37,918 bases of DNA. Origin: Burkholderiales bacterium (GTDB lineage: Bacteria > Pseudomonadota > Gammaproteobacteria > Burkholderiales > Burkholderiaceae). The stretch is from contig CANBUA010000006.1 in assembly GCA_947372535.1 (NCBI GenBank), forward strand, positions 1 to 37,918, written 5' to 3'. This document shows, one piece after another, positions 1 to 37,918 of this stretch. Within the stretch, counting starts at the first letter, position 1. Every line of letters begins with the position of its first letter. The notes under the pieces were generated by a model that had not been told where the DNA came from, did no database searches, and saw only the letters and a program-made list of their open reading frames with translations. Both the position numbers and the translations under genes were made by a program.

Positions 1-1193
1 GACACGACCACGGTCTCGCCGCGCTTGAGGTCCTCGATGTAAGAGCCGTAATCCCGAAACCGCAGGACACCGGCCAGACTCTGGATGCCGTCATCGTTCC
101 AGTCGCGCTCGATGGTGATGATCTCGGCCCGTGTGTCGACCGTGCCGTAACCGGCCCGGCTCACGCCCAGCGCGCGGCCCAGGACCTCGGCGGAGGCATA
201 TGACAGCTCTGCCGGATCCGAGATGTCCCGAAACCGTTCGGCCAGCTCGACCAGCACGGCCTGGCGCACCAGGCCGCCTTGCAGTGCCTGTTCAGCCTCA
301 ACAGCACCCGTCACATCGACGCCAGCGCAGAAGATGCCATTGATGGCCCCCGACGCATCGGTGGTGGGGGCATAGACAAAGCTGAGGTAGCGGATGAGCT
401 CGGGGCCATCCGGGCTGCGACGAAAACGCACCTCGGCACGGTCGGCGTTGAAGGAATCCCCCGTGGCATAGACCTTGTCCAGCAACTCGAAGAAGCCTTG
501 GCCCTCCAGGCTGGGGAATGCATGCCGGATGGTCTGGCCGATCCAGGCGCCACTGCCGAACACTTCGCGGTGCGCATCGTTGACGAAATCGACCACATGG
601 TCAGGTCCCTTCATCACGATGATGAAGCCCGGCGCCTGTTCGAACTGCCGGCGCTGCGTGGCCATGGCCTCGGCTTGAAGCTGCTCGGCCCGCAACCTCT
701 CAGTGGTCTCGATGCACACGCCAAACAGGCCGGCGATGGCCGCACCATCGTCCAGCACTGGGGTGTATGAAAAGTCGAAGGTCGCGTCTTCTATGCGGCC
801 CTGGCGATCCAACCCCACGGTGAAACCCTGCATGTGAACCGGCTCGCCAGCAAAGACCCGGCCAAACAGCGGCGCCAGATCCGCCCAGGCCTCCGACCAC
901 ACCTGCCGGCTGGGCTGGCCCAGCGCCCAAGGATGTTTGTGGCCCAGGATGGGCCCAAAGGCATCGTTGTAGAGCCAGGTTTGCTCCGGCCCCCAGGCCA
1001 GGAACATCGGTTGCCTGGCGGTCAGCAGCAGGTTGACGATCGTCTTGAGCGACTGCGGCCAATGGCGCGGATCACCCAGCGGTGTCGTCGTCCAATCGAA
1101 GGCGCGAACGCGCTCGCCCATCGCACCGCCATCGGGCAGAAAAAGAAAGGCGGAAACATCAACGTCCGATCCAAGCTGGCCTGCCAAGTGCAT
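1..1193 (-). CDS. PAS/GAF sensor protein, probably a histidine kinase (partial, C-terminus off the left edge)
   Basis: The minus frame stays open from an ATG at 1193 to the window edge, giving about 397 residues without a stop. An in-frame TGA lies 33 bp before this ATG and no other start codon falls between. An N-terminal block with FDWTTTPLGDPRHWPQSL is the signature that opens many soluble multi-PAS sensor kinases. A PAS fold follows (AWGPEQTWLYNDAFGPILG), then a second PAS (residues about 190-310, FVNDAHREVFGSG), then the start of a GAF domain with GYGTVD and ITIERDWNDDGI, as in HWE-type kinases. No membrane segment is seen, so a cytosolic sensor is likely. The kinase domain itself is outside the window, so that call is inference. 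It lies 90 bp downstream of the TonB receptor gene on the same strand. Confidence 0.8.
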   Translation of the reverse strand, partial: MHLAGQLGSDVDVSAFLFLPDGGAMGERVRAFDWTTTPLGDPRHWPQSLKTIVNLLLTARQPMFLAWGPEQTWLYNDAFGPILGHKHPWALGQPSRQVWSEAWADLAPLFGRVFAGEPVHMQGFTVGLDRQGRIEDATFDFSYTPVLDDGAAIAGLFGVCIETTERLRAEQLQAEAMATQRRQFEQAPGFIIVMKGPDHVVDFVNDAHREVFGSGAWIGQTIRHAFPSLEGQGFFELLDKVYATGDSFNADRAEVRFRRSPDGPELIRYLSFVYAPTTDASGAINGIFCAGVDVTGAVEAEQALQGGLVRQAVLVELAERFRDISDPAELSYASAEVLGRALGVSRAGYGTVDTRAEIITIERDWNDDGIQSLAGVLRFRDYGSYIEDLKRGETVVV

Positions 1194-1283
1194 CTCCCAG
1201 CGCCGGGTCGGGCGCCATGTGGCGGATCAAAAACAAGGCCCGAAGTTTATAAGAGTCAAGCGTCGCACCGTGTTTTGAGGGGC

Positions 1284-3629
1284 TTACAGATCGAACTTGA
1301 GCTCGGCCAAGTAGCTGCGCTGCGGGTACGGGTGGAAGTTCCAGTACTTGTCGTTGTTCAGGTTGTCGATCCCGAAGGCCGCCGTCCATTGTTGGGACAG
1401 GCGCCAGACCACCCGCACGTCCGCCGTGGTGTAGGCACTCACGCCCTGGTAGGTGAAGCCGTTGACATCGCTGTTGTTGAGCGTGCGGTACTGACGGCCA
1501 CTGTGACGCACGCCCAAGGTGGCGGTCCAGCGGTCGTCGAAGCGGTAGCTCGCCATGGCGGTGGCACGCCAGCGCGGGATGTTCGGCTGCCAGCGCCCGA
1601 TGGTGTCAGGGAAGCCGGTGTTCTCCTTGATGATCGAATCGGCATAGGTCAGGCTGGTCTGCAAACTGAGCCCATCGACCAGCCAGTCCTGACTGTTCAA
1701 GGCCGCCTCCAGGCCGGAGGTCGCGATGCGGCCCACATTGAGCACGCGGCTGACGGTGGCGCCGCTCACCAGCGTGGTCTGCGAATAGATGGCATCGCGC
1801 GTGTCCTCGGCAAAGAAGGTGATGCGTGCGATGGCGGCGCCCAGGTCCTTCTCGGCGCTGAGCTCGGCCGTCCATGATTTTTCCGGGCGCAGGTTCGGAT
1901 CGTTGATGCTCTGGCTGTTGGCCGTGGCGGTGGCGCCGTAGAGTTCGTTGACGGTCGGCATGCGGACGGCGCGACCCACCGAGGCCTTGAGCACGGTGTC
2001 GGGCAGCCATTGCCAGGACAGCGCCGCCTTGGGTGAGACATGGTTCTCAATGCGTGATGGGTAGACCGCCATCGGACCGGTGAGGGTGCTGCCGTTGCTG
2101 AAATCGGTCAGGCCATGAAAAGCCTTCCAGTGCTCGGCGCGCAGGCCAAGCACCGTTTTCCAGCGGGGGGCCAGTTTCCAGGTGTCCTGCACGTACAGGC
2201 TCTGCAGCACGGCGTCCCCCTGAACATTGGTGGCATTGTCTGGCAGCGTGGCCGGCGGCGCATCCACCAGATAGTTGCCGCTGAGGGACGTGGTCAGGTA
2301 ACGCAGTTGATAGCTGTCTCGCTGATACCCGAAGTCGACCACATGCGCGCCCTCGCCCTGCGGCGGTCGCCACGTGCCCTTGAAAGCCAAGGTGTTCCAC
2401 CCGGTGCCGCTGCCATCGGCCAGCGTGCCGGCACCGCCCGTCTGCGCCAAGGGCTGGACATTGGCCGCACCGTTCTGCCGCTTGTCATCGCGGTGATAGT
2501 CGTAGAGGCTGGCGGCCACCTCCCAATCCCATTCGCCACGCGTGTGGCTCTTGACCGACAAGCCATGCATGGCGTGCAGCAAACTTTCACGCGTGACCGG
2601 GAAATCACCGCCGCCCAGGTTGGCGTAGCTTGCACCCCCGATGTTGATGGCCCCACCGTAGACCGGCTGCCCGCCGGCATCGCGCAGGTAGGACACCGAC
2701 TGTCCCTCAGCCTTGTTCTGCCACAGGCCCAGCACATAGCTGGCGCGCACGGTAGGCGTCACCTCATACGCCAGCTTGACCTTGAGGTGATCCTGCCGGG
2801 TGTGGTACTGCGTGCCTGTGCCCAGGATGTACCAGGGCAGGTTGGCGTTGTCGGCGCCCAGGACGGCACCAGTCACGCTGGTGCCTGCCGATCCCGCGAC
2901 CCCTTTACTCACCAGGCGCGTCGGGAAGGTCAAGGGTTGCCCTTCGCTGTCGGTGTGGTTGACATTGATCCACCAGGCCCAATCGCCCGAGCGGTCTCCC
3001 AGGGAGGCACTGGCCTGCCAGGCCTTGTAGGTGGTGTGCGTGTCGTACAAATCAAAGGGTTGAGAGACGTACCCCACCTTGACGTGTGCCTCGAACTTGG
3101 TGGGCATGCGTGTCACGTAATCGACCACCGCCCCGGCCGAATTGCCCGGGTAGATGGCCGAAAACGGGCCATACATCACATCGACGCGCTCGATCTCTTC
3201 GGGCGTCACCAGGCCCCATCGCGGCGGGAAGGACAGCCCGCCCACGCCATTGCCCAGGTAGTTGGACAGCAGGATGCCATCGGCATACACCGCCGAGCGC
3301 GCGCTGTTGCCCGTGCCCGAGGCACGGCTGGACAGCACGGCGTGGTTGTAGTCGCCGATGTAGCGCTTGCGCACCAGCAGGCTGGGGAAGTACTTGAGCG
3401 CGTCTTCGCTGTCCGTCGCGTTGACGGTGCGCTCGATCTCCTGGCGCGTGAGGCCTTCGGTGGTGGTCGGGATCTGCGTGGGCAGCGAGGTGGGGCGTGT
3501 GGCCGTGATGGTGACCACGCCCAGCGTCCGGGTGGGCGCATCAAGCGGGTCGGGGGCATCGGCGCCACGGCCGGCCAAGGGGAAGGCGATGGCCAGAGCG
3601 GCCACCAGAAGCGTTGTACTGGGGTTCAT
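1284..3629 (-). CDS. TonB-dependent outer-membrane receptor, possibly for copper
   Basis: The product is 781 aa. I chose the ATG at 3629 (GGTGAGA lies 9 bp upstream) over a GTG at 3644. Residues 1 to about 24 are a Sec signal peptide (LLVAALAIAFPLAGRGADA). The plug domain runs to about residue 165, with typical phrases such as SARSAVYADGILL, EEIERVDVMYGPFSAIYPGNSAG and VVDYVTRMP. The remainder is a beta-barrel with alternating strands ending in SYLAELKFDL. Such receptors take up metal complexes or other scarce solutes with TonB energy. The substrate is not readable from sequence. The upstream co-directional DUF2946 gene is a family often paired with copper-linked TonB receptors, so copper is a reasonable guess. 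Length and plug-barrel layout are complete. Confidence 0.92.
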   Translation of the reverse strand: MNPSTTLLVAALAIAFPLAGRGADAPDPLDAPTRTLGVVTITATRPTSLPTQIPTTTEGLTRQEIERTVNATDSEDALKYFPSLLVRKRYIGDYNHAVLSSRASGTGNSARSAVYADGILLSNYLGNGVGGLSFPPRWGLVTPEEIERVDVMYGPFSAIYPGNSAGAVVDYVTRMPTKFEAHVKVGYVSQPFDLYDTHTTYKAWQASASLGDRSGDWAWWINVNHTDSEGQPLTFPTRLVSKGVAGSAGTSVTGAVLGADNANLPWYILGTGTQYHTRQDHLKVKLAYEVTPTVRASYVLGLWQNKAEGQSVSYLRDAGGQPVYGGAINIGGASYANLGGGDFPVTRESLLHAMHGLSVKSHTRGEWDWEVAASLYDYHRDDKRQNGAANVQPLAQTGGAGTLADGSGTGWNTLAFKGTWRPPQGEGAHVVDFGYQRDSYQLRYLTTSLSGNYLVDAPPATLPDNATNVQGDAVLQSLYVQDTWKLAPRWKTVLGLRAEHWKAFHGLTDFSNGSTLTGPMAVYPSRIENHVSPKAALSWQWLPDTVLKASVGRAVRMPTVNELYGATATANSQSINDPNLRPEKSWTAELSAEKDLGAAIARITFFAEDTRDAIYSQTTLVSGATVSRVLNVGRIATSGLEAALNSQDWLVDGLSLQTSLTYADSIIKENTGFPDTIGRWQPNIPRWRATAMASYRFDDRWTATLGVRHSGRQYRTLNNSDVNGFTYQGVSAYTTADVRVVWRLSQQWTAAFGIDNLNNDKYWNFHPYPQRSYLAELKFDL

Positions 3630-3739
3630 GTTGTCGGATCTCACCGTGTCGGGGACAGACAGGGCGCACGCCGGCCAAAAAACCCACCCTGGTGGTGAGC
3701 GCCTGACGTGTCAGCCCTGAAAAAGCTTGATGGGGGCGA

Positions 3740-4132
3740 TCAAGCCGACAACGGTGGGGCCCTTGGCTGCGCGTTGAGCCAGACATGGCCCGTCGTGGGC
3801 GCATGCAGAAAAGCGGACGGGACGTCCTGGGCCTGCGACAAGGGCGTGGACAGACGAGGCAGCTTTGGCAACACGGGCACGACATCGGCATGCAGCGCGC
3901 AGTACGGGCAATGCTCGAAGACATGCGCCTGACCACCCTCAACAGGCCGCTGCTGTTTGTCGAAAGCATCGACCTGCGCTCGGGCAGTCTTGCTCGTGGA
4001 GCAGACCTCCAGCCAGGTGCGTGCAGCGCCGTCACCCAAAGCTCGCGATATCACCGGCGCGAACGTGGTCATCAGGATGGCCAGCACGGCCATCCAGGTG
4101 CACAACGTACGAGTGGCCCGGTCAAATCGCAT
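3740..4132 (-). CDS. DUF2946 family protein
   Basis: This is a 130-aa protein with an N-terminal hydrophobic signal or anchor (TLCTWMAVLAILMTTFAPVIS), a conserved single Cys in the middle (WLEVCST) and an HCPYCALHADVVP block, the hallmark of DUF2946. The CxxC plus flanking His could bind a metal. The gene ends 110 bp before the TonB receptor start and points the same way, so the two are likely co-expressed. It is divergent from the zntA-like gene with only 30 bp between start codons. Copper-linked roles are known for neighbours of this family; a biochemical function is not established. A 10-bp perfect palindrome, TCGCATGCGA (4127-4136), covers the start codon. Confidence 0.82.
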   Translation of the reverse strand: MRFDRATRTLCTWMAVLAILMTTFAPVISRALGDGAARTWLEVCSTSKTARAQVDAFDKQQRPVEGGQAHVFEHCPYCALHADVVPVLPKLPRLSTPLSQAQDVPSAFLHAPTTGHVWLNAQPRAPPLSA

Positions 4133-4162
4133 GCGAGGATTCTAGGGGACACCGACATCGTC

Positions 4163-6478
4163 ATGAAGAGGTCTAATGGCGGTATGACGACATCGCCCTC
4201 ATCGACCGGCCAGGCCGCCCCAAAAACCGGGCACGCGCCTGCTCACGACCACGGATGTGGCGCCTGCGGCCACCATGCAGACCCCGCGGATCCCTTGCCT
4301 TCGACCGGACAGATGCCTGTCAGCGCCGGATGGACGCAGTTCCGCATCGCCAGCATGGATTGCCCGATTGAAGAGGCCGAGATCCGGCGGGCGCTGGATC
4401 CCATCGAGGGGATCAAGGGTTTGCGCTTTCAGCTCGGGGCCCGAACCCTCGGGCTGCGTGTTTCAGACACCGCCCTGCCTTTGGCATTGGCGGCGATCCG
4501 CCAGGCGGGCTTTGATCCACAGCCTGTCACGGCATCCAACAGATCGCACAGCGGGGATGCCCACGACCACGACCATGCGCACGATGATGACCACCATGGC
4601 CACGATCACGCCGCCCCTGAAGGGTGGCAGCGCCTCGCGCTGGCCTTGGCGCTGGCCATCGCCGCCGAGGGCGTCCATTTCTTCGCCCCAGAGACCACCG
4701 TGTTCAAGGCTTTGGGCCTGGCGGTGGCGGGCGCAGCCATCGCCTTGTCCGGGCTGGAAACCTACCGCAAGGGCCTCAAGGCGCTCAGCCAACTCAAGCT
4801 CAACATCAATGCCCTGATGGCCGTGGCCGTCACCGGCGCCGTGCTCGTCGGTCAGTGGCCCGAAGCGGCCATGGTGATGGCGCTGTACGCCATCGCCGAG
4901 TTGATCGAAGCCCGCTCCGTGGACAAAGCGCGCAATGCCATCCAGGGCTTGCTGGCCCTGAGCCCGCAAGAGGCAGACGTGCAGCAGCCCGATGGTCAGT
5001 GGCGGGTCACGCCGGTCGACCAGGTGCCGCTGGGTGGCCTGGTGCGCATCCGCCCCGGTGAACGCGTGCCGCTGGACGGCATCGTCAGCCAGGGCAGCAG
5101 CACCATCAACCAGGCACCGGTCACGGGCGAGAGCATCCCCGTGGACAAAGCCGCCGGCGACACGGTCTTTGCCGGCACGGTCAACGAGACGGGTGAGTTG
5201 CAGTTCAAGGTCACGGCCCTGGCCGATGACACCACCCTGGCCCGCATCATCCACGCCGTCGAGCAGGCGCAAGGCAGCCGCGCGCCCACCCAGCGCTTCG
5301 TGGACCGCTTTGCGGCCATCTACACCCCCGCCGTGTTTGCGATCGCGCTGGCCGTGGCCCTGCTCACCCCCTGGCTGCTGGGCTGGACCTGGCTGACATC
5401 CATCTACAAAGCCTTGGTCTTGCTGGTGATTGCCTGCCCTTGCGCCCTGGTGATCTCCACCCCGGTGACCGTGGTCAGCGCACTCACGGCCGCCGCGCGC
5501 CGAGGCATCCTCATCAAGGGCGGCACGTACCTGGAGCAAGCCCGCGAGCTGAAAGTGATCGCGTTCGACAAAACCGGCACCATCACCGCCGGCCAACCCA
5601 AACTGGTGACCTGGGAGGCCCTGCAAGGCGAGCGTCAGGAGATCGCCCGAATCGCCGCCGGATTGGCCGGCCGCTCGGACCACCCGGTGTCCCAGGCGAT
5701 CCACCTGGGCTTGGCCACCGAAGGCCTGCCGGTGGATGCCTTTGAGGCCTTGCCGGGGCGCGGCGTGCAGGCGCAAGCCCAAGGCACCACTTATGTGCTG
5801 GGCAACCACCGCCTGATCCAGGAGCGTGGCCAAAGCCATGCTGCCCTCCAAGCGCAGCTCAAAACCCACGAGGAATCCGGCCACACCGTCACTCTGCTGG
5901 CCAGCGATACGCAGGGCGTGCTGGCCTTGTTCGCCGTGGCAGACACCATCAAGGCCTCGTCACGCCAAGCCATCAGTGAGCTCAAGGCCTTGGGCGTACA
6001 CACCGTCATGCTCACGGGCGACAACGAAGCCACCGCGCGCAGCATCGGCGAGCAAGCGGGCATCGACGACATCCGCGGCCAACTGTTGCCGCAGGACAAG
6101 CTGCAGGCCGTCGATGAGCTGCGCCAGCGCCACGGCCCCATCGCCATGACTGGCGATGGCATCAACGACGCGCCCGCGCTGGCCAAGGCCGACATCGGCC
6201 TGGCCATGGGCGGCATGGGCACCGACACGGCCATGGAAGCGGCCGACGTGATCATCATGAACGACGACCTGGGCCGCATCCCCGAGGTGATCCGCCTGTC
6301 GCGCCGCACCCATGCCGTGCTCTGGCAGAACATCTCGCTGGCCCTCGGCATCAAGCTGGTGTTCCTGATGCTGGCATTGGTCGGCCACGCGTCGATGTGG
6401 ATGGCGGTGTTTGCCGACCTGGGCGCCACCCTGCTGGTGGTGGCCAACGGGCTGCGCCTGGTGCGGTCTCAGCCTTGA
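4163..6478 (+). CDS. zntA: Zn2+/Cd2+/Pb2+ P1B-type efflux ATPase
   Basis: About 771 aa. Starts at ATG 4163 or ATG 4184 are both plausible; an open frame runs back to 3785 but that part is antisense to the DUF2946 gene. The N-terminal metal-binding domain carries MDCPIEEAEIR (Cys67), the DCxxEE variant of zinc/cadmium/lead pumps rather than the CxxC of copper pumps. A His/Asp run (HDHDHAHDDDHHGHDH) follows, then the membrane segments, TGES, the CPC metal site (about residue 425), DKTGT phosphorylation site (about 469), the SDHP nucleotide motif and [10 protein letters not shown] (about 664). It exports divalent soft metals across the inner membrane using ATP. No MerR-type ZntR gene or clear ZntR promoter dyad was seen next to it. 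Confidence 0.95.
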   Translation: MKRSNGGMTTSPSSTGQAAPKTGHAPAHDHGCGACGHHADPADPLPSTGQMPVSAGWTQFRIASMDCPIEEAEIRRALDPIEGIKGLRFQLGARTLGLRVSDTALPLALAAIRQAGFDPQPVTASNRSHSGDAHDHDHAHDDDHHGHDHAAPEGWQRLALALALAIAAEGVHFFAPETTVFKALGLAVAGAAIALSGLETYRKGLKALSQLKLNINALMAVAVTGAVLVGQWPEAAMVMALYAIAELIEARSVDKARNAIQGLLALSPQEADVQQPDGQWRVTPVDQVPLGGLVRIRPGERVPLDGIVSQGSSTINQAPVTGESIPVDKAAGDTVFAGTVNETGELQFKVTALADDTTLARIIHAVEQAQGSRAPTQRFVDRFAAIYTPAVFAIALAVALLTPWLLGWTWLTSIYKALVLLVIACPCALVISTPVTVVSALTAAARRGILIKGGTYLEQARELKVIAFDKTGTITAGQPKLVTWEALQGERQEIARIAAGLAGRSDHPVSQAIHLGLATEGLPVDAFEALPGRGVQAQAQGTTYVLGNHRLIQERGQSHAALQAQLKTHEESGHTVTLLASDTQGVLALFAVADTIKASSRQAISELKALGVHTVMLTGDNEATARSIGEQAGIDDIRGQLLPQDKLQAVDELRQRHGPIAMTGDGINDAPALAKADIGLAMGGMGTDTAMEAADVIIMNDDLGRIPEVIRLSRRTHAVLWQNISLALGIKLVFLMLALVGHASMWMAVFADLGATLLVVANGLRLVRSQP

Positions 6479-6496
6479 TGCGTCATCACCTGCCAA

Positions 6497-7159
6497 TCAC
6501 CTGAACCGCTCGGGAATGCCTTCCTGGAACGGATACATGTTGAAGTAGGGCCTGGCCTGGGCCAATACCTTTTGAGCCGATGGCCTGGTCATGAGCCGCT
6601 CGAAATAACCGTGCAGGTGCAGGCACGCATCGGGCAAGGGCTCGATGGTGTTGGCATAAAACAGCGCCGGAACCGCCGCGCAATCAGCCATGCTGAAGGC
6701 CTCGCCGGCCGCCCAGGTTTTGGTGGCCATGTGCCGGTCGATCATCTGGTAGACCGTTTGCAGGCTGGCCCGCGCGCGGGACATGTCGCCCTTGGCGCCG
6801 CCCAAGCGGTCACTGACGATGGACTGCATCGGACCCTGCACGTGGTTATCGAAGATGCGATCCCACAGGCGCACCTCGATGGCCGTGTCCCAGTCAGCGG
6901 GGATCAGGGGCTGCGGGCCGGGGAAGAAGCGATCCAGGTACTCGATGATCACCGAGGACTCCGCCACATCGCGTTGACGGGCGTGGTCACGGATCACCGG
7001 GAACTTGCACAAAGGCCAGATGGCCGCCAGTTCGGCCCGGTCATCCGCCTGACCCAGGTTGATGAGGCGCTTGTCAAAAGTCGTGCCGTTTTCATCCAGG
7101 GCGACCAGCACCTTGTGGCAGTACGAGGACAGCGGGTGGTAGTAGAGGGTGAGTGACAT
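6497..7159 (-). CDS. glutathione S-transferase family protein
   Basis: This is a 220-aa cytosolic enzyme. The N-terminal thioredoxin-like domain begins LTLYYHPLSSYCHKVLVAL and includes the cis-Pro region FPVIRD and the glutathione-contacting ESSVIIEYLD. An all-helical C-terminal domain runs from about residue 90 and contains the conserved FSMADCAAVP block with its buried Asp. It would conjugate or reduce electrophiles with glutathione; the substrate is unknown. It is the last gene of a minus-strand run: SRPBCC protein, then this gene after an 18-bp gap. It meets the zntA-like gene tail to tail. The ATG at 7159 follows an AGGA-containing stretch. Confidence 0.93.
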   Translation of the reverse strand: MSLTLYYHPLSSYCHKVLVALDENGTTFDKRLINLGQADDRAELAAIWPLCKFPVIRDHARQRDVAESSVIIEYLDRFFPGPQPLIPADWDTAIEVRLWDRIFDNHVQGPMQSIVSDRLGGAKGDMSRARASLQTVYQMIDRHMATKTWAAGEAFSMADCAAVPALFYANTIEPLPDACLHLHGYFERLMTRPSAQKVLAQARPYFNMYPFQEGIPERFR

Positions 7160-7177
7160 GTGCCTATCCTTGAGCCT

Positions 7178-7639
7178 TTAACCCGCGATCTCGGCTTCGA
7201 CGAGTTGCCCCAGCAACACCAGGGACTCTTGCCAGCCCAGATAGCAGCTTGCGGTGGGAATCATCTCAGGGATGCCCTCCTGCACCACGCTGATTTCGAC
7301 GCCGCAGAACGCCTTCACCAGTGTGACCGTGGTTTGCATCTCGCCTGGCAGGTTCGGGTCATCGAACACGGCGGTGTAGCGGATACGCTCGCCCGGTACC
7401 AGCTCCAGGTACGTGCCGCCAAAAGCGTGGCTGCCGCCGGTCGTGAAGTTGGTGAAGGACATCTTGTAGGTGCCCCCGACCTGGGCGTCCATGTGATGGA
7501 CCTTGGCCGTGAAGCCGTTGGGCGGCAGCCATTTGGCCATGGCATCCGCATCAAGGAATGCACGGTACAGCCGATCGGGCGTCGTGCGCAGCACGCGGTG
7601 GAGGCGGACGGTGTTGGTCGCGGTGGTGGTGCTCGACAT
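7178..7639 (-). CDS. SRPBCC (AHSA1/START-like) family protein
   Basis: This is a 153-aa single-domain protein. It opens with VRLHRVLRTTPDRLYRAFLD and has AMAKWLPPNGF, GGTYKMSF and GERIRYTAVFDDP, the recognisable elements of the Aha1/START helix-grip fold. The C-terminal helix has GWQESLVLLGQLVEAE. Such proteins bind small hydrophobic molecules; the ligand is unknown. It sits between a VOC-family gene and a glutathione transferase gene, all on the minus strand. That trio recurs in bacteria as a small detoxification or metabolic set, but here the link is inferred from position only. Confidence 0.9.
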   Translation of the reverse strand: MSSTTTATNTVRLHRVLRTTPDRLYRAFLDADAMAKWLPPNGFTAKVHHMDAQVGGTYKMSFTNFTTGGSHAFGGTYLELVPGERIRYTAVFDDPNLPGEMQTTVTLVKAFCGVEISVVQEGIPEMIPTASCYLGWQESLVLLGQLVEAEIAG

Positions 7640-7735
7640 GTTTGTTCAATCCTGAAAAAAGAGGCAGAGGAAGACCCTCTTGGATGCACGACGAATGGCC
7701 ATGGCCAAAATCGACATGACCTGCGGACGACACAG

Positions 7736-8158
7736 CTAGCCCAGGTCCGCCAAGCCTGGGTTGAATGCGATTTCCCAGACATGCCCGTCCGGGTCTTGAA
7801 AATAGCCGGCATAGCCGCCATAAAAGGTAGCCTGCGCGGGCTTGATGACCTTGGCGCCGGCTTGAACCGCCACCGCCATCACGGCATCGACTGCTTGCGC
7901 TGACTCGACGTTGTGGCCCAGGGTCATTTCAGTGGGCGAGGCCGGATGCTCCACCAAACCCGTGTCCGCCGCGATGCTCTGGCGCGGCCACAGCGCGAGC
8001 TTGAGCCCGCCTTGCAAGTTGAAAAACGCGACGGCGCCGTTTTCGATGTCGGCGCCGATGATGCCCTTGGTCGCAAAACCCAGGCCATCGCGGTAGAAGG
8101 CCACCGCCTGTTCGAGGTCGGCCACGCCCAGGGTCAGCACGGTGAGGTGAGGTGTCAT
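7736..8158 (-). CDS. VOC-superfamily (glyoxalase/bleomycin-resistance fold) protein
   Basis: The product is 140 aa from ATG 8158. A longer frame reaching 8224 would overlap the end of the upstream gene and adds no conserved sequence. It shows one vicinal-oxygen-chelate module pair: TVLTLGVADLEQAVAFYRDGLGF at the start, an ENGAVAFFNLQGG strand pair, and a C-terminal GGYAGYFQDPDGHVWEI, where the final Glu is a usual metal ligand. The N-terminal metal position is less clear. It may be a lyase, dioxygenase or drug-binding protein; the substrate cannot be told. It precedes the SRPBCC gene by about 96 bp on the same strand. Confidence 0.88.
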   Translation of the reverse strand: MTPHLTVLTLGVADLEQAVAFYRDGLGFATKGIIGADIENGAVAFFNLQGGLKLALWPRQSIAADTGLVEHPASPTEMTLGHNVESAQAVDAVMAVAVQAGAKVIKPAQATFYGGYAGYFQDPDGHVWEIAFNPGLADLG

Positions 8159-8196
8159 CTGATCGCTCCAATCACGCGCCGCCTGGCGCTGACGCA

Positions 8197-8796
8197 TCAC
8201 CAAAGGTAGTAGCCCCAATACCAAGGGCCCCGTGACACGCTCACATCGAACTCCGCTTCACCGAATTGCCGGCTCACCGACTCCGTGATGGCGCCGACCG
8301 TCGTGATCTCCACCAAGCCCGACTCCCAGAAGCTGATGACCTCACTCTCTTGCCCTTGCAACTGTCCGGTGGCCAAGGCCACATGATCCAGACCAAAGGG
8401 CACACTGGTATCGGCTGAGGTGCCAAACCGATCGAATGCAGAGAGCAACTTATTTGTTTTCTGCTTCATCTTCCAGAACACCAGATCGCCCTGCAGGGCG
8501 TTGCCGGGTTTGTAGCCACGCAGCTGGTGCCCTTTGAGGTAATGCGCTGGATTCTGGATCACCTTTTTGGTGTACCAATGCGTCATGGCATTGACATTCA
8601 AGGAGGCAAGCAAGGGCATTTCAAAACAGACCAGGCTCCAGTCCTCGGAGGGTGCGAAACCACCGGCAGGCATGCGTTTGGCATCAGTCAAGGCTGCGTA
8701 GAGATTGCTCTTGCCACTGGACTGAGACACCCACTTCATGCGGCCCTCATTCACGGCCCAACTTCTGGCCAATTTGACAATGGCTAGTTCTTTCAT
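8197..8796 (-). CDS. unrecognised protein with an NlpC/P60-like cysteine-peptidase layout
   Basis: This is a 199-aa protein without signal peptide or membrane segment, with a good ribosome site (GGAGAG, 6 bp before ATG 8796). I do not recognise a named family. Cys57 in a helical context (DWSLVCFEMPLLASL), then GDLVFW (about 103-108), then LDHVALATG with His138 follow the order and spacing of catalytic Cys, the GD strand and the catalytic His in NlpC/P60 or CHAP amidases. The C-terminus is rich in aromatics (GPWYWGYYLW). It could be a peptidoglycan amidase, a toxin-like effector, or an unrelated fold. Its base composition looks lower in GC than its neighbours. The downstream VOC gene starts 38 bp after its stop. 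Confidence 0.6.
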   Translation of the reverse strand: MKELAIVKLARSWAVNEGRMKWVSQSSGKSNLYAALTDAKRMPAGGFAPSEDWSLVCFEMPLLASLNVNAMTHWYTKKVIQNPAHYLKGHQLRGYKPGNALQGDLVFWKMKQKTNKLLSAFDRFGTSADTSVPFGLDHVALATGQLQGQESEVISFWESGLVEITTVGAITESVSRQFGEAEFDVSVSRGPWYWGYYLW

Positions 8797-8896
8797 GATC
8801 GCTCTCCGGAATTTGTAAGGGCCAGGGCCCGGGCACCGCTTTACAGCTGAAGCGGCCCGTCATTGTATTTTCTGCCTCGGCGCATGCCCATCCCTA

Positions 8897-9805
8897 TCAA
8901 GCCAGTGGACCGGTGGTGAAAGGCTCTGCTGGCTGTTTCTCGTCGGCCAGCCCGAAGCGCTCGTACTCGGCAATCACCTGCGCGCCCAGCAGGAGCAGCG
9001 TGGCCGCGATCTCCAGGCTCAGCAGCACGGCAATCGCCGTGGTCAAGGTGCCATAGACCGTGCCGATCTGGGACAGGGTCGCGAAATACCACAGCAGCAG
9101 ATGGCGAGAGACCTCCCACAGCAAGGCTGCGGCCACGGCACCGAACAAGGCATGCGACAAGGGCGGCCGCCCCACCGGCATCACCAGGTAGATGGACGCC
9201 AGCACAAAGACCTCACCCGCCAGGCCCAGCAGATAAAGCAGCGTGCCAGAGAGGCCCCCCAGCGACCACGTGCGCCACAAGAACACCACGTGCTTTTCAC
9301 CCAGCACCTGCAGGCTGCCCGCCGCCAGCGTGACGAAGAGCAGCCCGAAACCCAGGCTCAGGATGTAGGCATAGGGAATCGCCGCAGAGATCACCACATG
9401 CCGCCGCCGGACCGCCACCCGGTGGTGAAAGATCACCGACATCGCGTTCTCCAGTACCGTGAAGGCCAGCGAGCTGAAAAACAGCATGCTGCCCAGCAGC
9501 ACCCAGCCCAGCACCTCCCGGTGGCTCAGGAAGCGGGCCAGCTCCTGCACGATGGCACCGGACTGGCCCGGAATCAGCCATTCGAGGTAGCGCCCCACGG
9601 TTTGCAGCAACTCGGCCTGATCCAACAGATGCGACAAGGCGATGACCGAGAGGATCAGCAATGGCACGATGGACAGCAGCGCGTAGTAGGCCACCGCACC
9701 AGCCAGGAGCATGCCCTGGTTGGCCTTGAACGACTTCAGCACCGCCAGGGCGAAGCTGCCGGGTTTTTCAAGGATCAACAAGGTGTGTCGGCTGGCGAAT
9801 TTCAT
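8897..9805 (-). CDS. YihY/BrkB family inner-membrane protein
   Basis: This is a 302-aa integral membrane protein from ATG 9805 (TTG and GTG codons at 9826 and 9823 are possible but weaker). It has about six membrane segments and the family features: an N-terminal KANQGMLLAGAVAYYALLSIVPL block, LENAMSVIFHH in the middle, and WEVSRHLLLWYFATLSQIGTVYGTLTTA near the end. The family was once called ribonuclease BN, which is now considered wrong; it is probably a transporter or lipid-related membrane protein. The gene is divergent from the AI-2E family gene, with about 100 bp between the two starts. Confidence 0.92.
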   Translation of the reverse strand: MKFASRHTLLILEKPGSFALAVLKSFKANQGMLLAGAVAYYALLSIVPLLILSVIALSHLLDQAELLQTVGRYLEWLIPGQSGAIVQELARFLSHREVLGWVLLGSMLFFSSLAFTVLENAMSVIFHHRVAVRRRHVVISAAIPYAYILSLGFGLLFVTLAAGSLQVLGEKHVVFLWRTWSLGGLSGTLLYLLGLAGEVFVLASIYLVMPVGRPPLSHALFGAVAAALLWEVSRHLLLWYFATLSQIGTVYGTLTTAIAVLLSLEIAATLLLLGAQVIAEYERFGLADEKQPAEPFTTGPLA

Positions 9806-9907
9806 GGGGTAATGCAAGGACACCAAGGATGACTGGCGACCGCGAGGTGAGCGTTGTGTCAGTATCCCCTCAATGCCGATTCGGCGCTTCGCTTACCTTG
9901 CCACTTC

Positions 9908-11113
9908 ATGAACGCCCCTGCGCCCGCACCTGTTCCACCCGCCACCACGCCACCGCCTGAACAGCCGCCAGAGATGGCGGGCCTGGTCCAGCCCACTCCA
10001 CTGCCCAACGAGCCCCAACGCATGCACTTGCACATGCCGGTGGATGTGCGCAGCGTGTCGCTGGCCATCCTGGCGGTGCTGGGAACGCTGTTTGCGCTGC
10101 ATGTCGCCAGCGCTGTTTTCATTCCCGTGTTGCTGGGCATCATCGCCACGTATGCGCTCAGCCCCCTCGTTGACTGGTTGGAGCGATTCCGCCTGCCTCG
10201 CGCGCTTGGTGCCGCGCTGATCATCGGGGTCATCTGCACCACCGCAGGCTGGACGGCCTATTCACTCAGCGACGATGCCACCAACCTGCTCGAATCGCTG
10301 CCCGATGCCACCCAAAAGGTGCGCGATGCCGTGCGTGCGCGGCGTGGCCACCAATCGGCCATGGACAAGGTGCAGCAGGCGGCCGTGCAACTGGAGCAGG
10401 TGGCGCAGGAGAACGCGGTCAAGCCGGCCAAAGGCGTCACCCGCGTCACCATCGAACATGCGCGCTTCGACGTCAAGGAGTACATGTGGTCGGGCACCTT
10501 GAGCGTGGCCACGTCCATCGGGCAATTGCTGGCTGTCATCTTCATCACGTATTTCCTGCTGGCCTCGGGCAACAGCTTCAGGCGCAAGATGGTCAAGATC
10601 GCCGGCCCCACGTTTGCGCAAAAGCGCATCACCGTGCAGGTGCTCGATGAGATCGCCACCCAGATCCATAAGTACTTGCTGGTGCAGGTGTTCACCAGTG
10701 TGCTGGTGGGGCTGGTCACCTGGCTGTCCTTCATGGCCATTGGCTTGCAGCATGCGGCCGTTTGGGGTGTGCTGGGCTTTGTGCTCAACTTCATTCCCTA
10801 CATCGGGACCATCGTGCTGGCGGGCGGCGCCGCGCTGGTGGCCTTCGTGCAGTTCGGCTCTCTGGACATGGCCTTGCTCACCGTGGGCATCGCCATGGCC
10901 ATCCACACCATCTCGGGCAACTTGCTCACCCCTTGGCTGACCAGCAAGACCAACAGCCTCAATGCGGCCTGCGTCTTCATCGGCCTACTGGCCTTTGGGT
11001 GGCTGTGGGGTGTATGGGGGTTGCTGCTGGGCGTGCCGGTGCTGACGACCATCAAGGCCGTGTGCGACCACGTCGATGACCTCAATCCGATCGGCGAGTT
11101 GCTGGGCACCTGA
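9908..11113 (+). CDS. AI-2E/PerM family transporter
   Basis: This is a 401-aa membrane protein. I chose ATG 9908 because the upstream in-frame TTG (9854) adds residues without conservation. A Pro-rich cytoplasmic N-terminus (residues 1-45) precedes two membrane segments (SLAILAVLGTLFALHVA, VFIPVLLGIIATYALSPLVDWLERF). An extended soluble stretch follows (about 140-215), then more membrane helices including LGFVLNFIPYIGTI, a phrase typical of the family. The end, VPVLTTIKAVCDHV, is also typical. Members export autoinducer-2 or act as Na+/H+ antiporters; which applies here is unknown. It converges with the acyltransferase gene. Confidence 0.92.
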   Translation: MNAPAPAPVPPATTPPPEQPPEMAGLVQPTPLPNEPQRMHLHMPVDVRSVSLAILAVLGTLFALHVASAVFIPVLLGIIATYALSPLVDWLERFRLPRALGAALIIGVICTTAGWTAYSLSDDATNLLESLPDATQKVRDAVRARRGHQSAMDKVQQAAVQLEQVAQENAVKPAKGVTRVTIEHARFDVKEYMWSGTLSVATSIGQLLAVIFITYFLLASGNSFRRKMVKIAGPTFAQKRITVQVLDEIATQIHKYLLVQVFTSVLVGLVTWLSFMAIGLQHAAVWGVLGFVLNFIPYIGTIVLAGGAALVAFVQFGSLDMALLTVGIAMAIHTISGNLLTPWLTSKTNSLNAACVFIGLLAFGWLWGVWGLLLGVPVLTTIKAVCDHVDDLNPIGELLGT

Positions 11114-11118
11114 AGCGC

Positions 11119-11132
11119 TTGACTTCAGTCAA
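11119..11132. terminator. short hairpin between convergent genes
   Basis: TTGACTTCAGTCAA forms a 6-bp stem with a 2-base spacer between the stop codon of the AI-2E gene (11113) and the stop of the acyltransferase gene (11129-11131). The tight loop and lack of a T-run make it a weak bidirectional terminator candidate at best. Confidence 0.3.
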
Positions 11133-12046
11133 CTGGCCTCAGGTCTGCTGGCTGCTCGGGCCGGCGGCTTCATCATCAGCACGGCCTGTGCGTTGGGCAC
11201 GTGATGCATCAGCCGGGTCAACACCTGGCCCGGGCCGATTTCGCGCAGCGCCGTGGCGCCCTCGCCCAGCAGGTAGCGCATGCTGCGCGTCCACAGGATG
11301 GGGTGCACCATCTGCTTGACCAAGTAGGAGCGCAGCACCACTGGGTCGTCGCTGGGATAGGGGCGCCCAGTGACGTTGGCCACGACCCGCAGCCGCAGGG
11401 GCTGGAAGTCGATCTCGGCCAGGAAATCCTCGAAGGCTTCGCTGGCCTGGGCCATGTAGCGCGAATGGAAAGCGGCGCTGACGGCCAGGGGCACCACGGT
11501 TTGCGCACCGGCCGCCATGAGTGGCTGGGTGGCCCTCACGAGTTGATCGGTGGGGCCGGCGATGACGGTTTGGCCCTGCGCATTAAAGGCGGCGATGTCG
11601 ATGCCCGTCAAGTCATGTGTCTTGAGCACTTCCACGATCCTGGAAGGCGGCAGGCCCAGCACGGCGGTCATGGTGCCATCGCGGGCTTGCGACATCAGCT
11701 CGCTCTGCTTCTTGACCAGGCGCAGGCCCGTGAAGAAATCGTAGGCGCCGGCGGCCAGCAAGGCGTTGTACTCGCCCAGGCTGTGCCCGATGGCCACTTC
11801 CGGGCGGGCGCCGCCGGCCAGGGCCTGGTGGTAATGCAAGGCATTGACCACGTACAGGCAGGGCTGAAGGAAACGGGTTTCATTGAGCCGGTTGTCCGGG
11901 TCGTCACGGCACAGGCGACGCACGGAAAAGCCCAGCAGCTCATCGACCTGGGGCTCGATCGCCTTGAAGGCGTCCACCATGTCGAACAGGCCGTCACCCA
12001 TGCCACGCCTTTGTGACCCCTGCCCCGGAAACATGAAAACCAGCAT
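11129..12046 (-). CDS. stand-alone acyltransferase of the trans-AT polyketide type (AT or acyl hydrolase)
   Basis: This 305-aa protein has the FabD/AT fold: VFMFPGQGSQ at the N-terminus, nucleophile elbow GHSLGEYNALLAAG (Ser89), catalytic His194 in AAFHSRYM, and VANVTGRPY. Its wording (FSVRRLC, LYVVNALHY, GAYDFFTGLRLVKK) is that of trans-acting polyketide acyltransferases rather than housekeeping FabD. The Arg that holds the malonyl carboxylate in FabD (in LRGKFM) aligns with Gln114 (VKKQSELM). That change is associated with proofreading acyl hydrolases such as PedC, so loading of malonyl groups is doubtful. No PKS or FabG/AcpP gene adjoins it. An Sfp-type PPTase is encoded 3 kb away and could serve the same pathway. 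Confidence 0.85.
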   Translation of the reverse strand: MLVFMFPGQGSQRRGMGDGLFDMVDAFKAIEPQVDELLGFSVRRLCRDDPDNRLNETRFLQPCLYVVNALHYHQALAGGARPEVAIGHSLGEYNALLAAGAYDFFTGLRLVKKQSELMSQARDGTMTAVLGLPPSRIVEVLKTHDLTGIDIAAFNAQGQTVIAGPTDQLVRATQPLMAAGAQTVVPLAVSAAFHSRYMAQASEAFEDFLAEIDFQPLRLRVVANVTGRPYPSDDPVVLRSYLVKQMVHPILWTRSMRYLLGEGATALREIGPGQVLTRLMHHVPNAQAVLMMKPPARAASRPEAS

Positions 12047-12194
12047 TGTTCGCCACCTTCGAACACCGATCCCGAATCAGGTGCCCTGTATGAATGACAC
12101 GCGATGAAGTGGCCCGGGAAGGAGAGCGATCATCCCCGATGGCCAGTGTTCACGTCTTGTATGAAACCGGCGTCAGGTGTGAGCAACAGCTGCC

Positions 12195-12215
12195 CTTGTT
12201 TCCATTGGAAACGAG
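12195..12215 (-). terminator. hairpin downstream of the AraC-type gene
   Basis: CTTGTTTCC-ATT-GGAAACGAG makes a 9-bp stem (one G-T wobble) with a 3-base loop, 18 bp beyond the stop of the AraC-type gene. There is no T-run, so it could be a Rho-assisted terminator or only a stem in the leader of the downstream acyltransferase transcript. The rest of 12047-12232 shows no convincing gene. Confidence 0.35.
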
Positions 12216-12232
12216 GACATGCCGCTCGTTTT

Positions 12233-13078
12233 TCAAGTCGGGGGCTGCCCAAGCCACGCTTTGACTTTGACGAGCTCGCTGCGCAGGAAATGGGAAGGCG
12301 GGCCACCAAAAACTTCCTGAAACATGTGGCACATGTGCGCCGAGTCCGTGAAACCGGCAGCATGCGCGATTTCCGTCAATGACAAGCCCTGACTGAACAA
12401 GATGGCCACGCGGTGGGTCTTGCGCCAGAGCTGGTAGCTGCGCATGGGCAAGCCCACGGCCTCCAGGAAGATCTTGGACATGCGGTCGGGCGAGACGCCC
12501 ACCTTGGCCGCCAGCGCTTCCAGCGAATCGACCGGGTCCAGCAACCACGCGTCGATCTCAGCCTGACCACGCAAGCCCCGGCGCGGCTTGAGCAGTGGCA
12601 GCTGGCTGGCCGCGATCTGGATGAGGTTTTCATACAGCGCAGCCGCCTGGGCGATGTCCAGCTCACCACGGTAGGCCGCATCCATCGACGGCAAGTGATC
12701 CGCAAAGGCCTCGAATGGCAAGGCCACGGTCCCCACGTCACCGATGGCGCGAAACCGGACGAACAATGGGTGCAAGGGGTTGACCAGCAAGGCGATCAGC
12801 CTGGCATCGTCGGCGGTCAAGGTGCGCTCTGTCGAAGGGCGCGAGACCATGGCGGGCACCTTCATGACCAGGCCATCGGCCGATTCCAGCAAGGCCGCCT
12901 CGCCATTGGCATTGATGACGATCATCACGTAGAAGCGCAAGGTGAACGTGGCCGAAACGCTGGGTGTGGCAAACAGATGGCCACGCTCAAGGATGTAGAG
13001 GTGGTCCTTCATCACGTGCGCCATCCGTCCAAAGGCTGGCGCGGTCTTGGCGGTTGAGGTCATGGTTTTGGTCTGCAT
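12233..13078 (-). CDS. AraC-family transcriptional regulator
   Basis: About 281 aa from ATG 13078; a GTG at 13087 is three codons upstream, with only a 9-bp gap after the preceding gene. The N-terminal two thirds is a cupin-like sensing region (VMKDHLYILERGHLFATPS, NPLHPLFVRFRAIGDV). The C-terminal 100 residues hold two helix-turn-helix units: SLEALAAKVGVSPDRMSKIFLEAVG and SLTEIAHAAGFTDSAHMCHMF followed by FGGPPSHFLRSE, the classic AraC second motif. The effector is unknown. It is flanked by the acyltransferase gene downstream and the LTA-synthase-like gene upstream, all on the minus strand, so it may control either. Confidence 0.92.
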   Translation of the reverse strand: MQTKTMTSTAKTAPAFGRMAHVMKDHLYILERGHLFATPSVSATFTLRFYVMIVINANGEAALLESADGLVMKVPAMVSRPSTERTLTADDARLIALLVNPLHPLFVRFRAIGDVGTVALPFEAFADHLPSMDAAYRGELDIAQAAALYENLIQIAASQLPLLKPRRGLRGQAEIDAWLLDPVDSLEALAAKVGVSPDRMSKIFLEAVGLPMRSYQLWRKTHRVAILFSQGLSLTEIAHAAGFTDSAHMCHMFQEVFGGPPSHFLRSELVKVKAWLGQPPT

Positions 13079-13096
13079 CGCCGACACGCCATCGGC

Positions 13097-15037
13097 TCAA
13101 AAAGCGTGCCGCGGATTCAGTTGCAATGCACCTTGCTTGAAGGCGCGCGAGGCCGTCTGGTAATAGGCGATGGCCTCATTCATCAGCCGCTCATCGATCG
13201 CCGTGGGCGTGGCCGCCAGGGTGACCGGATCGATGCGGTAAGCCTCGACCTTGCGGCGCGGCAGCAGCACGGTCAACACCCCTGAGCGCAAGTAGCCCAA
13301 CTCCTGGTAGTTACTGATGAAGGCTCGGTTGGGGTTCTCGCCCGCCTCGAAGAAGGCGCGGCCGAAGAAGTGGTCATCACCGCTCTTGCCCATCATCTCG
13401 ATGATGGTGGGTGCCAGGTCAAGTTGGCTGACGATGTGTTTGTACACGCTCGGCGGCACGATGTCCGGCGCGTAGAAGATCAGCGGGATGTGGTAACCAT
13501 CGACCGGTAGCTTGCTCTTGCCGGCCACCGAGGCGCAGTGGTCCGCGATGATGACGAACAAGGTGTCCTTGAACCAGGGCTGCTGGCGGGCTTCTTCGAT
13601 GAACTGGCCGATGGCGTAGTCGGTGTACTTGACCGCGCCATCGCGTCCACCGGGGGACTTGATGTCGATGCGGCCATCTGGGTAGGTGTAGGGCCGGTGA
13701 TTGGACGTGGTCATGATGTGGGCAAAGAAGGCCTTGCCGCTGCGGGAGTCGACGTTCAAGGTCTTGATGGCATGCCTGAACAGCACCTCGTCGGCCACGC
13801 CCCAGACGTTCTCGAAGTTCACATCCTGCTTGGGAATGTCGGTGCGGTCGAGGACCTTGTAGCCATTGGCGTCGAAGTAGGCGTTCATGTTGTCGAAGTA
13901 GCCATAGCCGCCGTAGAAGAAGTACGAGTTCACGCCTTGGGGCTTGAGGATCTCGCCCAGCGTGGCCAGGTGCTCGTTGTGGGGGCGGCGCACGATGGCC
14001 TGACCCGGCACCGGCGGTGTGCCCAGCGAGAGCGACTCCAGCCCGCGCACGGTGCGGGTGCCGGTGGCGAACATGTGCTCGAACATCATGCCCTCGCGGG
14101 CCAGTTTGTCTAACCGGGGCGTGAGGTGGCGGGTCGCGCCATAGCTGTCCATGAAGGAAGCCGACAAACTCTCTACCGAGATCAGCACCACGTTCTTGGG
14201 CCGGCGCTTGAAAGGCAGAGGATCGTCGGCGTTGTCGCGATTGGTGGGCGGTTTGATGCCATCGCTGAGGGGTGGGCGCTTCACATCCAGCGCCTTGAGG
14301 ATGGCATCGGCCTGTGGCTGGGGCATGGTGCGGTAGAACTTGTCGTAGTCCAGCTCATTGCGCCGCATGGCCGCGGCCAGCGTGAACACGCCGTTGCCCG
14401 AGAGCTCATCGGCATAGGCATTGCCCAGCCCCTGCATCTGATCGATGTTGACCAGCAGCAGGCTGGCCCCCGGCAAGGCCACAGCGGCGCCCCACAAGGC
14501 CATGCGCTGTCGCATCGAGAACACCAGATCAGCCGAGCGATGCAAGGGCCTGTACAGCGCAAACGCCAGCAGCGCAGCCAAAGTGGCCAGCCCCAGCATG
14601 ATGGCCGGAATCGGGTAGGACTGGCGAATGTTGCCGATGACCTCCTGCGTGTAGAGCAAGTAGTCCACCGCGATGAAGTTGAAGCGGGTGGAAAACTCGA
14701 TCCAGAACGTGACCTCGGAGCCTGCGCCGACCAGCATGATCAGCAAGGCGAACCAGAACCACAGCGTGCGCAAACGCCGATGCCAGGCCAGGGCTCGCCA
14801 GCGGTTGGGCAAGGTGGCTTCATAGGCGAAAACCGGCGCGGCGGCGATGCTGGCCACGGCCAGGTCGAACATCAGGCCCTTGAGAAAAATGGCCGGCCAC
14901 AGGGCCAAGGGCACGGAACTCAGCCCCACCAGTAAAGCCAGGCCCAGCCTCAGGGCTGTGAATACACCGACCCAGGTCAGGATGATGAGCAAGGGCAGGC
15001 GCATGGGCGCGAGCAGGGAAGACCGGGAATCAGGCAT
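13097..15037 (-). CDS. LTA synthase-family (sulfatase-fold) membrane phosphoglycerol/phosphoethanolamine transferase
   Basis: This is a 646-aa protein with five or so N-terminal membrane helices (residues 15-200) and a large periplasmic alkaline-phosphatase-fold domain. The metal-binding start VVLISVESLSASF (Glu289) and the nucleophile region ATGTRTVRGLESLSLG (Thr329) are the pattern of LtaS/MdoB-like enzymes; FFAHIMTTSNHRPY and VIIADHCAS supply later metal ligands. In Gram-negative cells such enzymes transfer phosphoglycerol or similar groups to glycans or lipids in the periplasm; the acceptor is unknown here. The start (ATG 15037) lacks a clear ribosome site; ATG 15004 is the alternative. 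It is divergent from the PPTase gene. Confidence 0.9.
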   Translation of the reverse strand: MPDSRSSLLAPMRLPLLIILTWVGVFTALRLGLALLVGLSSVPLALWPAIFLKGLMFDLAVASIAAAPVFAYEATLPNRWRALAWHRRLRTLWFWFALLIMLVGAGSEVTFWIEFSTRFNFIAVDYLLYTQEVIGNIRQSYPIPAIMLGLATLAALLAFALYRPLHRSADLVFSMRQRMALWGAAVALPGASLLLVNIDQMQGLGNAYADELSGNGVFTLAAAMRRNELDYDKFYRTMPQPQADAILKALDVKRPPLSDGIKPPTNRDNADDPLPFKRRPKNVVLISVESLSASFMDSYGATRHLTPRLDKLAREGMMFEHMFATGTRTVRGLESLSLGTPPVPGQAIVRRPHNEHLATLGEILKPQGVNSYFFYGGYGYFDNMNAYFDANGYKVLDRTDIPKQDVNFENVWGVADEVLFRHAIKTLNVDSRSGKAFFAHIMTTSNHRPYTYPDGRIDIKSPGGRDGAVKYTDYAIGQFIEEARQQPWFKDTLFVIIADHCASVAGKSKLPVDGYHIPLIFYAPDIVPPSVYKHIVSQLDLAPTIIEMMGKSGDDHFFGRAFFEAGENPNRAFISNYQELGYLRSGVLTVLLPRRKVEAYRIDPVTLAATPTAIDERLMNEAIAYYQTASRAFKQGALQLNPRHAF

Positions 15038-15088
15038 GTCAGGGCGCCCTGTGGAAGTGGTGGCGGATTATCCGCCGCATTGGCCATC

Positions 15089-15955
15089 ATGGGGCATGTC
15101 AGATCCGTGGCCATTCAATGGGTAGACTTGGGCACCCACCATGAAAGACCTGCCTTGAGCCCAGCCCAGATCGTGTTGTCACCAGGACATGTGCATGTTT
15201 GGACGACCAGGCTTGATGACTGTCAAGACCCGGCCTTGCTTGAGCGGTACGCCAGTTTTCTGTCCGATGATGAGCGCGCCAGGTGGCAGCGTTTCGTTTT
15301 CCCGCGCGATCGGCAGGCCTTCCTGGTGGCGCGGGCCTTGGTGCGGTCGGTGCTGGGTCGCGTACTTGGTGTTCAGCCAGCGCAGTTGCGCTTCGATGCG
15401 GGTGAACATGGCAAACCACGCCTGGCCGATGCGTTGGTGTCCTCCACGGACGCACCGCTCTCATTCAACCTCTCCCACACGCGCGGCATCGCCATCCTGG
15501 CGGTGACCAGCGGCCTACGACAGGTGGGCGTGGATGTGGAGAGCACGGCGCGCCCGCCATCGCTGGACGTGGCCGAGCGATTTTTCTCCGCCAGCGAATC
15601 ACAGGCGCTGCGAGCGCGCGCGCCATCGGACCAAGCCGAGCGCTTCTGGTCACTGTGGACCCTGAAGGAAAGCTACCTCAAAGCCACTGGCCAAGGGCTG
15701 CATGCTGCCCTGGACGAGTTCAGCTTTCGCTTTTCTGACCAAGCCCGGCGCATCAGCTTGAGCGGGCAAGCCGGTTGGCAGGACTGCGCCAACCGTTGGT
15801 GGATCGGGCAATGGTTGCCTTCGCCTTCGCACATGGCCGCCCTTTGCATCGAACAAGGCGATCACCCGTCATCACCCATCATTCATGCGCATGAGTTGAC
15901 GCCCCTTCAGCACGAGCGCCCTGGCCCTTTGGCATTCATCCGGACGACTTCCTAA
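15089..15955 (+). CDS. 4'-phosphopantetheinyl transferase, Sfp type
   Basis: About 288 aa if started at ATG 15089. A TTG at 15155 preceded by GAAAG is also possible and would remove a non-conserved lead. The enzyme moves phosphopantetheine from CoA to carrier proteins. FNLSHTRGIAILAV, GVDVE (Mg2+ ligands) and FWSLWTLKESYLKATGQGL form the usual core, and FPRDRQAFLVARALVRSVL the N-terminal half. Its length matches the Sfp/Gsp type that serves polyketide, nonribosomal peptide or lysine pathways, rather than the short AcpS. It is the only gene on the plus strand in this block and is divergent from the LTA-synthase-like gene. No carrier-protein gene is present in the window. Confidence 0.9.
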   Translation: MGHVRSVAIQWVDLGTHHERPALSPAQIVLSPGHVHVWTTRLDDCQDPALLERYASFLSDDERARWQRFVFPRDRQAFLVARALVRSVLGRVLGVQPAQLRFDAGEHGKPRLADALVSSTDAPLSFNLSHTRGIAILAVTSGLRQVGVDVESTARPPSLDVAERFFSASESQALRARAPSDQAERFWSLWTLKESYLKATGQGLHAALDEFSFRFSDQARRISLSGQAGWQDCANRWWIGQWLPSPSHMAALCIEQGDHPSSPIIHAHELTPLQHERPGPLAFIRTTS

Positions 15956-15979
15956 AGGAAGGAAGAACAAGGGGCACAG

Positions 15980-16034
15980 GCAAAACCTGCCTGTTGCCGG
16001 CAGGACTTGCCTGTCGGCAGCAGGCCAAGGTTTG
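15980..16034. terminator. long imperfect inverted repeat between convergent genes
   Basis: GCAAAACCTGCCTGTTGCCGG at the left and TCGGCAGCAGGCCAAGGTTTGC at the right are imperfect inverted copies around a 12-base centre. They lie between the PPTase stop (15955) and the glycine-zipper stop (16039). This is a likely bidirectional terminator, though no T-run follows on either strand. Confidence 0.5.
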
Positions 16035-16038
16035 CCGC

Positions 16039-16563
16039 TTACTTGCCGTCGTGGTCGGAATCGCCCGGCACGGCGCGCTCAACCCGGTCGCTCAGGCGCT
16101 GCCAGGAGTCACGCGTAGCGTGCCTCGCCTTGTCCCAGGACAGGCTGGATTGGCCCTTGACGGATTCCCAGCGGCTGCCCAGGTCGCTGTCGACATCTTC
16201 GAAGTCACGGCCGATGTGGTCTTCGTAGGTGTTGACGCCATAGCGGTAGGCCGGGCCGTAGTCATCGTAAGTGGCCTCGGGCGTGACGTAAGGTCGGGTC
16301 TTGTAATTGGCTTGCCAATAGTCTTCCTCGACGTGCGGCTCGACACGGTGCGCCACGGCCTTGCCGGCCAGGCCACCGATGATCGCGCCCGCAGCGGCGC
16401 CAAGGGCCGTGCCGACCGGGCCGACCACAGTGCCGATGGCGGCTCCTGCGGCCATGCCGCCCGCAGCGGCGCCAACGCCCGTGGCCACGGGGTGAAAGTC
16501 TTTCTCGCCCGTGATGGGGTCGGCTGAATGGGGAATGTCCACGGTGTGGTCGTGACTGCTCAT
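16039..16563 (-). CDS. glycine-zipper protein, probably envelope or stress related
   Basis: This is a 174-aa protein. ATG 16563 has a strong ribosome site (AGGAGA, 6 bp); the frame further upstream to 16665 is not conserved-looking. Residues about 28-70 form a Gly/Ala zipper (GVGAAAGGMAAGAAIGTVVG, then ALGAAAGAIIGGLAGKAVA), able to insert in or pack against a membrane. The C-terminal part is acidic and aromatic (YDDYGPAYRYGVNTYEDH, then SSLSWDKARHATRDSWQRL). There is no classical signal peptide. Related proteins are common in Burkholderiales and are usually annotated only as hypothetical. Function is not known. Confidence 0.85.
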   Translation of the reverse strand: MSSHDHTVDIPHSADPITGEKDFHPVATGVGAAAGGMAAGAAIGTVVGPVGTALGAAAGAIIGGLAGKAVAHRVEPHVEEDYWQANYKTRPYVTPEATYDDYGPAYRYGVNTYEDHIGRDFEDVDSDLGSRWESVKGQSSLSWDKARHATRDSWQRLSDRVERAVPGDSDHDGK

Positions 16564-16661
16564 GTCGATCTCCTGTTGAGTTGGAAACGGACGGCAGGCT
16601 GCCAAGGCGATGCCTGCCGGGTCAGGTAGATTAGCAACCGACATGCCCGCAGGCACCCACA

Positions 16662-18755
16662 TCAAACCGGAAAGGACTCGACGATCCCTGTGAAGGCCTC
16701 TTGAGACACCGGTCGCCCATAGAGGTAGCCCTGCACCAACTCGCAGCCCAGCAACACCAGGTGATCGGCCTGCTCACGCGTCTCCACGCCTTCGGCCACC
16801 AGGTTCATGTTCAGACTGTGCGCCAGCGAGACGATGGCTTTGACCAGTTCCGCGCTGCCCCGGTCGCCCGGCAGGTCCTTGATGAAGGATCGGTCGATCT
16901 TGAGTGTGTCCACCGGAAACCGCGTCAGGTAGCTCAGTGCCGAATAACCGGTGCCGAAGTCATCCAGCGCGATGCTGATGCCACAGGCCGCAATGTCCTG
17001 CAGGATGGTGAGGATCTCCTGCCGGCCATCGAGTAGCAGGCTCTCGGTGATCTCCAACTCCAGCCACTCGGGCTTGCAGCCGCTCGCGGCCAGGGCTTCG
17101 CTCACCGTGGTCGAAAACGGCACGCCGATGAACTGCCGCGCTGACAAATTCACCGCGATCTTCAGAGGCTGGGTGCGCCCCTGGTTCCATTTTGCCGCCG
17201 CGTGGCAAGCTGTGTGCAAGGCCCAGGCGCCCATGGGCACGATCAAGCCGGTGTCTTCAGCCGTGGCGATGAAGCTCAGGGGCGGCACCAGCCCACGCTG
17301 TGGATGGTTCCAGCGCATCAAGGCCTCGGCACCCACCAGGCGGCCGCTGGCCAGGTCGAACTTGGGTTGGTAATGCAGCGCGAGCTCACCCAGTTCAATG
17401 GCCTTGCGCAACTCGCTTTCCAGCGAGAGGCGTTCCGAGGCCTGTGTCGTCAGCTCGCGCGCATAGAGGCGGAAGTTGTTTCGGCCCTGGGCCTTGGCGT
17501 GGTACATGGCCGCGTCGGCGAATTGCATCAGCTGTGGTGCGTCCTGCGCATCGGAGGGATAGAAGGCGCCGCCCACGCTGGCGGTCACAAACACCTCCTG
17601 GCCCGCGACCTCAAAAGGCTGCGCAAACGCGCCCATCACTTTTTGCACAATGGCGTCCATGTCGCTGGCCTGGCGCAGGTTGGGCAAAACCACGGCGAAC
17701 TCGTCGCCGCCCAGGCGGGCCACCGTGTCATAGCCCCGCATGACCTGTTGAAGGCGCTGTGCCACGTGCTTGAGCAGCGCATCGCCGATGGCATGGCCCA
17801 GCGAATCGTTGATGTTCTTGAAGCGGTCCAGGTCCAGCATGATCAGACCGAGCTGGTGGTTTTGCCAGGAGGCATCGGCCAGGGCCTGATTGAGGCGGTC
17901 AATGAACAGCGCCCGGTTGGGCAGGCCCGTCACGGAATCGAAGAAGGACAGCGAATGCAACTGGCGCCGATGCGACTTGAGTTCGGTGATGTCCTGCAAG
18001 GTGGCCAGCATGCGACGCGGCCGGCCATCGGGGCGGTAGTCGATCTTGACCAAGGAGTGGAACTCGCGGGTCGCGCCTTCGGCATCGGTCTTTCGGACAT
18101 CGTAGCGCAGTGAAATCTGACGCTCTTTGAAGGCTTGCTCATACAGCCCACTGACCCATTCGCGCTGCTCCTGTGGCACCACCTCGATCATGCCGCGCCC
18201 ACCGCATTGCCAACCGGCGGGCAGACCCCACATCATCCGCGCCTGGGCGGACACCATCGCGCTACGCCGCTCGAAATCAATCTCCCAATAGCCGAACTGG
18301 GCAATTTCCTGAGCCTCGGACAAGCGCGCTTCGCTGTCGGACAAAGCCTTGATCATCTCGCCCTGGCTGGTCACGTCCTGAAGCGCAATCACGCAGCGCA
18401 CCGGCATGCCGCCTGTGCCATAGGTGAACAACACACAGACGCCGTAACGACGCCATTGGCCGGCGGAGCCTGCCGCGAACTCACCGCTGAGGCTGTGATG
18501 GCGGCCCGCCAGGGCTTCGTCCCACCGCCTTTGTAGGCCAAGTCGCTCTTGCGGGTCGATCAAGGCCAGCAGCGTGGCCACCGGCACGGCCTCGGGCATG
18601 TGCAGCAGTTCACGCGCGATAACGCTCAAGGTCATGCGTTCCTGCCCGCTTTCCCAAGTCAGGAAACCGACCTGGTTGAGGCGCTCGGCCGCCTCAAGGC
18701 GCATGTCCGTGAGCTGAGAAGCGCGCGAGGTCACCAGGGCAAGCATGCGAGTCAT
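16662..18755 (-). CDS. PAS-GGDEF-EAL cyclic-di-GMP signalling protein
   Basis: The product is 697 aa from ATG 18755, which has GAAGG 8 bp upstream; a GTG at 18770 is less likely. It is soluble. PAS-like sensing regions cover residues 30-270 (LSEAQEIAQFGYWEIDFERR and a PAC motif MLATLQDITELKSHRRQL). The GGDEF domain begins DSVTGLPNRALF and has LGGDEFAVVLPNL (about residue 348). The EAL domain has GAEALMRWNHPQRG (about 473), LEITESLL, DDFGTGYSAL and KIDRSFIKDL, so the phosphodiesterase residues are intact. Both c-di-GMP synthesis and breakdown are possible, and breakdown is usual when both domains look intact. No membrane helix or receiver domain is present. Confidence 0.95.
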   Translation of the reverse strand: MTRMLALVTSRASQLTDMRLEAAERLNQVGFLTWESGQERMTLSVIARELLHMPEAVPVATLLALIDPQERLGLQRRWDEALAGRHHSLSGEFAAGSAGQWRRYGVCVLFTYGTGGMPVRCVIALQDVTSQGEMIKALSDSEARLSEAQEIAQFGYWEIDFERRSAMVSAQARMMWGLPAGWQCGGRGMIEVVPQEQREWVSGLYEQAFKERQISLRYDVRKTDAEGATREFHSLVKIDYRPDGRPRRMLATLQDITELKSHRRQLHSLSFFDSVTGLPNRALFIDRLNQALADASWQNHQLGLIMLDLDRFKNINDSLGHAIGDALLKHVAQRLQQVMRGYDTVARLGGDEFAVVLPNLRQASDMDAIVQKVMGAFAQPFEVAGQEVFVTASVGGAFYPSDAQDAPQLMQFADAAMYHAKAQGRNNFRLYARELTTQASERLSLESELRKAIELGELALHYQPKFDLASGRLVGAEALMRWNHPQRGLVPPLSFIATAEDTGLIVPMGAWALHTACHAAAKWNQGRTQPLKIAVNLSARQFIGVPFSTTVSEALAASGCKPEWLELEITESLLLDGRQEILTILQDIAACGISIALDDFGTGYSALSYLTRFPVDTLKIDRSFIKDLPGDRGSAELVKAIVSLAHSLNMNLVAEGVETREQADHLVLLGCELVQGYLYGRPVSQEAFTGIVESFPV

Positions 18756-18980
18756 GGATTGAGCCTTCACGAGGCGGCCTTCGAGCGTGTCTGCATTGGG
18801 GTTGCTGATCTGGAAATGGTCGGCATCCCCAGGTGGGGCCTACCGTTGGCTATCGGCCCCTGGTGCGCGAGCTTGAACCCTTACCAGTGCAAGGGTGAAG
18901 GACTTGCGACTTTCCGCACGGCAGCGCTCAGCCAACGTCGTATATTGGTCTTTTGCCTCAGGCTTATTTCAGGAGATGCC

Positions 18981-19532
18981 ATGACTCAATACCAGATCGC
19001 CGTCGTTGTCGGCAGCCTGCGCAAGGACTCGTTCAACCGCAAGCTGGCCACTGCCCTGGCCAAACTGGCACCGGCGGATTTCTCTTTCAAGCAAGTCTCG
19101 ATCGGTGATCTGCCGCTCTACAACCAGGACGACGATGCCAATCCGGCCGAATCGGTCACGCGCTTGAAGACCGACATCAAGGCCTCACAGGGCCTGCTGT
19201 TCGTCACGCCCGAGTACAACCGCTCCATCCCCGGTGTGCTCAAGAATGCGCTCGACCACGCCTCACGCCCTTATGGTCAAAGTGCCTGGGCGGGCAAACC
19301 TGCCGGGGTCATCGGCACCTCGATCGGCGCGATCGGCACAGCCATGGCTCAGCAGCATCTGCGCAATGTGCTGGCCTACCTGGATGTGCCCACGCTGGGC
19401 CAGCCAGAAGCCTTCGTGCAGGCCAAGGATGGCCTGTTCGATGAGGCCGGCAACATCGGCCCCACCAGCTTGAAGTTTCTTCAAGGCTGGGTGGACCACT
19501 ACGTCGCCTGGGTCAAGAAGCACGCAGGCTGA
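18981..19532 (+). CDS. NAD(P)H-dependent FMN reductase (ChrR/YieF type)
   Basis: The product is 183 aa from ATG 18981, with AGGAGA six bases upstream; the open frame continues to 18549 but that part is antisense to the GGDEF-EAL gene. The flavodoxin-like fold shows AVVVGSLRKDSFNRKLA (FMN phosphate loop), GLLFVTPEYNRSIPGVLKNA with the characteristic PEYN motif, and GKPAGVIGTSIGAIGTA. Members reduce quinones, chromate or other electron acceptors with NAD(P)H. A possible -10 element, TATATT (18940-18945), precedes it with no good -35. The gene is alone on the plus strand and converges with the D,D-carboxypeptidase gene. Confidence 0.93.
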   Translation: MTQYQIAVVVGSLRKDSFNRKLATALAKLAPADFSFKQVSIGDLPLYNQDDDANPAESVTRLKTDIKASQGLLFVTPEYNRSIPGVLKNALDHASRPYGQSAWAGKPAGVIGTSIGAIGTAMAQQHLRNVLAYLDVPTLGQPEAFVQAKDGLFDEAGNIGPTSLKFLQGWVDHYVAWVKKHAG

Positions 19533-19547
19533 CAGGCGCAAAGCGGC

Positions 19548-20711
19548 TTACTTGAAGAGCCGCACCAGGCGCTGCCAGGTGCGCTTGAACCAGCCGGCCT
19601 GCTCGACCGCATCGAGCGCCACGGCGGGCTGTTCCGCATAAGGCTTGCCGTCCAGTGTGGCCACGACCTTGCCAATGACGGCGCCCTTGGCGATGGGCCC
19701 GGTCAGGTCCGGGTTCAACTGCACCGCCGTGTGGATGTTGGCGGCCTGACCACGCGGGATCGTCAGCGTCCATTCACGTGCCAGCCCGGCACGGACGGTG
19801 TTTTCCTTGCCGAACAGCACCTGCCCCACGGCCATCGAGGTGCCGCCTTGCGCCAGCGTGACCTTCTCAAAGCTGTTGAAGCCCCAGTTGAAGAGCACAC
19901 GTGTCTGATCGGCGCGGGCTTGCATGCTGGGTGAGCCCATCAGCACTGAAATCAGGCGCATGCCATTGCGCTTGGACGACGCTGCCAGGCAAAAACCTGC
20001 TTCGGCCGTGTGACCTGTCTTCAAGCCATCGACTGTGGGGTCGGTGTAGAGCAGCGCATTGCGATTGCCCTGCTTGATCCCGTGGTACTTGAATTCCTTC
20101 TCGGCGTAGATGGGGTAATAGTCGGCACTGTCACGGATGATGGCGCGGGCCAGCAAGGCCAAGTCATGCGCAGAGGCACTGTGGCCAGGCGCCGGCAGGC
20201 CCGTGGGGTTGAGGAACTTGGTCTGGGTCATCCCCAGGCGCTTGGCCTCTTTGTTCATCAGGTCGGCAAAAGCGGACTCAGACCCGGCCATGTGCTCGGC
20301 CACCGCCTTGGAGGCGTCGTTGCCGGACTGCACGATGATGCCGCGCAGGATGTCGATCACCGAGGCCTGCCCGTTGAGCGGCAGGTACATGCAGGACTCC
20401 GTGCTTGAGCCCCGGCACCAGGCATTCATGCTGACGTGGACCTGGTCATCGGGTTTGAGGCGACCGGCCTTGAGCGCCTGCTCGACCAGGTAGCTGGTCA
20501 TCATTTTGGTCAGCGAAGCCGGTGGCAGAGGCTGATCGCCGTTGACGGCCGCCAGGATCTGGCCCGAGTCATGGTCCATCAGCACGTAGGCCTTGTTCTC
20601 GAGGGTCGGCACGGGCGCGGTAGGCGCCGCATGGGCCGGTGCGCTCAAAGTAGCCAGGCACAGCCCTGCCACGGACAGTGCAACGATGAATGGAGATGAT
20701 TGGATGGGCAT
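19548..20711 (-). CDS. dacC: D-alanyl-D-alanine carboxypeptidase (penicillin-binding protein 5/6 type)
   Basis: This is a 387-aa periplasmic protein from ATG 20711 with a signal peptide ending SAPAHA. Class A low-molecular-mass PBP motifs are all present: S66LTK69, S129GN131 and K231TG233. The C-terminal beta domain (RAGLAREWTLTIPRG to PYAEQ) and an amphipathic anchor helix (WFKRTWQRLVRLFK) match PBP5/6, which trims the terminal D-Ala from peptidoglycan pentapeptides at the inner-membrane surface. No Shine-Dalgarno is obvious before the chosen ATG; the frame stays open to 20900, but those residues are Arg/Trp-rich and look non-coding. The symbol could equally be dacA. Confidence 0.94.
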   Translation of the reverse strand: MPIQSSPFIVALSVAGLCLATLSAPAHAAPTAPVPTLENKAYVLMDHDSGQILAAVNGDQPLPPASLTKMMTSYLVEQALKAGRLKPDDQVHVSMNAWCRGSSTESCMYLPLNGQASVIDILRGIIVQSGNDASKAVAEHMAGSESAFADLMNKEAKRLGMTQTKFLNPTGLPAPGHSASAHDLALLARAIIRDSADYYPIYAEKEFKYHGIKQGNRNALLYTDPTVDGLKTGHTAEAGFCLAASSKRNGMRLISVLMGSPSMQARADQTRVLFNWGFNSFEKVTLAQGGTSMAVGQVLFGKENTVRAGLAREWTLTIPRGQAANIHTAVQLNPDLTGPIAKGAVIGKVVATLDGKPYAEQPAVALDAVEQAGWFKRTWQRLVRLFK

Positions 20712-20827
20712 GGGTCGAGGAGAAGAAAAAGGCCGGGGCCAGAGCCTAGCCCAATTCAGGGCCAAGTCCGCCTGCCAATGGCCCAGACACACTGCAAAAC
20801 ATCGTGACGGTCGCTGGCCGCCAAGGC

Positions 20828-21250
20828 TCAGCGCGACTGGGGTTGCCAGCTCAAGTCTTCGAGGATGGGGCAGTCGGGCCGCTCGTCGCCATGGCAGCAA
20901 GCCGCCAAGGCCTGCAAGCTGCGTTTCATGGCCGTCATGGCGTCGATGCGTTTCTCAAGGTCGGCCACATGACTCAAGGCGATGCGTTTGACATCGGCGC
21001 TGGCGCGCTGGCGGTTCTGCCAGAGTTTGAGCAACTCGGCGATCTCAGCCATGCTGAACCCCAGATCCCGCGAACGGCGGATGAAACGCAGGGCGTGGAC
21101 CTCGCGTTCGCTGTATTGCCGGTAGCCGGCCTCCGTGCGGGTCACGTCGGCCAACAAGCCCAGGGTCTCGTAGTGCCGAACCATCTTGATGGACACGCCC
21201 GAGCGCTCAGCCGCCACACCGATGGGAAAGCGCTCTGTGTGCCCAATCAT
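20828..21250 (-). CDS. cueR: copper-responsive MerR-family regulator CueR
   Basis: This is a 140-aa protein. ATG 21250 overlaps the copA stop as ATGA, which implies translational coupling. The N-terminal winged helix starts [26 protein letters not shown], and the dimerisation helix includes [20 protein letters not shown]. The metal loop C119-x7-C127 (CHGDERPDC) and a Ser in SADVK are the features that mark Cu(I)/Ag(I) sensors against Zn or Hg sensors. It should twist a 19-bp-spaced promoter upstream of copA into an active form when Cu(I) rises. That promoter is visible at 23746-23776. The regulator is downstream in the same operon, so it should be autoregulated. Confidence 0.95.
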
Positions 21251-23736
21251 GCCAACCCTTTCCATCGCCGAAGCAGCAAGGCATTGCCGACCACGCAGAC
21301 GCTGCTCAGCGCCATGGCCGCTCCGGCAATCACCGGGTCGAGCAGCCCAAAGGCCGCCAGGGGAATGCCCGCCAGGTTGTAGACAAAGGCCCAAAACAGG
21401 TTCTGCCGGATTTTGTGGTGCGTAAGGCGTGCGATGTCCAAGGCCTCAGCCACCAGGGTGGGGTCACCACGCATCAAAGTGATGCCAGCGGCCTGCATGG
21501 CCACCTCGGTGCCCGTGGCCATGGCGATGCCCAGGTCGGCGCTGGCCAAGGCCGGAGCATCGTTGATGCCATCGCCCACCATGGCCACCTTGCCACGGCC
21601 TTCCTGGCGCAGGCTGTTCACGATGGCAGCCTTCTCTTCGGGCAGCACCTCGGCCCGCACCTCGGTGATGCCCAACGCGTCAGCCACCCGTCGGGCGCTA
21701 CCCTCGTTGTCACCCGAGACCAGCACCGTGCGGATGCCTCGGGCATGCAACTGCTCAATGGCGTGCTTCGCGCCGGGCTTGAGTTCATCGCCAAAGGCCA
21801 GCAGACCCAGCAGGGTGGGCGAATCGGTCACGTCGGCCAGCCAAGACACCGTCTGACCCGCCTGCTGCAAGGCATCGGCCTGCGCCTGCAACGCCTGGCA
21901 AGGGACGCCCAACTCACCCATGTAGCGGCTGCTGCCCAGGCGCAGCGCCCGGCCTTGCACAGTGGCCGACATGCCGCGGCCTGCCACCGCCTTGATGGCT
22001 GTGGCCTCCGGCACGGTCACGCCAGCTTGATCGGCACCCGACATCACCGCCCGCGCCAATGGGTGCTCACTGCCGCGCTGGATCGCCGCGCTGGCAGCCA
22101 GCAAAGCCGCGCGGTCGCCCTGTGACACATGGGTGGCCACCAGTGCAGGGTGGCCCTGCGTCAAGGTACCGGTCTTGTCGAAAGCCACCACCGTCACGGC
22201 ATGGGCCAACTCCAAAGCCTCGGCGTCTTTGATCAGGATGCCGCGCCTGGCGGCCACGCCGGTGCCCGCCATGATCGCGGCCGGTGTGGCCAGTCCTAAC
22301 GCGCAGGGGCAGGCGATGACCAGCACCGCCACGGCATGCAGGATGGCGCGCGTCCAATCTCCCACGCCCAGGCCCCAGCCCAGCAAGGTGGCCAGCGCCA
22401 CAACCACCACCGCCGGCACGAAGACGGCGCTCACGCGATCGACCAGGCGCTGGATGGGCGCCTTGCCGGCCTGGGCAGACTCGACCATGCGGACGATGCG
22501 GGCCAGCTTGGACTCCGCGCCGACCGCCGTCGTGCGCACCAGCAGCCAGCCTTCGCCATTGACCGAGCCGCCCGTCATGCGGTCACCCACTTGGCGGGCC
22601 ACGGGCAGCGCCTCGCCAGTGATCAATGATTCATCGACCTGGCTGTCGCCCTGTTCGACCGAGCCGTCCACTGGCACGCGCTCGCCCGGCTTGACCACCA
22701 CCAGATCGCCGACACGAACCTGCGCCAAAGGGATCTCCAGCTCCTGACCATCACGGCGCACACGGGCTGTTTCGGGCCGCAAAGCCTGGAGCGCGCGGAT
22801 GGCCTCCGTGGTCTGCCGCTTGGCCCGTGCTTCCAGCCACTTGCCCAGCAAGACCAGCGTGATCACCAAAGCAGAAGACTCAAAGTACAGGTGCGGCATG
22901 CCATGCTCGCCGCCGCGATGTTGCCAAAGCAGGAACACGCTCAAGCCATAAGCGGCAGAGGTACCAAGGGCGACCAGCACGTCCATGTTGCCTACGCCGG
23001 CCTTGAGTGCCTTCCAGCCGCTGACGTAGAAGCGTGCGCCCAGCCAGAACTGCACGGGGGTGGCCAGGGCCCATTGAATCCCGCCTGGCAGCGCCCAGTC
23101 ACGCCCCAGCAACATGCCGAGCATGGCCACGGCCAGGGGCGCGGAAAAAACGGCGGCCCACAGCACCGGCCACCAGCCGGGCCTGGACTTGACGTCAAGG
23201 GGGGCTGCCAAAGGTGCCAACCGGGGCCGCTCCTCAGCACCAGCACCCTCATCACTGCTTGATGCAGGCACCACGGCATAGCCCGCCTGCTCGATGGCCG
23301 TCTGCAAGGAAGCCAGGTCCGGGTCACCTGCGGTGCGCACTTCGACCGATTCTGTGGCCAGGTTCACCGAAGCACCCAGCACACACGGCACCTTCAGCAA
23401 CGCCTTTTCGACACGGCCAGCGCAAGAGGTGCAAGACATCCCGCCCAGCTGAAGGCGAACCAAGCGTTCGCCCACCCGATAGCCCGCTTGTTCAACAGCA
23501 GTGCGCAAGGCGTCGAAGGCCAGACCCGCATCGCCTTGCACGTTGGCCATGTCAGTGGCCTGGTTGACAGTGACCGTGACCACCCCGGGCACGGCGGACA
23601 AAGCCCGCTCGACCCGCGCCACGCAAGAGCCACAGCTCATGCCTTCCACAGGGAAGGACCAGTGACCGGATTCTGCCGCCAAGGGGCCAGTCAAAGCCGG
23701 GTCTGCGGGAAGATGAGGCGTGTGTTGATTGGGCAT
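21247..23736 (-). CDS. copA: Cu(I)-exporting P1B-type ATPase CopA
   Basis: The product is 829 aa. Two N-terminal metal-binding domains carry GMSCGSC (Cys35/Cys38) and GMSCTSC (Cys102/Cys105). Then come eight membrane helices, TGEA actuator loop, the CPC site (about residue 477), DKTGT (about 520), SEHPLARAV, and [10 protein letters not shown]. The late helices have [14 protein letters not shown] and [13 protein letters not shown], whose Tyr-Asn and Met-Ser-Ser complete the Cu(I) site. It pumps Cu(I)/Ag(I) from cytosol to periplasm. It forms an operon with cueR. The ATG at 23736 has no Shine-Dalgarno and sits only 9 bp after the predicted -10, so the message may be leaderless. Confidence 0.97.
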
Positions 23737-23745
23737 GATGAACGC

Positions 23746-23776
23746 AGCTTCAGGCCTCCCATCGTGGGAGAGTCAA
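23746..23776 (-). promoter_or_regulatory. CueR-type copA promoter with operator dyad
   Basis: On the minus strand TTGACT (-35) is followed by a 19-bp spacer and GAAGCT (-10). The spacer contains the perfect dyad CTCCCA-CGA-TGGGAG. The long 19-bp spacer with a central dyad is the hallmark of MerR/CueR-controlled promoters and parallels the known E. coli copA promoter. The cognate cueR gene is the second gene of the operon it drives. Confidence 0.88.
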
Positions 23777-23798
23777 GCCACCATGTCCAGACCAGCCA

Positions 23799-24035
23799 TC
23801 AGCATCGACCAGAACGACGGCTGCGCGGCTGCAATTTGTCGAGTTCGGCAATCTGCTGCTTGAGCAGAAGCATGAGGGTTCGCGCGTCGTCGACGGCCAG
23901 GCTCAGGGTGCTCACCACAGTCTGCTCTTCGCGTGCCGGCCGAGGCTGCACCAGGATCTCCACGCCCAACTCGATCAAGCCATGGGCGTGCCGGGCCGAT
24001 TTCAGGCGCTGTATTTCAATGTCATAAGTTTTCAT
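23799..24035 (-). CDS. small conserved-looking protein of unknown function
   Basis: This is a 78-aa protein with a strong ribosome site (AGGAGA, 7 bp before ATG 24035). The frame runs on to 24530 upstream but that stretch is antisense to the double-glycine peptide. It begins MKTYDIEIQRLKSARHAHGL, then strand-like segments (LGVEILVQ, VSTLSLAV) and a final helix with heptad hydrophobics (ARTLMLLLKQQIAELDKLQ). The tail is basic (RSRRSGRC). It has no signal peptide. I do not recognise a functional family. It is divergent from the peptide gene across about 280 bp and ends 22 bp before the CueR promoter. An immunity or regulatory role for the peptide is possible but unsupported. Confidence 0.75.
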   Translation of the reverse strand: MKTYDIEIQRLKSARHAHGLIELGVEILVQPRPAREEQTVVSTLSLAVDDARTLMLLLKQQIAELDKLQPRSRRSGRC

Positions 24036-24125
24036 GCGCGAATCTCCTGCAAATGAAGCGATGGCGAGATTGTCGACCACAAGAGGATCTGGCTCATGGC
24101 CACGCCCTTTGGCGCGAGCCGGCAT

Positions 24126-24138
24126 GACAGGTCCTGTC
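24126..24138. promoter_or_regulatory. perfect 13-bp dyad in the 24036-24314 intergenic region
   Basis: GACAGG-T-CCTGTC is a perfect inverted repeat between the divergent 78-aa protein gene and the peptide gene. Other elements in the same region: CCCCTTGATCGAGGGG (about 24209-24224), TTGACA at 24237-24242 flanked by ACATT and AATGT. The -10 partner of that TTGACA is weak. These may be control sites for one or both genes. Confidence 0.4.
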
Positions 24139-24314
24139 GTTAACCCTGAGCCCAACGAGCCACATGAGATGCGTCGCGACATCCTTTGTGCGCAGGCATG
24201 CTCGCCGCCCCCTTGATCGAGGGGTGTGTAACATTTTTGACAATCAGAGAATGTGAGTGAGGACATGGCCTGGGCCGCGTCTTCCTCACCATCCTTCATC
24301 CAATCGGAGCACAC

Positions 24315-24500
24315 ATGCGCACTCTCGACACACAACAAATCGGCCAAGTCTCTGGCGGCAAAATTTCGGTGGAAGTCAATGTTCCTGCCAAGTACGTCCA
24401 CGTCAACCTCGTGACGCCTTTCAAAACCATCGTGCTGGTGAATGTCGACTGGAGCAAGTTCACCAAGGGCGGCACCACGGCCCCCGCTGGCGACGAATAA
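24315..24500 (+). CDS. small peptide with double-glycine (colicin V-like) leader
   Basis: This is a 61-aa peptide with GGAG six bases before its ATG. The leader MRTLDTQQIGQVSGG closely resembles the double-glycine leader of colicin V (MRTLTLNELDSVSGG), which is cut after GG by the C39 peptidase of an ABC exporter. The predicted mature part is 46 aa, starts KISVEVNVPAKYVHV, has no Cys, is rich in Val and beta-branched residues, and ends TTAPAGDE. It is followed by a clear hairpin (24506-24540). No C39 exporter, HlyD partner or immunity gene is seen in the window, so it would use a remote exporter. Bacteriocin, signal peptide or another secreted peptide are all possible. Confidence 0.72.
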   Translation: MRTLDTQQIGQVSGGKISVEVNVPAKYVHVNLVTPFKTIVLVNVDWSKFTKGGTTAPAGDE

Positions 24501-24505
24501 GGCGG

Positions 24506-24540
24506 TCAGTGACGCTTGAGGCCCTATCAAGCCTCACTGA
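24506..24540 (+). terminator. hairpin after the double-glycine peptide gene
   Basis: TCAGTGA-C-GCTTGA ... TCAAGC-C-TCACTGA forms two perfect stem blocks (7 and 6 bp) with a matched single-base bulge and a 7-base loop, starting 5 bp after the stop codon. There is no T-run, but the size and position fit a terminator. Confidence 0.6.
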
Positions 24541-24632
24541 TCGTCAAACAACCCTCGTGAAAAGCCTGTCGACTGCATGTGCAGCGATGGGCTTTTTCCA
24601 TGGTTGGAGAGGACACCTGATGGAACCACAAA

Positions 24633-24650
24633 TTTCAGTGTTGACAGAAA
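24633..24650. promoter_or_regulatory. operator-like dyad upstream of the GbsR/MarR gene
   Basis: TTTCAGT-GTTG-ACAGAAA follows the pattern TTTCWGT-N4-ACWGAAA. It overlaps a -35 TTGACA (24641-24646), with -10 TAGACT at 24663-24668 (16-bp spacer). The same 18-bp pattern recurs at 25223-25240. A bound regulator would block RNA polymerase, so autorepression by the GbsR/MarR protein is likely. The -10 lies only 6 bp before ATG 24675, which suggests a leaderless or nearly leaderless transcript. Confidence 0.65.
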
Positions 24651-24674
24651 ACACAGATTAGCTAGACTGAAGGC

Positions 24675-25196
24675 ATGGAACTCACAGACGTCGCTCGCAA
24701 ATTTGTCGTTCACTGGGGTGAGATGGGCTCCGCATGGGGCGTCAACCGCACCGTGTCCCAGATCCACGCCTTGCTCTTCTTCCATGGGCGCCCCCTGCAC
24801 GCTGAAGAGATCTCCGAGACCTTGGCGGTGGCGCGCTCCAACGTGAGCACCAGCCTGAAGGAGTTGACCAGCTGGAAGCTGATCCGCACCACGCAGATCC
24901 TGGGTGATCGCCGCGATTATTTTGAAACCTCCTCCGACGTGTGGGCGTTGTTTCGCACCGTGGTGCGTGAGCGCAAGGAGCGTGAGTTCGATCCCACCAC
25001 CCGCATGCTGGAAGACCTGGTGAACCAGCCTGGTTTTGACAGCGAGGCGCCGGATGCACAAGACCGCGTCCGTGAAACTTTGAAGCTCATGCAAGCCTTG
25101 GGTTCGTGGTCTGACGAGATGCTGCGGCTGTCGCCAAGCACGCTGGAGAAAGTCCTTCGCATGGGCGCCACGGTTCAGAAGTTTGTGCGGGGCTGA
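24675..25196 (+). CDS. GbsR/MarR-family transcriptional regulator
   Basis: This is a 173-aa protein. The N-terminal helix (ELTDVARKFVVHWGEMGSAW) and the winged helix-turn-helix, TVSQIHALLFFHGRPLHAEEI then ETLAVARSNVSTSLKELTSW and GDRRDYFE, are the GbsR subgroup of MarR regulators. The C-terminal helices (after residue 100) would form the dimer or effector part. It sits first in a block with the DCC protein, a membrane protein and an SDR protein. Two matching 18-bp dyads, one before itself and one before the DCC gene, are its probable operators. Its own mRNA ends at a GC stem plus T-run that overlaps the stop codon. The inducer is unknown. Confidence 0.92.
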   Translation: MELTDVARKFVVHWGEMGSAWGVNRTVSQIHALLFFHGRPLHAEEISETLAVARSNVSTSLKELTSWKLIRTTQILGDRRDYFETSSDVWALFRTVVRERKEREFDPTTRMLEDLVNQPGFDSEAPDAQDRVRETLKLMQALGSWSDEMLRLSPSTLEKVLRMGATVQKFVRG

Positions 25197-25214
25197 GAGG
25201 CGCCCCTTTTTTTG
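25189..25214 (+). terminator. intrinsic terminator after the GbsR/MarR gene
   Basis: GGGGC-TGAGAGGC-GCCCC followed at once by a run of eight T forms a short GC stem with T-tract. The stem includes the TGA stop. It separates the regulator transcript from the DCC operon, which has its own operator just downstream. Confidence 0.7.
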
Positions 25215-25222
25215 ACTTTCTA

Positions 25223-25240
25223 TTTCTGTTGTTACTGAAA
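25223..25240. promoter_or_regulatory. second operator-like dyad, upstream of the DCC-family operon
   Basis: TTTCTGT-TGTT-ACTGAAA matches the dyad at 24633-24650, arm for arm (TTTCWGT-N4-ACWGAAA). A possible -35 TTGACT lies at 25212-25217; no strong -10 is visible. It is placed 20 bp before the DCC-protein start and is a probable site for the adjacent GbsR/MarR regulator. Confidence 0.65.
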
Positions 25241-25259
25241 TTTCATTCGGAGATGCAAA

Positions 25260-25709
25260 ATGACTGCAAGCACCTACCCACTGACCATCTACTACGACGC
25301 CTCTTGCCACCTGTGCAATGGCGAGATGAGCAACCTCATGCTCCGCAATACCGCTGGCTTGCTGCGCTTTGTGGATGCCTCAGCTGCTGATTTCGTCTCA
25401 CCCATCCCCGGCGCCGCCCAAGCCGAGCTGATGTCCATGATCCACGCCGTGCAGGCCGATGGACAAGTGGTCCGCGGCGTGGCGGTGTTCCGTCTGGCCT
25501 ACGGTGCTGTCGGCTTGGGTTGGCTCACCGCCCCGACCGCCTGGCCCGTGCTGCGTCAACTGGCCGATCGCGCCTACCCCTGGCTGGTGCGCAACCGCTA
25601 CCGCATCCCACGGCCCCTGGTGGCACTGCTCTTTGAAGGCCCCACCCGGCGGGCAGCCGAGCGGGCCGCGCAGCGCGCCCATTGCAACGAGCAAACCTGC
25701 CAGCGCTGA
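25260..25709 (+). CDS. DCC-family (DUF393) thiol-disulfide oxidoreductase-like protein
   Basis: This is a 149-aa protein with GGAG 8 bp before its ATG. TIYYDASCHLCNGEMSNLM contains the family's D-x-x-C-x-x-C signature (Cys16, Cys19), a thioredoxin-like redox site. GQVVRGVAVFRLAYGAVG and a partly hydrophobic C-terminal half (WLTAPTAWPVLRQLADRAYPW) are also typical. No signal peptide. The substrate is unknown. It opens a three-gene operon with a small membrane protein and an SDR protein, under an operator shared with the upstream GbsR/MarR gene. Similar DCC-SDR pairs occur in other proteobacteria, so a joint redox role near the membrane is plausible. Confidence 0.9.
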   Translation: MTASTYPLTIYYDASCHLCNGEMSNLMLRNTAGLLRFVDASAADFVSPIPGAAQAELMSMIHAVQADGQVVRGVAVFRLAYGAVGLGWLTAPTAWPVLRQLADRAYPWLVRNRYRIPRPLVALLFEGPTRRAAERAAQRAHCNEQTCQR

Positions 25710-25739
25710 ACCATCAACCGTCCCTTTGAAGGAGTCATC

Positions 25740-26162
25740 ATGAATACCGTCTTGTTCTTGTTGTCGCTGACCATCGCCATCATCGGCCCGCTGGTCGCCA
25801 TCAGCTACTTGCGTCCCATCCTCGTGCGTGTGCTGCGCTCGCTGTGCGATGCCGACGGCGGCGCCGAGTTCTGGATACGCAGCGCCTACCTCCTGGCTGT
25901 GTGCGGCACCTTGCTGCTCATGCTGAGCTTCGGGGAATTCAGCGAAGGCGCGTCGCTGGTCGAAACCTTGAGACGTGCGCTGTGGTTGGTGTTTGCAGGC
26001 GTGTTCATCTCCGTGGCCATCATCTCTCGCCAGGTCTGGGGCCAGATCAGGCCGATGCTGGGGAGCACCACCGCCAGTAGCGGCCCTCAACCCATCCCAC
26101 GCCCTGCCGCCAGCCCGATGGCCGCCTCTGCCGCCTGGCCAGACGATGGAGCCAGGTCATGA
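25740..26162 (+). CDS. small inner-membrane protein of unknown function
   Basis: This is a 140-aa protein with GAAGGAG just upstream of the ATG. Three hydrophobic helices are visible: residues 1-25 (TVLFLLSLTIAIIGPLVAI), 47-64 (YLLAVCGTLLLMLSF) and 80-98 (ALWLVFAGVFISVAII). A short Pro/Ala/Ser-rich tail ends at the stop. I do not recognise the family. Its last codon and stop overlap the start of the SDR gene (ATGA), so translation is coupled. Position in the operon suggests it supplies a membrane anchor or partner for the DCC or SDR protein. Confidence 0.8.
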   Translation: MNTVLFLLSLTIAIIGPLVAISYLRPILVRVLRSLCDADGGAEFWIRSAYLLAVCGTLLLMLSFGEFSEGASLVETLRRALWLVFAGVFISVAIISRQVWGQIRPMLGSTTASSGPQPIPRPAASPMAASAAWPDDGARS

Positions 26163-27046
26163 ACATCCTGCTGTGTGGTGCGACCGGCTTCATCGGCCGG
26201 CAGATCCTGGCCGCTTTGCAACAAGCGGGACACGAGGTGCTGAGCGCAGCGCCCTTGCGGCCAGGCCGCGATGCGTCCCACGTGGCCGTCGATTTCACGC
26301 GCGACACCACCGCAGCGCACTGGTTGTCCAGGCTTCAAGGCGTCGATGCGGTGGTCAATGCGGTGGGTGTGCTGCGCGACACACGGGGCCGGCCGATGCA
26401 GGCCATTCATCAGGACACGCCCTGCGCGCTGTTCGAAGCCTGCGCCCAAGTGGGCGTGCGCCGGGTGATCCAGGTCTCGGCACTGGGCATCGCTGGCAAT
26501 GCGACGCGCTACGCCCAGACCAAGCGCACCGCGGACGAGCGACTGCTGGCCCTGAACGCGCAAGGTCTCCTGGACGGGGTCGTGCTGCGCCCCAGCATCG
26601 TCTTCGGGCGCGGCGGCGACAGCAGCCAGTTGTTCATGGCCCTGGCTCGCAGCCCGGTGCTGGCCTTGCCCCGGCCCGTGATCCAAGCCCGCGTGCAGCC
26701 TGTCGCCGTGCGGGACCTGGCCCAGGCCGTAGCGCGCTTGCTGGATCAGGACATGGTACGGTGCGGCGTGCTGCCCTGCGTGGGGCCGACGCCCCTGGCA
26801 CTGGCCGAGTTCATCGCCAGCCTGCGCCAGCAACGCAACCATGGCATGGCCCGAGTGGCCACGCTGCCAGACTGGGTGACCCTTGCCAGCGTCAAGCTGG
26901 GCGATCACCTGCCCTGGGCGCCGTGGTGCAGCGAAACCCTGGCCCTGCTGGCCCAGGACAATGTGGCCGATCCAACGGCGTTCGCGCAAGTGCTGGGACA
27001 TCCGGCCACGCCACCCGACCGGCTGGTGAGCACCTCCTGGCACTGA
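26159..27046 (+). CDS. atypical SDR-family NAD(P)-binding protein (NDUFA9/NAD-dependent epimerase-like)
   Basis: This is a 295-aa protein. The Rossmann nucleotide-binding loop GATGFIG lies at residues 7-13, followed by VDAVVNAVGVLRD and VRRVIQVSALGIAG. The usual YxxxK is present as YAQTKRTADE, and VVLRPSIVFGRGGDSSQLF is typical of complex I NDUFA9-like atypical SDRs. It may act as a reductase or as an NAD(P)-sensing protein. Often a DoxX-like domain is fused at the C-terminus in relatives; here the tail is short and soluble, and a separate membrane protein gene lies upstream with an ATGA overlap. Confidence 0.9.
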   Translation: MNILLCGATGFIGRQILAALQQAGHEVLSAAPLRPGRDASHVAVDFTRDTTAAHWLSRLQGVDAVVNAVGVLRDTRGRPMQAIHQDTPCALFEACAQVGVRRVIQVSALGIAGNATRYAQTKRTADERLLALNAQGLLDGVVLRPSIVFGRGGDSSQLFMALARSPVLALPRPVIQARVQPVAVRDLAQAVARLLDQDMVRCGVLPCVGPTPLALAEFIASLRQQRNHGMARVATLPDWVTLASVKLGDHLPWAPWCSETLALLAQDNVADPTAFAQVLGHPATPPDRLVSTSWH

Positions 27047-27101
27047 GCGCAAGGCCTCAGCGAGTGGCCGTTGCCGTGGCGTGTCTGAGCAGCAGCTCGC
27101 G

Positions 27102-27602
27102 CTAAGCTTTTTCCCGACCCGCCACCTCGGCCAGGCGGCGCTTGGCAGCCTCGCTGGCACCCGGACCAGCCACCGCCGTGACGGCAAACACATCCAGCGC
27201 TTCCCCACTGGCCGAGCGCATGACCAGGGGCGCAATCTCCTGACCGGTGCTGCGCTCAACGATGCGCACGGGCGGGCCATCAGGGCCGGCTTGGTGCTTG
27301 TCACCCCACTGCAGCATGGCCACCAGCATGGGGAACAAATCGCGCCCCTTGGGCGTGAGGCGGTAATCCAGAGCGCGGCCGTTCTGGCTGACATTGGCGA
27401 CCACCACGATGCCGCCCTCGACCAACTTGCCCATGCGGGCGGCCAGCACGTTGGGCGCGATCCCGAGGTTTTTCTCGAACTCGCCAAAGCGGCGGCTGCC
27501 GAAAAAGAGCTCACGCACGATCAACAGCGTCCACCAATCGCCGATCAGCTCCAGCGTGTGGGCGATCGAGCAATTCATCTCGGTGAACGAAGTGCGGCGC
27601 AT
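27102..27602 (-). CDS. HxlR-family transcriptional regulator
   Basis: This is a 166-aa protein. NCSIAHTLELIGDWWTLLIVRELFFGSRRFGEFEKNLGIAP is the HxlR winged-helix core, and NGRALDYRLTPKGRDLFPML is the wing and closing helix. A C-terminal extension (DKHQAGPDGPPVRIVERSTG, then ALDVFAVTAVAG) resembles that seen in some members. ATG 27602 or the internal ATG 27578 could start it. It is divergent from the alpha/beta hydrolase gene; the 19-bp perfect dyad between them is its likely operator. Confidence 0.93.
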   Translation of the reverse strand: MRRTSFTEMNCSIAHTLELIGDWWTLLIVRELFFGSRRFGEFEKNLGIAPNVLAARMGKLVEGGIVVVANVSQNGRALDYRLTPKGRDLFPMLVAMLQWGDKHQAGPDGPPVRIVERSTGQEIAPLVMRSASGEALDVFAVTAVAGPGASEAAKRRLAEVAGREKA

Positions 27603-27630
27603 GAGGGGTCACTTTCAAGTCAAAAAACAG

Positions 27631-27660
27631 TTGGCGGCCATGCAGTCTGGCCCCTATACT
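27631..27660 (+). promoter_or_regulatory. promoter for the alpha/beta hydrolase gene
   Basis: TTGGCG (27631-27636) and TATACT (27655-27660) are separated by 18 bp, a near-consensus -10 with a weaker -35. Transcription would begin near 27667, just before the dyad at 27669-27687. Confidence 0.6.
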
Positions 27661-27668
27661 GCCCCAAC

Positions 27669-27687
27669 TACTTGCATCATGCAAGTA
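27669..27687. promoter_or_regulatory. HxlR operator candidate, perfect 19-bp dyad
   Basis: TACTTGCATCATGCAAGTA is a perfect inverted repeat with a one-base centre. It lies directly after the predicted hydrolase start point, so a bound repressor would block transcription. ACTTGCA/TGCAAGT arms resemble sites reported for HxlR-type regulators. Confidence 0.75.
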
Positions 27688-27722
27688 ACTCAGGTTTGGA
27701 TGAATCAAGGAAAGGTCTGCTC

Positions 27723-28493
27723 ATGGCTGATGTCGCGATGTTTGTGCACTCCACCGGCACGGGTCCCTTCATGTGGAAAAAGCTCATGGGCAGCGTTCCC
27801 GAAGGCATCCAGGCGATCGCGCCGGTGAACCGCGGTTATGCGCCGGACGACGCCTGGCCGCGCGGCCGCGATTTCGACATCGGCATGGATGTGGCTCACC
27901 TCAAAAGCCAGATCCCGGCAGGCACGACCGGGCTCCATTTGGTGGCCCACTCTTACGGCGGTCTGCTGGCACTGCACCTGGCGCTGGACCCGGATGTGCC
28001 GGTCAAATCGCTGTGGCTGTATGAGCCGGTGTTATTCGGCTCGCTCAGGCTCATCCAGGATGAGCTCTCCGATGAGGTCGGTCCCGAAGTCGCCGCGTTG
28101 TACGACACGCCCGATTTCCTGGGCCACGAAGAGCGCGGCGGGGACGATGCCTGGCTGGAGCGCTTCATCGATTACTGGAGCCAGCCGGGCGTGTGGGCGT
28201 CCATGCCCGACAAGGTCAAGGCGCTCAGCCGGGGGCTGGGCTGGAAGATGTTCCAGGAGGTGCGCTCGCAAGCCCTGCTGTACCGGCCCTTGACGGACTA
28301 CCGCATCGAGGTGCCGATCACTTTGCTGCATGGCGAGCACACCCGCACGCCGGCACGCGACATGGTGCGCCGCCTGGCCGCCCTCAACCCACAGGCCGAA
28401 CTGGTCAGTTTGGCCGGGTTGGGGCACATGTCGGTGGTCACGCAGGCCGATCTGGTCGCGCCCAGCCTGCAAAAACACTGGAATCGTCTTTGA
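27723..28493 (+). CDS. alpha/beta hydrolase
   Basis: The product is 256 aa from ATG 27723 with AAGG/AAAGG upstream; the frame open back to 27081 is antisense to the HxlR gene. The alpha/beta fold shows MFVHSTGTGPFMWKKLM (oxyanion region), the nucleophile elbow LHLVAHSYGGLLALHLAL (Ser77), an acid near ITLLHGEHTRTPA, and catalytic His in AGLGHMSVVTQAD. No signal peptide is present, so it is cytosolic. The substrate is unknown. The operator dyad and divergent HxlR gene suggest that it is induced by a small, possibly aromatic or reactive compound. Confidence 0.93.
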   Translation: MADVAMFVHSTGTGPFMWKKLMGSVPEGIQAIAPVNRGYAPDDAWPRGRDFDIGMDVAHLKSQIPAGTTGLHLVAHSYGGLLALHLALDPDVPVKSLWLYEPVLFGSLRLIQDELSDEVGPEVAALYDTPDFLGHEERGGDDAWLERFIDYWSQPGVWASMPDKVKALSRGLGWKMFQEVRSQALLYRPLTDYRIEVPITLLHGEHTRTPARDMVRRLAALNPQAELVSLAGLGHMSVVTQADLVAPSLQKHWNRL

Positions 28494-28544
28494 ACAGTTG
28501 AACAAGTGCTAAGGCGGGCCCTCAGTCGGGTCGATAATGGGCGC

Positions 28545-29306
28545 ATGTGTCAGTTGCTTGCCATGAACGCCAATGTCCCCAAGGACATCATGTTCAGCTT
28601 CTCCGGATTTGCCCAGCGCGCCTGTGACCACGCGGACGGCTTCGGCATCGCTTTCTTCGAAGGGCGCGGGGTGCGTTGTTTCGTCGATTCGCACGCGGCC
28701 AACAATTCGCCCGTGGCCGACCTGATCAAGGCCTACCCGATCCACAGCACGGACGTCATCGCGCACATCCGCAAAGCCACGGTCGGGCAGGTGGCGCTCG
28801 AGAACTGCCACCCCTTCACGCGCGAGCTGTGGGGACGCTACTGGGTCTTCGCGCACAACGGCGATCTCAAGGACTATCACCCGCCCCTGCACGGCGCCTT
28901 CCGCCCCGTGGGCGATACCGACAGTGAGCGCGCCTTCTGCTGGCTGCTGCAAGAGATGGCCAAGAGCCACGCCAGCGTGCCCTCGCCCGAAGAATTGACG
29001 CGCACCTTGGCTGAACTGGTGCCGCAGGTGGCCGTGCATGGCACCTTCAACTTCATCATGAGCAACGGCCAGGCCTTGTGGGCGCACTGCACGACCAAGC
29101 TGCATTACCTGGTCCGGCAGTACCCCTTCGCCGAAGCCAAATTGCAAGATGCCGACGTCACGGTGAACTTCGCGCATGTGGCCGACCGCCACGACCGCGT
29201 CGCGCTGGTGGCCACCGAGCCCTTGACCACCAACGAGGCCTGGACTGCCCTGAGCCCGGGCCAGTTGCAGGTGTTCGTGCACGGGCGGGCCTTGCCACTG
29301 GCCTGA
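28545..29306 (+). CDS. class II glutamine amidotransferase (YafJ type)
   Basis: This 253-aa protein starts at ATG 28545 so that Cys2 becomes the N-terminal nucleophile after removal of Met (MCQLLAMNANVPKD), as the Ntn family requires. DHADGFGIAFFEGRG, AHIRKATVGQVALENCHPF and WVFAHNGDL are the other glutaminase landmarks. Only the amidotransferase half is present, as in E. coli YafJ; no synthetase domain is fused. The acceptor of the ammonia is unknown. It starts 51 bp after the hydrolase stop on the same strand and could be read through from it. Confidence 0.93.
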   Translation: MCQLLAMNANVPKDIMFSFSGFAQRACDHADGFGIAFFEGRGVRCFVDSHAANNSPVADLIKAYPIHSTDVIAHIRKATVGQVALENCHPFTRELWGRYWVFAHNGDLKDYHPPLHGAFRPVGDTDSERAFCWLLQEMAKSHASVPSPEELTRTLAELVPQVAVHGTFNFIMSNGQALWAHCTTKLHYLVRQYPFAEAKLQDADVTVNFAHVADRHDRVALVATEPLTTNEAWTALSPGQLQVFVHGRALPLA

Positions 29307-29324
29307 TGCCTCCGGCCAGGCATG

Positions 29325-29834
29325 TCAGCTTGGCAGGCTGGATGCCACCAGATGCAGGCGCAGGTCGAACTCGTACTGGTGGTAGTTGGGCTCCATGTGG
29401 GTGCACAACTGATAAAACGCCTTATCGTGCTCGCGCTCCTTCAAATGCGCCAGCTCATGCACGACGATCATCTTGAGGAACGCGGACGGTGTTTCCTTGA
29501 ACAGGCTGGCCACGCGGATCTCGCGCTTGGCTTTCAGCTTGCCACCCTGCACCCGAGAGACCATGGTGTGCGTGCCTAAAGCGTGCTGGATTACCTTGAG
29601 CTTGTTGTCGTAGGCTACTTTGTTGATGGGCTCGCTGCTGCGCATGTAGCGCTGCTTGAGGTCCATCACGTAGTCGTAGAGCGCCTTGTCCGTGCGCACC
29701 TCGTGGCGATCCGGGTAGCGCTTGGCGACCACCTCGGCGAGCTTGCCGGCATCGATCAGCTCGCGCACTTGCACCAGCACAGCGTCGGGGTAGCCGCTCA
29801 GGTAGCGCAAGGGGTTCTCGCTGCGTGGGTTCAC
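29325..29834 (-). CDS. YgjP-like (DUF45) zinc metallopeptidase domain protein
   Basis: This is a 169-aa protein. The HExxH site H126ELAH130 with H136 (EREHDKAFYQL) is the zinc site of the WLM/YgjP/SprT-like group. The start codon is GTG (29832-29834), which overlaps the exonuclease I stop as GTGA, so translation is coupled. N-terminal residues (YLSGYPDAVLVQVRELIDAG) are helical. Family members include DNA-protein crosslink proteases, so the pairing with exonuclease I hints at DNA repair, but this is inference. It converges with the amidotransferase gene. Confidence 0.88.
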   Translation of the reverse strand: MNPRSENPLRYLSGYPDAVLVQVRELIDAGKLAEVVAKRYPDRHEVRTDKALYDYVMDLKQRYMRSSEPINKVAYDNKLKVIQHALGTHTMVSRVQGGKLKAKREIRVASLFKETPSAFLKMIVVHELAHLKEREHDKAFYQLCTHMEPNYHQYEFDLRLHLVASSLPS

Positions 29835-31276
29835 GGCGCGATCTGCTCCGCGTAGTCATAGAGGGCGCCCAGGATCTCCTGCCCACGCTCGTCGTCCTCG
29901 GCAAGTTGCTCGCTCAGGGCATCGATGTGCTCGAAAAAGGCCGACAGCGACAGGCCGCCGCCTTGGCCCTCGTGCAGCCGGGCCGCGCAGTGCGTCAGCC
30001 AGCGCTCGCGGTCAGTCGCGGACAGGGTCTGAGGGAAATTGCGCGCGCGGTAGCGGAACAGCAACTCTTCAAGGCGCTCATCGGCGAACGCAGGCTGGCG
30101 GTCCAGCAGTTGCTCGGCCAGCAGCTCAGGCCGCATCGCCTTGATGCGGGTGAGCAGGCGCCGGTCGTCCGCGCCGACGAAGCCGCCGTACAAGTCTTCA
30201 TCCACATCGGGCAGGTTGGCAGCCTTGGGGCGTTGGAACACCTCCAGCCAGATGCCCGCCATGGTGTGACCACGCTGAGCGGCGGTCTCTGCATGGCGCA
30301 GGGCCTGGTCCACGTCGATGCCCCAGCGTGCGGCCACGGTCGGTGTCAGCGTCTTGAGGTTGCCGATGACGATGGGCGACTTGTTGATGTGGATGGTCTT
30401 GACCGGCAGGCGGGTGACGCCCTCGGGCAGGTCGTCGGTCTTGGTGAACATGCGCAGGGCGATGTCGCCAGCGCTCAGGCCGAAGAGCTCGGCCGGGTCA
30501 TGGGCCAAGTCCCAGACGATGATCTCGTTTTTGTTGGTCGGGTGCGGCGCCAGTGGCCAAACGATGCCGAGACATCCACGCTCCACCCCGTGCATGCCGG
30601 AGATGTGGATGAAGGGGCGACCCACACCGATCTCGGCCAGCACAGCGTCCTTCTTGCGCAATTTCAGGCAGAAATCCCACAGCTTGGGCTGTTGCTGCTT
30701 GATCAAGCGGGCCAGGGCGATGGTGGCGCGCACATCGGACAAGGCATCGTGAGCGGCTTCGTGGACCAGGCCGTTGGCCTTGGTCAAATGCTCCAGCTTG
30801 AAAGACGGGCGGCCGTCCTCGTGCTTGGGCCATTCGATGCCCTCGGGGCGAAGGGCCCAGGTGCAGCGCACGACATCCAGCAAATCCCAGCGGCCGCAGC
30901 CGTTCTGCCATTCGCGCGCATAGGGCTCGATCAGGTTGCGCCAGAACAGGTAGCGCGTCACTTCGTCGTCAAAGCGGATGGTGTTGTAGCCCACGCCGAT
31001 GGTCTGCGGCTGGGCCAGTTCGCGCTCGATCAGGTCGGCAAAGGCATGCTCTGGCACGCCGCGCTCCAGGCAGGTCTGCGGCAGGATGCCTGTCAGCAGG
31101 CAAGCCTCTGGATTGGGCAGGTAATCAGGCGCGGGCTGGCAATAGGCCATCACCGATGCGCCGATCTCATTCAGGTCGGCATCAGTGCGGATGCCGGCGA
31201 ACTGAGAGGGCCGATCGCGCCGAGGCACCGTGCCGAAGGTTTCGTAATCGTGCCAGAAGAAGGTGTACTCGCTCAT
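29831..31276 (-). CDS. sbcB: exodeoxyribonuclease I (exonuclease I, DEDDh type)
   Basis: This is 481 aa, the usual length for E. coli-type ExoI. The start is ATG 31276; the longer frame to 31678 runs antisense through the decayed esterase and is ignored. FFWHDYETFG holds the first catalytic acids (Asp10, Glu12), followed by IGVGYNTIRFDDEVTRYLFWRN (second Asp) and HDALSDVRATIALARLI (third His-x4-Asp). It removes single-stranded DNA from 3' ends and acts in mismatch repair and recombination. It is translationally coupled to the YgjP-like gene (GTGA overlap). Confidence 0.95.
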   Translation of the reverse strand: MSEYTFFWHDYETFGTVPRRDRPSQFAGIRTDADLNEIGASVMAYCQPAPDYLPNPEACLLTGILPQTCLERGVPEHAFADLIERELAQPQTIGVGYNTIRFDDEVTRYLFWRNLIEPYAREWQNGCGRWDLLDVVRCTWALRPEGIEWPKHEDGRPSFKLEHLTKANGLVHEAAHDALSDVRATIALARLIKQQQPKLWDFCLKLRKKDAVLAEIGVGRPFIHISGMHGVERGCLGIVWPLAPHPTNKNEIIVWDLAHDPAELFGLSAGDIALRMFTKTDDLPEGVTRLPVKTIHINKSPIVIGNLKTLTPTVAARWGIDVDQALRHAETAAQRGHTMAGIWLEVFQRPKAANLPDVDEDLYGGFVGADDRRLLTRIKAMRPELLAEQLLDRQPAFADERLEELLFRYRARNFPQTLSATDRERWLTHCAARLHEGQGGGLSLSAFFEHIDALSEQLAEDDERGQEILGALYDYAEQIAP

Positions 31277-31388
31277 GCCGGCACGATAACGCACTCGGTG
31301 GCGGTGACACCCACCGCTTGGCCCACATGCGCTGATCTTTCTACAAAGGGCGTGCCGATGCAGGGTTGGTTGAACGCGCCTCAGCGCC

Positions 31389-31815
31389 ATGACCATGGGC
31401 ATCTGGTCCTCCAGCATGGCCGCTGAGGATGGCAAGCCCAATCCCATCGTCGACAAGACGTCCAAGGCCATCGAGAAGATCTCCGTGGAAGAGGCGCGCA
31501 AGAACCCGACCATCGCCGACGCCGTGATCTCGGTGCTGCAAAAACAAGGCAAGAGCACCAAGCCGTAAGACCTGGTGCCTGGCATCAAGAGCGTGGACCG
31601 GAGGCCACCGCCATCGCTGCGCGTGATGCAGGTTTGCAAAAGCCTGCCCACGTGCTGGCCATCTACCCCGTGGCACAAAAGAGCCTGAACACCGAGTCCT
31701 ACATCGAGAATGCGATCGCCAAGCCGCTGAACCGCGCCATGGTCAAGTGGTTCGTCGAGAAGGTCACGCGCACCGGCTGGGTGACACGGCCACGTCCAAG
31801 CCCATCACCAAGTGA
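31389..31815 (+). pseudogene. decayed alpha/beta hydrolase (hormone-sensitive-lipase type esterase)
   Basis: Two fragments of one esterase family are joined out of frame. The first (31389-31568, 59 codons) reads SMAAEDGKPNPIVDKTSK ... RKNPTIADAVISVLQKQGK, which is the N-terminal cap, with a remnant of a signal peptide. It ends at a TAA where CAA would continue as QDLVPGIKSVDR. The second (from about 31600) reads ATAIAARDAG, LQKPAHVLAIYPVAQKSLNT, then YIENAIAKPLNRAMVKWFVE, the region after the nucleophile elbow. The HGGG and GDSAG core between them is deleted, and the C-terminus is lost. At least a premature stop, an internal deletion and a frame change are present. No function is expected. 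Confidence 0.75.
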
Positions 31816-31852
31816 TTCATTGAAGCCAGTACCGAGGCGATACGCCCGCGCC

Positions 31853-33112
31853 TCAAGGTGCGGGCGCGCTGGTCTTGACGCCCGACATCGCCAGGATGTC
31901 CGGGCGGTCATGGCCGAACATGATGGTGAGCTGCTCGAGTTGCGCCTGAGCGCCCATGCGCCTAAGCCGCGCCAGGCCACCCGGCATCAGGCGGTTGATC
32001 CCGCACCACACGAAGTTCAGCGGCGCAAAGACCAGCGGATACCATGGCAGCACACGGGTGGGCAATCCCAAATCGCGCATGCCCTGGCTGCCCACAAAGA
32101 GGCGGCAAATGCTGAGGTGCACCTCCTTGTTCCACAGGCCGCTCAGGCGGCGCCAGCGCGGATAGTGGCGGGCCAAAGGCTCATCCATGAGGGCACGGCC
32201 CAGTTGTTGGCTGCTCTCATCGGCCGGGGCCTGGCTGAGCAGGTTCTGATAGAGGGCCACGCGGCTGTCCTGTTCGGTGGCGCACAGCCACTGGTCCTGC
32301 ACACCCATCACCCAGCCGATGTAGCGCCACAGGTGCATGACGTCTTCAGCCTCTTGCTGCCGGAGGATCACGCCCATCACGCGCTGGCCCATCAGGTAGA
32401 CCGTGGAAAAGCCCAGGTAGGTGGCTTGCATGTCGACTTGGTTGATCGGCAAGCCCAGTTCGGCAGCATCCCACTTGGGGCTCGCCGCCACGTGGCGCCG
32501 CACCAGCGCGTGGATCATGCGCACGCGGATGGTGTTCTTGAAGCCATCGCCAAAGCGGTCCATGCCACCGGGCTGAGCACAGTCGTGGCGCCACTTGGTG
32601 GTCTCGGCGATGCGCCGGGCCACGCCTTTTTCCAGAGCACCCGTCATCACCAGCGTCTTGTTGATGGCACCGGCCTGGTAGCCCGCCATCAGCCCCAGGT
32701 CACGCAGGATGCGCATGCCCGTCAGGCCCGACAGGTAGCTGGCCTGGACGCCACGCCCCAGGCGCTCGCGATCCAGCCAAGCAGGTGTCTGCTCGACGTG
32801 GGCAAAAAAATCCCGCAAAGGTTGAGGCGCCCCGTGAACGGCAGCTATGCCTTGCGCCAGGGCCTGCTCAAACATCGTCCGAGCCAGCGCCATCCCATGA
32901 GCCTGCATCCACTGAACCAAGGCATCGGCTGCTGGGTCGCCCTCGTGATACGCCTGCCCCAGCCGCTGCCATTGCTCGGTAGAGGGCTGCGCAGCACGCT
33001 TGTCGCGGATAAAGAGTTTGAGCACCGGACTGGCCACACGCGCCGCATTGACCGGATCGATGCCGTGACGTCGAGGGGCGGTGTAGGAGGGAGACGCTTC
33101 AAGGCTGGACAT
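31853..33112 (-). CDS. oxygenase MpaB/latex-clearing-protein family (DUF2236)
   Basis: This is a 419-aa protein starting at ATG 33112 (AAGGA 7 bp upstream). The family includes the b-type-haem rubber oxygenase Lcp and fungal MpaB. R167-IAE-T171 and H201 (VRMIHALVRRHV) keep the spacing I recall for Lcp residues R164, T168 and the axial haem ligand H198. The C-terminal half has SICRLFVGSQ and LPWYPLVFAPLNFV. No twin-arginine signal is present, so unlike Lcp it is probably cytosolic and its substrate is unlikely to be rubber. It is divergent from a TetR gene and its promoter is overlapped by a TGGTAC-N6-GTACCA dyad. Confidence 0.87.
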   Translation of the reverse strand: MSSLEASPSYTAPRRHGIDPVNAARVASPVLKLFIRDKRAAQPSTEQWQRLGQAYHEGDPAADALVQWMQAHGMALARTMFEQALAQGIAAVHGAPQPLRDFFAHVEQTPAWLDRERLGRGVQASYLSGLTGMRILRDLGLMAGYQAGAINKTLVMTGALEKGVARRIAETTKWRHDCAQPGGMDRFGDGFKNTIRVRMIHALVRRHVAASPKWDAAELGLPINQVDMQATYLGFSTVYLMGQRVMGVILRQQEAEDVMHLWRYIGWVMGVQDQWLCATEQDSRVALYQNLLSQAPADESSQQLGRALMDEPLARHYPRWRRLSGLWNKEVHLSICRLFVGSQGMRDLGLPTRVLPWYPLVFAPLNFVWCGINRLMPGGLARLRRMGAQAQLEQLTIMFGHDRPDILAMSGVKTSAPAP

Positions 33113-33150
33113 GGACTGATCCTTCGACGGCAGATCACTTTGACAATCAC

Positions 33151-33168
33151 TGGTACCACGAAGTACCA
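33151..33168. promoter_or_regulatory. TetR operator candidate A
   Basis: TGGTAC-CACGAA-GTACCA is a perfect 6-6-6 inverted repeat. It lies just downstream of the predicted start point of the oxygenase transcript (about 33173), so a bound repressor would block elongation. The identical arms recur at 33197-33214, 46 bp away centre to centre. Confidence 0.8.
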
Positions 33169-33179
33169 AACTGAAGCCA

Positions 33180-33208
33180 AGCTTAGACTCGGCGACTGGT
33201 ACTGTCAA
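33180..33208 (-). promoter_or_regulatory. promoter of the MpaB-family oxygenase gene
   Basis: On the minus strand TTGACA (33203-33208, consensus -35), a 17-bp spacer and TAAGCT (33180-33185, -10) form a strong sigma-70 promoter. The -35 hexamer is the spacer of operator B, so binding there excludes polymerase. Confidence 0.75.
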
Positions 33209-33214
33209 GTACCA
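33197..33214. promoter_or_regulatory. TetR operator candidate B
   Basis: TGGTAC-TGTCAA-GTACCA, again perfect 6-6-6. It covers the -35 of the oxygenase promoter and the upstream edge of the tetR promoter (a plus-strand -10 TATGAT lies at 33222-33227), which suits joint repression of both divergent genes. Confidence 0.8.
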
Positions 33215-33244
33215 AATCCCGTATGATTTGCTAAACTCCGTTCA

Positions 33245-33832
33245 ATGTCCAAATCCAGCGTCGACAACGATTACCGCCACCGCATCCTGATGGCCTTGGC
33301 CGATGTGCTCATGGCGCAACGCTATGCAGACGTCACCATCGCCGACATCGCGGCCCAGGCGCGCATCTCCAAACGCACTTTCTACGAGCAGTTCGAGAGC
33401 AAGCAGGCCTGCCTGTTGGCCCTGAGCGAGCACACCAGCGAGCAGATCATGCTGGCCATCCTGGCCGCCTACCAGCCCGGCATGAACTGGTCGCAGATCG
33501 TGCACGATGTGACCAGTGCCTACCTGAGCGCCATCCAGGCCTCGCCTTCCTTGATGCATGCGCTGTACGTCGAGTTGCTCGCCACTGGCTGGCCCGGCCT
33601 TGAAATTCGACGCGCGGTGAGTGTCAAGTTTTCAGATTTTCTATGCACCCAGGTTGAGATGCTGCGTGCTCAAGGCGAGCCGCTCAAGCCCTTGTCTCCA
33701 TTGACCGCCATCGCCGTGATCGCCGGCATCAATGAGCTCATCCTGCAAGCCATGATGAGCAGCGATGCGCCTGATCTGCTGAGCCTGGCCGACACGGCCC
33801 AGGCCTTGGTGCACGCGGTGACGCGGCCTTGA
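33245..33832 (+). CDS. TetR-family transcriptional regulator
   Basis: This is a 195-aa protein. The DNA-binding domain is RHRILMALADVLMAQRYADVTIADIAAQARISKRTFYEQFESKQACLLAL in outline, with the recognition helix ISKRTFYEQF. The remaining all-helical ligand domain is variable. Two perfect operator-type dyads lie in the 132-bp region shared with the divergent oxygenase gene, so it most likely represses the oxygenase and itself. The BAHD-like gene begins 64 bp downstream on the same strand and may be co-transcribed. A hydrophobic or lipid-like inducer would fit the neighbourhood, as an inference. Confidence 0.93.
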   Translation: MSKSSVDNDYRHRILMALADVLMAQRYADVTIADIAAQARISKRTFYEQFESKQACLLALSEHTSEQIMLAILAAYQPGMNWSQIVHDVTSAYLSAIQASPSLMHALYVELLATGWPGLEIRRAVSVKFSDFLCTQVEMLRAQGEPLKPLSPLTAIAVIAGINELILQAMMSSDAPDLLSLADTAQALVHAVTRP

Positions 33833-33895
33833 TGCAGCATTGATGCGGGACAAACCCAGCCGGTCGCCAGATTGATCTCTGGCACACTCGAACCC

Positions 33896-35206
33896 ATGCC
33901 CAAGATCAAGTCCACCCTGGTATCTCGCAAGGTCCTCAAAAGCGGTGTCACGTCGCCCGAGCGCTACTACCAATCGGGCATCGACATCCTCACGGCCGAC
34001 GTCAGCATCCCCGTCATCCATGTGCATCCGAAGGGGCTGGACGTCGAGGTACTGGAGCGCTCCTTGAGCGCCACACTGGCCAACTACCCTTTGATCGCCG
34101 GCCAGCTCAAGAAGGATGAAAAGGGCTACCCCTACTACCTGGCCAGCGACGTCGGCCTTGAATTCTGCGTGCGCCGCTGCAAAGGTCCCACGCCCGACTA
34201 CGGCCCGCACCACCACATGGCCGATCACTTGAGCAGCTACTACAAGCAGATCTGGCCCTGGCACCGCTATGGCAAGGACGAGTGCATGAGCTCGTTCACC
34301 ATCTACCAGTTCGACGATGGTGGCGCGATCCTGAGCATGAGCATGCTGCATTCGCTGCTCGATGGCACGTCTTACTGGCAGTTCATGCTCGATTGGATGA
34401 GCGCGGCCAAGGGTGTGCCGACGCCGCCCAGGCCCATGAACCGCCAGTTGACCATCGACCTGGGCCAAGCCCACATCGACAAGCCCTTCACCAAGGGCTA
34501 CACCTATCGGCCGCCATTCTTCGAGTGGCTCAAGGTATTTGCCACGCTGGGCTGGGCCTTCTTGTTCCAGCTCAAGAAAGAGATCTACCGCGTGCCCGCC
34601 AGCACCGTGGCCCAGTGGAAGGCCGAAGCAGTCGCCGAGGGCGGCGAGGCCGCCACTGCGTCACCCTCCGAGCTGGTCACCGCCCATGTGCTCAAGGTGC
34701 TCTCGCCCGTCTGGCCAAGCCACGAGGACCGCTACCTGGGCATGGTGATCGACCTACGCTACAAGCGCAGCCTGCGCATCCCGCGTCAATTCTTCGGCAA
34801 TGCTTTGGGCAACCGGGATGTGCCCTATTCAAGGCAGGAGCTGGCGGAATCCTCGCTTGCGCAGATCGCCATCAAGAGCCGCACCTCGCCCGAGGGCCTG
34901 ACCACCGAGGACTTGCAAGCCTTCCTGGGACTGATGGAGCGTGGTCGCCAAGAGAAAAGCATCAAGCGCCTGATGATGCGTTCGGTGGCCCGCACCATCC
35001 AGGGCGGCTTCGTGCTGAACAACTGCAGCCACTATCCGATCTACGACATCGATTTCGGCACGGGGCCGGCCTCCTGGCACGACCCCATCGGCGTGGTGTT
35101 CCGCATGCTGATGATCATCAACACACCCAGCCAGGATGGCGGCTTCGACCTGCACTTCTCGGGGCACAAGGCCGAGCACGCCGTGCTCAAGAAGCTCTAC
35201 GGCTGA
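33896..35206 (+). CDS. BAHD-like acyltransferase (HxxxD/DFG-type)
   Basis: This is a 436-aa protein from ATG 33896. It carries the pair of motifs that define BAHD enzymes, best known from plants: HSLLDG (H152-x3-D156-G, catalytic) and YDIDFGTGPASW (D386-F-G, structural). Further matches are SELVTAHVLKVL and VIDLRYKRSLRIPRQFFGNALGN, the region that reads R-x-R ... GYFGNA in plant members. BAHD enzymes move an acyl group from acyl-CoA to an alcohol or amine. The acceptor here is unknown. The gene converges with a KAS III-like gene (14-bp gap) and follows tetR. Other CoA-dependent transferases of the condensation superfamily share HxxxD, but the DFG-x-G and GNALGN blocks favour BAHD. Confidence 0.8.
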   Translation: MPKIKSTLVSRKVLKSGVTSPERYYQSGIDILTADVSIPVIHVHPKGLDVEVLERSLSATLANYPLIAGQLKKDEKGYPYYLASDVGLEFCVRRCKGPTPDYGPHHHMADHLSSYYKQIWPWHRYGKDECMSSFTIYQFDDGGAILSMSMLHSLLDGTSYWQFMLDWMSAAKGVPTPPRPMNRQLTIDLGQAHIDKPFTKGYTYRPPFFEWLKVFATLGWAFLFQLKKEIYRVPASTVAQWKAEAVAEGGEAATASPSELVTAHVLKVLSPVWPSHEDRYLGMVIDLRYKRSLRIPRQFFGNALGNRDVPYSRQELAESSLAQIAIKSRTSPEGLTTEDLQAFLGLMERGRQEKSIKRLMMRSVARTIQGGFVLNNCSHYPIYDIDFGTGPASWHDPIGVVFRMLMIINTPSQDGGFDLHFSGHKAEHAVLKKLYG

Positions 35207-35220
35207 AGCAGCCTGATCGA

Positions 35221-36342
35221 TCAGACCTTGCGCATCACCACGCTGCCGACCGAATAGCCAGCACCGAATGAGCACATCACGCCCACCTCGCCCGAGGTGA
35301 GGTCACCGCGATAACGGTGAAAGGCGATCACCGAACCGGCCGATGCCGTGTTGGCGAACTCATCGAGGATCAAAGGCGCCAAGTTGTCGGGCACCTCGGT
35401 GCCCACCAGCTTCTTGATGACCAGCTGGTTCATGCTCTGGTTGGCCTGGTGCAACCAGTAGCGGTGCACCTGAGTGCTCTCGATGTTCAGGTCAGCCAAG
35501 TGGCCCTCAATGTGGGCGGCGGCAATTGGCACGACCTCCTTGAACACCTTGCGGCCTTCCTGGCGGAATGTCTTGTCGCGGGCATCCGGGTCGCTGTCCT
35601 CGCTGCGGTTCATGAAGCCGAAGTTGTTGCGGATGTTGTTGGAGAACTGTGTGGCCAGGCGCGTGCCCAGGACTTCCCATTGATCGGCCGCCGTGGCGGT
35701 GTCGGCACGCTCGACGATGAGCGCCGTGCACACATCACCAAAGATGAAATGGCAGTCGCGGTCCTTCCACTCGTGGTGGGCCGAGGTGATCTCGGGGTTG
35801 ACCACCAGCACGCAGCGCGCCGTGCCGGCCCGCACCGCGTTGACCGCCTGCTCGACCGCGAAAGTGGCCGATGAGCAGGCCACGTTCATGTCGAAGCCAA
35901 AACCACCGGCGCCAACAGCCTGCTGGATCTCGATGGCCATGGCCGGGTAGGCCCGCTGCATGTTGGCCGAAGAGCAGATCACCGCGTCGATGTCACTGCC
36001 TTGTTTGCCGGCCTGGGCCATGGCTTGCTGGGCCGCCACCACGGCGACTTCGGCCATCAAAGAGAGTTCGTCGTCAGGGCGCGCTTTGAAACGCGGTCGC
36101 ATGCGGGTCGGGTCCAGCACGCCTTCCTTGTCGATCACATAGCGCTGCTTGATGCCCGAGGCCTTGAGAATGAACTCCTCGCTGGAGGGCTGCAAGGCTT
36201 CGCGCTCGCCCTCGGCGATGGCCACCGCATGCAGGGTGTTGTACTGCTCGACGTAGGCGTTGAAAGAAGCCACCAGCTCCGCGTTGGAGATGATGAAGGG
36301 CGGCTGGTAAAGGCCTGTGCCGCTGATGACGACAGAAATCAT
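35221..36342 (-). CDS. beta-ketoacyl-ACP synthase III-like ketosynthase
   Basis: This is a 373-aa thiolase-fold enzyme from ATG 36342 with AGGA upstream. The triad is complete: C156 in DMNVACSSATFAVEQA, H298 in WLHQANQSMNQL and N331 in EFANTASAGSVIAFHRY. The N-terminal VVISGTGLYQPPFIISN block and SGIKQRYVIDKEGVLDPTRM form the FabH-like subfamily that is longer than housekeeping FabH (about 320 aa) and appears in secondary lipid pathways. It would condense an acyl-CoA with a malonyl carrier, or two acyl groups. It is convergent with the BAHD-like gene. Product unknown. Confidence 0.9.
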   Translation of the reverse strand: MISVVISGTGLYQPPFIISNAELVASFNAYVEQYNTLHAVAIAEGEREALQPSSEEFILKASGIKQRYVIDKEGVLDPTRMRPRFKARPDDELSLMAEVAVVAAQQAMAQAGKQGSDIDAVICSSANMQRAYPAMAIEIQQAVGAGGFGFDMNVACSSATFAVEQAVNAVRAGTARCVLVVNPEITSAHHEWKDRDCHFIFGDVCTALIVERADTATAADQWEVLGTRLATQFSNNIRNNFGFMNRSEDSDPDARDKTFRQEGRKVFKEVVPIAAAHIEGHLADLNIESTQVHRYWLHQANQSMNQLVIKKLVGTEVPDNLAPLILDEFANTASAGSVIAFHRYRGDLTSGEVGVMCSFGAGYSVGSVVMRKV

Positions 36343-36475
36343 GTCTTGTCCTAAAAAAATCGCCGCAACTTCCACAGCGCCGACAACCCCACATGTTAAT
36401 GCGTCGGAGCGCCAGCCCCACATTGCTCATGGTGAAACCGGACAAGCCCACCGCAAATGCAGGGAAACCGTCTGG

Positions 36476-37174
36476 CTAAAACGGACAGGCACTGCGCATC
36501 AGCAGCGTTGCCCCCGTGACGGGATGAGGCAAGCTCAGCTCACTGGCGTGCAGCAGCAAGCGAGAAGCATGCTCGCCCTCCAGGCATGGGGGGCCATACA
36601 AGGGATCGCCCACAATGACATGGCCGATGCTCAGCATGTGCACCCGCAATTGATGGGATCGGCCCGTCACGGGCTCCAGCAGCAAGCGGGTCTGCCTTGC
36701 CTCAAGGTCCCGCGCCATCACCGTGTACTTGGTCAGCGAGGGCTTGCCATGCACCTGATCAACCATCTGACGTGGCCGGTTGGGCCAGTCGGTGATCAGC
36801 GGGGCATCGACCTGGCCTTCATCCAGCTCGACCAGGCCGCTCACCACCGCCTCGTAATGCTTGTGTACCTGCCGCTTCATGAAGAGTTCGCTCAGGGCCC
36901 GCTGCATGGCCGCACCCCGACCCAGCACCAGCAACCCGGAGGTCGCCATGTCCAGCCGGTGGACGATGAGCGCATCGGGCACATGCCGCTGCACTCGGTG
37001 GATCAGGCAATCTTGCAGGTGGTCTCCCCGGCCAGGCACCGTGAGCAGGCCGGACGGCTTGTCCACCACCACCAGGTCATCGTCCAGATGCAGGGGATGA
37101 AAGCCAGCATCAGGCGGCGGCTCGTAGACCGCCAGTTGATGCACCGGAGCGGCTGGCGGACAAGGTGACGACAT
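36476..37174 (-). CDS. RluA-family 23S rRNA/tRNA pseudouridine synthase
   Basis: The product is 232 aa from ATG 37174; the longer frame to 37330 overlaps the start of aconitase and is rejected. LHLDDDLVVVDKPSGLLTVPG opens the catalytic domain, VHRLDMATSGLLVL holds the catalytic Asp75, followed by KHYEAVVSG, RLLLEPVTGRSHQLRVHM and IVGDPLYG. No S4 domain precedes it, so it is the RluA rather than RluC/D type. The target uridine cannot be told. It is divergent from acnA. Confidence 0.93.
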   Translation of the reverse strand: MSSPCPPAAPVHQLAVYEPPPDAGFHPLHLDDDLVVVDKPSGLLTVPGRGDHLQDCLIHRVQRHVPDALIVHRLDMATSGLLVLGRGAAMQRALSELFMKRQVHKHYEAVVSGLVELDEGQVDAPLITDWPNRPRQMVDQVHGKPSLTKYTVMARDLEARQTRLLLEPVTGRSHQLRVHMLSIGHVIVGDPLYGPPCLEGEHASRLLLHASELSLPHPVTGATLLMRSACPF

Positions 37175-37246
37175 CAGGGCAGATTGAACAATGCAGGGAT
37201 CAGGGATGCCTGGCCCCAGGCCGGCAAGGGCGGGCCATAGCCTGCC

Positions 37247-37266
37247 ACAATCAATGCATTCATTGT
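37247..37266. promoter_or_regulatory. dyad upstream of aconitase gene
   Basis: ACAATCAATG-CATTCATTGT is a 20-bp inverted repeat with one mismatched position, 20 bp before the acnA start and 72 bp from the divergent pseudouridine synthase start. It is an operator candidate; no regulator is identified. A Fur or Fnr consensus is not evident. Confidence 0.45.
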
Positions 37267-37286
37267 CCCGCAAACGGAGCCGCCCC

Positions 37287-37918
37287 ATGGTCAAAGCCGT
37301 CGTTCCTGTCAAGAAAAGCCCAGTCGCCAAGCCTCAGCCCCATGCCTTCGGCCAAACGCTCAAGAGCTTCAAGACCGCAGCGGGCCAAGCCATCAAGTTC
37401 TACTCCCTGCCCGAGCTGGCCAAAACGCAGCCTAACGTGAGCAAGCTGCCGGTGTCCATCCGCATCGTGCTGGAGTCGGTGCTGCGCAATTGCGATGGCA
37501 AGAAGGTGACGGCGGCCCATGTGGCGCAACTGGCCAACTGGAAACCCAACGCGGCCCGCAAGGACGAGATCCCCTTCGTAGTCGCGCGCGTGGTGCTGCA
37601 GGACTTCACCGGCGTGCCCCTGCTGGCCGACCTGGCCGCCATGCGCAACGTCGCCCAGGCCATGGGCCACGACCCCAAGCGCATTGAGCCCCTGGTGCCC
37701 GTGGACCTCGTGGTCGACCACTCGGTGATGATCGACTACTACGGCGCCCGTAAGGCGCTGGACCTCAACATGAAGCTGGAATTCATGCGCAACGCCGAGC
37801 GCTACCAGTTCATGAAGTGGGGCATGCAGGCCTTCGACACCTTCGGCGTCGTGCCGCCGGGCTTTGGCATCGTCCACCAGGTCAACCTGGAGTACCTGGC
37901 GCGCGGCGTGCATCAACG
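37287..37918 (+). CDS. acnA: aconitate hydratase A, N-terminal part (runs off the right edge)
   Basis: The frame from ATG 37287 (GGAG 8 bp upstream) is open to the window end, giving 210 residues. [61 protein letters not shown] and [15 protein letters not shown] are strong hallmarks of IRP/AcnA-type aconitase. It converts citrate to isocitrate in the TCA cycle with a 4Fe-4S cluster; the cluster cysteines lie beyond the window. The N-terminus carries a short basic extension ([15 protein letters not shown]). Confidence 0.96.

Follow-up and report, generated by a model that had tools for sequence, protein, structure and literature searches.

A bacterial BAHD acyltransferase and an MpaB/Lcp-type oxygenase under a probable TetR switch next to an apparently resident FabW-type ketosynthase

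Results

Gene layout of the locus

The window, that is the whole stretch of DNA analysed here, comprises 37,918 nucleotides of contig CANBUA010000006.1 from a Burkholderiales bacterium, a beta-proteobacterium with Aquabacterium as a close relative. The original prediction grouped a haem oxygenase, a TetR regulator, a BAHD-like acyltransferase and a KAS III between positions 33151 and 36342. All four genes are present, on the strands given, although the oxygenase gene (OXY, 31853..33112, minus strand, 419 amino acids) lies outside this interval, which contains only its upstream region. Divergent from OXY is the gene for a TetR-family repressor (33245..33832, plus strand, 195 amino acids), followed after 63 bp by the BAHD acyltransferase gene (33896..35206, plus strand, 436 amino acids). 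No terminator-like site was found in the 63 bp gap, and the two genes are probably cotranscribed. The KAS III gene (35221..36342, minus strand) is convergent with that of the BAHD enzyme. The left flank of the block is formed by the gene for exodeoxyribonuclease I (ExoI, 29831..31279, start approximate, minus strand; PRK11779, 658 bits), and the next minus-strand gene after the KAS III encodes an RluA-like pseudouridine synthase (36476..37144, start approximate; PF00849). No Rfam match at the gathering score was obtained anywhere in the window. Genes in the BAHD, FabW, TetR and oxygenase loci of other genomes, described below, were called with a simple codon-use caller, so that some may be missed or misplaced.

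The oxygenase

OXY scores 64.4 bits to PF09995 (E 2e-17; cut-off 23), and its nearest solved chains are those of a rubber oxygenase (5o1m and 5o1l, 8e-20), which we take to be LcpK30. The predicted MpaB/Lcp-type assignment is thus upheld. Counted on the alignment, Lcp residues Arg164, Thr168, Arg195, His198 and Arg202 correspond to R167, T171, R198, H201 and R205 of OXY, and Glu170 occupies the place of Lcp Lys167. Passages of a paper on Lcp describe His198 as the proximal haem residue, Arg164 and Thr168 as active-site residues and Lys167 as a distal haem ligand that is conserved in 59% of an Lcp set (PMC5522427). Among the best 120 of 793 oxygenase proteins (the window protein included), the equivalents of His198 and Thr168 occur in 120, that of Arg164 in 119, and a glutamate at the Lys167 position in all 120. 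Judged from these alignments, OXY is therefore a member of a Glu-type subgroup, and the glutamate suggests that its resting haem may be five-coordinate. It is not specific to BAHD loci, since a match at 1e-60 or better is found in 30 of the 42 genomes searched from the genus of Aquabacterium soli (G002), hereafter the genus.

The TetR regulator and its predicted operators

The 132 bp region between OXY and TetR contains two exact copies of the palindrome TGGTAC-N6-GTACCA, 46 bp apart, that are predicted to be TetR operators: operator 1 (33151..33168, TGGTAC-CACGAA-GTACCA) and operator 2 (33197..33214, TGGTAC-TGTCAA-GTACCA). Together with the TetR_N domain of the regulator (PF00440, 1e-9), these palindromes in the divergent promoter region support the predicted regulator. 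Operator 1 was absent from the original prediction; its first base coincides with the first base of the predicted interval. A shuffle control was unremarkable for the class of sites that it covered, those with up to three mismatches (8 found versus 6.8 expected).

The exact palindrome was found in 9 of 128 loci examined, all of them (L109-L117) fetched around close TetR homologues. Within the genus it occurs in 22 of the 28 genomes with a TetR match and in none of the 14 without one (Fisher p 7e-7). There are 30 such sites in the 42 genomes, compared with 11 for a reversed control pattern, and 27 of the 30 are located upstream of the TetR match at a distance of no more than 132 bp. A site in G819 is 3.9 kb from the TetR match, just upstream of a hydrolase gene, and two are 6.5 kb from a TetR paralogue that is more distantly related. 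Where a genus genome has two exact sites (six genomes), their spacing is 43–47 bp. In six genomes with a TetR match (41–45%) no palindrome within two mismatches is present in the upstream stretch searched; in one of these, G007, the contig contains only 57 bp of upstream sequence. Identity between the window TetR and the TetR matched in the 28 genomes is 41–50%, compared with a median of 61% among the operator-bearing ones themselves, and by this low identity the window TetR may be a divergent copy.

The spacer of the palindrome reads TTGACA or TTGACG away from TetR in 11 of the 30 sites and towards TetR in none. Operator 2 has the minus-strand spacer TTGACA, which resembles a −35 box directed into OXY; the matching −10 element is weak by eye. 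This proposed OXY promoter was not listed in a promoter scan, which placed a minus-strand candidate elsewhere (33251-33223), at chance level (0.8 expected).

In relatives the TetR locus has a characteristic wiring. In all 22 operator-bearing loci an alpha/beta hydrolase gene lies beyond the operators, preceded by an SDR gene in L109. The opposite flank of TetR carries an FAA hydrolase gene in 21 and an FtsX permease gene in 20 of the 22, with ABC and HlyD genes as well in some. We considered whether the oxygenase and the window TetR travel together in other genomes and rejected this, as no close TetR homologue was present in nine loci around oxygenase homologues (L118-L126) and no clustering oxygenase in ten TetR-centred loci (L109-L117, L127). 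The exact operator is likewise found in none of the nine oxygenase loci. In L119 and L121 the beginning of another gene resembles that of a TetR.

Identity and distribution of the BAHD acyltransferase

The BAHD enzymes are regarded as a family of plants and, in part, of fungi. The window protein nevertheless scores 81.1 bits to PF02458 (E 9e-23; cut-off 22.7 bits), no other condensation-fold family scored better, and the two-domain BAHD fold is present, all of which support the predicted assignment. The HxxxD motif is HSLLDG, with H152 and D156 invariant in 39 aligned proteins, the window protein included. At residues 386-390 the protein has DFGTG where the family motif is DFGWG, and D[FLM]G.G forms occur at this position in its relatives. 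The DFGWG motif is described as variable among plant BAHDs in the portion of a paper that deals with it (PMC10585174).

The view that BAHD motifs are rare in bacteria was supported by the samples searched. One scan of a GTDB contig collection yielded 12 BAHD loci, seven from Aquabacterium, one from Leptothrix and four assigned only to Burkholderiales. PF02458 exceeds its cut-off in 26 of the 42 genus genomes (28 at E 0.001), with full-length matches in 25; that of G810 is partial and weak, though over the cut-off. In samples of the family, order and phylum, each of which includes G002 itself, the cut-off is exceeded in only 3 of 399, 2 of 399 and 1 of 398 genomes, respectively, and the three family genomes are also in the genus list. 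A plasmid search gave no match. A second search with a broader alignment again returned at least 39 proteins, five of them new. A divergent match in G398 (L025), 21% identical, was kept apart. Weak PF02458 matches (18–25 bits) in L024, L067, L068 and L069 were excluded from the BAHD counts; the L024 protein, the only one of these scanned, scores better to Condensation.

Three kinds of gene context can be distinguished. In type A (the window and L001-L004) the BAHD gene is next to that of FabW, the KAS III type described below, with a LysR gene between them in L001-L003. The 20 loci of type B have, next to the BAHD gene, a gene for an ICMT-like methyltransferase, an Abhydrolase_10 gene or both; in 18 of the 20, Abhydrolase_10 and FtsX permease genes (at least FtsXa) lie beside it, followed, contig permitting, by genes for an ABC ATPase and an HlyD protein. 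Five genomes carry tandem BAHD pairs. In type C (L021, L022, L059 and L027), a distant set of BAHDs, the BAHD gene is divergent from genes for a zinc-type dehydrogenase, two KAS III enzymes, one on either side of an SDR and an AMP ligase, the gene families having been scanned for L021 and the other loci assigned by clusters. L023 and L025 fit none of these types. A BAHD tree (P0039 left out, the window gene call replacing P0001) does not decide whether type A loci form one group.

The exporter proteins of a type B BAHD locus (L012) and of a TetR locus (L114) are 66–80% identical (FtsXa 70%, FtsXb 68%, ABC 80%, HlyD 66%). TetR and BAHD thus share an exporter type as neighbour in other genomes, and in the window they adjoin each other directly. 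None of the 12 genome loci repeats the complete four-gene neighbourhood of the original prediction. BAHD is near FabW in four of them (L001-L004), and neither the oxygenase nor TetR accompanies BAHD within the stretches fetched for the 12 loci, some of which are short (3.1 kb for L003). The contigs listed for a BAHD relative (81%) and an oxygenase relative (66%) have the same length (5,055), which is only suggestive of a joint locus.

The FabW-type ketosynthase

The KAS III is, as predicted, longer than FabH (373 amino acids versus a 322-position FabH model) and matches the NCBIfam equivalog NF005703/PRK07515 with 613 bits against a cut-off of 304. According to sections of a paper on these enzymes, FabW is Ralstonia RSp0194, which prefers octanoyl-CoA, and Pseudomonas PA3286 is an octanoyl-CoA-preferring KAS III (PMC4549310); we infer that both belong to PRK07515. 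In 38 of the 42 genus genomes there is a FabW-type match with an E value of 1e-100 or lower. Of 39 FabW loci fetched, 34 have the gene called (L076, L096, L097, L100 and L104 were dropped before counting), and in 22 of these FabW and ExoI are immediate neighbours on one strand. The other 12 comprise six with a different context (L073, L078, L079, L084-L086), one with three genes between FabW and ExoI (L088), two cut by a contig end (L090 and L105) and three BAHD loci (L106-L108). An RluA-like gene is also near FabW in many of the fetched loci. BAHD and its companions lie inside the ExoI–FabW junction in the window, in L106 (the L002 site) and in L107 (the L001 site), and in L108 (L004) BAHD adjoins FabW with ExoI not near. 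The operator-like site nearest to FabW (36305-36322) has three mismatches and is within chance expectation.

Since FabW is present in 38 of 42 genomes, adjoins ExoI in 22 of 34 loci and has near it only the three-mismatch site, the KAS III looks like a resident gene and a bystander outside the oxygenase–TetR–BAHD cassette, and its proposed membership of a common pathway is not sustained.

Discussion

We propose that oxygenase, TetR and BAHD probably form a three-gene block, set in the ExoI–FabW junction and controlled as one switch by TetR, with FabW as a bystander. The proposal is built on what can be read from the DNA itself: the genes, the twin operators, the palindrome kept beside TetRs across the genus, the −35-like box and the occurrence of FabW without BAHD. 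A ligand-free TetR dimer would occupy both operators and block the divergent promoters of OXY and of TetR-BAHD, and a hydrophobic ligand would release TetR and lift repression. OXY could then split a C=C bond of a hydrophobic substrate, with carbonyls as products. The BAHD enzyme, with His152 as base, could use an acyl-CoA to acylate an alcohol and so yield a lipophilic ester that may be exported or stored. FabW would serve ordinary fatty acid synthesis. Export and hydrolysis are brought in because homologous TetRs and most other BAHDs each adjoin one exporter type and an alpha/beta hydrolase. The link between regulator, oxygenase and BAHD is stronger than the original prediction could know, since the predicted operator is conserved.

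In the original prediction, FabW, BAHD and oxygenase could conceivably act in a single pathway, in which an alkyl or aryl ketide would be made, esterified and cleaved; we now consider this improbable. BAHD does meet condensing enzymes more than once: it adjoins FabW in the window and lies close to FabW in L001-L004, it is divergent from an operon with two KAS III genes in the type C loci, and a thiolase-like gene, named from the start of its sequence, is near it in L006, L010 and L011. However, FabW stays beside ExoI in genomes where BAHD is lacking, it is convergent with BAHD in the window with only a chance-level operator-like site nearby, and no FabW-clustering gene is present in any of the 20 type B loci. 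That the genes are chance neighbours, each with its own purpose, so that TetR controls only the oxygenase and itself while BAHD has its own promoter, is somewhat easier to entertain but still unlikely. Gene order does vary among relatives, a promoter could fit in the gap between TetR and BAHD, and a LysR gene accompanies BAHD instead in L001-L003; against this stand the shared strand of TetR and BAHD, the shortness of their terminator-free 63 bp gap and the linkage of the same exporter type to each of them in other genomes. Least credible by far, and already largely refuted, is a PapA- or condensation-type transferase in place of a BAHD, even though the HxxxD fold is common to all these families and weak condensation-like PF02458 matches exist in the genus (L024).

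A single TetR-controlled block of oxygenase, TetR and BAHD would make the control of one BAHD directly testable through its operator, and the TetR ligand would point to the substrate. Set against the plant and fungal view of the family, the samples reveal a compact clade of bacterial BAHDs in one culturable genus, where the genes occur in three different contexts and some are in tandem. Among the titles of the matches listed in a literature search, whose coverage left out most subscription journals, none had bacterial BAHDs as its subject. A 2024 phylogenomic paper places BAHD gene emergence in a species tree by parsimony, and its text does not contain the word "bacteria" (PMC11449225).

The four proteins can each be compared with a known system. 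Like FabW (RSp0194) and PA3286, the window ketosynthase is a long KAS III, and it differs from them only in having a BAHD gene as neighbour, with nothing else unusual seen. OXY shares PF09995 and the equivalents of Arg164, Thr168, Arg195, His198 and Arg202 with LcpK30 and the MpaB family but has glutamate where LcpK30 has the distal axial Lys167. The genus-wide locus of TetR, FAA hydrolase, FtsX and alpha/beta hydrolase (L109-L117, L157-L169) has a homologous TetR and the same palindrome as the window and, in many cases, the twin-operator layout and −35-like spacer; in the window, however, an oxygenase gene takes the divergent position of the hydrolase gene, and BAHD is the next gene after TetR on the strand that they share. 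The plant BAHD nearest by fold is HCT from Coleus blumei (PDB 5kjv), with 20% identity. Unlike the plant enzymes, which have DFGWG, the window protein has DFGTG, is bacterial and belongs to a clade that is almost limited to one genus in the samples searched. Within the known BAHD family, this nearly genus-restricted bacterial clade stands apart by having an exporter context of its own and, in the window, a predicted TetR switch.

In L021 (10708-16540), a locus from another genome, the BAHD gene is divergent from a set comprising a zinc-type dehydrogenase, a KAS III, an SDR, an AMP ligase and a second KAS III, the families of which were assigned by a scan of this locus. BAHD genes are likewise divergent from the same set in L022, L059 and L027, and the whole arrangement looks like a small biosynthetic cluster with esterification as the last step. 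In L006, L010 and L011, a thiolase-like gene, labelled from the start of its sequence only, lies ∼0.8 kb upstream of the BAHD gene and is divergent from an ICMT-BAHD pair. Tandem BAHD pairs adjoin an Abhydrolase_10/FtsX/ABC/HlyD set in L058 (8654-11307), L060, L061, L062 and L063.

Another Burkholderiales genome encodes a highly divergent PF02458 protein (L025, 9137-10465; 21% identity to the window BAHD protein); P0162-P0164 are additional distant relatives. L024 (6361-9501) encodes a condensation-type protein, which scored higher to PF00668 than to PF02458 when scanned, and lptE- and holA-like genes lie close to its gene; L067, L069 and L068 resemble L024, the scanned locus, in gene order.

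Some loci of the Aquabacterium soli genus contain three near-matching TetR palindromes (L115, 2487-2553; L116, 6909-6974; L163, 5046-5109; L168, 4650-4715) rather than two. The window also encodes an alpha/beta hydrolase (27684-28493, plus strand), the N-terminus of which looks, in an unaligned comparison, like those of hydrolases in L118, L120 and L122 that are separated from the oxygenase homologue by 3.4-4.2 kb.
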